This document shows positions 1 through 64,000 of a DNA stretch of 64,000 nt, piece after piece. The stretch is taken from the NCBI GenBank assembly GCA_944323625.1, contig CALUTD010000008.1, positions 1-64,000 on the forward strand, written 5' to 3'. The stretch's first letter is position 1; each line of letters begins with the position of its first letter. Source of the stretch: Candidatus Gastranaerophilales bacterium. Lineage in GTDB: Bacteria; Cyanobacteriota; Vampirovibrionia; Gastranaerophilales; Gastranaerophilaceae. Position numbers and translations under genes: made by a program. The notes beneath the pieces were generated by a model, which worked only from the letters and a program-made list of their open reading frames with translations, made no database searches and was not told the origin of the DNA.

Positions 1-262
1 ACAAGACAGCAGCAAGAAACCGTAAGGTTTCTGAAAGCGGAGATACAAGATTGAGCCGAGAGGGAAATCCAAGAAGCGGATTTCCCGTAGGGCGGAGTCA
101 CGCGGAAGCGTGCGAGCCCGAAGAGGCGAAAATCGGTCGAAGCGCAAGAAACCGTAAGGTTTCTGAAAGCGGAGATACAAGATTGAGCCGAGAGGGAAAT
201 CCAAGAAGCGGATTTGCGCAGGGCGGAGTTGAGGCGAAGGCCGAACGAGCCCGAGAAAAATT
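1..262. repeat. GC-rich hairpin repeat, family A, two tandem units
   Basis: A GC-rich block inside AT-rich DNA. Two near-identical units start at about 13 and 145 (132-bp period) and the block runs off the left edge of the window. Each unit contains a perfect hairpin GAAACC-GTAA-GGTTTC and an arm pair AAATCC/GGATTT; between the units is CACGC-GGAA-GCGTG. Two of the loops are GNRA-type. The same modules occur in reverse orientation at about 16861-17160. The open frame through it is judged non-coding because it simply translates the repeat. Its function is unknown; it could be a REP/BIME-like element or a structured RNA. Confidence 0.75.
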
Positions 263-357
263 TTTTATAATACTTTAGTGTTAATTTTTAAGTATTAAAT
301 AACAAAATAAAATTTATACTGCAAGGCAGTGAAGTTAAGAGAAAAATTTGTTATATT

Positions 358-454
358 AAAAATGTAGATTGAAACAAACGAACACTGTCTTTCGGGGTTG
401 CGAAAAGGTATTAGAATAAATAGTTCGGTCGGATCTGTTTCAATCTACATTTTT
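358..454. repeat. 97-bp element with perfect 19-bp inverted repeats
   Basis: The left arm AAAAATGTAGATTGAAACA (358-376) is perfectly complementary to 436-454, enclosing a 59-nt centre. A further T run follows on the plus strand, so it could act as a very long-stemmed terminator for either direction. It could also be a small inverted-repeat mobile element or a structured RNA gene. It sits just past the 3' end of the first prepilin gene. No other copy was noticed in the window. Confidence 0.6.
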
Positions 455-473
455 TATTATTTTTTGCGGACAA

Positions 474-1243
474 TTAAATTTTTATTGGATAATCATCTTT
501 TATTTCCCATCCGTCATTCATTATTAAATATGTACACATATGCACTGATTCAACAGAATCATTATCGCTACAGCTTGTTATTATTTCATTTCTAGTATAT
601 GAAAATAAATTTAAATAAAATCCGGCAATAGGTATATTATTAAATTTTTCACCAAAAGTATCATGAGCCCACTCGGAATCTTTATCATTGATATAAAAAG
701 ACAAATATATCACGCCCTGCTTCGTTTGGTTTTTTTAATCCGTTTATATCAACAAGTACGCTTGTAAATACATACGGGCAGCCATTATCATAAAACATAA
801 GAGTTGTACCATCATTAAGAGAAACAAAATACTCTCCGGCGCCACTATTATTCCAACCTAATTTATTTATATTTTTTTCTGTATAATAAATGTTCTTATA
901 TTCATCTTGATTAACCTCTGAATAATTAATGTATGGTGCCAAACTGCTTTTAAAAAATTCTTCAAAATTATAATTTTCGTTAGGAAAGCCCAAAGTATTA
1001 TTAAGTTCTGAAAGTCGGCATGCATTTTCAATAGAAGAATATACCTTTTTTAATTTGGCTGTAGTTTCTGTCTTTCTATGGTTTGCCATAACAACAGGTA
1101 CGGTTATTGAAGCAATAATACCTATAACAACTAAAGTAATTAATACTTCTGCAAGTGTAAAAGAATGTAATTTGAAAGAGAAAGAGTTTTTTAAATTTAG
1201 CTCTTTTCTACCCCCCCCCGTGGTACTTTAACAATTTTTTCAT
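474..1243 (-). pseudogene. Prepilin-like protein, out of frame at a G9 tract and again at a T tract
   Basis: The start ATG at 1243 has a good AAGGAG site and a TATAAT-like box upstream. Eight codons in, a run of nine Gs (1211-1219 on the minus strand) leads straight into TAG. With eight or eleven Gs the frame joins a typical prepilin N-terminus, FTLAEVLITL, with Glu5, a hydrophobic helix and then MANHRKTETTAKLKK. A second lesion near 685-713 is one extra T in a T5 run: removing it joins GRDIFVF to YINDKDSEW, as in the paralogue at 41.6 kb. The C-terminus is DGWEIKDDYPIKI. The known role of such proteins is as (pseudo)pilin subunits processed at the membrane. Whether it is switched off or decayed cannot be told from one sequence. 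Confidence 0.8.
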
Positions 1244-1493
1244 AATTTTATCTCCTTTTTTGATTATATTATCATATATTCCCGGTATTTTGCAATTGTA
1301 AACAGATATTACTTCACTGTAGTTGTACTACATACTTAAATACAAACTACGGACTTTTTGGCAAGTTTTTATTTAAAAGCGATATAAATTTTTTTACTGC
1401 CTGAATCTCATTTTGATTCAATTCCTTAATAGATAATTTTATACTGTCTTTTTCTTCAATCTGAAAAAAGCGGCAAAAATTATTGGGATGATT
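1244..1493. other. Intergenic region with an in-frame tail after leuB
   Basis: It holds the first prepilin's promoter and Shine-Dalgarno (about 1250-1275, read leftwards). It also holds a 48-codon open stretch (1350-1493, minus strand) that continues in the leuB frame after its TAA and ends at TAG 1347-1349. Its predicted peptide includes IEEKDSIKLSIKELNQNEIQ. No start codon or ribosome site was seen for it, so it is either a gene remnant or chance. Confidence 0.4.
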
Positions 1494-2573
1494 TTATTTA
1501 AGTATATTTTCCGCAATGACATCACCCATTTTATCAGTACCTATTATGTTGGCACCAGGCTGCGAAATATCTTTTGTTCTAAAACCGTCTTTTAGTGCTT
1601 GTCTGACTGCAGTTACAATATCATTATAAGCATAATCCATTTTAAACGAATATTTCAACATCATAGCAGCAGATAAAATTGTTGCAATCGGATTAACAAT
1701 GTTTTGACCCTTTAAATCCGGAGCACTTCCGTGTATAGGTTCATACATTGCATATTTAGTATCTGATAAAGAAGCGCTCGGAAGCAGACCTAATGAACCT
1801 GAAAGCATTGAAGCTTCATCCGACAATATATCACCAAAAATATTCCCCGTTAAAATTACATCAAACTGTTTCGGATTCCTGATTATCTGCATTGCTGCAT
1901 TATCAACATACATATATGTAAGTTCAACATCAGGGTATTGTTTTGATATTTCCGTAATAGTTTCACGCCACAATCTTGAAACATCAAGAACATTTGCTTT
2001 ATCAACACTACAAAGTTTTTTATTTCGTTGTTGAGCCACTTTAAATGCACAATGAGCTATTCTTTTTATTTCGCTTTCGTAATAGCACATATTATTATAA
2101 CCGAACTTTTCTCCGTTTTTAATTTCAATTCCCTTTGGGGTTCCGAAATATACATCCCCTGTAAGTTCTCTTACAATCATTATATCTGTTCCGGCAACAA
2201 TATCTTCTTTTAGAGGAGAAATAGATGTAAGTTCAGGGTATACTATTGCGGGTCTTAAATTTGCAAAGAGATTTAATTCTTTACGTATACCCAAAAGAGC
2301 TCGTTCAGGGCGGACTTCGGGCGGAAGTTTGTCATATTTCCAATCGCCTACGGCACCTAATAATACTGCATCCGACTTTTTAGCAATTTCAAGTGTAATT
2401 TCAGGAAGCGGTGTTTTATATTTATCATAAGCGCATCCGCCTATTAACGCCGGTTCAAAGTTAAAATCAACAGAATATTTTTGCGAGATTTTTTTTAAAA
2501 CTTTTACGGCTTCATCCGTAACTTCTTTTCCCGTTCCGTCACCTGCTAACAATGCAATATTATATGTTGTCAT
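1494..2573 (-). CDS. leuB: 3-isopropylmalate dehydrogenase
   Basis: It catalyses oxidative decarboxylation of 3-isopropylmalate to 2-oxoisocaproate in leucine synthesis, in the cytoplasm with NAD. The protein is 359 aa, the usual length. It shows the N-terminal GDGTGKEV, the substrate-binding arginine region FANLRPA near residue 105, the [16 protein letters not shown] segment and the [15 protein letters not shown] signature with metal-binding aspartates. An AGGAG site precedes ATG 2573. The partner dehydratase subunit leuD is about 44 kb away at 45.8 kb and leuA/leuC are not in the window, so the leucine genes are not one operon here. Confidence 0.97.
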
Positions 2574-2648
2574 ATTTTTAACTCCTGTTAATATTTTTAT
2601 TTTATAATATCATGGTAATTTTTCTTAAACAATTATAAAGGTATTATT

Positions 2649-3656
2649 ATGAAAGCTGCTGTACTTGAAAACGAAAAATTTAATATAAAAGATATTGAAA
2701 AACCCTTATTAGCAGACAAAGAAGGTGCAATAATAAAAATACATGGCTCCGGGCTTTGCGGTTCAGATATAGTTAAAATTAGGACAGGGGCTGCTAAAGA
2801 CGGGTCTGTACTCGGGCATGAAATTGTCGGAGAAATTGTTGAAATTAACACAAAAACACCCTTTAAAAAAGGTGACATAATTGCAATGGGTCATCATGTT
2901 CCGTGTTTTGACTGCCCATATTGTTTTAGCGGAAATTATTCAATGTGCAGACATTTTAAATCGACTAATATTTTCCCCGGCGGATTTTCTGAATATGTTT
3001 TTATTTCGGAAGAACATCTTAATAACACTGTATTTGCTATAACTCCTCATTTAACCGATATTGAAGCTTCTTTTTTAGAGCCTTTGGCATGCTGTATTCG
3101 TGCGGTTAAAAAAACAGGGTTAAAGGATAGAACAAAAAATCTTGTTATGGGGCTTGGTTCTATAGGTATTTTAATGGGTGAAGCTCTCAAAGCATATGGA
3201 AATGAAGTTTACGGATGTGATTTAATAAAAGAAAGGGCTTTATTGTCTGAAAATTATGGTTTTGATAAATCTTTTGTTTTGAAAGATGAAAAACAAGTTT
3301 TGGATGAAATGAAAAAATATGCTCCAATCGGATTCGACAATGTATTTCTGACTGCCGGCGCATCATCAGCTCTTGATTTTGCGGTAAAAGCTGCAAGGGA
3401 CGGTGCTAATATTATTGTATTTTCAAGTGTTAAGGATAATAACGGATTTAAAAATAATGATATATATTACAGAGAACTGACAGTAACGGGAAGTTATTCA
3501 CCTTCTCCGATGGATTTAGAAGATTCAATGAATTTTTTAGAGTCGGGAAAAGTTAATGTAAAAGGATTATCAACGGTTTATAGTTTAAATCAAATTAATC
3601 AGGCAATTAATGATACACTGTCAAATAAAATAATGAAAGCTTACATACAAATATGA
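2649..3656 (+). CDS. Zinc-dependent alcohol dehydrogenase family protein (first of a pair)
   Basis: A medium-chain dehydrogenase/reductase of 335 aa. The N-terminal GroES-like domain has the catalytic-zinc ligands in GLCGSD and GHEIVG. The structural-zinc lobe has four cysteines (CFDCPYCFSGNYSMC). The Rossmann domain begins with GLGSIG near residue 170. The substrate is not predictable; family members oxidise polyols, threonine or simple alcohols. It overlaps the next gene by 4 nt, so the two dehydrogenases are translationally coupled and probably act in one pathway. The start follows a GGTATTATT leader with only a weak ribosome site. Confidence 0.85.
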   Translation: MKAAVLENEKFNIKDIEKPLLADKEGAIIKIHGSGLCGSDIVKIRTGAAKDGSVLGHEIVGEIVEINTKTPFKKGDIIAMGHHVPCFDCPYCFSGNYSMCRHFKSTNIFPGGFSEYVFISEEHLNNTVFAITPHLTDIEASFLEPLACCIRAVKKTGLKDRTKNLVMGLGSIGILMGEALKAYGNEVYGCDLIKERALLSENYGFDKSFVLKDEKQVLDEMKKYAPIGFDNVFLTAGASSALDFAVKAARDGANIIVFSSVKDNNGFKNNDIYYRELTVTGSYSPSPMDLEDSMNFLESGKVNVKGLSTVYSLNQINQAINDTLSNKIMKAYIQI

Positions 3657-4690
3657 AAATGAAATCTTTACAATTCTATTCTCCATTAAACGTAAAATTT
3701 GAAGAGGTTGAAATTAATGACCCCAAAGAAGGAGAAGTTCAGGTAAAAATTGAAGCTGCACTCACATGCGGCACAGACGTAAAAACATACAGACGTTCAC
3801 ATCCTGTTTTGATAAAAAAAATTCCGTCGGGATTCGGGCATGAATTTAGCGGAGTAATAACTAAAATAGGCAAAAATGTTGAAGGTTTCAATATAGGTGA
3901 CAGAGTTGCCGCCGCAAATTCGGCACCTTGCGGAGAATGTTTTTTTTGCAAACGAGGTGAGTATAATCTATGTGAAAACTTGGAATTTTTGAACGGGGCA
4001 TACGCAGAGTATATAAATATTCCAAAAGCAATTGTAAAAAGAAATTTAATTAAAATTCCCGACGATTTGGAATTTGAAAGAGCTGCGTTTATTGAGCCTC
4101 TTGCAAACGTAGTTCACGGAATAGACAAAACAAACATAAAAGAAGGTGATTCAGTAGGTATTATAGGTTTAGGGCCTATAGGACTTATGTTTATAAAACT
4201 TGCGAAACTTAAAGGGGCAAGGGTAATAGCAGCGGGAAGAAGCCCGATGAAATTACAGCTTGCAAAGGATTTTGGAGGAGCAGATGAAGTTGTTGATTTA
4301 AACAAATATAAAAATCCCGAAAAAATATTTAAAGATTTTTCTTCCGAAAAAAGAGGTCTTGATATAGCAGTAGAATGTGTAGGACTGCCTGAAGTTTGGG
4401 AACAAATGTTTTCTTATGTGAGAAAAGGCGGTACGGTTCATTTATTCGGCGGCTGCAAGTCAGGCTCCAAAGTTTGTATTGATACTACAAAACTTCATTA
4501 TGACGGTATAAAAGTAGTAAGCGTTTTCCATCACACTCCAATGTATATAAGAGAAGCATTAAGGCTCATTTATGAAGAAAAACTCCCCGTTGAAAAGTTA
4601 ATCACCGAAACCATGCCTTTAGAACGAACAGAGGAAGCTTTAATTAAACAAATGAACGGCAGAGCAGTTAAAATTTTAATAAAACCGTAA
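3653..4690 (+). CDS. Zinc-dependent alcohol dehydrogenase family protein (second of a pair)
   Basis: A second medium-chain dehydrogenase, 345 aa, starting inside the stop of the previous gene. It has TCGTD and GHEFSG for catalytic zinc, CGECFFCKRGEYNLC for structural zinc, and nucleotide-binding GLGPIG near residue 172. It resembles threonine, sorbitol or galactitol-phosphate dehydrogenases in layout, but the substrate is not recognisable. The two proteins are clearly different in sequence, which argues for two steps or a heteromer rather than a recent duplication. Confidence 0.85.
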   Translation: MKMKSLQFYSPLNVKFEEVEINDPKEGEVQVKIEAALTCGTDVKTYRRSHPVLIKKIPSGFGHEFSGVITKIGKNVEGFNIGDRVAAANSAPCGECFFCKRGEYNLCENLEFLNGAYAEYINIPKAIVKRNLIKIPDDLEFERAAFIEPLANVVHGIDKTNIKEGDSVGIIGLGPIGLMFIKLAKLKGARVIAAGRSPMKLQLAKDFGGADEVVDLNKYKNPEKIFKDFSSEKRGLDIAVECVGLPEVWEQMFSYVRKGGTVHLFGGCKSGSKVCIDTTKLHYDGIKVVSVFHHTPMYIREALRLIYEEKLPVEKLITETMPLERTEEALIKQMNGRAVKILIKP

Positions 4691-4734
4691 AATTTTTTAT
4701 TTATTGTATAATTTACTTACCGGAAAATTCAAAT

Positions 4735-5706
4735 ATGGAAAATAACTTTTTAGAATTAAGAAACTGTATAGAAAAAGCACAAAGTATTGTATTGTTATCA
4801 CATGTCAATCCTGACGGAGATACTTTAGGCTCAAACCTTGCATTAAACTTTGTTATAAAAGAATGCTTTAATAAAAAAGCAGATTCCGTTTATGCAGGAT
4901 CTTTGCCCGATACATACAAATACCTTCCTGCGTACGGCCTGTTTAAAAGTGCAGAAGAACTGGAACAAGGCAAAAAATATGATTTGGCAATTGCTCTTGA
5001 TGTTGCTTCAAAAGACAGATTAGTTAATACTTTGAATATTTTTGATAATGCAAAAATAAAAATAAATATAGACCATCATAAAACTAATATAGGATATGGT
5101 GACTTAAACATAATAGATTCTGATGCGGCATGCGTTGGGCTTATTCTATACAAAATTTTCGAAGCTTGGAAGCATAAAATCTCATTAGATTGCGCAAGAT
5201 GTCTTTATACATCAATTATGACCGATACAGGGAATTTTAAATATGAAAATACAACTCCCGAAGTATTTTTAACTGCAGCTAAACTCGTAGAAACAGGAGT
5301 TTCACCATCAAAAGAGTATAGAGCATGTTATGAATCAAAACCTCAAAATATGGTGCAATTTCAGTCTTACGTAATATCTTCAAGTAAGTTTTATAATAAT
5401 GGGAAAATTGCACTCGCTAAAATTACAAATTCCGATATGGAAAAATTTCAAGCAAAAGATGAATTTACAGAGGGAATAGTTGAAGTTTTAAGAAGTTCTA
5501 AAACGGTAGAAATTGCCGGTATATTAAAAGAAACAAAAGACGGATATACAAAAGTTAGCCTTAGAAGCAAAACTTATGATTTAATACCTATTGTATCAAA
5601 ATTCAATGGCGGAGGTCACACATTCGCTGCCGGATGTACAATTAAAAAACCCGTAGATATTGCATACAATAAACTTTTAGAACAGATTCAAAGTGAACTG
5701 AAATGA
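4735..5706 (+). CDS. nrnA: DHH-family phosphoesterase, NrnA-like (oligoribonuclease / pAp phosphatase)
   Basis: Members degrade short oligoribonucleotides (nanoRNA) and dephosphorylate 3'-phosphoadenosine 5'-phosphate using Mn. The 323-aa protein shows HVNPDGDTLGSN near residue 21, ALDVAS near 87, the name-giving DHH (IDHHKTN) near 116 and the C-terminal DHHA1 glycine motif GGGHTFAAG near 296. A TATAAT box lies about 23 nt before the ATG, giving a short leader with no clear Shine-Dalgarno. The next gene overlaps its end by 4 nt. Confidence 0.9.
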   Translation: MENNFLELRNCIEKAQSIVLLSHVNPDGDTLGSNLALNFVIKECFNKKADSVYAGSLPDTYKYLPAYGLFKSAEELEQGKKYDLAIALDVASKDRLVNTLNIFDNAKIKINIDHHKTNIGYGDLNIIDSDAACVGLILYKIFEAWKHKISLDCARCLYTSIMTDTGNFKYENTTPEVFLTAAKLVETGVSPSKEYRACYESKPQNMVQFQSYVISSSKFYNNGKIALAKITNSDMEKFQAKDEFTEGIVEVLRSSKTVEIAGILKETKDGYTKVSLRSKTYDLIPIVSKFNGGGHTFAAGCTIKKPVDIAYNKLLEQIQSELK

Positions 5707-6557
5707 AAAAATATATAGAAGATTTAATAAAGAAAATAATAGATCAGGATTTTTGCGGTGTTGCGGCTGAAATGGCATTTTGGTTTATTTTAGGTTTATT
5801 TCCGTTTTTACTTTTTTTGACATCAATGTTTGCTTGGGTAGGGAAGAAAACACTTATTACCCCGATTTTGACTTTTATTACCAATATAGCTCCAAAAGAC
5901 GTTGCCTCACTTATTCTGAGCACATTAAATGAAGCTATGATATTTAAACAGGGTAAATTAATTGCTATTTTTGGGCTTATTATTACAATAGCTTTAACCT
6001 CAAATGCAATAGCCGTTATAATAAAAGGGTTAAACAGAGCTTATGCAATTGAAGAAACAAGAAATTTTATCTATACAAGAGTTTTATCGGTATTAATGGT
6101 TTTTATTAATTCACTTGCATTATTTTTAGCAGTAAATTTAATAGTTTTAGGCAAAGTAATTTTAAATTTTCTTTTGGAATATACGCTTCTTTCTCAATTA
6201 TCAATCGATTTAATTGCTATGATAAGATGGCCTGTATCATATTTGGCACTCGCTTTTTGTGCTATAGGCAACTACTATATACTTCCTGCAATTGAAGGCA
6301 ATGATAAAATAAAATTTAAAAGTGTGTTGCCGGGAACCTTATTTTTCAGTTTCTTTTGGATGCTTGGGTCATGGTGTTTTTCAATATATTTAAGCAATCT
6401 TAATGCGTATAACAAAGTATACGGAACAATAGGGGCATTTGCAATACTTATGGTATGGCTATATTATACCTCTTTAATCGTGCTTGTCGGCGGAGAAATA
6501 AATTCTAGATTTTATGCAAGATTAATGAAGAAAAAAGAGGAAGATGAAAATTCTTAA
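5703..6557 (+). CDS. YihY/BrkB-family integral membrane protein
   Basis: A 284-aa protein with about six membrane-spanning segments and the family pattern AAEMAFWFILGLFPFLLF near the start, an internal TSNAIAVIIKGLNRAY segment, and GAFAILMVWLYYTSLIVLVGGEIN near the end. The family was once called RNase BN but is now regarded as a membrane protein of uncertain, possibly transport, function. It is translationally coupled to nrnA (4-nt overlap), a pairing that does not define its role. It ends in a short charged cytoplasmic tail. Confidence 0.88.
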   Translation: MKKYIEDLIKKIIDQDFCGVAAEMAFWFILGLFPFLLFLTSMFAWVGKKTLITPILTFITNIAPKDVASLILSTLNEAMIFKQGKLIAIFGLIITIALTSNAIAVIIKGLNRAYAIEETRNFIYTRVLSVLMVFINSLALFLAVNLIVLGKVILNFLLEYTLLSQLSIDLIAMIRWPVSYLALAFCAIGNYYILPAIEGNDKIKFKSVLPGTLFFSFFWMLGSWCFSIYLSNLNAYNKVYGTIGAFAILMVWLYYTSLIVLVGGEINSRFYARLMKKKEEDENS

Positions 6558-6640
6558 CAAATATTTAATTTGACCTTTATGCGCTTCTTTTTTAAAATTA
6601 AAATATAAAGAATAATATTAGGATATTTTGGAGTATAGAA

Positions 6641-7639
6641 ATGAAATCACATAAAGTTGCCGTTATAGGCTGCGGTATATGGGGAAAGAACGTAGTAAGA
6701 AATTTTTATAATTTGAACGCACTTGATACAGTTTGCGATTTAGATGAAGAAAACAGAAAGAATTTAAAAGTACAATACCCGGATATAAATCTTACAGCGG
6801 ACTATAATGAAGTAATAAATAACCCCGAGATAGATGCTGTAGCGGTTGTAACGCCAAGTCATACTCACTATGGAATAGTTAAAAAAGCAATAGAAGCCGG
6901 AAAACATGTATATGTAGAAAAACCTATATCTACTGTATCAAAAGAAGCAAAAGATTTAACAGAACTCGCCGAAAAAAATAATATGGTTTTAATGGTAGGT
7001 CATCTTTTAATGTATCATCCTGCCGTAAACAGACTAAAAATGCTTATTGAAGAAGGTGTACTCGGCGAAATAAGATATGTACAAAGCGACAGACTTAATA
7101 TAAATCACTTTAAAAATGACAGGAGCGTAATGTGGGATTTAGCCCCTCATGACGTATCTATGACAAGTTATATTTTGGGCAAAGAACCCGTAAGAGTTAT
7201 AAGTGCAGTTGGAGCATCTTCCGATAACAATGATATTATGGATATAACCCATGTAACGATTGAATATGAAGATAATATTATTGCACATATTTCAGATAGC
7301 TGGATACATCCTCAAAAACGGGTAAATCTGCTTGTAAGAGGAACAAAAGCAACTGCAATATTTGATGATACACTAACAGAAAATAAACTTCAAATATTTG
7401 AAAGCAGTTCTCCAAAAGTGTCAAAAGTCGAAGCACTTGATTATATTGAAATAGAACCGTTAAAACTTGAATGCCAGCATTTCTTAAATTGTATTGAGCA
7501 AGGTAAACACGCAAGAAGCGACGGACATAACGGATTTAATGTAGTAAAAGTATTGGAAGAAGCGGAAAAAATTATGCTGGGTGAAAAAGTTAAAGCCTTG
7601 GATAATGTTAGTTTTGCGCTGTCAAGAAGCAAAAAATAG
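6641..7639 (+). CDS. Gfo/Idh/MocA-family oxidoreductase
   Basis: A 332-aa NAD(P)-dependent sugar oxidoreductase. The N-terminal Rossmann fold begins VAVIGCGIWGKNVVRNF. The signature EKPISTVSKEA has the catalytic lysine (residue 93 region), and the C-terminal domain has the conserved WDLAPHDVSM histidine. Members act on sugar nucleotides or inositols; the substrate is unknown here. A GGAG-like site precedes the ATG. It is the first gene of a tight run with the CDP-alcohol transferase, trmL, nnrD and a TPR gene. Confidence 0.88.
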   Translation: MKSHKVAVIGCGIWGKNVVRNFYNLNALDTVCDLDEENRKNLKVQYPDINLTADYNEVINNPEIDAVAVVTPSHTHYGIVKKAIEAGKHVYVEKPISTVSKEAKDLTELAEKNNMVLMVGHLLMYHPAVNRLKMLIEEGVLGEIRYVQSDRLNINHFKNDRSVMWDLAPHDVSMTSYILGKEPVRVISAVGASSDNNDIMDITHVTIEYEDNIIAHISDSWIHPQKRVNLLVRGTKATAIFDDTLTENKLQIFESSSPKVSKVEALDYIEIEPLKLECQHFLNCIEQGKHARSDGHNGFNVVKVLEEAEKIMLGEKVKALDNVSFALSRSKK

Positions 7640-7656
7640 TTTTTAGAGGTGGAATA

Positions 7657-8295
7657 ATGGCAAATTTATTAACGATTTTAAGAATGATTCTTTCTGTTAT
7701 AGCAATAGAATTTATATTTTCCGGGCGTCCGGATTTTTGTATAACTGCTTTTTTTGTAACGTTATTTGTAATTGTTTTGGACGGACTCGACGGATACGTT
7801 GCGAGAAAACATAATGAATGTTCTAAATTTGGCTCTGTATTTGATATTATAGGCGACAGAGTAGTTGAAAATTTATACTGGATAGCATTTGCTGTCATCG
7901 GCTGGGTTGGAGTTTGGGTTCCTATGGTTGTCGTAACAAGAGGAATAATAACGGACGGATTGAGAAGTATGGCACTTGCACAGGGCTATACCGCTTTTGG
8001 CGACTCAACAATGATGAAAAATAAATTTTGCCATTTTCTAACGGCTTCAAGATTTTCAAGAGCTGTTTACGGAACGGCTAAAGCGCTTGTATTCCTTGTG
8101 TTAATAGTTGCTTACATTCCCAACTTGGAATATTATGAACCTTTAACAATAGAACAGTTTTTAAAATTTGCCGATTTACAACCTGTTTTGGTAATAATAG
8201 CCAATATATTGGTTTATGTAACCGTTGCAATGTGTGTAATCAGAGGTATCCCAGTATTAATCGAAAGTAAAAGATTTATAGATGATAAAAAGTAA
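7657..8295 (+). CDS. pgsA: CDP-alcohol phosphatidyltransferase, probable phosphatidylglycerophosphate synthase
   Basis: It transfers a phosphatidyl group from CDP-diacylglycerol to an alcohol, probably glycerol-3-phosphate, at the inner membrane. The 212-aa protein has several membrane helices and the complete family motif D-G-x2-A-R-x8-G-x3-D-x3-D, read as DGYVAR then GSVFDIIGD (residues about 49-71). An AGAGGTGG site precedes the start. It overlaps trmL by 14 nt. PgsA is the best guess from size; another alcohol acceptor is possible. Confidence 0.82.
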   Translation: MANLLTILRMILSVIAIEFIFSGRPDFCITAFFVTLFVIVLDGLDGYVARKHNECSKFGSVFDIIGDRVVENLYWIAFAVIGWVGVWVPMVVVTRGIITDGLRSMALAQGYTAFGDSTMMKNKFCHFLTASRFSRAVYGTAKALVFLVLIVAYIPNLEYYEPLTIEQFLKFADLQPVLVIIANILVYVTVAMCVIRGIPVLIESKRFIDDKK

Positions 8296-8740
8296 ATTTA
8301 ATATTGTATTATTTGAACCTGAGATCCCTCAAAATACCGGTAATATTGCAAGATTATGTGCTTGTACAGGAGCGAGATTGTTCTTAGTAGGGAAACTCGG
8401 TTTTTCACTTTCGGATAAATATTTAAAAAGGGCGGGTCTTGACTATTGGAACAGTGTAGATATAGAAAAATACGACAGCCTTGATTTATTAAAACAAGAT
8501 TATCCCGAATCAAATTTTTACTATTTGACTACAAAAACAAAAAATTTGTATACTGATAGAAAATTTAAAGACGGAGATTTTCTTGTATTCGGTCCCGAAA
8601 CAAGAGGAATTCCCGAAAATATTTTAAATAAAAACAAAGACAATTGTTTAACAATTCCCATGAGAGAAGGACAGAGAAGTTTAAATCTTTCAAATTCAGT
8701 TGCAATAGTAGTTTATGAGGCAATAAGACAAAATGGCTAA
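8282..8740 (+). CDS. trmL: tRNA (cytidine/uridine-34 2'-O)-methyltransferase TrmL
   Basis: A SPOUT-class methyltransferase of 152 aa that modifies the wobble ribose of tRNA-Leu. It begins FNIVLFEPEIPQNTGNIAR, the TrmL N-terminus, and contains the trefoil-knot motifs LVFGPETRGIP and the C-terminal RSLNLSNSVAIVVYEA where SAM binds. The length fits the minimal, knot-only family. It overlaps both neighbours, so it sits within the operon. Confidence 0.95.
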   Translation: MIKSKFNIVLFEPEIPQNTGNIARLCACTGARLFLVGKLGFSLSDKYLKRAGLDYWNSVDIEKYDSLDLLKQDYPESNFYYLTTKTKNLYTDRKFKDGDFLVFGPETRGIPENILNKNKDNCLTIPMREGQRSLNLSNSVAIVVYEAIRQNG

Positions 8741-9587
8741 AAATATAACAAAGAATTATATTCAAGAAATATTTCCCGAACGCCCTCAAAATGCGAATAA
8801 AGGTACTTTTGGCAGAATTTTGAATATCGCCGGCTCAAAACACTATATAGGGGCTGCATATTTATCTTCAATATCTGCATTAAAAATAGGTGCAGGATTT
8901 GTATTATTAGCATGTCCTGAAATAATAGTAAATCCGATTGTTTCCATGGCGCCTGAAATTACTTTTTTACCGCTAAAAAATTCTGAATTTAATGAAATTT
9001 CCGAAGAATTTGAAAAAGCTGAAATTATTTCGGCAGGCTGCGGGCTTTCTACCGAAGAAAATATTAAAAAGTTTTTGTTTGATGTTCTTAAGAATAGAAA
9101 AGAAGAACAATATATAGTGTTGGATGCAGACGGAATAAATATTTTAGCCGGTATACAAGAAGAAATTTCGCTCAAAAACGGAATTATAACTCCTCATCCA
9201 AAAGAGCTTTCAAGACTTTTAAATATAAAAACAGAGGAAATTCTTGAAAATAAAGAAAAATATGCACGTATTGCCGCAAAAAAATATGATTGTATTGTTG
9301 TATTAAAGGGGCACAATACCATCATAACAGATGGAGATGATATATTCATCAATACCACTCAAACATCCGCACTTGCAAAAGCCGGCTCGGGAGATGTTTT
9401 AACAGGAATAATATCAGGATTAATATCTCAGGGGCTTAGTCCTTTGAACGCAGCAATATCAGGTGTATATATTCACGGGCTTGCAGGAGACATTGCCGCT
9501 GAAGATCTAACACAATATTGTGTTTTGGCTTCTGATACAATTGATTATCTTCCTTTTGCTATAAATGAAATTTTAACAGAGGATTAA
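8733..9587 (+). CDS. nnrD: ADP/ATP-dependent NAD(P)H-hydrate dehydratase
   Basis: It repairs hydrated NAD(P)H. The 284-aa ribokinase-like fold contains GTFGRILNIAGS near the start, the VLDADGINIL segment, ITPHPKELSRLL and the catalytic AKAGSGDVLTGIISGL near residue 215. The NnrE epimerase domain often fused in front is absent; the protein starts directly at the dehydratase. It overlaps the trmL stop by 8 nt. Confidence 0.93.
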   Translation: MAKNITKNYIQEIFPERPQNANKGTFGRILNIAGSKHYIGAAYLSSISALKIGAGFVLLACPEIIVNPIVSMAPEITFLPLKNSEFNEISEEFEKAEIISAGCGLSTEENIKKFLFDVLKNRKEEQYIVLDADGINILAGIQEEISLKNGIITPHPKELSRLLNIKTEEILENKEKYARIAAKKYDCIVVLKGHNTIITDGDDIFINTTQTSALAKAGSGDVLTGIISGLISQGLSPLNAAISGVYIHGLAGDIAAEDLTQYCVLASDTIDYLPFAINEILTED

Positions 9588-9593
9588 AAATTA

Positions 9594-10520
9594 ATGGAAA
9601 ATGAAGATATAAAAGCGCTTGAAGCAAAATTACAACAAAATCCCGAAGATTACGCAACTTTGGAATCTTATGCAATTGCTCTTTCCAATTCGGGTCAGAA
9701 TGAAGAAGCATTAAAGTGTTTTACAAAACTCAAAAACTTATTTCCCGAAAACGCACAGGTTTTATATAATATCGGAATAATATTTGAAAAATTAAAAATG
9801 AACGAAGAAGCCCTTATTGCTTATGAAAGAGCCTTTTCTATTGCCCCTGACGATGAAGATATAATGTTTAATCTTGCCGTTCTATATATAAAAACAAGCA
9901 AACTTGATAAAGCGGAAGAGTTGTTTTTTAAAGTTTTAGAAAAAGACGATAAAGATGAAAATTCATATTTTCATCTCGGTGAGATTTATACACGAAAAAA
10001 ACAGTATGATAAAGCGGTTGAACATTTAAAAAAAGCTATTGAACTTGATAGCAGTGACCTAATAGCAAAATTTTATCTTGCTTATGCATATAAAGCTATA
10101 GGACAGACAGGTGAAGCAATAAAATGGTATGAAGACGTAATAAAACAAAATCCTGATTATAGCTGGGCTTATTTTAATTTGGCAGCTATATATTCAGAGC
10201 AAAATAATGATGAAAAAGCCGTTTTTTATTTAGAAAAAACAATTCAAACAAATCCTGAGGACAAAAAGGCCATCAAACTGCTTGTAAAAATATTATGTAA
10301 GAATAAAAAATATAATGTTGCAGAAAAGTTATTAAAGCAGACAATTCAAAAACTCCCTTCGGAAGCGGATATTTATTATCTTCTTGCGCAGGTATATAAA
10401 GAATTAAAAAGCAAATTAAATTATGTAAAATACTTAAAATTTACTCTTCAAAGAAAAGATACATTTTCAGGCAGTTTAGAAAAACTTGAAAATGAAATAA
10501 AAGTGAACGACAAAAAATAA
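9594..10520 (+). CDS. Tetratricopeptide-repeat protein
   Basis: A 308-aa protein made almost entirely of 34-residue TPR units, recognisable by repeated A-Y/F-x-L-A and P-x-D/N segments such as NIGIIFEKLKMNEEALIAYERA and HLGEIYTRKKQYDKAVEHLKKA. About seven to eight units are visible. No signal peptide is seen, so it is probably a cytoplasmic scaffold for protein contacts. It is the last gene of the run starting at 6641 and ends at a hairpin terminator shared with the SRP RNA. Confidence 0.9.
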   Translation: MENEDIKALEAKLQQNPEDYATLESYAIALSNSGQNEEALKCFTKLKNLFPENAQVLYNIGIIFEKLKMNEEALIAYERAFSIAPDDEDIMFNLAVLYIKTSKLDKAEELFFKVLEKDDKDENSYFHLGEIYTRKKQYDKAVEHLKKAIELDSSDLIAKFYLAYAYKAIGQTGEAIKWYEDVIKQNPDYSWAYFNLAAIYSEQNNDEKAVFYLEKTIQTNPEDKKAIKLLVKILCKNKKYNVAEKLLKQTIQKLPSEADIYYLLAQVYKELKSKLNYVKYLKFTLQRKDTFSGSLEKLENEIKVNDKK

Positions 10521-10551
10521 AATGAGAACTCCGGTAAAGAATTCTCATTTT
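10519..10551. terminator. Bidirectional terminator between TPR gene and SRP RNA
   Basis: The perfect stem AAAATGAGAA/TTCTCATTTT (10519-10528 with 10542-10551) has a 13-nt loop. It lies directly at the TPR stop codon and directly past the 3' end of the minus-strand SRP RNA. T-rich tracts follow on both strands. Confidence 0.8.
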
Positions 10552-10552
10552 A

Positions 10553-10809
10553 GCCGTGCCACTACCTATCGACAAAGATAAATAAAGTTTTTTGTTACAA
10601 TTTCTACTTTAAAGATATATACACCCACAGGTAACACCTTAGTGCTGCTATGTTCCCATCCTGACACGGTTCGATGGCCTATGCCATACATACCTTTATT
10701 ATCAACGATTTCATAACAAAGCGCAGTATTTAAAAATGCCTCACAGTAGGCTCTGCACCCCGCTGTGCGTTCGGGTCGAGAGATTCGCAACGTCCCCGTG
10801 GAGCACGGC
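10553..10809 (-). ncRNA. ffs: Signal recognition particle RNA, long bacterial form with Alu domain
   Basis: The minus strand reads GCCGTGCTC at its 5' end and GTGGCACGGC at its 3' end, which pair to close the molecule (257 nt). The S-domain core GTGTCAGG-ATGGGAACAT-AGCAGC carries the conserved symmetric loop (CAGG/AGCAG) capped by a GGAA tetraloop, where Ffh binds. The 5' part (GGGGACGTTGCG, GAACGCAC, GCGGGGTGCAGAG, TGTGAGGC) fits the Alu domain of the large bacterial SRP RNA. Any open frame across it is spurious. It would guide ribosomes making membrane and secreted proteins. Confidence 0.93.
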
Positions 10810-10874
10810 TATATTATTATAAACCGAAAACCTTTTCATTGCAATCGGCCTTGCCGTTTTAACATTATTGAAAT

Positions 10875-11180
10875 TTATTTTAAATAATCCAATACCGTAT
10901 TCAATAAATCATATTTTGATTTATACCCTGCAAAGCGCCCGATAAGGTTACCTTCTTTAAATATAAGAAAAGAAGGAAATGCCTGTATTCCGTATTTGGC
11001 AGTAATTTTAGGATTTTTATCAGGATCTATCTCCCCTATCCATATATCTTGATTCGCTATTTCATTTAATATGGGTTTTTGTTTTTTGCAATATCCGCAC
11101 CATGGTGCTGTAAAAGCAACAAGCTTTATGCCTTCTTTAATATTTTCATTAAAATTATTTTCATTCAATTCTTGAAGCAT
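10875..11180 (-). CDS. Thioredoxin-family protein
   Basis: A 101-aa single-domain thioredoxin fold with active site APWCGYCKKQKP (residues about 30-41) and the cis-proline segment AFPSF. The CGYC motif differs from the CGPC of classic thioredoxin, so it may be a specialised reductant. No signal peptide is visible, which suggests a cytoplasmic dithiol reductant. A GGAG site precedes ATG 11180. It stands alone between the SRP RNA and a divergent small gene. Confidence 0.9.
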   Translation of the reverse strand: MLQELNENNFNENIKEGIKLVAFTAPWCGYCKKQKPILNEIANQDIWIGEIDPDKNPKITAKYGIQAFPSFLIFKEGNLIGRFAGYKSKYDLLNTVLDYLK

Positions 11181-11319
11181 TATAATCTCCTTTTTAATGT
11201 ACCAAAAAATTCTTTATAAATCTTATACTGGTTATTATGATTATTCAACGTGAAAAAAATATGCCGGTTAGGTAATTATTTTTTTTTATTATATTTGTAT
11301 ATTTATTTTGGAGGAAAAA

Positions 11320-11574
11320 ATGATAGAAAAAAGAAATGATATTAATCCTGAAAGAGGATTAAAAGAATATAACAATGTAAAATTTGCAGATGAGACAAAT
11401 AAAAAATATCCGATTGATACACCTGAACATATAAGAGCCGCATGGTCATATTTTCATATGCCTAGAAATTATGAAAAATACGATGAAAAAGACAGAGAAA
11501 CAATCAAAAACAAAATAATTAAAGCCTGGCAAATGCAAATTTCGCCTGATGGTCCGCCATCAAAAGATGAATAG
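11320..11574 (+). CDS. Small conserved-looking protein, possibly DUF6582-like
   Basis: The start ATG at 11320 is preceded by GGAGG, giving 84 aa; an in-frame TTG at 11308 lies before the ribosome site and is not used here. The sequence is charged, with the segment KKYPIDTPEHIRAAWSYFHMP, which resembles a short domain seen in phage-associated and host proteins of unknown function. No signal peptide or membrane segment is visible. Function unknown. Confidence 0.7.
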   Translation: MIEKRNDINPERGLKEYNNVKFADETNKKYPIDTPEHIRAAWSYFHMPRNYEKYDEKDRETIKNKIIKAWQMQISPDGPPSKDE

Positions 11575-11577
11575 TTT

Positions 11578-12057
11578 TTATTTTCTTATAACAAGTCTTT
11601 CAAGTTTTCTTACAAATCTTGTAAGTTTATTTTCTTTATCTTTTGTAATTGAATCAACTAAAATAGTTTTAGCCCCTAAAAGTTTTCCGGCCAGGATATC
11701 TGTCAGAGGTCTGTCACCGATTACAACAGTTTCTTCAGGCTTTACACTGACAGATTTTAAAAAATTACGCATAATTTTAGGTGATGGTTTATTTGCATTT
11801 CCTATTACCGTAAAATTGGAAATTGTCTGTACTTTTGAAATATAATCTTTATTTTTATTATTGCTTACAATAGCCAAAACAAAATTTTGCTTTAATTCCT
11901 GAAATAAAGTAATTACTTCAGGCGGATATTCACCGGATTTAGAAGGCATTACAGTACTGTCTAAATCAAATAAAACAGCATTTATTCCCAAAGCTTTTAT
12001 TTCTTTAAAATCAATATCAAACAAAGATTCAACATTATAATCAGGTTTTAAAATCAT
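11578..12057 (-). CDS. YqeG-family HAD-type phosphatase
   Basis: A 159-aa HAD-superfamily (subclass IIIA) protein. The catalytic motif LFDLDSTVMPS (residues about 30-40) holds the nucleophile and acid-base aspartates, VSNN is motif II, and VIGDRPLTDILAGKLLGA is motif IV. The family is found next to translation or shikimate genes and its physiological substrate is unsettled. Its ATG overlaps the stop of the upstream U32 peptidase gene (4 nt), so the two are co-expressed. Confidence 0.9.
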   Translation of the reverse strand: MILKPDYNVESLFDIDFKEIKALGINAVLFDLDSTVMPSKSGEYPPEVITLFQELKQNFVLAIVSNNKNKDYISKVQTISNFTVIGNANKPSPKIMRNFLKSVSVKPEETVVIGDRPLTDILAGKLLGAKTILVDSITKDKENKLTRFVRKLERLVIRK

Positions 12058-13304
12058 CTTAAATTTTTTACTCCGATAGTTCTTGCAAGTGCGTATTTAT
12101 AATTCTTAGGTTCTTTTGAGAGCTCTAAAAACGTAATATCATTTGTATTTGATAATTCTTTTTCTTCATTTGTTTTAGAGTCATATATTTTTAAAACTTT
12201 TGTTCTAAAACATTCTTCAGGGGTAATTATTTCTATTTCATCATTTAATAAAAATTTATTTTTTGTAAGTACTTTATATTTATTTCCAATTTTGTCAAGG
12301 AAAACGCATAAACAGTCAGCACCGGCGAGTCCTTTTGATATATCGTAGCTGTAGCCTTCGGAATCGGCTTTATGAAGATAAAACCCGGTCGTATAGCCTC
12401 TGTTGCCTATTTTTATAATTTCATTATAGTTTTCTTCTTTATTTATACTGCCGGTTGTAAGATAATCATCAATAGCTTTTCTGTATGCTTTTGCAACTGC
12501 GGATACATAGTATAAACTTTTTGTTCTTCCCTCTATTTTAAATGAGTCAATACCTAAATCAATTAATTCGGGAAGATAATTAATTAATGCCAAATCCTTG
12601 GGACTTAATATATGAGTTCCTCTTTCAGTTTCTGTTATATCGAAATATTCTCCCTCTCTTGTTTCTTCAAGCAGTTTATAACTCCAGCGGCAAGACTGAG
12701 AGCAGTTGCCATGGTTAGCTTTTCTTTCTCCTTTAGTCATATAATCACTTATAAGACATCTTCCGGAGAACGACACGCACTGGGCACCATGAACAAATAC
12801 TTCAAGCTCCATATCAGGTACTTTATTTTTTATTTCTTCAATTTGTTCAAGCGATAAATCACGAGAGAGTACAACTCTTTGAGCACCTAAATCCTGCCAA
12901 AATCTTACTGCCTCATAGTTTAGAATATTTGTTTGAGTGCTTACATGAAGCGGAATTTTACTCATATATTTTTTTATTATGTTATAAACTCCAAAATCAG
13001 AAAATAATATGGCATCAGGATTTGCTTCATTAATTTTCTCGGCAGCCTCTATCATTTGATTTATATCTTTGTTATACGCAAATATATTAAGAGTAAGATA
13101 TACTTTTTTATTCATTGAATGAGCAAGGTCAATACAGTCTTTAAGATTATCTAGAGTTATAAGTTCTCCTTTTCGCATTGCTCTCAGGCTAAAATCAACC
13201 ATACCCAAATAAACTGCATCTGCACCGTAGTGTATTGCATAATCCAGCTTTTCTCTGCTTCCTGCAGGAAGTAAAAGTTCGGGTCTTTTTAAAGTCTTTT
13301 TCAT
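12054..13304 (-). CDS. U32-family peptidase-like protein
   Basis: A 416-aa protein of the U32 family, related to the tRNA/rRNA hydroxylation proteins TrhP and RlhA. It has the TIM-barrel start ELLLPAGSREKLDYAIHYGADAVYLG, a cysteine cluster typical of the family (GAQCVSFSGRCLIS, NCSQSCRWSY) that probably binds an Fe-S cluster, and FKIEGRTKSLYYVSAV. Whether it cleaves peptides or assists RNA hydroxylation cannot be decided. A TACAAT box lies 7 nt before the ATG, with no Shine-Dalgarno. Confidence 0.88.
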   Translation of the reverse strand: MKKTLKRPELLLPAGSREKLDYAIHYGADAVYLGMVDFSLRAMRKGELITLDNLKDCIDLAHSMNKKVYLTLNIFAYNKDINQMIEAAEKINEANPDAILFSDFGVYNIIKKYMSKIPLHVSTQTNILNYEAVRFWQDLGAQRVVLSRDLSLEQIEEIKNKVPDMELEVFVHGAQCVSFSGRCLISDYMTKGERKANHGNCSQSCRWSYKLLEETREGEYFDITETERGTHILSPKDLALINYLPELIDLGIDSFKIEGRTKSLYYVSAVAKAYRKAIDDYLTTGSINKEENYNEIIKIGNRGYTTGFYLHKADSEGYSYDISKGLAGADCLCVFLDKIGNKYKVLTKNKFLLNDEIEIITPEECFRTKVLKIYDSKTNEEKELSNTNDITFLELSKEPKNYKYALARTIGVKNLR

Positions 13305-13317
13305 AACTTCTATTGTA

Positions 13318-13968
13318 CTACAAACAGTTTTTTATTTTTGAAAGGTCATCAGTTGTTGTAATTTTGAAATTCGAATATTCACTTTCAACTATTGATGTTT
13401 TTAAACCTTCTTGTTCATATAATAAAGAATCATCAGTAAAATTTTGACCTTTATATTTTTCATGTAATCTCAATATTGTAGAAAAATCGAATATTTGAGG
13501 TGTCTGCGCATTCCAAAGTGTATTTCTGTCGGGAGTTGAAATAATTTGCATATTTTCATCAACTATTTTTATTGTATCAACCGTTTTGACTGCCGCAATT
13601 GCCGCATTTGTTTGTTTTGCTTTCTCTAAACATCTAATAATTACGTCTTTTTTAACAAAAGGTCTTGCACCGTCATGAATTATTACATACTTACAATCTG
13701 TGCATTCTTTTAATCCTTTATATACTGATTCCTGACGATTCAAACCACCCGGGATGATTTTAACTTTCAAAAAATTTTTAAATATTTCTCTTAACTCATC
13801 AATAATATCAATGTTTGAAGGTATTATGATTTCATCTATAAAATCAAGTTCATCAAAAGTTTTTACAGTGTAATAAATAATCGGATGATTTTTTATTTGA
13901 TATAAAAGTTTATTAATATTTTTAAATCTTGATGACGAGCCGCCTGCCGTAATTATAGTACTTATCAT
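13318..13968 (-). CDS. ispD: 2-C-methyl-D-erythritol 4-phosphate cytidylyltransferase
   Basis: It forms CDP-methylerythritol in the MEP pathway for isoprenoids. The 216-aa protein opens with the nucleotide-binding loop ITAGGSSSRFKNINKLL, has VIIHDGARPFV near residue 96, and T-P-Q-I-F in WNAQTPQIFDF. Both motifs are diagnostic. AGGAAC precedes ATG 13968. It lies 11 nt downstream of thiL and 13 nt upstream of the U32 gene in a minus-strand run. Confidence 0.95.
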   Translation of the reverse strand: MISTIITAGGSSSRFKNINKLLYQIKNHPIIYYTVKTFDELDFIDEIIIPSNIDIIDELREIFKNFLKVKIIPGGLNRQESVYKGLKECTDCKYVIIHDGARPFVKKDVIIRCLEKAKQTNAAIAAVKTVDTIKIVDENMQIISTPDRNTLWNAQTPQIFDFSTILRLHEKYKGQNFTDDSLLYEQEGLKTSIVESEYSNFKITTTDDLSKIKNCL

Positions 13969-13979
13969 ATTCTTAGTTC

Positions 13980-14930
13980 CTAAAAATGATTAAAAGAATT
14001 GGATTCAAAAGTTTCTTTTTTTATATACTCAATATTTTCACTGTCTTTTATAATAACACATGGTTTAGTATCTTTATTTAAAACTCTACCTATACAGGTA
14101 AAAGTATTTTTATCCAGTTTGTTATATATATTCTCATTAACACATAAAATTAGTTCATAATCCTCAGCGCCCCATTTTACAAAGTGTTTGTAATCCAAAT
14201 TATTTACTTTTGAAAAATGAATTAATTCAGTCGAAACCGGAACTTTTGACAAATCAAGTTCCATTGTGTGAGCGCTTGCTTCTGATATTTTATATAGCGC
14301 ATCAATAAGCCCGTCTGATGTATCCATTGCAGCAATATTACAATCAATAATATTCCCTGCCTCTATAGCTTCTTTTATTCTTGCTTTAGGGCTTAAATGC
14401 GCTGTTATTAAATTGTCAGAGGCATATAAAAATTGACTCAATGCATACAATCCGGCGCCGCTTGAACCATAGTTTCCTGTTGTAAGTATATAATCTCCTT
14501 TTTTTGCAAAACTCCTTGATGTTATATAGTTAAATATTTTTTTTCCAAGTGCACATATTGAAATGACTATTTTATCACTGCCTGTTATATCTCCACCGGT
14601 GAGAACAATATTATATTCATTGCAAACTTCATTTATTCCACGGTAAAGTTCAGATACAAAATTTTCTTTAATATTTTTTGGCATTGATAGAGAAACAGAA
14701 ATATACTCAGGCTTAGATAAAGCTGCAGCGAGGTCTGATAAATTAACATTTACAGCCTTTTTACCAAGTAAATACGGAGTTGTAGTGTGCATAGAAAAAT
14801 GTACATCCTCAACAAGAGTATCCTGAGTAATAAATATACCTAAATCACCAAGATATGCACAATCATCCCCGATTATGCCATTATTGTTAGAAGTATTTTT
14901 AATTATATTTAAAAAATCAAGTTCTTTCAT
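13980..14930 (-). CDS. thiL: Thiamine-monophosphate kinase
   Basis: It phosphorylates thiamine phosphate to the active cofactor thiamine diphosphate. The 316-aa PurM-like protein has the metal-binding segments IIGDDCAYL and TQDTLVEDVHF near residues 20-40, LSDLAAALSKP, LTGGDITGSD and MDTSDGLIDAL, all standard for ThiL. It is first of the run thiL-ispD-U32-YqeG. The reading direction away from pgi leaves a divergent promoter region at 14931-15057. Confidence 0.95.
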   Translation of the reverse strand: MKELDFLNIIKNTSNNNGIIGDDCAYLGDLGIFITQDTLVEDVHFSMHTTTPYLLGKKAVNVNLSDLAAALSKPEYISVSLSMPKNIKENFVSELYRGINEVCNEYNIVLTGGDITGSDKIVISICALGKKIFNYITSRSFAKKGDYILTTGNYGSSGAGLYALSQFLYASDNLITAHLSPKARIKEAIEAGNIIDCNIAAMDTSDGLIDALYKISEASAHTMELDLSKVPVSTELIHFSKVNNLDYKHFVKWGAEDYELILCVNENIYNKLDKNTFTCIGRVLNKDTKPCVIIKDSENIEYIKKETFESNSFNHF

Positions 14931-15057
14931 ATAAAAAATATTACAGCAAAAAATTTAATTATGTAACATATATACAGGAATTACTTTTAATTTAGTAATA
15001 AGCATGTACAATAATTATATGAAAGTCGAACATTATTAATATTGAAGCGAGGAATAA

Positions 15058-16458
15058 ATGATAGAATTAAACTATCGTAACATTAAGAAAGAAGTAATCG
15101 GAGAAGAAAACGGTCTTAATATCGAAGAAGAATTTCAAACATATAAAGATACTATTCACCGCATAATAGCAGATTTAAACTCCAATAAAGATAAACCCGG
15201 CCAAAATCTTAAATGGATGAACCTCGGATATAACGAAGAAACGATATGGTATGTTAAAGAATTTGCAGCTATGGTCGAAAATAGGTTCGATAACATATTA
15301 ATATTGGGCCTCGGAGGTTCTGCATTAGGAGGAAAAGCTGTTTGTGAAGCACTTTTACCCCCGTATTGGAATTTCCTTACAAAAGAACAGAGAAATAATT
15401 ATCCGCGAATTTTCTTCCTTGATAATATTGACCCCGACCAAATGAATTCAATATTAAATATTCTCGATTTAAAGAAAACATTGGTTAATGTAATTACTAA
15501 ATCAGGCTCTACCGCAGAAGTTATGGCCCAATATATGATACTTAAAGACCTGATGGAAAAAGAACTGGGTGACGATTACAGAAAAAATGTTATAGCAACA
15601 ACCGATAAAAATGTCGGTATATTAAAACAGCTTTCTGACCAGGAAGGGTACAAGACTTTCTATATCCCTGATGATGTTGCAGGCAGGTTCTCCGTTTTTT
15701 CCGCTGTCGGACTTCTTCCGTTCGCACTTGTGGGGATTAATATCGAAGAAATTACCCAGGGCATAAAAGATATGGATCTTGCACTCAAGAATACCGATAT
15801 AAACTATAATATAGCAGCACAAAATGCACTTATCCATTTTTTAATGAACATTAAAAAAGGTAAAAGAATCTCTGTTATGATGCCTTATTCAAACAGATTA
15901 AGATACGTTGCCGACTGGTATTGCCAGCTTTGGGCAGAATCTTTGGGTAAAGAAAGAGATAAAAATAATAATATAGTAAATACAGGGCAAACCCCTGTAA
16001 AAGCAATAGGAGTAACAGATCAGCACTCTCAAATTCAACTTTATAACGAAGGCCCAAATGACAAAATTATAAACTTCTTAAGAGTTGCCGAATTTGATAC
16101 AACACTTGAAATCCCGAATATCTTTGAATACACAGGAATAAGCTATTTGGGCGGAAAAACAATGAATCAACTATTTAATGCAGAAGCCGATTCAACAATG
16201 GCTTCATTGATTGACTATAAACGCCCAAATGTAACAATAACTATTCCAAAAATAACACCTTACTATATTGGGCAGCTTTTGTATATGTTAGAAGTGCAAA
16301 CTGCAATTACAGGTGCGCTTTATAATATTGATACATTTAATCAACCCGGAGTTGAACAATCAAAGAACTATACATACGCTTTAATGGGCAGGATAGGTTA
16401 TGAAGACTCTGCAAATGAGCTTCACGAAAAACTCTTTAATAGTGCTTCATTAGTGTAA
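15058..16458 (+). CDS. pgi: Glucose-6-phosphate isomerase
   Basis: It interconverts glucose-6-phosphate and fructose-6-phosphate. The 466-aa protein has the SIS-domain sugar-phosphate loop LGLGGSALGGKAVCEAL near residue 80 and the ITKSGSTAEVM segment near 148. Near the C-terminus, QPGVEQSKNY contains the signature glutamine and catalytic-lysine region. A GAGGAATAA site precedes the ATG. The length is close to the bacterial short type. With glgP, gdhA and the ROK kinase in this window it fits glycogen/glucose use. Confidence 0.95.
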   Translation: MIELNYRNIKKEVIGEENGLNIEEEFQTYKDTIHRIIADLNSNKDKPGQNLKWMNLGYNEETIWYVKEFAAMVENRFDNILILGLGGSALGGKAVCEALLPPYWNFLTKEQRNNYPRIFFLDNIDPDQMNSILNILDLKKTLVNVITKSGSTAEVMAQYMILKDLMEKELGDDYRKNVIATTDKNVGILKQLSDQEGYKTFYIPDDVAGRFSVFSAVGLLPFALVGINIEEITQGIKDMDLALKNTDINYNIAAQNALIHFLMNIKKGKRISVMMPYSNRLRYVADWYCQLWAESLGKERDKNNNIVNTGQTPVKAIGVTDQHSQIQLYNEGPNDKIINFLRVAEFDTTLEIPNIFEYTGISYLGGKTMNQLFNAEADSTMASLIDYKRPNVTITIPKITPYYIGQLLYMLEVQTAITGALYNIDTFNQPGVEQSKNYTYALMGRIGYEDSANELHEKLFNSASLV

Positions 16459-16506
16459 AATTTTTTATTATAGTGAAATAAAAATAAACTACCCACTTAG
16501 AATGTG

Positions 16507-16538
16507 TGTATATGCTACGTAATTTTTTGACAAAAATT
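16507..16538 (+). repeat. Short dispersed motif TGTATATG(T/C)TACGTAATT...TGACAAAA
   Basis: One of at least four related copies around the repeat island: 16507-16538 and 17160-17190 are direct, 17547-17575 and 17931-17955 are inverted. A weaker match lies near 14957-14978. They flank the larger repeats and may be element ends. Confidence 0.55.
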
Positions 16539-16569
16539 GAATTTATTTAATATTAAAAAATACATACCC

Positions 16570-16650
16570 GCAGCAGCGGGTTTCTAACTAGATTAACTTA
16601 TTTTTGACTTTATCCAACTTATTTTTAGCCCAGCGGCGGGTTTCTAACCA
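16570..16650. repeat. Two diverged tandem copies of a ~60-bp unit
   Basis: The units begin near 16570 and 16630. Each has a GC-rich head ending GGGTTTCTAAC followed by a tail with AACTTATTTTT. They are related to the 58-bp array at 17683 but have a different head sequence. Confidence 0.6.
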
Positions 16651-16651
16651 A

Positions 16652-16890
16652 AATTAAATAAAAAAATTAAAATTTGACAGCCTATATTTCTTTTCCCAAA
16701 TAATGCTTATTGAAACAATAAAAAGGCGGAGTACTGTTTGAGCTGGCGTTAGCCCGTGAGTTACGCAGCCTTAAGTTGAAATTAGCATTATTGGAAAAAA
16801 ATATCGAGCGGAAAATTTTATTTTTTTTATTTATTAAATTTAAAACTCCGAAAAATACACGTGTACTTCCAGGCCGGTAAGATCCTGAGC
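16652..16890. repeat. Repeat unit C, copy 1 (MITE-like)
   Basis: The unit starts with an AT tract and a TTGACAGCCTATATTTC-like block. A core bounded by inverted AATAATGCT/AGCATTATT encloses a GCGTTAGCCCGTGAGTTACGC stretch. It ends with ATATCGAGCGGAAAATTTTA and CGGTAAGATCCTGA. It is repeated almost completely at 17223-17450, and its first 40 bp recur at 23676-23716. No protein is encoded, so it resembles a non-autonomous element. Confidence 0.65.
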
Positions 16891-17160
16891 TCGCTTTGCT
16901 TCTTGGATTTCCCTCTCGGCTCAATCTTGTATCTCCGCTTTCAGAAACCTTACGGTTTCTTGCTGCTGTCTTGTTTTTGCTTCCTCTCGGACAAGTGTTT
17001 GCTTCGCTATCGCTGCCGCAAACTTTTGTCCTCACATATTCGGGCTGGGGCACTCTGTGCCACGGCGCCTTACGCAAAAACGCTTCGACCGATTTTCGCC
17101 TCTTCGGGCTCGCACGCTTCCGCGTGACTCCGCCATACGGGAAATCCGCTCCTCAGGATT
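16861..17160. repeat. GC-rich hairpin repeat, family A, inverted copy
   Basis: The reverse complement of the modules at 1-262, including GAAACC-GTAA-GGTTTC, CACGC-GGAA-GCGTG and the AAATCC/GGATTT pair. An extra module (CGCTATCGCTG ... CATATTCGGGCT) is shared with family B at 51.5 kb. It lies between the two copies of repeat unit C. Confidence 0.7.
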
Positions 17161-17222
17161 GTATATGTTACATAATTCGATGACAAAATTAAGGTTTTAA
17201 TATGTCGAAAATACATATCATA

Positions 17223-17450
17223 AATTAAATAAAAAAATAAAATTTAACAGCCTATATTTCTTTTCCTCAATAATGCTTATTGAAACAACATAAAGGCGTA
17301 GTACTGTCTGAACGGGCGTTAGCCCGTGAGTTACGCAGCCTTAAGTTGAAATTAGCATTATTGGAAAAAAATATCGAGCGGAAAATTTTATTTTTTTATT
17401 TAATTTAACAGATTAAAGTGCACTTCCCTATCGGTAAGATCCTGAACAGA
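17223..17450. repeat. Repeat unit C, copy 2
   Basis: The same order of blocks as 16652-16890: AT tract, CCTATATTTCTTTTCC, AATAATGCT ... AGCATTATT, ATATCGAGCGGAAAATTTTA, CGGTAAGATCCTGA. A few substitutions separate the copies. The pair flanks the family A block, so the arrangement could have arisen by duplication or by insertion between copies. Confidence 0.65.
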
Positions 17451-17493
17451 TTGAAAAACTGTGCTAACGCACGTTTTTCTAATCTTTCAGGAT
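17445..17493. repeat. Long imperfect hairpin
   Basis: CCTGA-AGATT-AAAAAC-GTGC pairs with GCAC-GTTTTT-AATCT-TCAGG around a TAAC loop, with small bulges. It may be a folded RNA end or an element terminus. Confidence 0.55.
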
Positions 17494-17682
17494 GACAATT
17501 AAAACAAATTGTAAAATACTAATAGTCTTTCCTTTTATTTTTATATTTTTGTCATTGAATTACGTAACATATACAAGGATGACAACTTTATAGTATTATC
17601 TTTTCATTTTTCATCATACTGAACTATAGTATTTTTTAATAAATTAACAAAAAAACTACTACCCCTTTCGTCAACCTAAACC

Positions 17683-17890
17683 GGCAGAGCCGGCTTCTAA
17701 CTTGATTAACTTATTTTTAACATTAACCAACTTATTTTCAGGCAGAGCCGGCTTCTAACTTGATTAACTTATTTTTAACATTAACCAACTTATTTTTAGG
17801 CAGAGCCGGCTTCTAACTTGATTAACTCGTTTTTGAGATTATCCAACCTATTTTTCTGCAGAGCCGGCTCCTAACTTGTTTAAATTATAT
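17683..17890. repeat. 58-bp tandem array, four copies
   Basis: Copies start at 17683, 17741, 17799 and 17857, exactly 58 bp apart; the last is shortened and most diverged. Each begins GGCAGAGCCGGCTTCTAAC with the palindrome AGCCGGCT, then has two AACTTATTTTT blocks. Because the whole unit repeats without variable spacers, it is not a CRISPR array. Confidence 0.8.
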
Positions 17891-17963
17891 TTCTCTGTTT
17901 GTAAGATTTTTTAATATTAAATAAAAGCAATTTTTGTCAAAGATTACGTAGCATTTTAATAGC

Positions 17964-17994
17964 AAAAAACTACCGATTAAATCGGTAGTTTTTT
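17964..17994 (-). terminator. Terminator of the HEAT-repeat gene
   Basis: A strong hairpin ACTACCGAT/ATCGGTAGT flanked by A6 and T6 lies just past the minus-strand gene that ends at 18010. It would work in both directions. Confidence 0.8.
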
Positions 17995-18009
17995 ATAAAA
18001 TTGAATTAA

Positions 18010-18858
18010 TTATGCACTAACTTTTTTTGCGGCAGATTCATTAACCGGTTTCCAATTTGCTGCCATGATTTTTTTGAATGATTTCAATGCTGTATCTTCA
18101 AGTTCACCCAATTCTTCAGCTTTAACAATGAGTTCTCTTAAAGGTAATAATGCTCTTTGGTCTCGGAGTACACCTAAAGCAGCTGCTGCACCGGCTCTAA
18201 CCAAATCATTTTCTTTTTCGTTTTTCATTACTTCAATCAAAGAAGGAACTGCTTTTGTATCATTTAATTTTCCTAATGAAGTAACTGCATATATACGAAC
18301 ATTAACCCATTCATCTTTTAACATTTTTATAACATGTTCAACCGCTTTAGGGTTACCTATTTCACCTAATGCACGAGTAGCATCGCATCTAACATTTACT
18401 TTTTCGCTATCAAGAGATTCAATTAAAGAATCAGTAGCAACATCGCCTATTTCTATTAACGCATCGGTAGCTGTAATACAAACCTGAGGATTTTCATCAT
18501 TCAAAGCTTCAACCAGGGGTTCAACAACTTCTTTACCGCCCAAACGACCTAAAGCTCGAGCTGCACGAACACGAACATCAACATTTCGATCTTCACGTAA
18601 AGATTCAATTAACGGAATTGTTGCAGAAACTTCACCAAGTTCACCGAGCGCTCTTGCTGCATATAAACGAACTGAACCGTTTCTGTCATTTTTTAATACA
18701 TCAATCAACGGTTCAACAGCATTAGCATCGCCCATTTCTCCGAGTACTCTTGCAGCATTATATCTAACTTTTTCTGAATTACTTGTTCTTAAATCATTTA
18801 ATAACTCATCAAAAGATTTTTTTGCTTGTTTTTTTCTAGAGTTCACACTTATTGTCAT
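18010..18858 (-). CDS. HEAT-repeat (PBS-lyase type) protein
   Basis: A 282-aa all-helical protein of about seven 30-33-residue HEAT units, each with V-R-x-x-A-A-R-A-L-G-x-L/I-G followed by a paired helix (for example VRLYAARALGELGE and VRVRAARALGRLGG). Related repeats occur in cyanobacterial phycobilin lyases and in general scaffolds. Nothing here suggests pigment attachment, so a protein-binding scaffold is the safe reading. No signal peptide is visible. It stands alone with a long AT-rich upstream region (18859-19150) and its own terminator. Confidence 0.9.
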   Translation of the reverse strand: MTISVNSRKKQAKKSFDELLNDLRTSNSEKVRYNAARVLGEMGDANAVEPLIDVLKNDRNGSVRLYAARALGELGEVSATIPLIESLREDRNVDVRVRAARALGRLGGKEVVEPLVEALNDENPQVCITATDALIEIGDVATDSLIESLDSEKVNVRCDATRALGEIGNPKAVEHVIKMLKDEWVNVRIYAVTSLGKLNDTKAVPSLIEVMKNEKENDLVRAGAAAALGVLRDQRALLPLRELIVKAEELGELEDTALKSFKKIMAANWKPVNESAAKKVSA

Positions 18859-19203
18859 TCTTCCTCCGACAAAAATTTACTTACTATACCATTACATATA
18901 TATAAAATATTTTTTGATTAATTTATTGTCTTTTTTTGAAATATATGTTTCATTTTATTAACATATTTTCGGGAACAGATAAAATGTACTTATAACACTT
19001 TTTCCTCTGTGGTTCTTTTATTATATCATGTTTTTTTACAAATTAATACTCTTTTTTCAATATATTTTTTATTTTTATTTGATTGTTTTAATAACATTAT
19101 CTCTTATTTATTAAATATAGGCCATGATTTTGTAACAAAATTTAATATAAATTGAACATTTTTGAGTTATGCTTATAGTATATTGGTGGAGTTTTTGTTT
19201 TTT
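18859..19203. promoter_or_regulatory. Divergent intergenic region with a promoter for the prenyltransferase
   Basis: About 340 AT-rich bases between divergent genes. TTGAAC (19152-19157) and TATAGT (19174-19179) are spaced 16 bp apart, with GGTGGAG following at 19185. No RNA gene or repeat was recognised in the rest. Confidence 0.5.
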
Positions 19204-20193
19204 ATGCGTGGCATTATAGATAAGTTTGCTCTGTGGTTTATGGCGTTGAGAGGATATTCGCTGCCAATTTCGGTTATGTCCTGGCTTGTTCCTTTTTTGT
19301 TTGCAAGTCTGAATGGGGGAAACATATTATACGGAATTATTGCTTTATTTGGAATAATTATTCTGCATTTGGCAACAAATATTTTTGATGATACCGTTGA
19401 CTATATAAGAGCTAAAAATGATATAGATAGAGGATTAAAGTCAGATTTTAACTTCCAAAAAGGGAAATGCTTTTTCATTTTTAACAATGATTTGACTATA
19501 AAAGATTATATAAGAGCCTCTTTAATATTATTTATTTTTTCAATGCTGATTGCATTGTTCTTTATATATATTTACGGAATAGAATTACTTTTAATTATAA
19601 TTCCTACAATAATTTTATGTATTTTATATCCTCTTTTAGGCTGCCTTGGTTTTGGTGAAATTATAGTTGCACTTGTTTTTTCTCCGCTTTTATATCTTGG
19701 TGTTTATTTTGTTATGACAGGAAGTTTTTCTGCCGATATATTGTTGATTTCTATTTCTACTGGGCTTTTATCGGTAGCAGTTTTGCACAACCATATGCTT
19801 TTAGATTTCGAATGTGACAAAATTAACCGAAAAACAACTCTTTGCGGAATATGTAAGACTAAACAAAGGGCACTTTATTTATTAGGCATTATAATTTTTT
19901 GTTCTTATTTAAACATTTGTATTTGTGTAATATTTAAACTTTTAAGTCCGTATTATTTAATTTCTCTTTTCAGTCTGCCAACTGCAATAACTCTTTATAA
20001 AGTTATGAATATTCACATCGAAAATCCCGAAACAGAGATAGTCAAAAATATTTTTATGGGGAATACAAAAGAAATTGAAAAAGCTCCTCAGAATCAAAGA
20101 AATTTTTTATTAAAATTTATAATAGTAAGAAACTTGCTTTCTTTATTTACATTATTAATATGTATATCAGTAATACTTTCGGAAATTTTATAA
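19204..20193 (+). CDS. UbiA-family prenyltransferase-like membrane protein
   Basis: An integral membrane protein (about 329 aa from ATG 19204, chosen because the upstream TTG at 19162 overlaps the promoter) with eight or nine hydrophobic segments. It has both aspartate-rich motifs of the UbiA family: NIFDDTVDYIRAKND (first, N-x3-D-x3-D-like) and LDFECDKINRKTT (second, D-x3-D). Such enzymes attach prenyl chains to aromatic rings, as in menaquinone synthesis (MenA). The acceptor cannot be named. The C-terminus is unusually long. A small zinc-ribbon gene follows after 1 nt. Confidence 0.75.
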   Translation: MRGIIDKFALWFMALRGYSLPISVMSWLVPFLFASLNGGNILYGIIALFGIIILHLATNIFDDTVDYIRAKNDIDRGLKSDFNFQKGKCFFIFNNDLTIKDYIRASLILFIFSMLIALFFIYIYGIELLLIIIPTIILCILYPLLGCLGFGEIIVALVFSPLLYLGVYFVMTGSFSADILLISISTGLLSVAVLHNHMLLDFECDKINRKTTLCGICKTKQRALYLLGIIIFCSYLNICICVIFKLLSPYYLISLFSLPTAITLYKVMNIHIENPETEIVKNIFMGNTKEIEKAPQNQRNFLLKFIIVRNLLSLFTLLICISVILSEIL

Positions 20194-20194
20194 A

Positions 20195-20431
20195 ATGTAC
20201 GTAATCGAAAAATTAATAAGATTATATAAAAAATATATTATAAAAGAAAAACCTATATATATTCAGACATCAGGTACAGACGAAGAAGAACTTGAAGATA
20301 TAGTTACCTGTAAACATACTTTTATGCCTGTGGATTCTACGGGTAATCTTTTGGCCTGTTCAAAATGTGGTTATCTTATTACAAGAAAAAGACTTAATAA
20401 AATAAGATGTCCGAGCAAAAAGTTACGATAG
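20195..20431 (+). CDS. Small zinc-ribbon-like protein with C-terminus supplied by a repeat element
   Basis: 78 aa, basic N-terminus, then CKHTFMPVDSTGNLLACSKCGYL, which could form a zinc site with its cysteines and histidine. The GC-rich family B repeat begins at about 20409, so the last residues (CPSKKLR) and the stop codon come from the repeat. The original C-terminus was probably different or longer. It abuts the UbiA-like gene. Function unknown. Confidence 0.65.
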   Translation: MYVIEKLIRLYKKYIIKEKPIYIQTSGTDEEELEDIVTCKHTFMPVDSTGNLLACSKCGYLITRKRLNKIRCPSKKLR

Positions 20432-20699
20432 CGGATTTGCGGACGGACGAAGTTCCGGAAAGCGAAAGCCGAAATGAGGACAGCCGAAGGCGAACGAATG
20501 ACAGGCTTGAGCGCAAAGCAAATCAAAGAAGCAGCCCGAAGGGTGTGAGTAACTTTTTGTTACAAAACGAACAGCAGAGACAAAGGCGATGCTTGTGAGC
20601 TTGTATCCGACGCAGCATAGCTGCTAGGTGAGGACGCTTCAAAAGGTGAGCCCCAATTTTTCGGCGTGGATGACACGGCGAAAAATGTGGGCGACACTA
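20409..20699 (+). repeat. GC-rich hairpin repeat, family B, copy 1
   Basis: It begins TGTCCGAGCAAAAAGTTAC and ends GGGCGACAC. Shared blocks with the inverted copy at 51441-51767 include GTGTGAGTAACTTTTTGTTA, GCGATGCTTGTGAGCTTG, TATCCGACGC and TAGCTGCTAGGTGAGG. It fills most of the 393 bp before the helicase gene. The open frame inside it (20407-20598) is judged non-coding. Confidence 0.75.
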
Positions 20700-20788
20700 G
20701 ATTAGATAGCAAACATAAAAATAAAAAATCTGATAAGCCAAAATTATTGCATAAATAGACTGTAAAAATTATGTATTTAGAGAAAAAT

Positions 20789-20818
20789 TTGCGAATATTT
20801 GTTCAAATATAATATAAT
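20789..20818 (+). promoter_or_regulatory. Promoter giving a probable leaderless helicase mRNA
   Basis: TTGCGA (20789-20794) and TATAAT (20813-20818) are 18 bp apart. The ATG at 20825 falls at the expected transcription start and no Shine-Dalgarno is visible. Confidence 0.5.
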
Positions 20819-20824
20819 ATTTAT

Positions 20825-22789
20825 ATGGATAATTTGACCGTAAAAAAATATACGCTTAAGAAAGTAACGACCAGGGCCGTATACAAGATTGATTATGAAA
20901 AAGAGCTTAATCCCCGCCAACTTGAAGCCGTTAAGAAAAAAGACGGACCTATACTTGTTATTGCAGGGGCCGGCAGCGGTAAAACAAAGACTCTTACATA
21001 CAGGGCTGCAAGATTAATTGAAGACGGAGTAAATCCTAAAAATATTTTGCTTTTGACTTTTACAAAAAAAGCTGCAAAAGAAATGCTTTCAAGAGCGACT
21101 TTGATATTAGACTCAAGATGTGAACAGATAACAGGCGGAACATTTCATTCTTTTGCAAACATTATTTTAAGAAAATACTCACCGCTGCTCGAACTTCAAA
21201 ATAATTTTACAATAACGGACAGAACAGACAGTGAAGATATAATTAATCATATAAGATCAAATATTATAAATAAACAGGAAAAAAGATTCCCTAAAAAGGG
21301 CACTATTTTAGACATATATTCAAAAGCCGTAAACAAAAATATACCTTCTGATGAAATTATATCAGCAGAATACAATAATTTTTCACATTGCACTGAAAAA
21401 ATAAATGAAATAATCAGTTTGTACAATGAATATAAACATAAAAATTCAATACTGGATTATGATGACTTGTTATTGTATTTAAGGACTCTTTTGGAATCTA
21501 ATCCCGAAGTAAGAAAAAAATTGTCAAATGAATATAAATATATAATGGTAGATGAATATCAGGATACTAATACGATACAGGCTCAAATTATAAAACTTTT
21601 GGCTGCCGAGCATAATAATGTTATGGCGGTTGGTGATGACTCTCAAAGTATATACTCTTTTAGAGGAGCAAATTTTAAGAATATACTTGAATTCCCGAAT
21701 ATTTTTGAAAACACTGAAATTATAAAGTTAGAGCAAAATTACAGAAGTTCTCAAAATATTTTGGCACTTGCAAATGAAATTTTACTAAAAGCGAAAGAAA
21801 AGTATGACAAAAACTTGTTTTCAGAAATAATAAGTCCTGAAAAACCAGCCCTTATATCTGCAGAAGATATGCAAACCGAAGCCAAATTTATAGCTCAAAG
21901 AGTTTTAGAGCTTTCAGAAGAAGAAAATATACCGTTAAACGATATTTGCGTTTTGGCAAGAAACTCAAGAATGACATACAATTTAGAAATTGAACTTTCT
22001 AAAATGAATATTCCGTTTAAAAAATTCGGCGGTATGAAATTTATTGAAGCAGCGCATGTTAAGGATATAATTGCTCATTTAAGAGTAATATTAAATCCGA
22101 CTGACGTAATAAGTTACACAAGAATACTGCTTTTGCTTGACGGGATAGGAAATCAAACAGCGAATAAGCTTTTACCTGTCTTAACAACGGATGATAATAT
22201 AAAAGATAAAAAGCTTCCGGTCAAAAACCCTGAAGCAATAATAAAATTGACAGAGTTAATTAATATTAACCAACAGAATCTTTTTAATCCGTCTAAAATT
22301 GTTGAAAACGTTATTAAATACTATGAACCCATTTTAAAAGATAAATATGATGATTATCCTAAAAGAGAAAAAGACCTGGAACACTTTATGGCTTTAAGCG
22401 AAAAGTATTCAAGTCTTGAGGATTTTTTAAGTGACTTGGCACTTGAGCCGCCCGATACTTCCATATCCGATATTGAAGAAGGAGCTTATAAAGATGAATT
22501 TTTAACTCTTTCAACAATTCATAGTGCAAAAGGGCTTGAATATAAAGCAGTATTTATTATTGGCGCAGTTGACGGCAGGTTTCCGTCATTATATTCTTTT
22601 AATTCTCCCGAAGATTTGGATGAAGAACTCAGACTTATGTATGTCGCAATAACAAGAGCAAAAACTCATCTTGCAATAACATATCCTATAGATATGTTTG
22701 ATTACTCAACAAATATGGTACTATCAAAACCTTCAAGGTTTTTAGACGGAATTAATCCTGAAATTCTCGAAAAATGGGTTATAGAATGA
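20825..22789 (+). CDS. UvrD/PcrA-type superfamily 1A DNA helicase
   Basis: A 654-aa 3'-5' helicase. Motifs in order: LNPRQLEAVKK (Q motif), Walker A AGAGSGKTKTLTYRAA near residue 48, TGGTFHSFA, Walker B VDEYQDTN, GDDSQSIYSFRGA, EQNYRSSQNIL, LSTIHSAKGLEYKAVF and MYVAITRAKTHLAIT. It would act in nucleotide-excision or mismatch repair and replication-fork clearing. It is slightly shorter than E. coli UvrD (about 720 aa). The 15 codons before the helicase core are lysine-rich. Whether it is UvrD, PcrA or a second paralogue is open. Confidence 0.93.
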   Translation: MDNLTVKKYTLKKVTTRAVYKIDYEKELNPRQLEAVKKKDGPILVIAGAGSGKTKTLTYRAARLIEDGVNPKNILLLTFTKKAAKEMLSRATLILDSRCEQITGGTFHSFANIILRKYSPLLELQNNFTITDRTDSEDIINHIRSNIINKQEKRFPKKGTILDIYSKAVNKNIPSDEIISAEYNNFSHCTEKINEIISLYNEYKHKNSILDYDDLLLYLRTLLESNPEVRKKLSNEYKYIMVDEYQDTNTIQAQIIKLLAAEHNNVMAVGDDSQSIYSFRGANFKNILEFPNIFENTEIIKLEQNYRSSQNILALANEILLKAKEKYDKNLFSEIISPEKPALISAEDMQTEAKFIAQRVLELSEEENIPLNDICVLARNSRMTYNLEIELSKMNIPFKKFGGMKFIEAAHVKDIIAHLRVILNPTDVISYTRILLLLDGIGNQTANKLLPVLTTDDNIKDKKLPVKNPEAIIKLTELININQQNLFNPSKIVENVIKYYEPILKDKYDDYPKREKDLEHFMALSEKYSSLEDFLSDLALEPPDTSISDIEEGAYKDEFLTLSTIHSAKGLEYKAVFIIGAVDGRFPSLYSFNSPEDLDEELRLMYVAITRAKTHLAITYPIDMFDYSTNMVLSKPSRFLDGINPEILEKWVIE

Positions 22790-22929
22790 AAAAATTTTTA
22801 ATATATTAATGTTAAAAAAGTTGAGTATTCGTGGAATATAATATAAAGTGAAAAATATAATTATACGGAGGGAAATATATGTTTAATTTTGGTTAAAATA
22901 ATACCGGCAATAAACAACAAGAACGCAAA

Positions 22930-23607
22930 TTGCCGTTTTTTTTTTGGGGGGGGGGAAGTACAGGCTTAAGTGAATGTGAAAAGAAAAAATCCGCCTTAAA
23001 ATCTTTCACACTGGCAGAAGTTTTGATTACCTTAACTATTATAGGTTTTGTTGCTGCAATGACCGTACCGATTCTTACAGCTAACCACAAAAAAATTGAA
23101 TATGCCGCAAAATTGAAAAAGTTTTATAATACTATGAATTCTGCTATAGAACAGGCGGAGATTGATTATGATCTTCCTCGCTCAAAATGGCCAAGTGAAG
23201 GGTATCAGGTTTTTTTTGATAATTATTTGAAAGATTATATTAAATATACCAAAATAGACACAGCAAGTAATTATCCAAATTCCAATATGGATGATTACAA
23301 TGCATTAGATTGGAGTAATTTTTCTGTATATTTAGATGATGGTATGATATTAAACTTAACAGGAGGCTCAAGCGTTCCAATATTTTTAGTAGATGTAAAT
23401 GGAGAAAAAGGTCCAAATAAGGATGGTCACGATATTTTTGATTTTGAATATCAGCCTAATCCACAAGAATATTGTCAAAATTTACAAAAAACAAGAGCTC
23501 AATTAATATCCGATTGTTCGCAAAGCGTTGGTCATGCAGCTAAATGTACTTGTCTAGTTATGTTAGATGGTTGGGAATTCAAAAAAGACTATCCCTTGAA
23601 ACTTTAA
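22930..23607 (+). CDS. Prepilin-like protein behind a T10-G10 tract
   Basis: From TTG 22930 the frame runs to 23607 (225 aa): a leader with PFFFWGGG from T10 (22936-22945) and G10 (22946-22955), then SFTLAEVLITLTIIGFVAAMTVPI, the (pseudo)pilin signature, KLKKFYNTMNSAIEQAE, VDVNGEKGPNKDGHDIFDF and a C-terminal CTCLVMLDGWEFKKDYPLKL. The well-placed ATG at 22879, with GGAGGG, is in the same frame but meets TAA at codon 6, so the real start is unclear. TTG 22930 has no ribosome site. A change in either tract would shift the frame. A strong terminator follows. Confidence 0.75.
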   Translation: MPFFFWGGGSTGLSECEKKKSALKSFTLAEVLITLTIIGFVAAMTVPILTANHKKIEYAAKLKKFYNTMNSAIEQAEIDYDLPRSKWPSEGYQVFFDNYLKDYIKYTKIDTASNYPNSNMDDYNALDWSNFSVYLDDGMILNLTGGSSVPIFLVDVNGEKGPNKDGHDIFDFEYQPNPQEYCQNLQKTRAQLISDCSQSVGHAAKCTCLVMLDGWEFKKDYPLKL

Positions 23608-23618
23608 TTAATAAACGA

Positions 23619-23648
23619 AAAAACGGTTAAAAATTTAACCGTTTTTTT
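23619..23648 (+). terminator. Terminator after the 22.9-kb prepilin
   Basis: The hairpin AAACGGTTAAA/TTTAACCGTTT is flanked by an A run and T7. Confidence 0.85.
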
Positions 23649-23675
23649 AGATTGTATGAAATTATAGTAAAAGTA

Positions 23676-23716
23676 TAAATAAAAAAAATAAAATTTGACA
23701 ACCTATATTTCTTTTT
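23676..23716 (+). repeat. Partial copy of repeat unit C
   Basis: It matches the first 40 bp of the units at 16652 and 17223 (AT tract, TTTGACAACCTATATTTC, then a long T run), ending 48 bp before the lysA start. It may contribute promoter sequence. Confidence 0.55.
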
Positions 23717-23764
23717 TTTTTCTTGTTATATTAATGAATAATGGCAGTAAATACAGGAGAAAAT

Positions 23765-25090
23765 ATGAAAACCGCAAATCAGGATATAAAACCGGTAACA
23801 ACAAAAATTAATGAAAACGGAAATATTGAAATCGGCGGATGTGACTTAACGGATTTAGCCAATAAATACGGAACTCCGCTATATATATTTGACGAAGCTA
23901 CAATAAGAGCAATGGCAAAAAGCTACAAAGATGCATTTAAAGACTATCCCAAAATTAATATGATGTTTGCTGCCAAAGCATTTATGACAAAAGCAATATG
24001 CAGAATAATGCAGCAGGAAGGATTCGGGCTGGATTTGTGTTCGGGCGGTGAAATATATACTGCAAAAAATGCAGGTTTTGATATGTCAAATACTCTGTTT
24101 AACGGTAATAATAAATCTTTTGACGAATTGAATTTTGCAATTGAAGCGGGAGTTAAAACAATATCAGTCGATAATTTTTTTGAACTTGCACTTTTAAATG
24201 ATATTGCAAAATCTCATAATAAACAAGTTAAAATACTGCTCAGAATAACACCCGGTATTGAATGCCATACTCATGAATATATTCAAACCGGTCATTTGGA
24301 TTCAAAATTCGGATTTGATTTAACCCAGCTTGATGAAGCTGTTGAACTTATTATAGATGAGTATAAAAATTTAGATTTTACGGGACTTCATGCACATATC
24401 GGCTCACAAATTTTTGAAAAACAGGTTTATTATGATGAAGTAGGTGTTATATTTAAGGAATTAAAAAGAATAAAAGATAAATATTCTATAACACTAACGC
24501 AGGTTAACCTGGGTGGCGGATTAGGAATAAAATATACAAAAGATGATGAACCGATATCAGTATATGATTTTGCAAAAACTCTTATTGAATCAATTGAAAA
24601 ACATTCAAAAGAATATGAAATTGAAGAACCTGAAATATTTATTGAGCCGGGAAGAAGCATGGTTGGTACTTCGGGAGTCACTATATATACGGCCGGCAGT
24701 TCAAAAAAAGTACCTAAAGGCAGAAAATATCAGGCTGTAGATGGCGGAATGTCAGATAATGCACGACCCAGTTTATATCAGGCAAAATATACGGTGGAAA
24801 TAGCAAATAAACCCGAAGTTAAAGAACTTGCTAAAGTTACAATAGCCGGTAAACACTGTGAATCCGGAGATATACTTGCAAAAGATATTATGCTGCCCGA
24901 AACTGAGGAGGGTGATATTATTTGTTTCTACTCTACAGGCGCATACGGCTACTCCATGTCAAGTAATTATAACAGAGTTCTTAAACCTGCCGCAGTACTT
25001 GTAAATAATGGAAAATCTGATATCATTATAAATAGACTGACTTATGAACAATTATGCGAGTCTGATATTATTCCTGACAGATTGAATTAG
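23765..25090 (+). CDS. lysA: Diaminopimelate decarboxylase
   Basis: The PLP enzyme for the last step of lysine synthesis. ATG 23765 is preferred because AGGAGA lies 5 nt upstream; the in-frame ATG at 23741 has none. About 441 aa. The alanine-racemase-like barrel contains MMFAAKAFMTKAICR, with the PLP lysine in AAKA, and HAHIGSQI. The C-terminal domain has EPGRSMVG, DGGMSDNARPSLY and CESGDILAKD with the active-site cysteine from the partner subunit. cdaA follows after 6 nt. Confidence 0.95.
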   Translation: MKTANQDIKPVTTKINENGNIEIGGCDLTDLANKYGTPLYIFDEATIRAMAKSYKDAFKDYPKINMMFAAKAFMTKAICRIMQQEGFGLDLCSGGEIYTAKNAGFDMSNTLFNGNNKSFDELNFAIEAGVKTISVDNFFELALLNDIAKSHNKQVKILLRITPGIECHTHEYIQTGHLDSKFGFDLTQLDEAVELIIDEYKNLDFTGLHAHIGSQIFEKQVYYDEVGVIFKELKRIKDKYSITLTQVNLGGGLGIKYTKDDEPISVYDFAKTLIESIEKHSKEYEIEEPEIFIEPGRSMVGTSGVTIYTAGSSKKVPKGRKYQAVDGGMSDNARPSLYQAKYTVEIANKPEVKELAKVTIAGKHCESGDILAKDIMLPETEEGDIICFYSTGAYGYSMSSNYNRVLKPAAVLVNNGKSDIIINRLTYEQLCESDIIPDRLN

Positions 25091-25096
25091 AAGATA

Positions 25097-26002
25097 ATGC
25101 TTGATACTATTTTGAATATGTACAGAAATTTTCTCGGAAGCGGTGACATCGTTAAAAGTGCTGCTGCTTTTACGTTGAAAGATTTCTTTCAGATTCTTAT
25201 AGTTATTTTGATTCTTGCATATTTTTATTACAAATTCATCAGAAATACCCAGGCAGAAAAACTTGTAAGAGGCATTTTTCTTTTTGTAATTGCGGCATGG
25301 GGGTTTAGTGCCGTACTTATTGCTCTTGAATTTGAGATATTGGGTCAAATAGCGCAGTATCTTTTAAGCGGTATATTACTTTCTTTGGTTATAGTTTTTC
25401 AACCCGAGTTAAGAAAGTTACTTGTACATTTAGGACAAACAAAATTTGTTGCGAAAAATTTCTTTATATTTAAAAATAATAATAATGCTCAAACAATAAG
25501 AGCAAATACGATAAAAGAAATAACTGAAGCGGTAAAATATTGCAGCAGAGTTAAAAGAGGAGCTTTGATAGTCCTTCAAAAGACGGAAGACAGGTCTTTA
25601 TTTAATGAAGTCGGAACAAGTATAAATGCAGATATAACTGCAGAACTTATATTAACAATATTTTTCCCAAACACGCCGCTTCACGACGGAGCTATGGTTA
25701 TCTGTAAAGATAAGATACTTGCAGCAGGTGTTTTGCTTCCTTTGACCGAAGATCCTAAATTAAGCTGGAGATACGGAACAAGACACAGAGCCGCAATAGG
25801 AGCAACTGAAATAAGTGATTCTGCTTGTATTGTTGTTTCGGAAGAAACAGGTGATATTTCAATTGCTATTGACGGTATATTAAGAAAATACGATGATATA
25901 ACAAAATTTAAGGAAGATTTGGAATCATTAATAGGAAATGAAAATTCCGAAAAGACTGAAAATGTGTTTATTCAAAATCTATTGAAACTGAGAAAGAAAT
26001 AA
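25097..26002 (+). CDS. cdaA: Diadenylate cyclase, CdaA type
   Basis: It makes cyclic di-AMP, a second messenger for potassium and cell-wall homeostasis. The 301-aa protein has three N-terminal membrane helices (residues about 30-110) and then a DAC domain with FQPELRKLLVHLGQ, the catalytic TPLHDGAMVI and the nucleotide-binding RYGTRHRAAIGATE. The usual regulator gene cdaR is not adjacent; lysA is upstream and an aldolase downstream. A receptor for c-di-AMP was not recognised in the window. Confidence 0.93.
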   Translation: MLDTILNMYRNFLGSGDIVKSAAAFTLKDFFQILIVILILAYFYYKFIRNTQAEKLVRGIFLFVIAAWGFSAVLIALEFEILGQIAQYLLSGILLSLVIVFQPELRKLLVHLGQTKFVAKNFFIFKNNNNAQTIRANTIKEITEAVKYCSRVKRGALIVLQKTEDRSLFNEVGTSINADITAELILTIFFPNTPLHDGAMVICKDKILAAGVLLPLTEDPKLSWRYGTRHRAAIGATEISDSACIVVSEETGDISIAIDGILRKYDDITKFKEDLESLIGNENSEKTENVFIQNLLKLRKK

Positions 26003-26003
26003 A

Positions 26004-26630
26004 ATGAATCTTATAGAAAAAATATCAAGTGAAAAATTATTTGGAGTTTTAAGAATACAAAATCCCCAAATTGCTTATGATGCTATTCAGGCAGCTTCAA
26101 ACGGAGGAATTAATATTATTGAAATAGTCATTGAAACACCTGAAATAGTTAAAGTAATAAAAAATATAACTGCAAAAAATGAGCGGCCATTGATTATGGC
26201 AGGTGGTATTATAACCCAAAGGCAAGCTCAAATTGCAATTGATTCGGGCGCCGACGTTATAGTATCACCCGTATTTCAAATGAATCTTGTCAGACTATGC
26301 AAAAGCCAAAGAATACCGTTGATTATGACTGCAACAACACCGAATGAGGCTTATTCCGCTTGGAAAGCAAGAACACAGCTTATAAAAATATCTCCGGCTA
26401 ATCCAATGGGAGGACCTGAATATATAGAAGATATTCTAAGACCAATGAAATTTATTAATATTATTGCTGCAGGCAGTATAAAAATAGACGATATTGCCGC
26501 TTATTTAAGAGCCGGTGCAAGGGCTGTGGGTTTAGGTAGAGGCTTATTTCAGGATTATTCTACAAGAACTATAGAAATGAATGCATTAAGAGCACGCTCT
26601 CAGGCTGCTATTTATGAAAAAAGTATATAA
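26004..26630 (+). CDS. KDPG/KHG-type aldolase
   Basis: A 208-aa class I aldolase of the Eda family, which cleaves 2-keto-3-deoxy-6-phosphogluconate or 4-hydroxy-2-oxoglutarate. The features are EIVIETPEIVKVI near residue 40, MAGGII, SPVFQMNLVRLCK, TATTPNEAYSAW and the Schiff-base lysine segment LIKISPANPMGGP. The family's usual 'FFPA' is ISPA here, so the substrate may differ. The C-terminal phosphate site AGARAVGLGRGLF is intact. It follows cdaA by 1 nt. Confidence 0.85.
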   Translation: MNLIEKISSEKLFGVLRIQNPQIAYDAIQAASNGGINIIEIVIETPEIVKVIKNITAKNERPLIMAGGIITQRQAQIAIDSGADVIVSPVFQMNLVRLCKSQRIPLIMTATTPNEAYSAWKARTQLIKISPANPMGGPEYIEDILRPMKFINIIAAGSIKIDDIAAYLRAGARAVGLGRGLFQDYSTRTIEMNALRARSQAAIYEKSI

Positions 26631-26705
26631 TTTCTGACAACATAATATTTTTTGTTTTATGTTTGGATTATAATTTAATTATATTCGACATTAGGAGAGT
26701 GAATT

Positions 26706-29192
26706 GTGTTAAACGAAAGATATTTTCCTCAGGAAATTGAAAAAAAATGGCAAAAACACTGGGATGAAACCCAAATAAACAAAGTTTATAATGATAAAAC
26801 AAAAGAAAAATATTATGTTCTTTCTATGCTGCCATATCCTTCTGGCAAACTGCATATGGGGCATGTAAGGAATTATACAATATCTGATGTAATAGCCCGT
26901 TATAAAAGAATGAATGGTTTTAATGTTCTTCACCCGATGGGATGGGATAGTTTCGGACTTCCTGCGGAAAATGCCGCAATACAACATGGTGCTAACCCTA
27001 AAAAATGGACTTTAGATAATATTGCATATATGAAACAACAGTTAAAATCATTAGGATTAATGGTTGACTGGGATAGAGAAGTTACGACATGCCTGCCTGA
27101 ATATTACAAATGGACACAATATTTCTTTATTCAAATGTTTAAGAAAGGTTTGGCATATAAAAAAGAAGCTGCAGTTAACTGGTGTAATAATTGTGCCACG
27201 GTTTTAGCAAATGAGCAGGTTATAGACGGAAAATGCTGGAGATGTGACGGACAGGTAGAAAAGAAATACTTGTCGCAGTGGTTTTTAAAAATAACTGACT
27301 ATGCTCAAGAGCTGCTTGATGACATAGATAAGTTAAAAGGTTGGCCCGACAGCGTAAAAACAATGCAAAAAAACTGGATTGACCGTTCAGAAGGTGCAAT
27401 TTTACGTTTTAAAGTAAAAGAAATTGAAGGGCTTGAAGTTCCCGTTTATACAACAAGACCCGATACGGCTTACGGTATTACATATCTTGTTGTTGCGCCC
27501 GAATACAAAGATATAGAGAAACTTACAACCCCTGAAAATAAAAAAGCGGTTGAAGAATACAGACAAAATGCACGTAAGATGTCTGAAATAGAAAGACTTT
27601 CTAATGAAAGACCAAAAACCGGAGTACCGTTGGGTACGCATTTAATTAACCCTCTAAATGGTGAAGAATTCCCAATATGGACAGCTGATTATGCGCTTGC
27701 AGAATACGGAACAGGAGCTGTTATGGCGGTTCCTGCTCACGATGAAAGAGATTTTGCTTTCGCTAAAAAATATAATTTGCCTGTTAAAATTGTAATCCAA
27801 AATCCTGAAAATCCTTTATCTGAATTAAAAGAAGCTTATACAGAAAAAGGAGTACTTGTAAATTCTTTAGATTGCAATGGACTTGATAATGAAACAGCTA
27901 AAAAAGTTATAATTGAAAAAGCCGTAAAAGGAGGATTCGGTGAATCTAAAGTTCAGTTCAGACTTCGTGATTGGCTTATTTCAAGACAAAGATACTGGGG
28001 AACACCTATTCCGGTTGTATATTGTCCTAAGTGCGGAACCGTTCCTGTTAATGAAAAAGATTTACCGGTATTACTTCCTGAAGATGTTGATTTTTCTGTA
28101 AAAGGTAAATCCCCGGTTGCGACTTCAGAGACATTTAAACATACAACATGCCCGGTATGCGGAGGACCTGCAGAAAGAGAAACCGATACTATGGATACAT
28201 TTATGTGTTCAAACTGGTATTTTTATCGCTATACGGATGCAAGAAATGATAAAGCTCCTTTTGATAAAGATATTCTTCACTATTGGGCGCCTGTTGATCA
28301 GTATGTAGGCGGTATTGAACACGCAATTTTGCATTTGTTGTATTCAAGATTTTTTACTAAAGCTTTAAGAGATTTAGGTATTATAGATATAGATGAACCG
28401 TTTACTAATTTGTTAACACAGGGGATGGTATTAAAAGACGGTTCTAAAATGTCAAAATCGAAAGGGAATACTGTTGATCCCGATGAAATATTCCAAAACT
28501 ACGGTGCAGATACGGCAAGATTATTTATCCTTTCCGATTCACCCCCGAACAGAGATTTTGATTGGTCTGATGCAGGTGTTGAAGGCTGTTATAAATTCTT
28601 AAACAGAGTTTGGAAATTATACTCTGCATATCAAAATGAAATTATTCTTGATTATAATTTGCCTGAAATTTCTTCTTTATCAAAAGAAAACAATGATCTC
28701 GTAAGAGAAGTACACATGACAATTAAGAAAATATCTCAAGATATTGCAAACGAGTTTCAGTTTAATACTGTTATATCAAAATATCGTGAGTTTACAAATG
28801 CAGTTTATGATTACTTGAATAACAAAAAAGAATTTTCACAGGAAGACAAAAATGTATTTAGTTTTGCAGTATTAACATTCTTGAAGCTTTTAGCGCCTGT
28901 ACTTCCTCATATGACAGAAGAAATATATGAAGGTTTAGGCGGTAAAGATTCGGTTCACAAACTTGAATGGCCAAAATATGATGAACAACTTGCTAAACCC
29001 GGCAAAATTACTTTAGTTGCTCAAATTAACGGTAAAGTTAAAGACAGAATTGAAGTGGATGCCGATAAATCAAAAGAGGAACTGGAAAAAATTGCTTTAA
29101 ACAGTCAAAAAATAAAAGAACTTACAAATGGAAAACAAATTGTTAAGGTAATAGTAGTTCCTGCAAAATTGGTTAATATAGTTGTTAAATAA
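26706..29192 (+). CDS. leuS: Leucyl-tRNA synthetase
   Basis: A class I synthetase of 828 aa charging tRNA-Leu. It has the HIGH motif as PYPSGKLHMGHVRNY (residues about 41-55), zinc-binding cysteines in VNWCNNCATVLANEQV, the editing domain with TTRPDTAYGITYLV and the T-G-A-V-M-A-V-P-A-H-D core, and KMSKSKGNTVDPD near 580. GTG 26706 is the start, with AGGAGAG 5 nt upstream. A hairpin terminator follows. Confidence 0.97.
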   Translation: MLNERYFPQEIEKKWQKHWDETQINKVYNDKTKEKYYVLSMLPYPSGKLHMGHVRNYTISDVIARYKRMNGFNVLHPMGWDSFGLPAENAAIQHGANPKKWTLDNIAYMKQQLKSLGLMVDWDREVTTCLPEYYKWTQYFFIQMFKKGLAYKKEAAVNWCNNCATVLANEQVIDGKCWRCDGQVEKKYLSQWFLKITDYAQELLDDIDKLKGWPDSVKTMQKNWIDRSEGAILRFKVKEIEGLEVPVYTTRPDTAYGITYLVVAPEYKDIEKLTTPENKKAVEEYRQNARKMSEIERLSNERPKTGVPLGTHLINPLNGEEFPIWTADYALAEYGTGAVMAVPAHDERDFAFAKKYNLPVKIVIQNPENPLSELKEAYTEKGVLVNSLDCNGLDNETAKKVIIEKAVKGGFGESKVQFRLRDWLISRQRYWGTPIPVVYCPKCGTVPVNEKDLPVLLPEDVDFSVKGKSPVATSETFKHTTCPVCGGPAERETDTMDTFMCSNWYFYRYTDARNDKAPFDKDILHYWAPVDQYVGGIEHAILHLLYSRFFTKALRDLGIIDIDEPFTNLLTQGMVLKDGSKMSKSKGNTVDPDEIFQNYGADTARLFILSDSPPNRDFDWSDAGVEGCYKFLNRVWKLYSAYQNEIILDYNLPEISSLSKENNDLVREVHMTIKKISQDIANEFQFNTVISKYREFTNAVYDYLNNKKEFSQEDKNVFSFAVLTFLKLLAPVLPHMTEEIYEGLGGKDSVHKLEWPKYDEQLAKPGKITLVAQINGKVKDRIEVDADKSKEELEKIALNSQKIKELTNGKQIVKVIVVPAKLVNIVVK

Positions 29193-29212
29193 ACCAAAAT
29201 TTTGTATATAGT

Positions 29213-29239
29213 GAAAGACCGCTAAAAAAGCGGTCTTTC
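29213..29239. terminator. Terminator between leuS and the aquaporin gene
   Basis: The stem GAAAGACCGCT/AGCGGTCTTTC has an A-rich loop and sits between two convergent genes. Confidence 0.75.
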
Positions 29240-29257
29240 TGTTATTAAATTGTTAAT

Positions 29258-29905
29258 TTAATCTTCTTTAGTTTCAGTATAAGTTAATTTAAAAGCGAGA
29301 GCGGAAAGTGCACCGCCTATTAAATTAGCTAATATGGTATATCCTGCAAGTTTCCATGATAAAGCGCTAATCATTCCGAGAGGAAGAGCAACCGCAGGAT
29401 TAAAAGCACCGGCGCAGAATGTTCCGCCAACGGCAATTGCACCTACTAAAACAGTTATACCTATTGCAAGCCCGTAATATGAGTTTCCTTTTGTTTCTTT
29501 TACTGTTGCAGTTTGAAGTACAACATAGCAAAGGGCAAAAGTAAATAAAGCTTCAGATATTAACATTGGCATTAATTTAAAGTCTATAGGATAGAAAACC
29601 TGAGTTTTACCTATAAGTAAATAGAATGTCCAAACAGCAATAGCACCGCCCAAAAGTTGAGCTATTGTATAAGGTACAAACTGTTTAAATGACAACGCGC
29701 CCCTAAAACAAGCTGCTAATGATATGGCAGGATTATAATGTCCGCCTGAAATATGGCCTCCTGCATATACAATTGCTATAATTACACACGCAATTGCAAA
29801 AGGTGCAAGAATCCCTTGTGCTGTATATGAACAGCAAATAATCGTCAGTACAAGAAAAAATGTACCAATAACTTCTACCAAGTATTTTTTTAGATTCTCT
29901 TTCAT
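29258..29905 (-). CDS. MIP-family aquaporin / glycerol channel
   Basis: A 215-aa channel with six membrane helices and the two half-helix motifs HYNPAISLA (near residue 57) and AFNPAVALP (near 167). AAGGAG precedes ATG 29905. Whether water or glycerol passes cannot be read safely from these motifs; the second NPA lacks the aspartate (NPARD) of glycerol facilitators, leaning to water or another small solute. It is a single gene with no glpK nearby. Confidence 0.9.
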   Translation of the reverse strand: MKENLKKYLVEVIGTFFLVLTIICCSYTAQGILAPFAIACVIIAIVYAGGHISGGHYNPAISLAACFRGALSFKQFVPYTIAQLLGGAIAVWTFYLLIGKTQVFYPIDFKLMPMLISEALFTFALCYVVLQTATVKETKGNSYYGLAIGITVLVGAIAVGGTFCAGAFNPAVALPLGMISALSWKLAGYTILANLIGGALSALAFKLTYTETKED

Positions 29906-30024
29906 TTAATCTCCTTTACAAATGTTAAAAATACCAAGTATATATTATCAGTTTTTTTAATTTTTGTAAATTTTTATTTGGCAAGACAAAAAGGTAAGTC
30001 TTTGTACAGTACTTATTTAATCCG

Positions 30025-30042
30025 GTGTCGCCCGCATAGCTT
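30025..30042. repeat. Remnant of a family B repeat end
   Basis: GTGTCGCCCGCATAGCTT matches the end of the 51441 element (GTGTCGCCCGCATTGCTT) with one mismatch; the rest of the element is missing. It may mark a deleted or transposed copy. Confidence 0.4.
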
Positions 30043-30054
30043 AGTGTATAAATT

Positions 30055-30084
30055 ACAGAGCCGAAAATCATTTTTCAGCTCTGT
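30055..30084. terminator. Hairpin after the YvlD-like gene
   Basis: ACAGAGC and GAAAA pair with TTTTC and GCTCTGT. It lies 20 bp past the minus-strand gene, but neither side has a strong T run. Confidence 0.5.
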
Positions 30085-30102
30085 TAATAATAAAAAATAA
30101 AT

Positions 30103-30453
30103 TTATTCAGGTTTTTTACCTATATTTATTTTATCTATAAGCGGTGTAAATATTGAAAGAATTAAAGCACCAAAGAAACCGCTCCAAAACCCGTCTATGC
30201 TAAAACCGGGAGCTATTCTTGCAGCAAGCAAAAATAAAAGTGCGTTCACTACCAAACTAAAAAGGCCCAAAGTTAGTATATTAATCGGTAAAGAAATAAA
30301 TTGAACAAGCGGTCTTATTAATAAATTGATTAAACCGATTATTACAACAACAACCAATGCGCTTAAAAATCCTGAAACACTTATTCCGGGTAAAATCCAG
30401 GCTATAAGCATAATCAAAAGTGCAAAAAGTATCCATTTTAAAATCATATTCAT
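30103..30453 (-). CDS. Phage-holin-4-type / YvlD-like small membrane protein
   Basis: A 116-aa protein of four hydrophobic helices with the family pattern ILPGISVSGFLSALVVVVII, then LINLLIRPLVQFISLPINILTLGLF. The family (PF04020) is called phage holin but is mostly chromosomal and not known to lyse cells. AAGGAG precedes ATG 30453. No phage genes surround it. Confidence 0.88.
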   Translation of the reverse strand: MNMILKWILFALLIMLIAWILPGISVSGFLSALVVVVIIGLINLLIRPLVQFISLPINILTLGLFSLVVNALLFLLAARIAPGFSIDGFWSGFFGALILSIFTPLIDKINIGKKPE

Positions 30454-30551
30454 AAGTGTGTCTCCTTCTTTATTTAAAAATAATAAATATTATTGCAAAA
30501 AATCTCCCCCTGTTTTGCAATAAAGAAGCAGTATTACAAAAAACTTTATAA

Positions 30552-32942
30552 TCAGACTGCCAATAATGTTTTTTTAATATCTTCAATAGATGAATTAAGA
30601 TAGAACTTTCGGAAATTATTGATATTATTTATTCTTTCATCTAATTCTGTATATAAATCATCCTGTTTAAGCTTTGACATTTCAACAGGAGTTAATGATT
30701 CAATTATATATTTATCTTCAGCCGGTTTATTCATTTCAATCATACGACAATCTTCAAACAAAGTAATTGCACATTCAATGGTATCGGTATCTATATTTAG
30801 AGCTCCTGAAAGTCTATTCAAATCAAGCTGTCCGTTCATATTTGCAATTGCATATTTAATCATCCCTGATAGCTTTGAAATAATATTATCGGTTGTTGTT
30901 TCAGTTATATTAAAATTCATGAGATGAATTATTTTTGCATCCGTTTCTTTAAGTATTTTACAAAAGTCATTACTATTGTATGGACACTCAAAAAACATAA
31001 GCTGTTCAATATTACCGGGTATATTCTTGGAATCAAAAATTTTTTCTTCTTTATCTTTAAAATCGAGTTGTTTTTTTAATGCAGAATCCTGAACAAAAAT
31101 AGCAGTTGTTTTTTTTGTGGAAGAAATAAAATCAAGTACTTGCATTAAAATATTTTTTTTATTTCTATGGTCCAAAATTTTTATTTCCGTTTGTGCCGGC
31201 ATTTCGAAATGAATATCATTTAACATTAGTCTAATTGATGTATTACCGTTAAATGTATGTAAATGGGGTTCAAACAATATATCAACCGTTTTTTCCGAAT
31301 TAATATTTAAGTGGGTACAATTCCATTTTATACACTCAAAAGGTAATGAACCGTTTTTTGAAACTATCATTTTTAAATGATTGTTATTTTGACCTATCAT
31401 TTTTATGCTGTCAATTTTTAAATTATTCATTACAAATACAGGTGCGGGGTTAGCAGCCCCAAAAGGCTGCATTTTGTTCATAAGTTCTATGTTATTAATT
31501 GTAATATCATCAGGTTCAAGCAGCATATCTGCAGGTATTCTTACTGTATTAAAATCTATGTTTTGAGAATATTCATCAATTGTTTTATTTAACTTTTGTT
31601 TAAAAGTTTCAAATTTAATTTTATTTTCGTCAAAAGAAAATCCTGCAGCCATTTTATGGCCGCCAAAACCTTCAAAAACTTCTTTATGCTCGGATAGTAC
31701 TGCATGAATGTTAATTCCTTCTATACTTCGGCATGAACATCTTATAATATTTGAATTATTAGAATCTCTTGCCATTAAAAAAGACGGCTTATTATAGTAT
31801 TCTGTCAATTTTGAGCAGACAATACCTATTATTCCTATATGCCAGTCATCATGAAATAATACAATTGATTTTTTGTTGTCAGCCAAATTATTTTCATACA
31901 TTTCTTGAGCCTGTATAAATGTCTGTTCACAAAGTTCCTGACGCAGTTTATTGTAATCATTTAAGAGTTTTACATTATTTTCGATAAGATTTACATCATC
32001 TGAAATCAGAATATTCAAAGCTGTATCAGGTGATTCAAGTCTTCCAGCGGCATTAATTCGCGGCACAATATAGTATGCAATTGTATCAGAAGTAATTGCA
32101 CTTGTATCTAATACTCCGGCAGAATTAAGCAAACTTTGAATACCTTTATGCCGGCCGGATTTTATAAGTTCAAGTCCCATTTCGACAAGCCGCCTGTTTT
32201 CGCCCAAAAGTTCAACAACATCACCTATAGTTCCGACAGCGGCTAAAGGAAGAATTTCGTGTACATACTCTTCTTTTTTGAACATTTCCAGTAACTTGCA
32301 GGCAAATTTAAATGCGACTCCGGCACCCGATAAGTAATTCATACTTTCTAACTCTTCACAAGTCAAATCTTGTACAAGTGAATTTTGAGCTTTAGGATTC
32401 AGTATTGCATAAGCGGAAGGCAGAGTTTCGGGAGCTTCATGGTGGTCCGTTATTATCACGTCACATCTTAATCCCTTTGCAAGGTTGACTTCCGATGTAT
32501 TTGATATTCCGCAGTCAACAGTTATTATGAGTTTTGTTTTCCTCTTTGAAATAATATTAACAAGTGCTTTATTATTAAGTCCATGACTTTCAAGAGCTCT
32601 ATCAGGAATATAATAATCAACATTTGCACCTATGTGTTTTAGAGTCAAATACAAAATTGAAGTTGATGTTATTCCGTCGGCATCAAAATCCCCGTAGATA
32701 GTTATATTTTCACCGTTTTCCACTGCTGTTTTAACTCTCTCGGATGCTTTTTGCATATCACAAAATGAATCGGGACTATTCATAGGAATTGTCATAGGAT
32801 TTAAGAATTTATCAATTTTTTCTTTTGTGTTTATCCCGCGGTTTGCAAGCAGCTTGGCAAGAACGCTGCTTGAACATGCAGCGCTGTATATTTCATCTGT
32901 AATTTCCGATTGTTTTATATCCCAAACTCTTTTTATTGTCAT
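30552..32942 (-). CDS. recJ: Single-stranded-DNA-specific exonuclease RecJ
   Basis: A 5'-3' exonuclease of recombination and repair. It has the DHH domain with YGDFDADGITSTSIL (residues about 79-93), ITVDCGISN and VIITDHHEAPE, then DHHA1 with FGGHKMAAGFSFDE and an OB fold. At 796 aa it is longer than the about 570 aa of E. coli RecJ; the extra C-terminal 220 residues resemble the extension of Firmicute-type RecJ. It is the last gene of a minus-strand run beginning with fixC. Confidence 0.95.
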   Translation of the reverse strand: MTIKRVWDIKQSEITDEIYSAACSSSVLAKLLANRGINTKEKIDKFLNPMTIPMNSPDSFCDMQKASERVKTAVENGENITIYGDFDADGITSTSILYLTLKHIGANVDYYIPDRALESHGLNNKALVNIISKRKTKLIITVDCGISNTSEVNLAKGLRCDVIITDHHEAPETLPSAYAILNPKAQNSLVQDLTCEELESMNYLSGAGVAFKFACKLLEMFKKEEYVHEILPLAAVGTIGDVVELLGENRRLVEMGLELIKSGRHKGIQSLLNSAGVLDTSAITSDTIAYYIVPRINAAGRLESPDTALNILISDDVNLIENNVKLLNDYNKLRQELCEQTFIQAQEMYENNLADNKKSIVLFHDDWHIGIIGIVCSKLTEYYNKPSFLMARDSNNSNIIRCSCRSIEGINIHAVLSEHKEVFEGFGGHKMAAGFSFDENKIKFETFKQKLNKTIDEYSQNIDFNTVRIPADMLLEPDDITINNIELMNKMQPFGAANPAPVFVMNNLKIDSIKMIGQNNNHLKMIVSKNGSLPFECIKWNCTHLNINSEKTVDILFEPHLHTFNGNTSIRLMLNDIHFEMPAQTEIKILDHRNKKNILMQVLDFISSTKKTTAIFVQDSALKKQLDFKDKEEKIFDSKNIPGNIEQLMFFECPYNSNDFCKILKETDAKIIHLMNFNITETTTDNIISKLSGMIKYAIANMNGQLDLNRLSGALNIDTDTIECAITLFEDCRMIEMNKPAEDKYIIESLTPVEMSKLKQDDLYTELDERINNINNFRKFYLNSSIEDIKKTLLAV

Positions 32943-32960
32943 TTTTTTGCCGATTATTTA

Positions 32961-33398
32961 TTAATTATCTTCATTAAAGAACTCATCCTTCTTATCTTCC
33001 AACAACTCTTGTTGTTCAAGTTCTCTTTTCAACTCTTCAATGTCTTTATCTTCTTTAATTTTATCAATTACTATTTTAGCCATTTCTTTCGCAAGAAGTT
33101 TTTGAGTTTCAGGAGGAGAAGTTTGAAGCATGCTAATTGCAGCTCTTACAGTTCTGTCTATATCATACCATCTTGAATTTGCACGCGTATCCATACCTTC
33201 TTCAACAGCTTCTATAATTTCATCAACATCAGTATATTCACTAAAAGCAATATTGTGTTCCGCTATTATTTTTATAAGATTAAGCGCAACTTTAATTTGT
33301 GTTTCATCATCTGATGCTTCAAGAGTTTTCATTGAGCGAGATAAAATAGGGTCTTTATCATACCATCTTCTGTGTTTGTTATTGTATTCTTCGCGCAT
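32961..33398 (-). CDS. Hypothetical protein with duplicated RWYD module
   Basis: A 145-aa acidic soluble protein with an internal repeat. RRWYDKDPILSRSMKTLE (residues about 10-27) is echoed by SRWYDIDRTVRAAISMLQ (about 75-92). Both continue into E-T-Q-x(n)-K-x-A-K-I-like helices. The last third is a charged coiled-coil-like tail. It lies 16 nt after fixX and 18 nt before recJ, so it is probably co-transcribed. I do not recognise a named family. Confidence 0.75.
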   Translation of the reverse strand: MREEYNNKHRRWYDKDPILSRSMKTLEASDDETQIKVALNLIKIIAEHNIAFSEYTDVDEIIEAVEEGMDTRANSRWYDIDRTVRAAISMLQTSPPETQKLLAKEMAKIVIDKIKEDKDIEELKRELEQQELLEDKKDEFFNEDN

Positions 33399-33414
33399 AT
33401 ATGTTTCTCCTTTA

Positions 33415-33702
33415 CTAACCGTTCTTAAATTTCACACCGTGCTCACAGGACGGATATCTCCATTTTATATTTTTTTTATCGCATGCAATTTTGCAAGCAC
33501 CGCATTCCAAACAGTTTTCATATCTTATTATTAAGCTGTCTGTTTCTTCACTCCATTCATATACATCTGCAGGACATATATGAGTGCATACTCTATCATT
33601 GCATTGTTTGCAGATTTCATTATCAACAGTCAAATGACTTTCTTTATCTTTATTATATTTTAAAGTAGATAATTTTTCATTAATATTCATCTTTTGATAC
33701 AT
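33415..33702 (-). CDS. fixX: Ferredoxin-like protein FixX
   Basis: A 95-aa 4Fe-4S protein with CKQCNDRVCTHICPADVY near residue 33 and CLECGACKIACDKKNIKWRYP near 63, the second set being the complete ferredoxin cluster motif. In the ETF system FixX passes electrons with FixC to the quinone pool. Its start overlaps the fixC stop by 16 nt. The electron-transfer flavoprotein genes fixA and fixB are not in the window. Confidence 0.92.
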   Translation of the reverse strand: MYQKMNINEKLSTLKYNKDKESHLTVDNEICKQCNDRVCTHICPADVYEWSEETDSLIIRYENCLECGACKIACDKKNIKWRYPSCEHGVKFKNG

Positions 33703-34982
33703 TTCTCCATTGCAAAAATACCCAAAGGTATTGATTTAAATATTACTCCCGACTTTAATATTCTAAATAAAAATTTCCGGTATACCTCGTTTTTAGGCTC
33801 GTTTGAAGCATTATGAAGCACTCTGAAAAATTCGCATGCCAAATCAGGGTATAATTCCGTTATTGTGTTAATATGTTTTTTTACAAAGTCCACACTGTTT
33901 TTGTGAGTTTTTAAATCTTTTATAACAATACTTTCTTTTAATTTTTTTCCGTATAAAGAAAGATTTTTACTTGAAAAATCCTGTTTATTTATAGCTACAA
34001 CGGCAGTTTCAGCAGCAAGTTTTCCGCTCAGCATTGCAAGATTTGTACCTTCAAAATGAACATTATTTACAAGCATTGCCGCATCACCTACTACCATGAC
34101 TCCGTCTTTATAAAGTTTTGGCATAGAATTATATCCGCCTTCAGGTATCATATGAGAAGAATATTCTATTATCTTTGCATCTTTTATTATTGAAGCAATA
34201 GAAGGATGAGATTTAAATTTCTCAAATAAATCATAAGGTTTCATCTTAAGCTTTTTTAAATCATCAAGGGAAATACCTATTCCCAAAGAAATGGTTTCTT
34301 TATTTGTATATAAGAATCCCATAGAAAACATATTCTTTAAAGGCCCACCCAAAATTTTAGCGCCTGCACCGTTTGCACTGTCAAGCAAAAATCTGTCTTC
34401 TATTTTTTCTTTTGGAAGTTTAAATACTTCTTTTATATTAACAGTAACATCGGAATCTTTTATTTCATTTCTTAGTCCTGCCTGTTTCGCTAATAGAGAA
34501 TTGACTCCGTCTGCTATTATAACAATATCAGAATAATAATTTTCCTGCTCTGTTTTAATACCTATTACTTTGCCATTTTCAATAATTAATTCTTTTACCA
34601 GTGTTTTTGGTGCAAAATACGCGCCTGCTTTTATTGCCTGCTCAACACACCAGTTATCCCATTTTGAGCGAATAACACTGTATGAATTCGGAATTTCGTT
34701 ACTATTTGTTTTATATGAAAACTTTATTGAATCATTATCATTTAGCATTATTATTTGATGCTGTATTATTGCTCTTTCGATCGGAGCTTCCTCAATAAAA
34801 TTTGGATATAATTCCTTAGTTTGCTGTGTAAAAATTGCACCGCCAAACATGTTTTTATCTCCAGCATTATCACCTCTTTCAATAAGGAGAACTTTTTTAC
34901 CTGCACGCGCAAGTGTAATTGCGCTTGCACATCCTGATGGTCCGGCACCTATAACTATTACCTGAATTTTATTATTTTCCAT
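33687..34982 (-). CDS. fixC: FAD-dependent oxidoreductase FixC (ETF-quinone oxidoreductase-like)
   Basis: A 431-aa flavoprotein. The N-terminal FAD-binding loop is VIVIGAGPSGCASAITLARAGKKVLLIE, followed by the conserved GGAIF segment, and a second FAD contact GVMVVGDAAMLVN lies near residue 284. It resembles FixC and geranylgeranyl reductase relatives. With FixX next door it probably transfers electrons from a flavoprotein to quinone. It is first in the run fixC-fixX-hypothetical-recJ. Confidence 0.9.
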   Translation of the reverse strand: MENNKIQVIVIGAGPSGCASAITLARAGKKVLLIERGDNAGDKNMFGGAIFTQQTKELYPNFIEEAPIERAIIQHQIIMLNDNDSIKFSYKTNSNEIPNSYSVIRSKWDNWCVEQAIKAGAYFAPKTLVKELIIENGKVIGIKTEQENYYSDIVIIADGVNSLLAKQAGLRNEIKDSDVTVNIKEVFKLPKEKIEDRFLLDSANGAGAKILGGPLKNMFSMGFLYTNKETISLGIGISLDDLKKLKMKPYDLFEKFKSHPSIASIIKDAKIIEYSSHMIPEGGYNSMPKLYKDGVMVVGDAAMLVNNVHFEGTNLAMLSGKLAAETAVVAINKQDFSSKNLSLYGKKLKESIVIKDLKTHKNSVDFVKKHINTITELYPDLACEFFRVLHNASNEPKNEVYRKFLFRILKSGVIFKSIPLGIFAMEKCIKR

Positions 34983-35091
34983 ATTTCCTCTTTAGTCTTT
35001 AATTAATTATACACTTTTTATTTGCTTGAAGGCAATTGTACCTTAAGAGAAAATTATTGAAATAAGTTAAGTTTTAGAATATTATATTAAT

Positions 35092-36507
35092 ATGTCATTA
35101 AAATTACCGGCCGTTTTTATAATATATTTTTTATTTATTTGTTCAGCTCTTGCCGATATCGATGTTGTGTATCCGGCCAAAAGTAATGTTACAATCAATG
35201 CGCCGTCAACTTTTATTTTCGGCAATACTACTGATGAAGGTGCAAAGGTATATATAAACTCGAAACCAGCAAGACTTTGGAATAATAATTTTTTCGTTGA
35301 AGTTATGCCGCTTAAGTACGGAGAAAATAAGTTTGTTATAAAATCAGTTTATAATGATGAATCAGATGAAAAAATATATATAATTAACAGAAAACATCAG
35401 ATTAAAAGACAACCTAAATCTCATTCGTATACCCCAAGAAAATCAAATGAATATCTTTATTCAAGGATTATTACGGATAGTGCCGCAGTCAGGCAAAAAC
35501 CAACAGTACATTCAACACGCATTATGGATTTGCCAAAAGATGTTGTTCTTTATTTATCAGGAAAACAAGGAAGTTATTATAAAATAGAAGAAAAAGGCGA
35601 AACGGAATTTTGGATATATGAATCTAATCTTGAACCTCCGGTTAGTGTTTCTAAAAAAATTGAACTTAAACTTACTAAAATCGAAGAAGATGAAGATAAA
35701 TTGTATACATATAAAAAATTCCATCTTTCATATCCTGTAATGTACAGTCTTAAGCAAGAACATAATAAAATTATTCTTACTTTATACGGAGTGCAAACAA
35801 AGGATTCAGAGGGCAATAAACTGTCTTATTTAAAATATAAATCAGTGTATAATCATCCTATTTTAGGTTATGATTGTTATTATGACGGGAATATACTCGT
35901 ATTAAGAACTGCTAAGATTCCTAAAATAAAAGACAAAGATAAGCCTTTAAAAGGAATAAATATATTTGTTGATGCGGGGCATGGAGGAGATGATTCAGGC
36001 GCAATCGGCCCAACCAGAATAAAGGAAAAAGATATTAATCTCGCAATTGCTAATAATCTTATTAAATTGTTAGAAAATGCAGGAGCAAATGTTTCATTCT
36101 CAAGAAACAAAGATGAAAAAGCGGGATTATACGAACGAGCAAAAATAGCAAAAAAACATAAAGCATTAATATCCGTAAGTATTCACAATAATTCCCTCCC
36201 AAGCGGGAAAGACCCATATTTAAGGCATGGAACAGAGGTTCATTATTATAATAATAATGCAAAAGAACTTGCCAAAATCATTCAAAAAAATATGGTTAAC
36301 GATTTAAATCTTAAAGATAACGGTATCAGAAAATCAAGTTTTGTAATGACTCGTTCAACAAATCCTATATCAGTTCTAATTGAAGCAGCTTATATTATTA
36401 ATCCCAATGAATATATTTTGCTTCAAAATGAAGATTTTCAACTAAATATTGCAAAAACTGTAAAAAAAAGTATTGAAGAATACATTTTGTCCTTGAAAAA
36501 TTACTGA
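35092..36507 (+). CDS. N-acetylmuramoyl-L-alanine amidase (Amidase_3) with SH3-like domain
   Basis: It cleaves peptide stems from peptidoglycan in the periplasm. The 471-aa protein has a signal peptide (LPAVFIIYFLFICSALA), a beta-rich region, an SH3-like segment with VRQKPTVHSTRIMDLP near residue 135, and the zinc amidase domain with VDAGHGGDDSGA (near 290), the glutamate in KEKDINLA, SIHNNSLP and VLIEAAYIINPNE. A TATTAT or TATATT box lies just before ATG 35092 with no Shine-Dalgarno, suggesting a leaderless or very short-leader mRNA. Confidence 0.93.
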   Translation: MSLKLPAVFIIYFLFICSALADIDVVYPAKSNVTINAPSTFIFGNTTDEGAKVYINSKPARLWNNNFFVEVMPLKYGENKFVIKSVYNDESDEKIYIINRKHQIKRQPKSHSYTPRKSNEYLYSRIITDSAAVRQKPTVHSTRIMDLPKDVVLYLSGKQGSYYKIEEKGETEFWIYESNLEPPVSVSKKIELKLTKIEEDEDKLYTYKKFHLSYPVMYSLKQEHNKIILTLYGVQTKDSEGNKLSYLKYKSVYNHPILGYDCYYDGNILVLRTAKIPKIKDKDKPLKGINIFVDAGHGGDDSGAIGPTRIKEKDINLAIANNLIKLLENAGANVSFSRNKDEKAGLYERAKIAKKHKALISVSIHNNSLPSGKDPYLRHGTEVHYYNNNAKELAKIIQKNMVNDLNLKDNGIRKSSFVMTRSTNPISVLIEAAYIINPNEYILLQNEDFQLNIAKTVKKSIEEYILSLKNY

Positions 36508-36523
36508 TTTTGTTATAATTTAA

Positions 36524-37930
<1,407 letters not shown>

Positions 37931-37956
37931 AATAATATAAAATATATAAAAAATCT

Positions 37957-37986
37957 TAAAAGACACTTAATAAAAGTGTCTTTTTT
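37957..37986 (+). terminator. gdhA terminator
   Basis: The stem AAAAGACACTT/AAGTGTCTTTT is followed by a T run. Confidence 0.85.
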
Positions 37987-38053
37987 GTTGTTGTAATTAA
38001 AAGAAAATAAAACATCTGCTAAGTCGGTAGTCATGATTCTACTTGAAAATGTA

Positions 38054-38082
38054 TTGACATAATCAAAAATTTAATTTATATT
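38054..38082 (+). promoter_or_regulatory. Consensus-like promoter with no leader
   Basis: TTGACA (38054-38059) and TATATT (38077-38082) are exactly 17 bp apart. The ATG at 38090 coincides with the predicted transcription start and no ribosome site is present. Confidence 0.6.
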
Positions 38083-38089
38083 GATATAT

Positions 38090-38719
38090 ATGGAAAATAA
38101 ATGTAATAAAATTCTAAATAATTGGGGAGGAAAACGCTGTAATGCAGGTAGAAAAAGAACCTGTACAAGAAAAGTTCCGTTTAACAGAAGAATTAGTGAA
38201 GCAGTTCTTAATATTTTAAAAGAATTTGCCTCCTCTCATAATTTAACAGAAACAGAAGCACTTGAAAGCGCAATTTTACTTCAATCTAATATTGATATAT
38301 TGAAAGGAAATAAAAATATGAAAATTGTAATACCGACAGAAAATGAAAAATTGTGTCCGCATTTTGGACATTGTGAATCTTTTACATTTGTTGATGTAAA
38401 TCCTGAAACGAAAGAAATTTTAAATATTGAAACAAAAATTCCCGATGAGGGCATAAGCTGTCAAAGCGCAAGCTGGATATCACAACAGGGTGCAAATATT
38501 ATTTTAGCGGGAGGAATGGGTGCCCGTCCTATGGATATATTTAATAGCAACGGAGTTAAAGTTATATCAGGCTGTCCTGAACTTCCTATCAAAGAATTGG
38601 TTGTTAAATATTTAGATTCCGACTTAATAACAGGAGAAAACGCCTGTGAAGGAGAACACAGCCACTGCGGAGGCCACCATCATCATGGTCACGGACATTG
38701 TAATCACCATAATGATTAA
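38090..38719 (+). CDS. DNA-binding-like N-terminus fused to NifX/NifB-type cofactor domain
   Basis: 209 aa from ATG 38090. The N-terminal 70 residues are basic, with GGKRCNAGRKRTCTRKVPFN then RRISEAVLNILKEFASSHN, resembling a ribbon-helix-helix regulator. The rest (from about MKIVIPTE) is a dinitrogenase iron-molybdenum-cofactor domain with CPHFGHCESF and GGMGARPMDIF. The tail is histidine-rich (HSHCGGHHHHGHGHCNHHND) and likely binds metal. No nif genes are near, so it may be a metal- or redox-responsive protein. An internal ATG (about 38318) could give the cofactor domain alone. Confidence 0.75.
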   Translation: MENKCNKILNNWGGKRCNAGRKRTCTRKVPFNRRISEAVLNILKEFASSHNLTETEALESAILLQSNIDILKGNKNMKIVIPTENEKLCPHFGHCESFTFVDVNPETKEILNIETKIPDEGISCQSASWISQQGANIILAGGMGARPMDIFNSNGVKVISGCPELPIKELVVKYLDSDLITGENACEGEHSHCGGHHHHGHGHCNHHND

Positions 38720-38802
38720 TCTATGTAAAATATAATGGCTTATTAAAATATTTTGTTAAAAAATATTGTATAATTATAATATATAGAATATTGAGGAAGT
38801 TT

Positions 38803-39234
38803 ATGAAAAAATATTTTATTTTAGCTTCATTATTTGTTTTTGGCGGATATGCTTTTGCTGCATACTGTCCGGCTGTTGATGAATTTAGTCAGGAAACTAT
38901 AAAAATTCAACAAAAAGGTTTAAATATGTATAAAGAATCACAAAAAGAGGATTCAAAATCAGATGTTGACCCTATGGATTTAATAAAAGAAAGTAATGAT
39001 TATATAAATAATGTTGTCAATGATTGTATTACTTATTTTAAAACAACTCCTGAACCTGATTGCTCTAAATTTCATTCTCTATCGACTGCATATATTATAA
39101 TGGGGCTTACAAATAAAGAGGGTGCTCAAAAAATCCAGTTTAATATGAATGAAATTAGAGAAAAGTGCCCGAGTGAATTTTCAGGTTTAGAACAAGTACA
39201 ACAACAGTTTGATAATAAACAAATTAAATATTAG
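38803..39234 (+). CDS. Small secreted protein of unknown function
   Basis: 143 aa from ATG 38803 (GAGGA 6 nt upstream; the TTG at 38791 precedes the ribosome site). A clear signal peptide, KKYFILASLFVFGGYAFAA, is followed by a helical, lysine-rich mature part with three cysteines (AYCPAV, NDCITYF, PDCSKF) and a fourth in REKCPSE, suggesting periplasmic disulphides. No family was recognised. The stop codon lies in the terminator hairpin shared with the convergent gene. Confidence 0.7.
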   Translation: MKKYFILASLFVFGGYAFAAYCPAVDEFSQETIKIQQKGLNMYKESQKEDSKSDVDPMDLIKESNDYINNVVNDCITYFKTTPEPDCSKFHSLSTAYIIMGLTNKEGAQKIQFNMNEIREKCPSEFSGLEQVQQQFDNKQIKY

Positions 39235-39258
39235 AAAAGAGGAAAACCTCTTTTCTAA
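39231..39258. terminator. Perfect bidirectional terminator
   Basis: TTAGAAAAGAGG-AAAA-CCTCTTTTCTAA is a perfect 12-bp stem. It covers the stop codons of both convergent genes. Confidence 0.85.
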
Positions 39259-40304
39259 TGTTTTACCACTGTATCTGTTAGATTGTATTCCATTATACAA
39301 TCATCTTTTGTTATGTCTGCATTAATGGTTTGTCCATAATAAAAACCATTGCATGCCAGTTGTTCTTTTTGAAGAGGAATTGCAAAATATACATTTTCGG
39401 GAGTGAGTATATCACCTGCTTTTAAGTTCTGTTTTGCATATACTCCTCTTCTCATTGATTTAATATAGTCAGTTTCTTTTAAATCGTAATTTCGAATATT
39501 ACATTGGTCATTTCCGCATATTTCTTTTGCTTTTTTGTAAGCTTTTATCCATCTGTCAATGTCTTGGGGCAAAGAACAATATTCGTATGGGGCTTTAAAA
39601 TTTGGATAAATTAAATCAATATGCCGTTCAAAAGTTCTTGCTCCTTTTGCATAAGCTATATACATTGGGATTTCAATATCATCATTATATTCATGGGTTG
39701 AAAATCCTATAACATGACCCGGATAACGCTTTTTTAAAAAGTCTATACCGTTAAGTTCAAGCTCATTTTTTTCACAAGGATATTTTGAAACACAATGATT
39801 TATTGCAAGGGGTATTTGTTTATTTTCAAAATATTCGACAATTGAATCTATATCTTTTAATGCAGCTGCACCTGTAGAAACTATTACAGGCCTTTTTGTC
39901 TTTGATATTTTTTCAATTAAAATCTTATCATTTATATTAACAGATGCTATTTTAATTATTTGAATATTAAGCATTTGACATATATCAACCGATTTCTCGT
40001 CAAACGGTGTTGACATTGATATTAATCCTGCTTTTTTTATTGAATCTGTTAAAGTTCCATAGTCATCTATGCTCATTTTGGACGACATTACTTTTTTTAT
40101 ATATAAAATATCATTTCTATGTCTAAAATCTTTATGAACAAAGTTTTCACCATCACGAAATTGAAGTTTTATTGCAGCTTTTATATTGTTGCTATGAACT
40201 ACACTTGCAAATTCTGATATAATTTTTTCCCCTTTTTCTATGCTTCCTCTGTGATTGTTTGCTAATTCAAGTACGAACAATTCCTCAAATATGGTGTTGT
40301 CCAT
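39255..40304 (-). CDS. NeuB-family sialic/legionaminic-acid-type synthase
   Basis: A 349-aa enzyme condensing phosphoenolpyruvate with a hexosamine to form a nine-carbon acid sugar. The TIM-barrel features are FVLELANNHRGSIEKGEKII, KLQFRD, STPFDEKSVD, VSTGAA, GFSTHE and FERHIDL. A C-terminal antifreeze-like SAF domain (RRGVYAKQNLKAGDILTPENV) completes the family layout. None of the partner genes (neuA, neuC or a glycosyltransferase) is nearby, so the product and its use on the surface are unknown. GGAATCC precedes the ATG. Confidence 0.88.
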   Translation of the reverse strand: MDNTIFEELFVLELANNHRGSIEKGEKIISEFASVVHSNNIKAAIKLQFRDGENFVHKDFRHRNDILYIKKVMSSKMSIDDYGTLTDSIKKAGLISMSTPFDEKSVDICQMLNIQIIKIASVNINDKILIEKISKTKRPVIVSTGAAALKDIDSIVEYFENKQIPLAINHCVSKYPCEKNELELNGIDFLKKRYPGHVIGFSTHEYNDDIEIPMYIAYAKGARTFERHIDLIYPNFKAPYEYCSLPQDIDRWIKAYKKAKEICGNDQCNIRNYDLKETDYIKSMRRGVYAKQNLKAGDILTPENVYFAIPLQKEQLACNGFYYGQTINADITKDDCIMEYNLTDTVVKH

Positions 40305-40391
40305 AGGATTCCTTTCAATAAATTTATAGATATTATTTATTCTTTTTAAATAATATTATAAATACATTCTAAAATACAATCAAAATCGGCT

Positions 40392-40649
40392 TTATTTATA
40401 TAATTCTTCAATATCAAACTTAAAAATATTTATATCATCAAAGTCAAATATTTCTTTGAAGTTGACATTCAAAGCTCTTGATATTTTAAAAAGTGCGCTT
40501 ACTGTTAAATCCCTCTTTCCGGATTCTATCATTGCTATATGAGAACGTGATATTCCGGATTCCAAATAAAGTTCTTCCTGTGTCATACCCTTTTTATGGC
40601 GTATTTCTCTTATTTTTTTTCCTAATTCTTTTTTAAAACTGTTGCACAT
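40392..40649 (-). CDS. XRE-family transcriptional regulator
   Basis: An 85-aa DNA-binding protein that is almost only a Cro/CI-type helix-turn-helix: IREIRHKKGMTQEELYLESG then ISRSHIAMIESGKRDLTVSALFKISRAL. It is divergent from, and 16 bp away from, a prepilin C-terminal fragment. A second XRE gene lies 440 bp further on beside another prepilin. No ligand-binding domain is visible. Confidence 0.9.
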   Translation of the reverse strand: MCNSFKKELGKKIREIRHKKGMTQEELYLESGISRSHIAMIESGKRDLTVSALFKISRALNVNFKEIFDFDDINIFKFDIEELYK

Positions 40650-40665
40650 ATTTATATCTTATTAT

Positions 40666-40899
40666 ATGTTAACTCCTTCTGAAACTATTTATGTTGATAT
40701 TAATAATTCAAATAAACCTAATAAATTCGGCAGAGATGTTTTTCAATTTAAAAGAACAAATGAGGGGATAAAACCATACGGCTATAACTATACAGACTCA
40801 GAAATTAAAAATGGTTGTTCAAAAACCGAAACAGGCATAACTTGTTCAGCAAAAATTATTAAAGACGGCTGGAAAATAAAAGAGGATTATCCCTGGTAA
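40666..40899 (+). pseudogene. Prepilin C-terminal fragment
   Basis: 77 codons beginning MLTPSETIYVDINNSNKPNKFGRDVFQF and ending CSAKIIKDGWKIKEDYPW. This corresponds only to the last third of the neighbouring prepilins; the signal and helix part is missing and the DNA upstream is the XRE regulator's start. It is probably a truncated gene or a silent donor cassette. It has its own terminator but no convincing ribosome site. Confidence 0.75.
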
Positions 40900-40944
40900 T
40901 TTTGCTTCGTTTTATAACTTTGTAAAACAGTATAAGGTACTATA

Positions 40945-40969
40945 AAAGAGAGCCATAAGGCTCTTTTTA
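40945..40969 (+). terminator. Terminator after the prepilin fragment
   Basis: The stem AAGAGAGCC/AGGCTCTTT is followed by TTTAT, between the fragment and tRNA-Val. Confidence 0.75.
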
Positions 40970-40973
40970 TAAA

Positions 40974-41049
40974 TGGTGGGCAGTACTGGACTCGAACCAG
41001 CGACCCCCACAATGTCAATGTGATGCGCTACCAACTGCGCTAACCGCCC
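40974..41049 (-). tRNA. tRNA-Val (GAC)
   Basis: The minus strand folds as a standard cloverleaf: acceptor GGGCGGT, D arm GCGCAGTTGGTAGCGC, anticodon stem TCACA/TGTGG with loop TTGACAT (anticodon GAC), T arm with GGTTCGAGTCC, and an encoded CCA end at 40974-40976. It lies between prepilin loci, a common position for insertions. Confidence 0.95.
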
Positions 41050-41091
41050 AACTCTATATTCATCAAACATATACTAACATAAAAAACAATT

Positions 41092-41409
41092 TTAGAAAAC
41101 ATGTTTTATTACACTATAAATAATCTGCTTCTTTTCGTAAGATAACTTTTTTATCCTTTGTATAATATCACTCTCTAACTCTTTTTCATTCTTTAAATAG
41201 TCAAAATCAAAAAAATCTTGCGGTTCTATTTTAAATTTTTCTATTATTCTTAATACTGTTTGTATAGACGGAAAACTTTTCCCTGTTTCTATATTACTTA
41301 ATGATGACGGTTCTATTGATATTATTTCACTAAAATCAGCTTGGGTTAAATTAGACTTCTTTCTGATTTCTTTTATTTTTTTGCCTATTAGCTCTTTATA
41401 ATCATTCAT
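41092..41409 (-). CDS. XRE-family transcriptional regulator
   Basis: A 105-aa protein with an N-terminal helix-turn-helix (IKEIRKKSNLTQADFSEIIS, then IEPSSLSNIETGKSFPS) and a helical C-terminal part with DFFDFDYLKNEKELESDI. AGAGGTAAG precedes ATG 41409. It is divergent from the prepilin pseudogene at 41583; the 173 bp between them hold three GTATAC motifs that may be its operators. Confidence 0.9.
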   Translation of the reverse strand: MNDYKELIGKKIKEIRKKSNLTQADFSEIISIEPSSLSNIETGKSFPSIQTVLRIIEKFKIEPQDFFDFDYLKNEKELESDIIQRIKKLSYEKKQIIYSVIKHVF

Positions 41410-41458
41410 AATCTTACCTCTTTTTTAGAATATTATTTTATGAATGTTTTATAAATAA

Positions 41459-41550
41459 TGTATACACGAAATTTTAACTTGTCTTTTGTTGTATACACAA
41501 TATAATATTAATTTAAACACTAAAAGATTGTAAATTTTATTTTGTATACA
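41459..41550. promoter_or_regulatory. Three TGTATACA-type motifs between XRE gene and prepilin
   Basis: TGTATACAC at 41459-41467 and 41490-41498, exactly 31 bp (three helical turns) apart, and TGTATACA at 41543-41550. The core GTATAC is palindromic. They are candidate operators for the divergent XRE regulator. Confidence 0.5.
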
Positions 41551-41582
41551 TTAAATATTAAGCACGGAGTGAGAAAAAATTT

Positions 41583-42329
41583 ATGATTAAAAAATCTTTT
41601 ACTATATCTGAAGTTTTAATAACATTGGTTATAATAGGAATAATTGCAGCATTTACTATTCCCGTAATACTACAAAATCACAAGGAAACAGAAACAAGTG
41701 CAAAATAAAAAAAATTCTACGCTACATTATCTAATGCCGTTAAATTAGCAGAATTAGAATGGGGTACTTCATGCTACGAATGGGAAGATCCCGATGATAG
41801 CACCGGAAGTAGTATTTATAGCTCTAATTATTTTGGTTGGGCAGCATATTTTAATGATTATTACGGAAAACATTTAAACTATATAAAAATAGAAAAAATT
41901 ACAGATAATCAATCTTATTATAATTCCACAAAAAATTATGGTAATTGGGATCAACAAACTCCTATCGTATACTTTTCTGATGGAACTATTATGATATTAT
42001 CCGGAAGTAGTGATATATTTTTTGATACTAATGGAGAAAAAGGTCCAAATAAATTTGGCAGAGATATATTTTCATTTTATATTCTTGATTCCGCTCCTTA
42101 TGATTCAAAAAAAAGTTTTCCTAATCCTAATTTACCTCACGTTAATACTTTTTCACCCGGCTTTAACGGATTTTGCAGCAACGGTAAAGTTAATAGAAAT
42201 ACCCTAATAGAAAATTGTAAAAGATTTGGAACAGAGCCCATTAACAGCGAGACAGCATATTGTCAATGTAGTATTCTTTTAGAAATTGATGGTTGGGAAT
42301 TTAAAAATGATTATCCATTTAAACTATAA
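41583..42329 (+). pseudogene. Prepilin-like gene with a single in-frame stop
   Basis: The start ATG 41583 gives MIKKSFTISEVLITLVIIGIIAAFTIPVILQNHKETETSAK, a short leader and the (pseudo)pilin helix. TAA then stands where the paralogues have leucine (SAK-stop-KKFYATLSNAVKLAE versus AAKLKKFYSTMSNAVKLAE). The frame is otherwise open to 42329 and includes DTNGEKGPNKFGRDIFSF and EIDGWEFKNDYPFKL. TTA to TAA is the simplest explanation. There is no G tract here. The XRE gene is divergent. Confidence 0.85.
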
Positions 42330-42464
42330 TTAAATTGTACCAATAATATCTGTTGACTATCTATTTTTTATATTAACTTTCTAGATAAAAAATTATTTAT
42401 TTATCTTGTAATTAATAGCGAAAAATTTTATAATTAATTTATATGGAGTAAGGAGTAGGTTTTA

Positions 42465-43181
42465 ATGCTTTTAGGTGTAAATATAGATCATGTTGCAACA
42501 TTAAGGAATGCAAGAGGAGAGTCTGACCCTGATGTGTTTGAAGCTGCTAAAGTTTGTTTGGCGGCCGGAGCTGACAGTATTACTACCCATTTGCGTGAAG
42601 ACAGAAGACATATAAAAGATAATGATGTTGCTTTGATTAAAAATAATCTAAATTGTAAGTTAAATCTTGAAATGGCCGTAACTGACGAAATGCAAAATAT
42701 TGCTCTTAATCTGCTCCCTGATGCATGCTGTATAGTACCCGAAAAACGTCAGGAAGTTACAACAGAAGGCGGTTTGGATGTGTTTTCTCAAAAAGATAAG
42801 GTTAAACATTTTATCAAACCTTTACTTGATAAAAATATTAAAGTAAGTCTTTTTATTGACCCCGATATTAATCAAGTCGAAGCAGCTTTTTACACCGGTG
42901 CAAAATTTATTGAACTTCATACCGGCGCTTATTCACTTGCTTTTGGAAAAAATAATGAAGAACAAGAATTTCAAAAACTTAAAACTTCGGCAATATACGC
43001 TCAAAATTTGGGATTAACTGTTAATGCAGGTCACGGGTTAAATTACATTAATGTTTACAGAATGCATGAAATTCCTAACCTGAATGAACTTAATATCGGT
43101 CATAGTATTATATCAAAATCTATCTTTACAGGTCTTGATTCTGCCGTAAAAGATATGTTAAAATTGATTAACAAAAATTAA
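42465..43181 (+). CDS. pdxJ: Pyridoxine 5'-phosphate synthase
   Basis: It condenses 1-deoxyxylulose-5-phosphate with aminoacetone phosphate to make vitamin B6. The 238-aa TIM barrel starts LLGVNIDHVATLRNARGESDPDV, the family signature, and has TTHLREDRRHI, NLEMAVTDEM, CIVPEKRQEVTTEGGLD, ELHTGAY and NAGHGLNY. Dependence on deoxyxylulose phosphate fits the MEP-pathway gene ispD in this window. GGAGTAAGGAG precedes the ATG. Confidence 0.97.
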   Translation: MLLGVNIDHVATLRNARGESDPDVFEAAKVCLAAGADSITTHLREDRRHIKDNDVALIKNNLNCKLNLEMAVTDEMQNIALNLLPDACCIVPEKRQEVTTEGGLDVFSQKDKVKHFIKPLLDKNIKVSLFIDPDINQVEAAFYTGAKFIELHTGAYSLAFGKNNEEQEFQKLKTSAIYAQNLGLTVNAGHGLNYINVYRMHEIPNLNELNIGHSIISKSIFTGLDSAVKDMLKLINKN

Positions 43182-43254
43182 TATTTCTTGTTAAACAGTC
43201 AAAAAAAAATATTTATGTGTTTTGTATAAGTAAAATTAAATAAAAGGGGTAAGT

Positions 43255-43827
43255 ATGTCAGAAATATTTTCAACAATGCCCGGAGTAAAATATCCGCAAA
43301 CTCAATCTGCACAAGCACAAGAAGCTAAAAATACACAAAAAACATCAGAATTAACAGCTGCAAAGTCCCAAATTACAGTCAAAGATGCACTTCCTGCATC
43401 TAAAGTAAATAACGGCCCCGAAACAGATGTTCTTCAATCTTCTTCAGAAAATGGTTCTGATAAAAAAGGCGGACCGGTAAAGTCAGTTAAAGGTTTTATT
43501 GCTAATGTTAAAAAATTCTTTATATCAACCGGTGAATATACTAAAGGAGCTTTTAAAGGTATTGGGGCCGGTGCTGTTGCTGGTTCTATAGTTTATACAG
43601 GCGGTAGCATCTTAAATCATTTCAAATCTAAAGGCTATCAAAAAGCAGCAAAAGCAGCAGAAGAAGCCGGAACTGAATTTACCAAAAAATTCAGAAAATT
43701 CCCAAATAAAGCTTTGGCCGTTGTTGCCGCAGGCGCAGCCGTTGCTATAAATATTTGGAATGCTTCTTTGAATGCAACTGAAAAACAATCAGGTGTAGAC
43801 CACAGATATATCGGACATAATAAGTAA
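43255..43827 (+). CDS. Hypothetical protein with hydrophobic alanine/glycine-rich segments
   Basis: 190 aa. The first 75 residues are disordered, rich in Gln, Ser, Ala and Lys. The rest has a glycine-rich hydrophobic stretch AFKGIGAGAVAGSIVYTGGSI (residues about 101-121) and a second hydrophobic helix ALAVVAAGAAVAINIWNASL (about 154-173), separated by a lysine-rich region. No signal peptide is visible. It has an AAAGGGG site before ATG and its own terminator. Family not recognised; membrane association is inferred. Confidence 0.65.
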   Translation: MSEIFSTMPGVKYPQTQSAQAQEAKNTQKTSELTAAKSQITVKDALPASKVNNGPETDVLQSSSENGSDKKGGPVKSVKGFIANVKKFFISTGEYTKGAFKGIGAGAVAGSIVYTGGSILNHFKSKGYQKAAKAAEEAGTEFTKKFRKFPNKALAVVAAGAAVAINIWNASLNATEKQSGVDHRYIGHNK

Positions 43828-43856
43828 GGTTAAAAATATAAATTAAATTTATTCCA

Positions 43857-43891
43857 AAAGGCGCTTACATTATTAAATGTGGGCGTCTTTT
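43857..43891 (+). terminator. Terminator after the 43.3-kb hypothetical gene
   Basis: The imperfect stem AAAAGGCGC..ACATT/AATGT..GCGTCTTTT ends in T4. Confidence 0.7.
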
Positions 43892-44020
43892 ATTGTATTT
43901 TTTATTCACATTTTTATCCTGATTTATTATTTTACAATATTTTTTAGTGTGAAATATAAAAATTAATATTTGCTAATTTTTTAAAATATATGATAATGTA
44001 AAAAACAGAAAGAGAAAAAT

Positions 44021-44218
44021 ATGATTAAAAGTCCTAAAGGGATTATTGGTAAAAATACTGATGATGGTGAATCATATACCGTTTCTAAGACCAGGAATGT
44101 TTTATTAAATGGTCCGAGCAAAAATAGTTATAATTGCAGCAAGTCGGCAAGAGGAGAGTGGTGCGCAGCAGTTATTATGTTAGATAATTGGGAAATAAAA
44201 GATGATTATCCATGGTAA
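44021..44218 (+). pseudogene. Prepilin C-terminal fragment
   Basis: 65 codons, MIKSPKGIIGKNTDDGESY at the start and WCAAVIMLDNWEIKDDYPW at the end. The closing segment matches the family signature, with N in place of G in DGW. The prepilin signal, helix and middle part are absent. An AGAAAGAGA stretch could serve as a weak ribosome site. Upstream sequence (43892-44020) is AT-rich and shows no coding remnant. It may be a relic or donor cassette. Confidence 0.7.
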
Positions 44219-44264
44219 ATATTAATAAATCTTTTTAACAGTTTTACAAAACATAATATATTTA

Positions 44265-45236
44265 TCAGTTTTTAAGTGAATTTCTATAATTTGCTAAAAG
44301 TGCAGCACCAACAACACCTGAAAAATCCCCCAGTTGTGCTTTTTTAAATTCTATATATTGTGCAGGAACCGGCAATGATTTTATCTTTGCAATTCTTATT
44401 GTATGCTCGTAAAAATAATCTATTGCATCCATTAATCCGCCTCCAAGAATTATCATTTCAGGGTTATAAAAATTTATTACACTTGCAAGACCCGATGCTA
44501 AATATTCTGCCGCTTCATTTAATATTTGAATAACGAGTTCATCGTTGTTATCAAGAGCTTTTTTTATCATACTGGTTTTTATAGGCTTATTTTCTTCTAA
44601 ATAGTTAACAATATCAGACTGTCTGCCTTTTTTAAGTGCACCTGTAATTCTTTTTTCAATAGCAAGCCTTGATGCGTATGCTTCTAAACAACCGCAAGCT
44701 CCGCAGCCGCATGGACGGCCGCCTAAATCAACCATTATATGGCCTATTTCGCCTGCCGTTCCGGTTGCGCCATAGCGCAATCTACCATCTTGAACAATCC
44801 CCGAACCAATTCCTGTTCCTACAAAAATGCAGACAAAATCTTTATTTTTCTTGCCTGCTCCAAAATACATCTCTCCGATTGTTGCTATCTCTACATCGTT
44901 TCCTACATAAACGGCTTTGTTAAATTCTTTCTCTAATATTGATTTTATATTGAGATTTTCACACTCTATATTGGGAGCATTCAGAATAATTCCGTTTTTT
45001 CTGTCTATTTGCCCTGCAGCACCTATTCCTATTTCTGATATATCTTCAATACTCATCTGTGCCTGTTCAATAGCAATATATATCGAATTAATTATCTTTT
45101 GTATAAGTTTTTCAGTTCCCTTATCTTTTTTAGTTTTCTTTTTTTCGTACGAAACAACTTCGCCGGTTTCTTTATTTACAATGGCAGTAAGCACTTTTGT
45201 ACCGCCTAAATCTATACCTATTGAATATTTACTCAT
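44265..45236 (-). CDS. ROK-family sugar kinase (glucokinase-like)
   Basis: A 323-aa kinase with the ATP-binding loop SIGIDLGGTKVLTAIV at the start, VGNDVEIATIGEMYFGAG, the catalytic GTGIGSGIV and the zinc-binding ROK signature GRPCGCGACGCLEAYASR near residue 175. It probably phosphorylates glucose or a related hexose. With pgi, glgP and a Gfo/Idh enzyme it fits sugar metabolism, but no operon link is present. AAGGAAAAT precedes the ATG. Confidence 0.92.
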   Translation of the reverse strand: MSKYSIGIDLGGTKVLTAIVNKETGEVVSYEKKKTKKDKGTEKLIQKIINSIYIAIEQAQMSIEDISEIGIGAAGQIDRKNGIILNAPNIECENLNIKSILEKEFNKAVYVGNDVEIATIGEMYFGAGKKNKDFVCIFVGTGIGSGIVQDGRLRYGATGTAGEIGHIMVDLGGRPCGCGACGCLEAYASRLAIEKRITGALKKGRQSDIVNYLEENKPIKTSMIKKALDNNDELVIQILNEAAEYLASGLASVINFYNPEMIILGGGLMDAIDYFYEHTIRIAKIKSLPVPAQYIEFKKAQLGDFSGVVGAALLANYRNSLKN

Positions 45237-45333
45237 AAACCATTTTCCTTTTTGTTATTTGATTATATCATTATTTTGGCTATTAGAAAATATTGCATTT
45301 TGAAATGATTATCACAAAGCATGTTTAAAAGTT

Positions 45334-45352
45334 ACCCGAAATCGGGTATAAT
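45334..45352 (+). promoter_or_regulatory. Palindrome next to the hpf -10 box
   Basis: ACCCGA-AA-TCGGGT (45334-45347) directly abuts TATAAT (45347-45352) upstream of hpf. It could be a repressor site overlapping the promoter. Confidence 0.4.
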
Positions 45353-45384
45353 ATTATAGTAATATTTTATGGAGGCAGAATTTT

Positions 45385-45744
45385 ATGCACATTTCAGTTA
45401 TCGGGCGTAATATTGAAATTACGGACGCTATTCGTTCTTATGCAGAGGAAAAAATAGGAAAGGTTATGAATCATTATGATCAAATTCAAAGTATTGAAGT
45501 CATTTTAAATGTCATAAAGAATCCGTCCGTTGCTCAAAATCATTCGGCGGAAGTTATATGTAAATTTGTTTCAGGCTCTGTTACCGCCGAAGAAAGTGCT
45601 GAATCAATGTATGCAAGTATTGATTTGGTTGCCGATAAAATTACAAGGTTAGTTAAAAAATACAAAGAAAAACAAATTTCTTCTTCAAAAACTGCATCAA
45701 TAAGAACTGATGTTATAAAAGAGGAAGAAACCGTAGCTGAATAA
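45385..45744 (+). CDS. hpf: Ribosome hibernation-promoting factor, short form
   Basis: It binds the 30S subunit and inactivates ribosomes in stationary phase. The 119-aa protein contains the whole HPF/YfiA fold: HISVIGRNIEITDAIRSYAEEKI at the start, the NPSVAQNHSAEVICK strand and DLVADKITRLVKKYKEK helix. It lacks the long C-terminal dimerisation domain of cyanobacterial and Firmicute HPF; only about 20 extra residues follow. GGAGG precedes the ATG and a perfect terminator follows. Confidence 0.94.
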   Translation: MHISVIGRNIEITDAIRSYAEEKIGKVMNHYDQIQSIEVILNVIKNPSVAQNHSAEVICKFVSGSVTAEESAESMYASIDLVADKITRLVKKYKEKQISSSKTASIRTDVIKEEETVAE

Positions 45745-45760
45745 TATTTGTTTATTATGC

Positions 45761-45788
45761 AAGGCGGAGTTCATTAGAACTCCGCCTT
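45761..45788. terminator. Bidirectional terminator hpf/leuD
   Basis: AAGGCGGAGTTC/GAACTCCGCCTT is a perfect 12-bp stem with an ATTA loop followed by T run, between convergent genes. Confidence 0.9.
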
Positions 45789-45813
45789 TTTAAATTTAAT
45801 ACTGTATTGCCAT

Positions 45814-46308
45814 CTATTTTTTGTTAAGTTTTTCTCTTGTATAATTAATCAAGCCGCCTGCATTAACCAATTGTTGTATTTCATTTGGAAATTTTGTACA
45901 TGTATATTCTTTACCTGTCGTAATATTTTTTACTATACCTTCAGTCAAATCATATTCAAGAATATCATCTTTGCTGCATTCATCACTCAAATAAGGATGT
46001 TCTAATATCGGCAAACCTATATTTATTGAGTTTCTGTAAAATATCCTTGCAAAACTTTTTGCAATGACTAAAGAAATCCCTGAGGCTTTAATGGCTATTG
46101 GCGCGTGTTCCCTGGAACTTCCACAGCCAAAATTTTCACCGGCAACAATAATATCTGTTTCTTTCACCTCTATTGCAAACGATTTATCAATATCTTCCAT
46201 GCAATGTTTCGCTAATTCTTCATGAGATGTTGTATTTAAATATCTTGCCGGTATTATTACGTCTGTATCTATATTATCATTGTATTTCCAAACTTTTCCT
46301 TTTTTCAT
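45814..46308 (-). CDS. leuD: 3-isopropylmalate dehydratase small subunit
   Basis: It isomerises isopropylmalate with LeuC in leucine synthesis. ATG 46308 is chosen because the protein then begins [24 protein letters not shown], as in the family; the frame is open 16 codons further upstream. 164 aa, with the swivelling-domain motif [17 protein letters not shown] near residue 60. LeuC is not adjacent, which is unusual. Confidence 0.93.
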
Positions 46309-46403
46309 AATTTTCTTTACATCCTCTTCAATCTGTATTATACTAAAATTATACATTACATGAAAGAAATGTTAATAGCAGTTTACAGACAAAGGAGATT
46401 TAG

Positions 46404-46601
46404 ATGATGGAAATGATTGGTGAAACAGCAGGACAAATCTGGAATTATTTGAATGAAAATGGCGAAACAACCATTGCAAAAATGAAAAAAGACTTAGATT
46501 TAAAAGCAAATTTTGCAGAATTAGGTCTTGGCTGGTTAGCAAGAGAAGGCAAAGTAGAAATGTCTAAAAAAGGTACTTCAACTAATGTTAAATTAGTGTA
46601 G
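46404..46601 (+). CDS. Small winged-helix protein (DUF2582-like)
   Basis: 65 aa, MMEMIGETAGQIWNYLNENG then TTIAKMKKDLDLKANFAELGLGWLAREGKVEM, which reads as a compact winged helix. The family is widespread in anaerobes and unnamed; DNA binding is inferred from the fold. AAAGGAGA precedes the first ATG. It has its own strong terminator. Confidence 0.8.
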   Translation: MMEMIGETAGQIWNYLNENGETTIAKMKKDLDLKANFAELGLGWLAREGKVEMSKKGTSTNVKLV

Positions 46602-46625
46602 TATTATTCTACTAAAATGAATTTA

Positions 46626-46656
46626 CAAAAAAGGGCGAATATATCGCCCTTTTTTG
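46626..46656 (+). terminator. Terminator after the winged-helix gene
   Basis: AAAAAAGGGCGA/TCGCCCTTTTTT is a long perfect stem with a 6-nt AT loop. Confidence 0.9.
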
Positions 46657-46719
46657 TGTAAAAATTTTCATGTTTTTGTAATAATAGATTGAGGTGTATT
46701 AAAAAGTCAGGTATTAAAA

Positions 46720-47943
46720 ATGGAAGCTTTAAAAATAAAAGAAGAATTTATAAAACAGGCAGAATTACTTGCAAGAGGTGCAGAAGTTTTACCGGGAGGA
46801 ATCGAAGAACTTGCCCTGAAACTTCAAAAATCAAAAGAAGAAAATAAACCTTTAAGAATAAAACTCGGCATGGATCCTTCACGTCCCGATTTGCATTTGG
46901 GGCATACTGTTGTACTTAGAAAAATTAAACAATTTCAAGATTTAGGACATAAAATTATTTTAATAGTTGGCGGCGGAACAGGCATGATAGGTGACCCGTC
47001 CGGTAAATCCGATACCCGTCCGAGTCTTACAAAAGAACAAGTTGAAGAAAACGCTCGTACTTATTTTGAACAAATTTCCAAAGTTATTGATGTAGATAAA
47101 GCCGAAATAAGAAATAATGCTGATTGGCTGTTTAATTTAAATTTTATCGATATGTTAAAACTTGCTTCAAAAGTAACTGTTGCACAAATTATGACGCGAG
47201 ATGATTTTGCAAAAAGATATGCAGAAAATCGTCCCATCTCTCTTCATGAGTTTTTCTATCCTTTAATGCAGGCTTACGATTCTGTAGTTGTAGATGCAGA
47301 TGTTGAACTCGGAGGAACAGACCAAAGATTTAATAACCTTCTCGGCCGCGAAATTCAAAGCAGTTTCGGAAAAGAACATCCGCAAATGGTCATACTTCTT
47401 CCTTTATTAGAAGGAACTGACGGTATTGTTAAAATGTCAAAATCTTTCCCTGAGCACTGCATTAGTCTGACTGATTCACCTAAAGACATGTACGGAAAAC
47501 TAATGTCCATTTCGGATAATTTAATTGTTAAATATTTTGCGCTCTTAACAGAAATATCAAATGATGAGTTAAAAAATATTGAAGAGCAGCTAAAAACAGT
47601 TAACCCACGAGATTTAAAGATGAAACTTGCTTATACTATAACAGAAATGTATAACGGTACTCAAGCTGCTAATGAAGCACAGGAGAACTTTGTAAAAGTA
47701 GTTCAAAATAAAGAAATTCCCGACGATATTCCTGAATCACAAATATCTGAAGATATAACTTTAATTGATTTTATATCGAATTTTGATAAATCATTAAGCA
47801 GAGGAGAAATTAAACGTCTTGCAGCTTCGGGTGCACTAAAGATTAACGGAGAAAAGCAGGCTAATCCTTCTTTCTTAATTACAAAATCCATGCTTCCTGT
47901 TACAGTTCAATACGGGAAACGTAAATACGTAAAAGGTATATAA
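46720..47943 (+). CDS. tyrS: Tyrosyl-tRNA synthetase
   Basis: A class I synthetase of 407 aa. It has the HIGH motif in PDLHLGHTVVLRK near residue 56, GTGMIGDPSGKSDTRP, the tyrosine/ATP contacts in YPLMQAYDSVVV and GGTDQRFNNLLGR, KMSKS near 235, and a C-terminal S4 RNA-binding domain (EIKRLAASGALKINGEKQ). It belongs to the TyrZ-like (type 2) length class. cysE starts 1 nt after it. Confidence 0.96.
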   Translation: MEALKIKEEFIKQAELLARGAEVLPGGIEELALKLQKSKEENKPLRIKLGMDPSRPDLHLGHTVVLRKIKQFQDLGHKIILIVGGGTGMIGDPSGKSDTRPSLTKEQVEENARTYFEQISKVIDVDKAEIRNNADWLFNLNFIDMLKLASKVTVAQIMTRDDFAKRYAENRPISLHEFFYPLMQAYDSVVVDADVELGGTDQRFNNLLGREIQSSFGKEHPQMVILLPLLEGTDGIVKMSKSFPEHCISLTDSPKDMYGKLMSISDNLIVKYFALLTEISNDELKNIEEQLKTVNPRDLKMKLAYTITEMYNGTQAANEAQENFVKVVQNKEIPDDIPESQISEDITLIDFISNFDKSLSRGEIKRLAASGALKINGEKQANPSFLITKSMLPVTVQYGKRKYVKGI

Positions 47944-47944
47944 A

Positions 47945-48601
47945 ATGCGTTTAGTAAAAAAGGTATTTTCTCAAATTCAAGAAGATATCAAAACTATATA
48001 TGAAAAAGATCCGGCAGCCGAAAATTTATTAGAGGTTTTATTTTGCTATCCCGGACTTCATGCATTAATACTGCACCGGATTGCACATAAATTGGATTAT
48101 TGGAAAATTCCTTTAATACCTCGTATTATATCAAATATTTCAAGATTTTTAACCGGTATAGACATACATCCGAAAGCAAGAATCGGAAGGCGATTTTTTA
48201 TTGATCACGGAATGGGGGTTGTTATAGGTGCTACTACTATTATTGGTGATGATGTACTTCTATATCAAGGTGTTACTCTTGGCGGAACCGGTAATGAACA
48301 TGGTAAGAGGCATCCTACTTTGGGAAATAATATAGTAGTAGGATCAGGGGCAAAAGTTTTAGGCAATATTGAAATAGGCTCCAATTCAAGAATAGGCGCA
48401 GGAAGCGTTGTTATTGAGTCTGTTCCTGAAGATTCAACCGTAGTCGGAGTGCCGGGCAGAATAGTACGACAAAAACTTTTAATTCAGGGGCAATTAATGC
48501 ACAACAGAATCCCCGACCCGATAACTTGCCAGTTAAATAGGCTTAAGTATGAACTTCAGGATTTAAAAGACAATTTTGATGAATTAAAAAAGGACAGATA
48601 A
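47945..48601 (+). CDS. cysE: Serine O-acetyltransferase
   Basis: It makes O-acetylserine for cysteine synthesis. The 218-aa protein has an N-terminal helical part (LLEVLFCYPGLHALILHRIAHKL) and a left-handed beta-helix of hexapeptide repeats with the active-site FIDHGMGVVIGATTIIGDDV and LGGTGNEHGKRHPTLGNNIVVG. It is the shorter EpsC-like bacterial type. It follows tyrS by 1 nt and its stop codon lies in a terminator hairpin. Confidence 0.95.
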   Translation: MRLVKKVFSQIQEDIKTIYEKDPAAENLLEVLFCYPGLHALILHRIAHKLDYWKIPLIPRIISNISRFLTGIDIHPKARIGRRFFIDHGMGVVIGATTIIGDDVLLYQGVTLGGTGNEHGKRHPTLGNNIVVGSGAKVLGNIEIGSNSRIGAGSVVIESVPEDSTVVGVPGRIVRQKLLIQGQLMHNRIPDPITCQLNRLKYELQDLKDNFDELKKDR

Positions 48602-48614
48602 TATATCTGTCCTT
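48589..48614 (+). terminator. cysE terminator
   Basis: AAAGGACAGATA/ATCTGTCCTTT has an AT loop that includes the stop codon. Confidence 0.75.
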
Positions 48615-48644
48615 TAGTGTTATTATAGTTTCGGTTTTTGTTTA

Positions 48645-49274
48645 TTAGTATTTTGTACCATCGTTTGTTAGTGCAGTCCAAGGTCTTGTTACTATAGAGG
48701 CTATACCACGGAAGAATTTTCCGAATCCGGTTAAATGAGTTTCGTCCATATCCATATTGCACATTTCATTTAATAAATCTTCCTGACTTGTAGAATCACA
48801 TCTGCTTTTACCTCTGTAAATCTGCTGTGCTTCTACTTGTTTATTTGTTTTTGTATTTTCAGAAATAAATTCTTCAAGTGTAATACCATTTCCAGATTCA
48901 TCCTGACCCAATTCTTGTTCGATTAAATCTTTCGCAACGGCTCTCAATTGAGTATCATCGCCATTTTCACCGAGTAATTGTTCATACCTGGTTTGAGATG
49001 ACATCTCATTAAGCAAAGCTTCATAAGATTCTAACGCTTTATCTTCTTTTCCTGCAGAAATATAAGAAAGAATATTTGAAATTTCTGATTCTATTGCTGC
49101 ATCTCTGCCGCTATAAGCAATTTCATAACTTTCTTTTGAATCAGTATAGTCGTATTTTCTGTCTAAATAATCTGTATTATATAAACTTGATGCTGTAATG
49201 CCTCCCGATTTTGTACCGGTACTTGCACTTGCACTCCCGTTAAAATAACTGCCATTTTGAAATGAAACTGTCAT
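48645..49274 (-). CDS. Hypothetical protein, Ser/Gly-rich N-terminus
   Basis: A 209-aa acidic soluble protein. The first 35 residues (MTVSFQNGSYFNGSASASTG and on) are low-complexity. The middle is helical with many Glu/Asp, and the end has FGKFFRGIASIVTRPWTAL. There is no classical signal peptide and only two cysteines. A GGAGG site precedes ATG 49274. No family recognised; the bland N-terminus recalls proteins exported without a signal peptide, which is only a guess. Confidence 0.65.
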   Translation of the reverse strand: MTVSFQNGSYFNGSASASTGTKSGGITASSLYNTDYLDRKYDYTDSKESYEIAYSGRDAAIESEISNILSYISAGKEDKALESYEALLNEMSSQTRYEQLLGENGDDTQLRAVAKDLIEQELGQDESGNGITLEEFISENTKTNKQVEAQQIYRGKSRCDSTSQEDLLNEMCNMDMDETHLTGFGKFFRGIASIVTRPWTALTNDGTKY

Positions 49275-49388
49275 AACTAACCTCCACTATAAAATTATTT
49301 ATACCTTCACTATCTACACTTATATAAAAACATTTTTTATTTCAAAATTTACTTTAATTATAGTTTTGTTAACATAAGTTTACATTTA

Positions 49389-49952
49389 TTAAAAATGTTG
49401 GATAATAATTCCGCCTAAAGCGCCTAGAATTATTATAAGAAGAGGATTTTTTTTAATAAATGAAAAAGGTATTATTAAAATAATAAATAGTATCAAAGCT
49501 TTATAATCAACCTGAAAAGGGAATGACCATTCGGGTTTTGAATAAATTATAGTATCATAAAGAAGTTTTAATCCTATAGAACCTAAAAGCGCACAAGAAG
49601 CGGGTCTGAGCCCTAAAAATACAGATTCTGTTACATTACAAGCTTTATATTTATCAATTAATTTAACCATTGAAATCGATATTAAGAACGGCAAAAATAC
49701 TATTGCACTTGTTGCTATAACAGATCCTATTATACCGCCTGTTGTATATCCGGTGTATGTTGCCATGTTAATACCTATAGGGCCGGGGGTTATATTTGAA
49801 ACAGCTATCATATTTGTAAGTTCGTCAACAGTAAACCATTGATATTTAGCTTGAATAAAATATAAAAAGGGAAGAGCAGCATAACCGCCTCCTATTGCAA
49901 AAAGACCTATCTTAGTAAATTCGTAAAACAGAAGAAAATATAACTTAAGCAT
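49389..49952 (-). CDS. chrA: Chromate-transporter family protein, second half
   Basis: A 187-aa membrane protein with the family's KIGLFAIGGGYAALPFL near the start and VSNITPGPIGINMATYTGYTTGG near residue 50. It has about six hydrophobic segments. Two single-domain ChrA proteins usually form a heterodimer that exports chromate, though many gut bacteria have them without chromate exposure, so another anion is possible. It overlaps its partner by 8 nt. Confidence 0.9.
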   Translation of the reverse strand: MLKLYFLLFYEFTKIGLFAIGGGYAALPFLYFIQAKYQWFTVDELTNMIAVSNITPGPIGINMATYTGYTTGGIIGSVIATSAIVFLPFLISISMVKLIDKYKACNVTESVFLGLRPASCALLGSIGLKLLYDTIIYSKPEWSFPFQVDYKALILFIILIIPFSFIKKNPLLIIILGALGGIIIQHF

Positions 49953-50496
49953 TCTTTCCTCCCGCCAAATTTGAATACAATAATGAAACCAATGCGGATA
50001 AAATAACTATTATAGCGGGTGAAATATGGAAGAACAAAAGTGCTAACAAAATCAACAAAAATAAAGTATAAGTAAATTTCGAATTTACACTTTTGGCCCA
50101 AATGTCTTTGATAGTAACTAAAATTAGAATTATAACAGATATTCTTATACCCCAAAAAGCATTTTGGACAATAGGATAATGCACTACATTTATTAAAATA
50201 TTTGCTAAAAGAATTATACTAAAGAAAGATGGAGCAACAATTCCTGTAATAGCTGCAAAAGCACCCAATATACCACGCGCTTTATAGCCTGAGCATATTG
50301 AAATATTACCTGCTATAATCCCCGGTATACACTGGCTCATAGCATAATAATCAATAAGTTCTTCTTCGCTCATCCATTGCCGCTCATCTACTATATATTT
50401 TTTCAAAAGCGGAACTATAACATATCCGCCTCCCAAAAGTTGAATACCTATAAGAAAAAATATTTTAAATATTTCCCAAAGTGATACTTTTTTCAT
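49945..50496 (-). CDS. chrA: Chromate-transporter family protein, first half
   Basis: A 183-aa membrane protein, partner of the preceding entry: IFKIFFLIGIQLLGGGYVIVPLLKK near the start, AMSQCIPGIIAGNISICSGYKARG near residue 52. The pair corresponds to the two halves of full-length ChrA. The two genes overlap by 8 nt and are transcribed leftwards. Confidence 0.9.
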   Translation of the reverse strand: MKKVSLWEIFKIFFLIGIQLLGGGYVIVPLLKKYIVDERQWMSEEELIDYYAMSQCIPGIIAGNISICSGYKARGILGAFAAITGIVAPSFFSIILLANILINVVHYPIVQNAFWGIRISVIILILVTIKDIWAKSVNSKFTYTLFLLILLALLFFHISPAIIVILSALVSLLYSNLAGGKNA

Positions 50497-50523
50497 AAGA
50501 CTATTATCTCATAAAAAATTTTG

Positions 50524-51351
50524 TTACTTATTATTAATTAATAAATCTGTATAATAACCGATTTCTCTTACTTCAAATGGTGTTATATCTTCGTTTTCTT
50601 CAAAAACAATTTTGGTTTTTATATCATAATCACTTCTCATAACACTTTTTTTATTTTCAATTTGTTGAAGTTTAAATTTAATAAGTGAGTTCTCAACTTC
50701 ATCTTTTATGTCTTTTGCAAAGAAGCTTTTGTATTTTGCTTTTGCACCTGAGTTACTGTCTGTAAAACCAAGCCAGGGATCTATTATAATTTTATTATCA
50801 TTTGTATATTTGTCATTATTCATTGTTGTTGTAACAATTTGGTGTCCAAGTGGAGTCTCCGTTTCAAAGTCGACATTTTTTGTTTTTTTATTAATAAATT
50901 GAACATTTAGTTTTAATATTGCGCGGTTTGTATTGTTATAACCTTTTGCTCCGAGAGCGGATAATACGGCAAGAGCCTGTTCTGCGCAATTTCCGCTTTT
51001 TAACAATTTTAGACCGATTAATTCAGATAAAGCATAATTTACATTATAGCTGTATGAAGCTTTTTTTGTAAAATCACTTTGTGCATATTCTTTTGCATCT
51101 TGTCTAATTATTGATATATTTCCGTCAATTTTTTTTCTTGTAAGAGTTTGATTTATGTTTTCATAAGTATCCCCATTTTTAAAGACAGAGTAAAACTTAC
51201 GCATATAAGTAGGACTAAGACAGGGAAACTTCAATTTGGCCTGTCTTTGTATGTCATCGGCAACTCTGATTTCTTTTTTCTTTGCTTTAAAAGAATTACT
51301 ATATATATTATTTGATTGAGATATTTTCATACCTGTTTTAAGTTTAAACAA
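50524..51351 (-). CDS. Unknown protein with a possible papain-like Cys-His-Asp triad
   Basis: 275 aa, no signal peptide. The central region has SGNCAEQALAVLSALGAKG (cysteine near residue 120), PLGHQIVTTTM (histidine near 168) and IIIDPWLGFTDS (aspartate near 187). This order and spacing recall papain-like or transglutaminase-like enzymes, including some secreted effector-type deamidases/proteases. The N-terminus (MKISQSNNIYSNSFKAKKKE) is polar. I do not recognise a named family, so enzyme activity is inferred only from the motif order. Confidence 0.7.
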   Translation of the reverse strand: MFKLKTGMKISQSNNIYSNSFKAKKKEIRVADDIQRQAKLKFPCLSPTYMRKFYSVFKNGDTYENINQTLTRKKIDGNISIIRQDAKEYAQSDFTKKASYSYNVNYALSELIGLKLLKSGNCAEQALAVLSALGAKGYNNTNRAILKLNVQFINKKTKNVDFETETPLGHQIVTTTMNNDKYTNDNKIIIDPWLGFTDSNSGAKAKYKSFFAKDIKDEVENSLIKFKLQQIENKKSVMRSDYDIKTKIVFEENEDITPFEVREIGYYTDLLINNK

Positions 51352-51440
51352 AAAATTTATTGCTTTTTTATATAAGATTAATAAGTTATATTAATCAAAT
51401 GAGGGAGAAAAAAATTAATTAGTTTTTTTATCATAATATA

Positions 51441-51767
51441 GTGTCGCCCGCATTGCTTGGTTGCTCGCATGAAACGGCATTACGGTCAGGGCTTCATCAT
51501 ACCTGCCCTTCAGCCTCTGCTCGCAATCCGCTTTTAAAGCGCCCTCACCTAGCAGCTACGCAGCGTCGGATACAAGCTCACAAGCATCGCCTTAGGCTCT
51601 TGTAACAAAAAGTTACTCACACCCTTCGGGCGTCTTGGATTTTTCTGTCTTTCGGGCAAGTCGTTCATTACGCTATCGCTGTCATTCACTATTGCCCTCA
51701 TATACTCGGGCTTTCGCCCTTTCGAAAAATCCGCTTATTGTAACTTTTGGCTCGGACAATTTAAAAA
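51441..51767 (-). repeat. GC-rich hairpin repeat, family B, copy 2 (inverted)
   Basis: The reverse-complement equivalent of 20409-20699, with ends GTGTCGCCC and GCTCGGACA. It shares the blocks GTAACAAAAAGTTACTCACA, CTCACCTAGCAGCTA and GATACAAGCTCACAAGCATC. It also carries a CGCTATCGCTG ... ATACTCGGGCTTTCGCCC module found in family A at 17 kb. It fills the 426 bp between divergent genes. Confidence 0.75.
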
Positions 51768-51777
51768 AGAGGTAAAT

Positions 51778-52437
51778 ATGACAAAAAAAATATTAATAGT
51801 AACAACAAATTTTTCTGAAATAAATGAAGATATACATACAGGAGTTTGGCTTGAAGAGTTTGCAGTTCCGTTTTTAACGTTTACAGCAACAGGTTATGAT
51901 GTTGTAGTATCGAGCCCTCTAGGCGGTGTATCACCGATAGACGATAACAGTTTATCTTGTTCAAACCCTATGGAATGGGATGATGCAGCAAAATATTTAA
52001 AAAATACAATTAAACTATCTGATGTCGCTTATGAATCTTTTGATGCATTATATATACCCGGCGGACACGGTCCTATGTTTGATTTAGCAATTGATGAAAC
52101 ACTTAAAAATGTTGTTGAATATATGTATAATAATAACAAACTTATAAGTGCCGTATGCCATGGGCCTGCGGGACTAATTCAAGCTAAAGACAAAAACGGA
52201 GATTCAATACTTAAAAACAGAAGAATAACTGCATTTACCAACAAAGAAGAACATATAGTAAAAATGACGGAATTTATGCCATTTTCACTTGAAGATAAAA
52301 TAAAAGAACTCGGTGCCGTTTTTGTAGAAGACAAGCCCTGGAGTGAACATGTTGAAGTTAGCAGAAACATAATTACCGGCCAAAACCAAAATTCGGCACT
52401 CCTGGCTGCAGAAAAAATTATATTTTTTCTGTCTTAG
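51778..52437 (+). CDS. DJ-1/PfpI (Hsp31-like) family protein
   Basis: A 219-aa class I glutamine-amidotransferase-like protein. The nucleophile elbow AVCHGPAGL near residue 126 has the reactive cysteine, TGVWLEEFA near 21 supplies the glutamate, and YIPGGHGPMFDL precedes them. Members act as glyoxalase III, deglycase or chaperone. AAGAGGT precedes the ATG, just after the family B repeat. Confidence 0.92.
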   Translation: MTKKILIVTTNFSEINEDIHTGVWLEEFAVPFLTFTATGYDVVVSSPLGGVSPIDDNSLSCSNPMEWDDAAKYLKNTIKLSDVAYESFDALYIPGGHGPMFDLAIDETLKNVVEYMYNNNKLISAVCHGPAGLIQAKDKNGDSILKNRRITAFTNKEEHIVKMTEFMPFSLEDKIKELGAVFVEDKPWSEHVEVSRNIITGQNQNSALLAAEKIIFFLS

Positions 52438-52506
52438 ACTATATATGTTAATACTTGTAAAATCAGGGAATATATGTTAATATAAATAAAAACAGGAGAT
52501 AAGATT

Positions 52507-53212
52507 ATGTATAAATCAATTAAACGCCACGGGGGGGGGTAGAAATAAGCTAAATTTTAAAGCCTATTTTTTTTCTGAAAAACTTTCTTTTACGCTTGCG
52601 GAAGTATTAATTACTCTTGTCGTTATAGGGATTATAGCTGCAATAACCGTGCCTGTAATTATGGCAAATCACAGAAAAACCGAAACAGCAGCTAAATTAA
52701 AAAAGTTTTATTCAACAATGTCTAATGCGGTTAAACTTGCTGAAACTGAACAGGGACTACCTGTTATTGATTGGGATTGGCAAGGCGAAAATCAAATTAA
52801 TAATTTAAATAATATTATGAAAAATATAAATTATACAAAAACTGAAGTTTCTGAAGATCTTCATATTTGCGTTAATGTTTTTTATTTAAATGACGGAAGT
52901 GTAATGTGTACGGATACTATCCCCCAAAGTGTTGAAGGCGACGGTTTTGAAATACATTATGATATAAATGGAGATAAAGCTCCAAATAAATACGGTCGAG
53001 ACCAATTTTTATTTGCAATTATTCCAAATAATAATATAAATGCTGTTGGAGCCTTTCCTTGTAATGATATAGATTTAAATTCAATTAGTTCCAGGGAAGA
53101 AATAAAAAATATTTGTAAAAATAATGAAGGATACAGCCGTGACCAGTGTTGCACAAAGTTAATTCAACTTGACGGGTGGGAAATAAAAGACGATTATCCG
53201 TTAAAGATATGA
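52507..53212 (+). CDS. Phase-variable prepilin-like gene, out of frame at a G9 tract
   Basis: ATG 52507 (AGGAGA upstream) reads MYKSIKRH and then nine Gs (52531-52539) into TAG. Eight or eleven Gs instead give HGGGRNKLNFK and a complete prepilin: SFTLAEVLITLVVIGIIAAI, MANHRKTETAAKLKKFYSTM, DINGDKAPNKYGRDQFLF and a C-terminal LIQLDGWEIKDDYPLKI. No other lesion is visible, so this copy looks intact apart from the tract. The open part from GTG 52649 lacks the pilin signal and is unlikely to be used alone. Its flanks CCAC and TAGAAA match the tract at 1.2 kb exactly. Confidence 0.85.
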
Positions 53213-53232
53213 GAAAAATGCAAATTCATTTT

Positions 53233-53853
53233 CTACAGATAATTTAATATTTCCGTTAAGTCTTTATTGTTAACAATGATATTAGCGTAGGCTTTTAAAA
53301 TTGGTTTTGCGCAGAAAGCAACACGTTTTCCGGCATATTTAAACATGCTTAAATCATTAGCGCCATCACCAACTGTTAGTGTTTCTTCCTCCGAAACATT
53401 CAAAAGTAATTGCAAACGCCTTAACATTTTACCTTTACTGTCAGAAAACATCATCTCTCCGCCGACAAACCCTGTCATCTCTCCGTTTTTAAAGTGCAAA
53501 ATATTTGAAAATTGAGCATCATATTCAAGTATTCTTTGGGCAGGAATTGTTGCTGTTTCAAAACCTCCAGAAAAACAGACAACTTTATATCCCATTTTCT
53601 TAAGTTCTGAAATCGTTTCTTTTGCACCTTTTGTATAAGGTAAATTAGCGCAAATTTCAGTAACAGTTTCCTCTTTTGCCCCTTTTAAAAGCGCTACCCT
53701 CTTTGTAAGACTTTCAAAAAAATCTATTATCCCTGACATTGCATCATGTGTTATTTGTTTTACGGGCAGCTCCATATTATATTCTCTTGCAATAAATTCT
53801 AAAGTTTCACCTTCCATTAATGTAGAATCAAAATCAAAAACCGCTAATTTCAT
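53233..53853 (-). CDS. serB: Phosphoserine phosphatase
   Basis: It releases serine from phosphoserine. The 206-aa HAD enzyme has VFDFDSTLMEGE near residue 5 with both catalytic aspartates, CFSGGFETA near 94 as motif II, KGKMLRRLQLL with the lysine of motif III and VGDGANDLSMFKYAG as motif IV. GAAGGAC precedes the ATG. It is convergent with the prepilin, 20 bp apart. It provides the substrate for CysE encoded in this window. Confidence 0.92.
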   Translation of the reverse strand: MKLAVFDFDSTLMEGETLEFIAREYNMELPVKQITHDAMSGIIDFFESLTKRVALLKGAKEETVTEICANLPYTKGAKETISELKKMGYKVVCFSGGFETATIPAQRILEYDAQFSNILHFKNGEMTGFVGGEMMFSDSKGKMLRRLQLLLNVSEEETLTVGDGANDLSMFKYAGKRVAFCAKPILKAYANIIVNNKDLTEILNYL

Positions 53854-54054
53854 TTTTTGTCCTTCAAGTTTTGTAAATCTTTTATATATAAATTATATAA
53901 GAAATTTGAGTGATGACAAATGTTTTGACTATTCTTAACATTATTTAAAAATCATTATGTAAAAAAATTTTTTGAGAAAAAGTTGTTTTTTTGTTATGTT
54001 ATTGATATAAGATACTAGATGGTAAATAATAGTTCAGAAGAAAAAGGAGAACAG

Positions 54055-55743
54055 ATGGGATTACCAAATGTAGCATATTTTTCGATGGAAATAGCAATTG
54101 ATCAATCAATAGCAACATATTCAGGCGGTTTAGGTTTCTTAGCAGGCTCTCACATGCTGTCAGCCGGCTATCTTCAAATGCCTATGGTTGGTGTTACTAT
54201 ATTATGGTCATATGGTTACTATAACCAAAGAATAGACCATGAAGGGAATGTTGAAGTTGCTTACATCAGAAAACATTATGATTTCTTAACAGATATCAAC
54301 GAAACAGTAGAAGTGGATATTTACGGCGAAAAAGTTAAAGTAAAAGCATATAAACTTGATCCGTCTTTATTCGATACATGTCCTGTTTATTATATGACAA
54401 CAGATATCGAAGGAAACTCGGATTGGGCGCGTTCAATATCACACAAACTCTACGACGGAAACGAAAAAATCAGAATCGCACAGGAAACGGTTCTTGGTAT
54501 TGCAGGTATAAGACTGCTTCAAAAAATTGGGTTCAATTTCGATTGTGTTCATTTAAATGAAGGTCATGCACTTCCTGCAGCGTTTGAATTGTTAAATCAA
54601 TATAATGGTGATTTAGCAAAAGTTAAAGAAAAAGTTGTATTTACGACTCATACACCTGTTGCAGCCGGAAATGAAGTACATTGGGTTGATAATTTGTTAA
54701 AAGGCGGTTTCTTTGCCGGCCGTTCAAGAGAAGAAGCTGTTAAATTAGGTGGTGAACAGTTCTCACTTACAGTTGCAGCATTAAGAATGTCTAGATTGGC
54801 TAATGCAGTTTCACAGCTTCACGGTCTTGTTTCAAATAAAATGTGGAGCTGGGTAGAAGGCAGATGTCCTATAAGAGCTATCACTAATGCAGTTAACCTT
54901 CATTACTGGCAAGATAACAGAATGAAAACTGATAATCTAGAATCTTTACTTGAATCAAAGAAAGAAATGAAAAAAGAAGTATTTGAATTTATTGCAAATA
55001 CTGTCGGTAAAAGACTTGATCCGAATGTATTAACTATTACTTGGGCAAGAAGATTTGCTGATTATAAACGTGCTTGGCTTATATTTATGGATGAAAACAG
55101 AATCCTCAAATTATTAAATGAAAATAAAGTTCAATTGATATTTGCAGGTAAATTCCATCCTGATGATGTAAGCGGTAAAGAAATGTTTAACAAGATATTA
55201 AGAAACTCATACTCTATGAAAAACGTTGTTGTTTTGACAGGTTATGAGCTTGAATTAAGCGGAAAATTAAAAAGAGCTTCAGATATTTGGTTAAATACAC
55301 CTTTAAGACCTTTTGAAGCTTCAGGTACATCAGGCATGTCCGCAAATGCAAACGGTGCTCTTCACCTATCTACATTCGATGGATGGACAGTTGAAGGTAC
55401 TTTCCCGGGTATTAACGGTTTTACTATTGAATATCCGGGCTTGGATGATAATATTCCTTGGGAAGAAAGACATAGAAAAGACTATGAATGCATGATGGAT
55501 ATTATTGAAAATCAAATAATACCAATGTACTACAATGATAAGATAAAATGGGCAACAATGATGCGTCAGGCAATAAGAACTGCCGAAGCATACTTTAATT
55601 CTGACAGAATGGTTGTTGAGTATTACAACAGATTGTATAAACCAATAGCTCATGGTCAGGAAGAAGGCGGAGTTTCAGGAGCAGAATATCAAGAAGCTAC
55701 TACTCCCGCATCTGATGCTTGGACTTTCTCTAATATTAAATAA
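54055..55743 (+). CDS. glgP: Alpha-glucan phosphorylase
   Basis: It releases glucose-1-phosphate from glycogen or maltodextrin with PLP. ATG 54055 is preferred since AAGGAGA lies just before it; ATG 54019 is in frame without such a site. About 562 aa, the short (non-mammalian-type) phosphorylase. It has VAYFSMEIAIDQSIATYSGGLGFLAGS at the start, VHLNEGHALPAAFEL, FTTHTPVAAGNEV, TWARRFADYKRAWL, FAGKFHPDD and the PLP-lysine region with PLRPFEASGTSGMSANANG. Confidence 0.93.
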   Translation: MGLPNVAYFSMEIAIDQSIATYSGGLGFLAGSHMLSAGYLQMPMVGVTILWSYGYYNQRIDHEGNVEVAYIRKHYDFLTDINETVEVDIYGEKVKVKAYKLDPSLFDTCPVYYMTTDIEGNSDWARSISHKLYDGNEKIRIAQETVLGIAGIRLLQKIGFNFDCVHLNEGHALPAAFELLNQYNGDLAKVKEKVVFTTHTPVAAGNEVHWVDNLLKGGFFAGRSREEAVKLGGEQFSLTVAALRMSRLANAVSQLHGLVSNKMWSWVEGRCPIRAITNAVNLHYWQDNRMKTDNLESLLESKKEMKKEVFEFIANTVGKRLDPNVLTITWARRFADYKRAWLIFMDENRILKLLNENKVQLIFAGKFHPDDVSGKEMFNKILRNSYSMKNVVVLTGYELELSGKLKRASDIWLNTPLRPFEASGTSGMSANANGALHLSTFDGWTVEGTFPGINGFTIEYPGLDDNIPWEERHRKDYECMMDIIENQIIPMYYNDKIKWATMMRQAIRTAEAYFNSDRMVVEYYNRLYKPIAHGQEEGGVSGAEYQEATTPASDAWTFSNIK

Positions 55744-55762
55744 TCTTTAATATTGAATAAAA

Positions 55763-55799
55763 AATAAGGGTATACAAATAAGTATACTCTTATTTTTTT
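55763..55799 (+). terminator. glgP terminator
   Basis: AATAAGGGTATAC/GTATACTCTTATT is followed by T6, 20 bp after the stop codon. Confidence 0.8.
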
Positions 55800-55824
55800 A
55801 TGTTGTTTTGAATATAATATTTGT

Positions 55825-56355
55825 ATGAAAAATAAATTAAGGCAATATGCAAAAGAGTTAAGAAATACACTTTCGATTCAAGATTTAAGTGTAAAAATAA
55901 AAAATAATTTGTTTTCAATGCCCGAGTTTAAATCATCAAAGAATATTTTGGCATATTACTCTATGGGCAGTGAAGTTTGTACTTATGACTATTTTGATGA
56001 TTATTCCAAAAACTGGTTTTTACCAAAAATTGATGGAGAGAATTTATTAGTTTGTCCATATAATGGTTGTAAATTGAGTCAAAATCGATACAAAATTTTA
56101 GAACCTGAAAATCAAAATATTTCGGATGAAAGTATAATTGACATGGTTATAATTCCTGCTGTTTGTGCAGATAAAAACGGCTACAGGCTCGGCTACGGCA
56201 AAGGTTATTATGACAGATTTATAAAAAGATTAACGCATAAACCGTTAAAAGTAATACTTGTATATTCTAAACTCTTTTTTGACAATGTATATCCCGATTC
56301 TTTTGATGAGAAATGTGACTTTATTGTTACAGATAAAGAAATATATAAAGTTTAA
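55825..56355 (+). CDS. 5-formyltetrahydrofolate cyclo-ligase
   Basis: A 176-aa enzyme recycling 5-formyl-THF to 5,10-methenyl-THF with ATP. It has KNKLRQYAKELRNTL at the start, the substrate loop ILAYYSMGSEVCTYDY, and the signature DKNGYRLGYGKGYYDRFI near residue 118. TATAAT (55813-55818) stands 6 nt before the ATG, so the mRNA may be leaderless like the helicase's. Confidence 0.93.
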   Translation: MKNKLRQYAKELRNTLSIQDLSVKIKNNLFSMPEFKSSKNILAYYSMGSEVCTYDYFDDYSKNWFLPKIDGENLLVCPYNGCKLSQNRYKILEPENQNISDESIIDMVIIPAVCADKNGYRLGYGKGYYDRFIKRLTHKPLKVILVYSKLFFDNVYPDSFDEKCDFIVTDKEIYKV

Positions 56356-56439
56356 TGTTAAAAAACGGTTAATATATTTGTCTTGTTTGATTTTTAGAGT
56401 AAAATTATAATAGAGTGTAAAACCAATTGGGGATGTATT

Positions 56440-56541
56440 ATGGAATTTTTTAGAAAAAACAGAAAACTTATTTTAATTATTTTAATTGTGTGTTTAGTAT
56501 TATGGTTTTTCGGCGCCGGGATGCTGATGGTATTATTATAA
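56440..56541 (+). CDS. Small single-helix membrane protein
   Basis: 33 codons, MEFFRKNRKLILIILIVCLV then a hydrophobic end with FFGAGMLMVLL. A basic N-terminus followed by one membrane helix suggests insertion with the start inside. GGGG lies about 8 nt upstream. The N-terminus resembles the start of membrane-anchored chaperones (SurA/PpiD type), but nothing follows. It sits 17 nt before the M23 gene. Confidence 0.5.
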   Translation: MEFFRKNRKLILIILIVCLVLWFFGAGMLMVLL

Positions 56542-56558
56542 ATTGTTTGGAATAATTA

Positions 56559-57689
56559 ATGTTTTTATCCTTTAAAAAAATCATATCTATATTTGTAATA
56601 GCCGGCATGTTTTTATTGGCAGCAGATTTTTCTTATGCGCAAAATACTACTTCGCAAATAAAAAAGGTGGAACAAAAAAGGCAGGTAATTAAACAAAAAA
56701 TTAATTCATTAATCAAATTAGAACGTCAAGAAACTAATAAATTAAGCAGAAATCAACAAAAACTTGAAAAAAATCAAATTGCACTTCAAAAGTCGAAAAA
56801 ACAATTTGCACAAAAACAAGAAAATATAACAAACCTTCAAAAGGAATTAGATACTTGTTTAAAACAATATAATTCAAGACAAAGTGCTACAGCAGAAAGA
56901 ATAAGACATATATATAAAACTAAACATACTTTAATTCTCGATTTATTAATTTCAACTAACAGTATAAGCCAATTTTTGGATAGAATTTATTATCAAAATT
57001 TGATAATACAAGCCGATAAGGCTGAAATGCAGTTATTAAGATCCGAGGCAAGAAATATTGCTTTATTAAAGCAAAGAATGGAAAAAGAAAAAAGAGAATT
57101 GTCTCAAATAATAGTTAATATAGACAGAGAAAATTCTAATATAAAAGAAACCATAAGCCAAAATAAATCTATGATTGAAAAAATTCAAAAAGACAAAAAG
57201 GCTTATGAAAAATCAGAAAGAGAATTAAAACGTCAGTCTGATAAGTTAACATCAATGATTTCAAAAACAACAAAGAACAGCGGAGTAACGGTAACAAAAG
57301 GCTTTATACTTCCCGTAAATGGCAGAATTTCCTCTCCTTACGGATGGAGAACACATCCTATATTTAAATCCAAAATTTTCCATACAGGTATAGATTATGC
57401 AGTACCCTATGGTACTCCTATAAAAGCTTCAAATGCAGGAAAAGTAATATATTCCGGATGGTATGGCGGATACGGAAAAGTTGTAATCATTGACCATGGT
57501 TCTTGCACGGGCGCCCCAACAACTACTTTATATGCTCACATGTCACAACAAAAAGTATCAGTAGGTGATAATGTTACAAGAGGTCAGATAATTGGACTTG
57601 TAGGTTCGACCGGATATTCAACTGGACCTCATTGCCACTTTGAAGTCAGAATTAACGGTAAACCCCAAAACCCAAATAATTATCTATAA
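56559..57689 (+). CDS. EnvC/NlpD-type murein hydrolase or activator (M23 peptidase)
   Basis: 376 aa. A signal peptide (FVIAGMFLLAADFSYA), a long coiled coil of about residues 30-230 with many Gln, Lys and Glu, then the M23 domain: FHTGIDYAVPYGTPI (H-x3-D zinc ligands), YAHMSQQKVSVGD and GPHCHFEVRING (H-x-H). All zinc ligands are present, so it may be an active endopeptidase rather than a degenerate EnvC activator. It probably works with the AmiC-type amidase at 35 kb in cell separation. The LptD gene follows after 13 nt. Confidence 0.9.
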   Translation: MFLSFKKIISIFVIAGMFLLAADFSYAQNTTSQIKKVEQKRQVIKQKINSLIKLERQETNKLSRNQQKLEKNQIALQKSKKQFAQKQENITNLQKELDTCLKQYNSRQSATAERIRHIYKTKHTLILDLLISTNSISQFLDRIYYQNLIIQADKAEMQLLRSEARNIALLKQRMEKEKRELSQIIVNIDRENSNIKETISQNKSMIEKIQKDKKAYEKSERELKRQSDKLTSMISKTTKNSGVTVTKGFILPVNGRISSPYGWRTHPIFKSKIFHTGIDYAVPYGTPIKASNAGKVIYSGWYGGYGKVVIIDHGSCTGAPTTTLYAHMSQQKVSVGDNVTRGQIIGLVGSTGYSTGPHCHFEVRINGKPQNPNNYL

Positions 57690-57702
57690 AGGATAGCAAA
57701 AA

Positions 57703-59850
57703 TTGACAAATAAGTATAAAATTTTAATAATATTTATATTCTTTATGACCGCAAATATATCATTTGCAGGTGATTTTTATCCGGAGCTTGGAATAGACCC
57801 TTTTTATTCTTCGCTTAATCCTATGTATACAAATGAAGATGAGTTTGTTCAGGAAGAAGCAACTGTTTTCAATTGGATAAAAAACAAATTTAAAAATAAA
57901 TCTAAAAAGAAAGATAAAGAAGAAGAACAGATTCAATCAGAATATATTGAAGAAAAAGAAGCAATAGAAGAAGAAGTCTCTGAGATAAAACCTGTAAATG
58001 ATATTAAAAAAGAAGAATCAAAATATATAGCGCCTAAAAAACCTATGACAAAAAAAGAGCTTGAAAAAGCTTTAATTCAAGAAGAAAAAGAAAAACAAAA
58101 GGCAAAAGAAGCTGCATTAAAAGAGCAAAACAAGACTTTATCATTAAAGGACAGAATATTTTCTTTTGGTAAAAAGAAAGAGGTAAAAGAAGAAACACAA
58201 GTTGAGATTGATCCGACAATAGAACTTACGGCAGATGTTATGGAATATTATCCCGAACGCTATGAAATAGAAGCCGTCGGAAATGCATTTGTTAATTTTA
58301 AGCTTCAAAAAACTACTTTGAGTGCGAATAAAATAACATTTAATTATGATAGAAATATATTAAAAGCACATCAGGATGTTGTTCTTACAGCTCCCGATTC
58401 AACAACGGAGGGAGATTTTATAAAACTTGATTTAAACAGATTAGAAGGCTGGATAGATAAACCTGTAACGAATACTGAAGATATAAAAATAACAGCAAAA
58501 GAAGCATTTATATATCCTGAAAAGATAGAAGAATATGATGGTATAGCTAAAATCATGAGTGATGAGGTAATAAGACTCGGAGCTGCTTCATTCGCAGGAT
58601 ATGTTGATCAAAGTAACGTTCTGCAAGAGTCAAAGCCGCAAATTTCTGATGACGAAAAAGGTTACTATAACCTCAAAGCAAAAACAATTTTGATAGATGC
58701 AAAAAAAGACCATGATATTATTACTGTAAAAAATGCGGATTTATATTTTAAAAACCACAAAGTCGGAATAATTCCGTCATTAAAAATAGTTACAAATAAA
58801 GACCGTGCAAATGTCGAAACCAACTTACCCGAGTTCGGTTCTGAAAGTATGCTGGGTTCTCACATTGGTCCTGCGGTTGTGTTGAACGTACCCGGTGGTT
58901 CAACTTTAAAATTAGCTCCTATTTTGACATATTCAAAAAGCAAAGTCGGAATAGGTGGTATTGCAAGATTCAGAAATGAATACAACATGACAGAAGTTGC
59001 ATACGGAACCTCAAGAGATGAATTATTAGTAAGAGGGCGTCATAAAATTGCTCCCGGTTTAATGTTAAATTATTCTCGTTTAACCAATCAAAGCGAATGG
59101 TTTTTGGGCTACAGAATGCCTAAGTACTCTGCACAATTAACTTATTCAAGAAGTGATGATGTAAAAGACTTAAAATTAAGATTTTCTCAATTATATTCGG
59201 CTGGTATATTTGTAGACAGACGTGATAATGTAGATTTTGGCGATGCTGAAGGCCGTTTCAGATGGATGACTCAAACCTATAAACCGATATATAAATATGT
59301 AAATGAAGAAGGAAATATTGGTTTTAGTACAGGGTTAATTGCGCAAACTGTCGCTACCGTTTACACAACAGGAGATACTTTAGGTCTTTTCAGAATAGGT
59401 CCTTCTGTTTCAACAAAAGTTGGCCCATGGCAGCAGGCATTTATATATTATCAAACAGCTTCTGCCGGCAATAGTCCTTTTGATTTTGACCGTTACAGAT
59501 ATGGGCGTTCTAATGTTGTTCTTGTTGAAAGTCTTAAGTTATGTAAATACATTACAGTCGGATATTTGGCTTCAATTGCAATGAACAGAGAAGTAAAATC
59601 AGATGATACTTTTCAGGAGAATAGAATACTGCTTAGCTTAGGGCCGGATTATGCAAAAGTAACAATCGGTTATGACTCTTTAAGAAGAAGCACGATGTTC
59701 TTGTTCTCAATGTTGTTGGGAACTGAAGATTCCGAAATTAAATTTGATAAGTCTGTACTTAAGAATCCTGACAGATTTGGAAGAGATAATTCAAAAGTCA
59801 AAAAACCAAAGAAAAAAAATTATAAGAAATATTTAAAAGAAGACGTATAA
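57703..59850 (+). CDS. lptD: LptD/OstA-like LPS-assembly outer-membrane protein
   Basis: 715 aa from TTG 57703 (AAGGAT upstream). A signal peptide (KILIIFIFFMTANISFA), an acidic/lysine-rich linker (residues about 50-165), an OstA-like beta-jellyroll with ELTADVMEYYPERYEIEAVG and SANKITFNYDRNILKAH, and a C-terminal region of repeated aromatic-ended strands (such as YSRLTNQSEWFLGYRMP) that reads as a beta-barrel. It would insert lipopolysaccharide at the outer membrane. The lysine-rich linker and tail (KVKKPKKKNYKKYLKEDV) are unusual. It is the best evidence for an outer membrane. Confidence 0.82.
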   Translation: MTNKYKILIIFIFFMTANISFAGDFYPELGIDPFYSSLNPMYTNEDEFVQEEATVFNWIKNKFKNKSKKKDKEEEQIQSEYIEEKEAIEEEVSEIKPVNDIKKEESKYIAPKKPMTKKELEKALIQEEKEKQKAKEAALKEQNKTLSLKDRIFSFGKKKEVKEETQVEIDPTIELTADVMEYYPERYEIEAVGNAFVNFKLQKTTLSANKITFNYDRNILKAHQDVVLTAPDSTTEGDFIKLDLNRLEGWIDKPVTNTEDIKITAKEAFIYPEKIEEYDGIAKIMSDEVIRLGAASFAGYVDQSNVLQESKPQISDDEKGYYNLKAKTILIDAKKDHDIITVKNADLYFKNHKVGIIPSLKIVTNKDRANVETNLPEFGSESMLGSHIGPAVVLNVPGGSTLKLAPILTYSKSKVGIGGIARFRNEYNMTEVAYGTSRDELLVRGRHKIAPGLMLNYSRLTNQSEWFLGYRMPKYSAQLTYSRSDDVKDLKLRFSQLYSAGIFVDRRDNVDFGDAEGRFRWMTQTYKPIYKYVNEEGNIGFSTGLIAQTVATVYTTGDTLGLFRIGPSVSTKVGPWQQAFIYYQTASAGNSPFDFDRYRYGRSNVVLVESLKLCKYITVGYLASIAMNREVKSDDTFQENRILLSLGPDYAKVTIGYDSLRRSTMFLFSMLLGTEDSEIKFDKSVLKNPDRFGRDNSKVKKPKKKNYKKYLKEDV

Positions 59851-61617
59851 CTATTTGACAAAACAGCCTTCATCTTCCATATCAATCTTATTATCAAAGT
59901 CATTGTCAATTCCATCATAACAAGAGCCTAAAGATTCCGTAGATTCAGCTTTCGGATCATAAATCAAGTATTTTTCAGGTATTTTATTCCAAATATATAA
60001 AAATGTTTCTTTAAGATATTTTGTAATATCAGTATCGTAAATAATTAATACATTCTCATCATTTTGAATATTAGCGGTTTTCGTAAAGTTCATTGAACCG
60101 ATAAATGAAATTTTATCATCGATAATTGCTGCTTTCATATGCATTTTCCCGGCATAATTTTCTGTTTTTACTTTTATTCCTTTCTTTCGAAGCTCTTTAT
60201 GAATTGAATATTTATTATGTGAATTTGTTGCATCATTTATAATTTTAATATCTACTCCTTTTTTATGGGCTTTTTCGAGTGCACCTATCAAACTATAATT
60301 TGTAATATAAAAAATAGGAATATATATATATTCTTTAGCATTTTCAATAATCGGAATTAATGAGCTATTTATAATATCATCTTGAGGAGAAAATAATACC
60401 TTTATTTTTGTTGAATCTAAAAGAACTAAAGATTTATTATTAATAACTTTTTTAAGTTTATGAAAATTTCCGTTATACATTTGATTAAATTCATCTGTAT
60501 ATATTTTTGCCAGCTGTTGTGATTCAATTAATACCGAATAATTTGCATTAAACCCTGTTAAATCAGTACTTGTAATATTACTTGAGCCTGTCCACACTTT
60601 TTTATTGTCAAAAATAAAAAACTTATTATGCATAATTGCATATTTATTTGAGTTTACATAATCCGCATCCGTTTTATAGTTAACAATTTTCTTTTGAAGT
60701 TTTAAGCTATCTTCATAGTAATTTTGGTTTCGGTTATCGAAATCAGTTACCCATCTTATTTTAACCCCTCTTTCTTGAGCTTTTAAAAGAGAATTATATA
60801 TTTCATCTTGATTATTAATTCCATAAATTGCAAAATCAATTGTTTTATTTGCGTTATCAATTTCATTTTTTAATATCCTACAAGCCAGCGTTTCACAACT
60901 ATTTACAGGGATAAATATTTTATTTAAATCTAAAAAAAATATTTTTATATTTCCTTTTTCAAAATAATCTTTTATATATTTTATATTCTTTTTTATTTCT
61001 ATGTTAGAATCTGATATTTTATTTGTATTATCTATATTTAAAATACAAATTTTACATGGTGAAGCATTTTTATTCAATTTGTCCTTTTTAACAATTTTAT
61101 ATGCAGAACTTTCTCTTCCATATTTACAACTCAATTTGTGAAATTTTCGGCTCCCGGTGTTATAAATAACATAATCATCTAAATCAATAGATTTTATTTT
61201 ATCTTTAAGTCTGTATTGAGATTCTTCAGTATCATCAAAAAATAAACCTGTATTTAATAATATTTGCCTGTAACTTTTTCCGTCGACGAATATATCATTG
61301 TATTTTATTTTTACAAATTTATTTTTTAATAATCTACTAACAATCTGTTTCTCTTTGTATTCAATAAAAAATTTTTCAGTTTCTGATAAATCCTTTAAAA
61401 TATCGTGATTATCTAAATTGGAATCTTTATCAATAAAATACAAATTTTTAACTTTTATAGAATCTTTTTCATCAAATATTAAGTTATTATTTATGTCAAC
61501 ATATATTTCAACAGGACTTATAACTTTTAATACTCTGTTATATTTCTGATTCTCTGTTATAACAAATATAATAAAAGTAATTGTTAAAATTGCTACAATT
61601 AATATAAATTTTTTCAT
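59851..61617 (-). CDS. Phospholipase D-like protein with two HKD motifs and extra metal-binding segments
   Basis: 588 aa with an N-terminal membrane helix (FILIVAILTITFIIFVIT). Segments in order: a DINNNLIFDEKD calcium-loop-like stretch near residue 40; a cysteine-containing FHKLSCKYG ... SPCKICIL pair near 165-200; HKD 1, MHNKFFIFDNKKVWTGSSN; HKD 2, MHMKAAIIDDKISFIGSMN; and a C-terminal CYDGIDNDFDNKIDMEDEGC, a calcium-binding-type motif. Two HKDs form one active site for phosphodiester cleavage or transfer. The substrate (lipid or nucleic acid) is unknown. It probably faces the periplasm. Confidence 0.87.
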   Translation of the reverse strand: MKKFILIVAILTITFIIFVITENQKYNRVLKVISPVEIYVDINNNLIFDEKDSIKVKNLYFIDKDSNLDNHDILKDLSETEKFFIEYKEKQIVSRLLKNKFVKIKYNDIFVDGKSYRQILLNTGLFFDDTEESQYRLKDKIKSIDLDDYVIYNTGSRKFHKLSCKYGRESSAYKIVKKDKLNKNASPCKICILNIDNTNKISDSNIEIKKNIKYIKDYFEKGNIKIFFLDLNKIFIPVNSCETLACRILKNEIDNANKTIDFAIYGINNQDEIYNSLLKAQERGVKIRWVTDFDNRNQNYYEDSLKLQKKIVNYKTDADYVNSNKYAIMHNKFFIFDNKKVWTGSSNITSTDLTGFNANYSVLIESQQLAKIYTDEFNQMYNGNFHKLKKVINNKSLVLLDSTKIKVLFSPQDDIINSSLIPIIENAKEYIYIPIFYITNYSLIGALEKAHKKGVDIKIINDATNSHNKYSIHKELRKKGIKVKTENYAGKMHMKAAIIDDKISFIGSMNFTKTANIQNDENVLIIYDTDITKYLKETFLYIWNKIPEKYLIYDPKAESTESLGSCYDGIDNDFDNKIDMEDEGCFVK

Positions 61618-61730
61618 ACATTTTATTATACCTAAAAAGTTATGTCATTTTACATTCCATTAAACGCTTGTATATAATAAATTCTGTTTTTGAGAGAATG
61701 AAAAAAGTAAAAGAATAGAAAGGAATTAAA

Positions 61731-62027
61731 ATGGTAAGTAATGCAAGTATTTTATTTAAGGACGTTAAAAACTTTCTTAGTAATGAGGTAAACAGAGTTT
61801 TCATCGCAGTTATTATGGTTGGTCTTTTAGTTTGCTATAATTGCCTTAGAGTAGAAATGCTGTTTTATGAGTTAAAACAAACAAATGCAAATAATCAAAA
61901 AGAACTTTTAGAAGCTGATAAAAAAATCATATCTAAAGTACATTTTAGATATTTTAATTTAACAAAAAGCTTAGAAGAAATTCATAACGTTAAAATTAAT
62001 ACTAAAGATGGAAAGTTAGAAAAATAA
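61731..62027 (+). CDS. Small membrane protein, unknown
   Basis: 98 aa with one membrane helix (VFIAVIMVGLLVCYNCL, residues about 23-39), then a charged helical part with coiled-coil character (ELKQTNANNQKELLEADKKI). AAAGGAATT precedes the ATG. No family recognised. It is convergent with the CI-like repressor gene. Confidence 0.65.
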   Translation: MVSNASILFKDVKNFLSNEVNRVFIAVIMVGLLVCYNCLRVEMLFYELKQTNANNQKELLEADKKIISKVHFRYFNLTKSLEEIHNVKINTKDGKLEK

Positions 62028-62045
62028 ATTTGATAAACACTAATT

Positions 62046-62558
62046 TTAGCTTGGCTGATTAACTTCAGGCAAGTTGTTTTGGTGTGGAAACTTACCGTAC
62101 AAAAGTTTATCAATATCTACTACAAAATTTTGTTTTATATTTGTTATTATATCGATATTAAAATCCATTTCTCCTGTGACAAGTTTAAGATACTCTTTTT
62201 CGGAAATATTTAATAGTTTAGCCATTTCTCTATCCAAGAAATTATGTTTTTCTTGAATTTCAACAAGACGTTTGCCTGCTTGTGATAGTCTATATCTAAC
62301 GTTTTTATCATTTTGTCTTTCAAAAGTATTATTGTCTTTTTCTACAAACATTTGTCCTTCTCCGGTAAAAAGCCAATTTAAATTCACCTTACAAACGAAT
62401 ACTAGAGAAAGCAATAATTTATTAGCTATTTTTCGTTCAAATGTTTCATAACGCTGAAGTGTTGGCTGCGGAATCCCGAGTTTTTTAGAGAAAGCATATA
62501 CACTTTCTCCATAGTAATTTCTAATTTGTATTAATCTTTTTATTATTTCTTTTTCCAT
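62046..62558 (-). CDS. CI/Cro-like transcriptional repressor
   Basis: About 170 aa from ATG 62558. The upstream TTG at 62594 is rejected because it lies inside the palindromic operator. The N-terminal helix-turn-helix (YAFSKKLGIPQPTLQRYETF) follows RLIQIRNYYG. NWLFTGEGQMF resembles phage-type regulators. The C-terminal half has another helical region (AGKRLVEIQEKHNFLDREMAKLLNIS) that could be a second helix-turn-helix. It probably represses itself and perhaps the gene at 62832. Confidence 0.82.
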   Translation of the reverse strand: MEKEIIKRLIQIRNYYGESVYAFSKKLGIPQPTLQRYETFERKIANKLLLSLVFVCKVNLNWLFTGEGQMFVEKDNNTFERQNDKNVRYRLSQAGKRLVEIQEKHNFLDREMAKLLNISEKEYLKLVTGEMDFNIDIITNIKQNFVVDIDKLLYGKFPHQNNLPEVNQPS

Positions 62559-62586
62559 AGGGTTATCACTTTTGTCATTGACAATG

Positions 62587-62602
62587 TATACCAATTGGTA
62601 TA
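62587..62602. promoter_or_regulatory. 16-bp perfect palindromic operator
   Basis: TATACCAATTGGTATA is fully palindromic and lies 28 bp upstream of the repressor's ATG, where its promoter should be. It is a candidate autoregulatory site. The next 230 bp (62603-62831) hold AT-rich promoter-like DNA and partial inverted repeats (TAAACTACTTTACACT with AGTGTAAA...GTAGTTAAC). Confidence 0.55.
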
Positions 62603-62831
62603 TAATAATTCCATAAGTAAACTACTTTACACTAAAGAACATCAATACCATGTTTATTATAAATTAATGAAGTTTTAATATGAACTATAAATAGCAGTTA
62701 ATCTCATTTTGATATAGTAAATTAAAAATGAAATAGTGTAAATCAACAAATGTAGTAGTTAACTATATGTATAGTATAATTAAATGTTGTTCAAAAAAAA
62801 GTTGGTAAATTAAAAAGAAGAGGGAGTATCT

Positions 62832-63086
62832 ATGATTATTAGTTTTCTTTCTTGTATTTCCGGATATATCGGAAAATATAGATACAGAATCATGAATGCA
62901 GAAAGAAAAGCAGATGAACTATTTAATCAGCGTGTAAAATTTTTAAAGAAAAAGCAGTATGAATATTACTATACAATGGCAATAAATTCACCTGAAATAT
63001 TATGTGACACGCTGGCGAATAGGGATATAGAGGCAATAAAGAGAAAGAATTTAGTTTTTAGTTTATATTCAAAATCAAAAAAGTAA
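62832..63086 (+). CDS. Small hypothetical protein
   Basis: 84 aa. A short hydrophobic N-terminus (MIISFLSCISGYIG) is followed by basic helical sequence with tyrosines (KKKQYEYYYTMAINSPE). AGAGGGAG precedes the ATG. It is divergent from the CI-like repressor. No family recognised; it may be an accessory gene under that repressor. Confidence 0.6.
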   Translation: MIISFLSCISGYIGKYRYRIMNAERKADELFNQRVKFLKKKQYEYYYTMAINSPEILCDTLANRDIEAIKRKNLVFSLYSKSKK

Positions 63087-63149
63087 AATTATTTTGCTAA
63101 AATAAAATGCTTTTGGTAGAATTAAGAAAGAGAGAATTTAATAGATAAT

Positions 63150-63236
63150 GGAGAGGTGTCCGAGTGGTTTAAGGTGCAAACCTGGAACGTTTGTGCAGGG
63201 GCGACTCTGCCGGGGGTTCGAATCCCCCCTTCTCCG
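63150..63236 (+). tRNA. tRNA-Ser (GGA)
   Basis: An 87-nt cloverleaf with long variable arm: acceptor GGAGAGG/CTTCTCC, anticodon stem CAAAC/GTTTG with loop CTGGAAC (anticodon GGA), variable arm from GCAGGGGCGACTCTGC and T arm with GGGGTTCGAATCCCC. The CCA end is not encoded, unlike the tRNA-Val in this window. Confidence 0.95.
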
Positions 63237-63259
63237 TATCTATTATGTTTCTTTTTCAC

Positions 63260-63284
63260 ATAAAAAATGAATTTCATTTTTTAT
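63260..63284. terminator. AT-rich bidirectional terminator
   Basis: ATAAAAAATG/CATTTTTTAT forms a 10-bp stem with an AATTT loop between tRNA-Ser and the convergent kinase gene. Confidence 0.6.
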
Positions 63285-63288
63285 ATAT

Positions 63289-64000
63289 TTACTTTAAACT
63301 AAGAACTATTTCAAATATTGTTTCTTTATCATCAGATGATAACAGATAAATTGAAGCACCTGCTGCTTCTAACTGACTTTTACATATTGCAAGACCTAAA
63401 CCGTTACCATTTGTTTTTGTTGTGAAATCTATATCGAAAATTCTAGGAATAACATTTTCAGGAATTTTTTCTCCGTCATTTTTAATTGTTGTTATTATTT
63501 TATCGTTATCTTTTCTGCAAATTATATTTATTCTACATCCGTTTTTGCATGCTTCAATTGCATTAAAAATTATATTTATTAATGCACATTCAAATTTTGT
63601 TTTGTCTGAAGATACAATATAATCATCTTTACAGTCAAAATGTATCGTAACCCCTGCTTTTTTTGCTTTCTCTTCACATTGAGAAATTACATTAGATACA
63701 ATATTTTTAATACTAAATTCAGTTATATAAGGAGCAGATATACATCTTAAATCGCTAATTAAATCAGAAATATTTCCTGATGAATTTGTGATATTTTTAA
63801 TTGCATTTTTCACGGAATCTTCGATTTTTTTGTTAGTTTTAATATTTTCAAGTCTTTTTTCTAATATTTTAGAATACAAATTTATAATAGAAAGATTATT
63901 TTTTATCTCATGTGCAATAAATTTTGCTTTTTGAGCAACAATTTCTGCAGTTTTAAGAGTATCATCTTCTGAAACGAGATGTTTTTTTTCTTCTTCATTA
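63289..64000 (-). CDS. Sensor histidine kinase, C-terminal part (cut by window edge)
   Basis: The frame is open to the right edge (64000), beyond the first in-frame start codon seen at 63879. Upstream of that point it reads AQKAKFIAHEIKNNLSIINL, the HisKA box with the phosphorylated histidine, so the gene is longer. It then has a GHKL ATPase domain: N box INIIFNAIEACKNG, G1-like PRIFDIDFTTKTNGNGLGLAICK and a final beta strand. The N-terminal sensor part is outside the window. No response regulator is visible here. Confidence 0.88.
   Translation of the reverse strand, partial: NEEEKKHLVSEDDTLKTAEIVAQKAKFIAHEIKNNLSIINLYSKILEKRLENIKTNKKIEDSVKNAIKNITNSSGNISDLISDLRCISAPYITEFSIKNIVSNVISQCEEKAKKAGVTIHFDCKDDYIVSSDKTKFECALINIIFNAIEACKNGCRINIICRKDNDKIITTIKNDGEKIPENVIPRIFDIDFTTKTNGNGLGLAICKSQLEAAGASIYLLSSDDKETIFEIVLSLK

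Follow-up and report, generated by a model that had tools for sequence, protein, structure and literature searches.

Likely slipped-strand phase variation of a large prepilin gene repertoire in a gut bacterium of the Gastranaerophilales

The window, that is, the whole 64,000-nucleotide stretch of Candidatus Gastranaerophilales DNA that was analysed, contains a prepilin-like gene whose start codon is put out of frame with the pilin by a tract of nine Gs. The question raised by this locus is whether such a gene is broken, wrongly assembled or switched. A preliminary description had read it as an ON/OFF phase-variable gene, and this reading is supported by everything testable on assembled sequence, no reads being available for the exact locus. 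The support consists of a single protein-giving frame, an intact gene under selection, dozens of paralogous loci with tract lengths of 8-11, the presence of ON and OFF alleles, and contig overlaps in a related species. The likely explanation is that a large repertoire of prepilins varies in phase by slipped-strand mispairing, the genes being OFF at nine or ten Gs, the usual lengths, and ON at eight or eleven.

The target locus and its G tract

All elements of the target gene lie on the forward strand. A promoter-like element of the extended -10 type, GGGAATATATGTTAATATAAA (52467-52487), which is also present upstream of other copies of the 5' module, precedes a Shine-Dalgarno GGAG (52495-52498) belonging to the strict GGAG-ATG-tract module. 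Matches in a promoter consensus scan did not rise above shuffles, that is, above chance in this AT-rich DNA. From the ATG (52507-52509), eight codons ending in CGC CAC lead to the nine Gs (52531-52539), the proposed switch, which are adjoined by a TAG (52540-52542). The conserved core, CGCCAC-GGGGGGGGG-TA, occupies 52525-52541, and according to flank tallies it is inverted in those copies that have a C tract on the coding strand. As assembled, the leader ORF comprises 11 codons and a stop (52507-52542), which is the OFF product. The prepilin frame is entered with eight or eleven Gs only, and it then reads MYKSIKRHGGGRNKLNFKAYFFSEKLS-FTLAEVLITL, passing through a post-tract leader (52540-52588) that is open in this frame into the prepilin body (52589-53212), which runs from the motif, with its Glu5, to the stop codon at 53210-53212 and gives 207 aa counted from motif to stop. 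Thus, what had been claimed for the locus held on inspection: its coordinates and sequence (ATG, ribosome site, codons to CAC, nine Gs, TAG), the 11-residue peptide at nine Gs with only one protein-giving frame, and an otherwise intact prepilin with a complete C-terminus at eight or eleven.

Regarding the identity of the protein, it scores 17.8 bits against TIGR02532, above the cut-off of 16.3 for this NCBIfam domain, by which the prepilin-motif criterion is met; its score against PF07963 is 15.0, under a cut-off of 21.2 that many paralogs pass. The body has a weak match to DUF6613 (PF20318; E=5.9e-5), just below the family cut-off; among the relatives searched this domain is nearly confined to the genus, and it fits a pilin body domain. 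Glu at +5 and a hydrophobic stretch after the cleavage site are present (FTLAEVLITLVVIGIIAAI). The criterion of Gly at -1 is not met, the target having Ser and its paralogs G, A, S, T or N, and prepilin-like is therefore the safe name. In a structure model of low confidence (pLDDT 61), five strands come after a long N-terminal helix, and a fold search of this weak model against the PDB gave no significant match. As to assembly machinery, two T2SSF/PilC-type (PilC/GspF-type) proteins are found in the genome, the peptidase and ATPases being outside the scope of the search. No relative was found when genome contigs were searched with the target pilin, and viral contigs searched for same-species alleles gave one match only, a GC-rich chance match.

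The G9 tract is proposed to act as a contingency switch, operated by strand slippage, in the leader of the prepilin gene. At nine or ten Gs translation would end within a few codons (OFF), and at eight or eleven the ATG would be joined to the prepilin frame (ON). The target has what is required of such a locus, namely an extended homopolymer at the 5' end of the coding sequence that separates ON from OFF frames; switching at 52531-52539, export of the protein and its surface display are inferred, with no reads and with display untested.

Two further copies are found in the window. One (685-1243, reverse strand), identified by run count, frame analysis and the strict-module scan, has a G9 module at 1211-1219 and a shortened prepilin of 158 aa, and is OFF, with ON lengths of 8/11. 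The other (22946-23607, forward strand), identified by motif, tract and frame scans, carries a G10 tract 59 nt before the prepilin; a ribosome site and ATG reading into this tract were looked for and not found. The window contains 10 runs of seven Gs vs 0.90 +/- 1.23 in shuffles, these being overlapping matches at three tracts. A tract-less prepilin remnant interrupted by a TAA after 36 residues lies at 41598-41800 (forward strand).

A prepilin family kept intact and mostly OFF

The genome containing the window (G000) is a draft of 1.99 Mb, placed in the Candidatus Gastranaerophilales by its closest named TyrRS sequences (identities of up to 91%). In it, 121 tracts of eight or more Gs are found vs about 1.2 expected from base composition. 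It has 98 matches to Pfam N_methyl, and 107 prepilin motifs were located in the stretches around them, 83 of which have a G or C run no more than 330 nt upstream. The lengths of the 115 tracts then collected were 8 (2), 9 (61), 10 (45) and 11 (7). Strict GGAG-ATG-tract modules number 67 with G and 2 with C, the reversed-pattern control giving 0. The core flanking the pilin tracts is conserved in both orientations, and no such conservation is seen around other tracts in the flank tallies.

A start, a tract and an open path to the motif could be defined in 57 genes, 51 of them OFF and 6 ON, with ON lengths of 8/11 in 44, 9/12 in 8 and 7/10 in 5. The stretch from tract to motif is open in the ON frame in 41 of the 42 long leaders, vs 9.2 expected from shuffles (the other two frames are open in 13/42 and 1/42), and has therefore been kept as coding sequence. 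Downstream ORFs of at least 190 residues are intact in 56 of the 57 genes, and dN/dS between close paralogs, nearly all of them OFF, is 0.13-0.24. The prepilin genes that are OFF in the assembly are thus intact and under purifying selection, from which it follows that they are used. Among 11 pairs of close paralogs with near-identical flanks, 5 differ in tract length (8/9, 9/10).

The ON share, 6/57, is below one third (P = 6.7e-5 assuming independent loci, although paralogs are not independent). This OFF excess follows if nine and ten are the usual lengths and the frames are arranged to be OFF there. Both this excess and the scale, the target being one of about 57 such genes beside a second architecture, had escaped the preliminary description. 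The same translational switch would operate on about 57 prepilin genes of this genome; given the rarity of the ON lengths (8/11), most loci would be OFF in any cell, and each cell should display a small, random and heritable subset of pilins.

In the second architecture, shared by about 23 genes, a distance of 130-233 nt separates the promoter-ATG-core-G module from a downstream prepilin that has an ATG of its own, and most of these intervals contain a hairpin bearing a T-rich tail. Such class-2 loci (e.g., L086, L129, L138, L169, L173) combine a leader ORF that lacks a pilin with a covarying hairpin and, after it, a pilin that has a separate start codon. Compensatory changes are seen in 5 of 12 pairs of the hairpin, single copies of which fold better than shuffles (z -2.3 to -2.9). 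A G+C-based terminator scan, not above shuffles, misses this hairpin, whose stem is AT-rich. Of the loci in two species, 27 were testable, and in every one the 8-G frame runs 40-128 nt beyond the tract toward the hairpin, the probability of a frame staying open this far in shuffles being 0.22, and the 9- and 10-G frames are open in none of the 27, meeting a stop within 29 nt past the tract. This layout is that of a Pil1-type leader-peptide attenuator, in which repeat length sets the reach of the ribosome to the hairpin. Here, eight Gs would let ribosomes get to the hairpin, relieving termination before the pilin; attenuation itself is inferred, in the absence of expression data.

G-tracts also occur in the same genome within likely polysaccharide and other genes (L065, G000:C4:3800-10000; L092; L090; L067). 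Named from their translations, the products include a nucleotide-sugar dehydrogenase-like protein (ON), a DegT-type aminotransferase and an acetyltransferase-like protein (OFF), and a glycosyltransferase-like protein (OFF). From sequence alone, these are inferred to be ordinary contingency loci alongside the pilin set.

The design recurs in related species. Strict RBS-ATG-tract modules are found in 4 of 41 species of the genus, namely G000, G008 (11 G, 26 C), G019 (5 G) and G055 (2 C), with reversed-pattern controls of zero across the 41 genomes, except two in one genome. In G008 the coding strand usually carries nine Cs within an inverted core (TA-C9-GTGGCG), and these genes are nearly always OFF; 33 of the 34 pilin tracts of this genome are exactly nine, nearly all in the same phase. 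In G019, 3 genes are ON and 6 OFF, with tract lengths of 8-11.

Length polymorphism with otherwise identical sequence has been found at two G008 loci, of which one is a pilin locus built like the target, the target itself being without reads. At the pilin module, the end of contig C68 and the start of C41 match over 103/103 flanking bases and have tracts of 10 and 9; at a non-pilin tract, the end of C43 (L392) and the start of C74 (L393) match over 100/100 flanking bases, with tracts of 10 and 8. Each pair is most simply read as one locus split by length variants in the sample, although it cannot be fully excluded that PCR or sequencing slippage contributed in part to these differences.

Another member of the genus, G007, has many G-tracts in glycan and other genes without a prepilin expansion, and certain others have hardly any tracts. 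Loss of mismatch repair was considered as a cause of the tracts and rejected: MutS is present in nearly all genus members, tract-rich and tract-poor alike, and its loss therefore does not explain them. Large families without the switch also exist, as in G026 and G031 (same order, other families), which have 82 and 32 prepilin matches and just 2 G-tracts each. Runs of 17-32 Gs near contig ends in G019 (L331, L328), some beside Ns, are probably sequencing or assembly artefacts.

Alternative explanations

The alternative that survives best, and which remains possible, is that the core CGCCAC-G9-TA is chiefly a recombination junction at which promoter-leader modules and pilin cassettes are exchanged, slippage being secondary. 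In its favour, several recent paralog pairs of G000 share 92-100% identity over the first 100 nt downstream from the core, non-coding DNA among it, and have unrelated upstream sequence; in one pair the pattern is reversed. In addition, the core is found in both orientations, and pilin bodies and 5' types are partly reassorted. Against it, the recent G008 duplicates (L180/L182) share the promoter too, in two G000 pairs the tract does not mark a break, and no recombinase has been linked to the site; moreover, such exchange does not rule out phase variation and could coexist with it. As a universal junction the tract was rejected, since this fits several G000 pairs and fails for the G008 duplicates. 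Exchange at the core is a real lead that has not been shown.

Less probable is programmed recoding, in which RNA polymerase or the ribosome would slip by -1 at nine Gs or Cs in some transcripts or passages, giving low expression of every gene without any change in DNA. Exactly -1 is needed by 28 of the 30 OFF genes having nine Gs or Cs, and the G008 tracts are nearly all nine and in the same phase. However, tracts of ten, whose phase is the opposite one, precede intact ORFs in 14 genes, six genes are in frame as assembled, and the length polymorphisms at G008 contig ends point to change at the DNA level. The tract also works whether the coding strand carries it as G or as C, an indifference not expected of tRNA-specific slippage; recoding by the ribosome only is disfavoured by these C-tract copies together with the opposite-phase tracts of ten.

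It is very unlikely that translation of the pilin begins at a start codon 3' of the tract whatever the tract length, the tract merely tuning expression. An in-frame ATG just before the motif does exist in a few copies (e.g., L045), and tract-less paralogs start there, but in the target and most copies the stretch from tract to motif offers no ATG that has a ribosome site, and it is nonetheless kept open as coding.

Finally, decay of the OFF genes into pseudogenes, or an assembly error behind the ninth G, is very unlikely: the assembly is a draft and a few copies are shortened (158, 81 and 71 aa), but 56 of the 57 ORFs are intact, dN/dS is well under 1, the OFF logic is the same in three species and in both orientations, and the same error would be needed at dozens of loci.

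Phase variation remains the preferred reading; points against it include the absence of observed variation at the target tract, for which there are no reads, the narrow range of lengths, most marked in G008, the rarity of ON in G000, and the presence of MutS in nearly all genus members. A bolder version is possible, in which the core, in both orientations, is at once slippage switch and crossover point; promoter-leader modules would be shuffled with pilin cassettes while the frames silence nearly all of the roughly 80 pilins, giving a combinatorial and near-singular display.

Known systems and biological meaning

Simple-repeat phase variation is best known in small-genome mucosal pathogens. 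The opa genes of Neisseria, with 9-12 loci (PMC13183285) or about 11 (PMC3745409), carry CTCTT repeats in the leader. As in the prepilin set, paralogous surface proteins at multiple loci each have their own repeat in the 5' coding leader and are switched by frame, and in gonococcal opa, too, fewer in-frame genes than expected by chance have been reported (PMC13183285). Unlike opa, whose repeat is a pentamer and whose products are outer-membrane proteins, the set described here has a mononucleotide G/C tract, prepilins, several times more loci, and a host in a Cyanobacteriota gut lineage. The vlhA family of Mycoplasma gallisepticum (PMC6258824) is likewise a large surface-protein family with a repeat switch and conserved flanks at each gene and few genes ON, but it is switched at the promoter by GAA trinucleotide repeats and not by reading frame.

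The second architecture matches the Pil1 attenuator of Streptococcus gallolyticus, in which longer translation of the leader disrupts a terminator (PMC3894217): in both, the length of the repeat within a leader peptide governs the distance that the ribosome travels toward a stem-loop before pilus genes, a role that is inferred for the prepilins. Pil1 is one pilus locus with GCAGA repeats, whereas in the second architecture the repeat is G9, the genes encode type IV-like prepilins, and about 30 loci are involved. In Neisseria, Campylobacter and Helicobacter, too, poly-G contingency loci place homopolymers in surface-structure genes (PMC5084427, PMC8355987, PMC2823697), and in the genus studied here sugar and glycan genes have G/C homopolymers as well; most tracts, however, are in one prepilin family sharing one 5' module. 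Thus, opa, vlhA and Pil1 are the precedents, and what is new is the lineage, the family, the scale, and two switch designs with one shared module. To our knowledge, such switching has not been reported for the Gastranaerophilales: the preliminary description knew of no account, and none was found in the literature searched, most subscription papers being outside its scope.

The phase-variation model is directly testable in existing metagenome reads. If it is correct, a commensal gut relative of cyanobacteria would devote about 80 prepilin genes to phase variation, with two designs and a built-in preference for OFF. The probable consequence is that few pilins would be switched on, at random, the coat changing from cell to cell, which would imply that host immunity, phages or surfaces exert a strong pressure on these bacteria, which are largely uncultured and poorly known.
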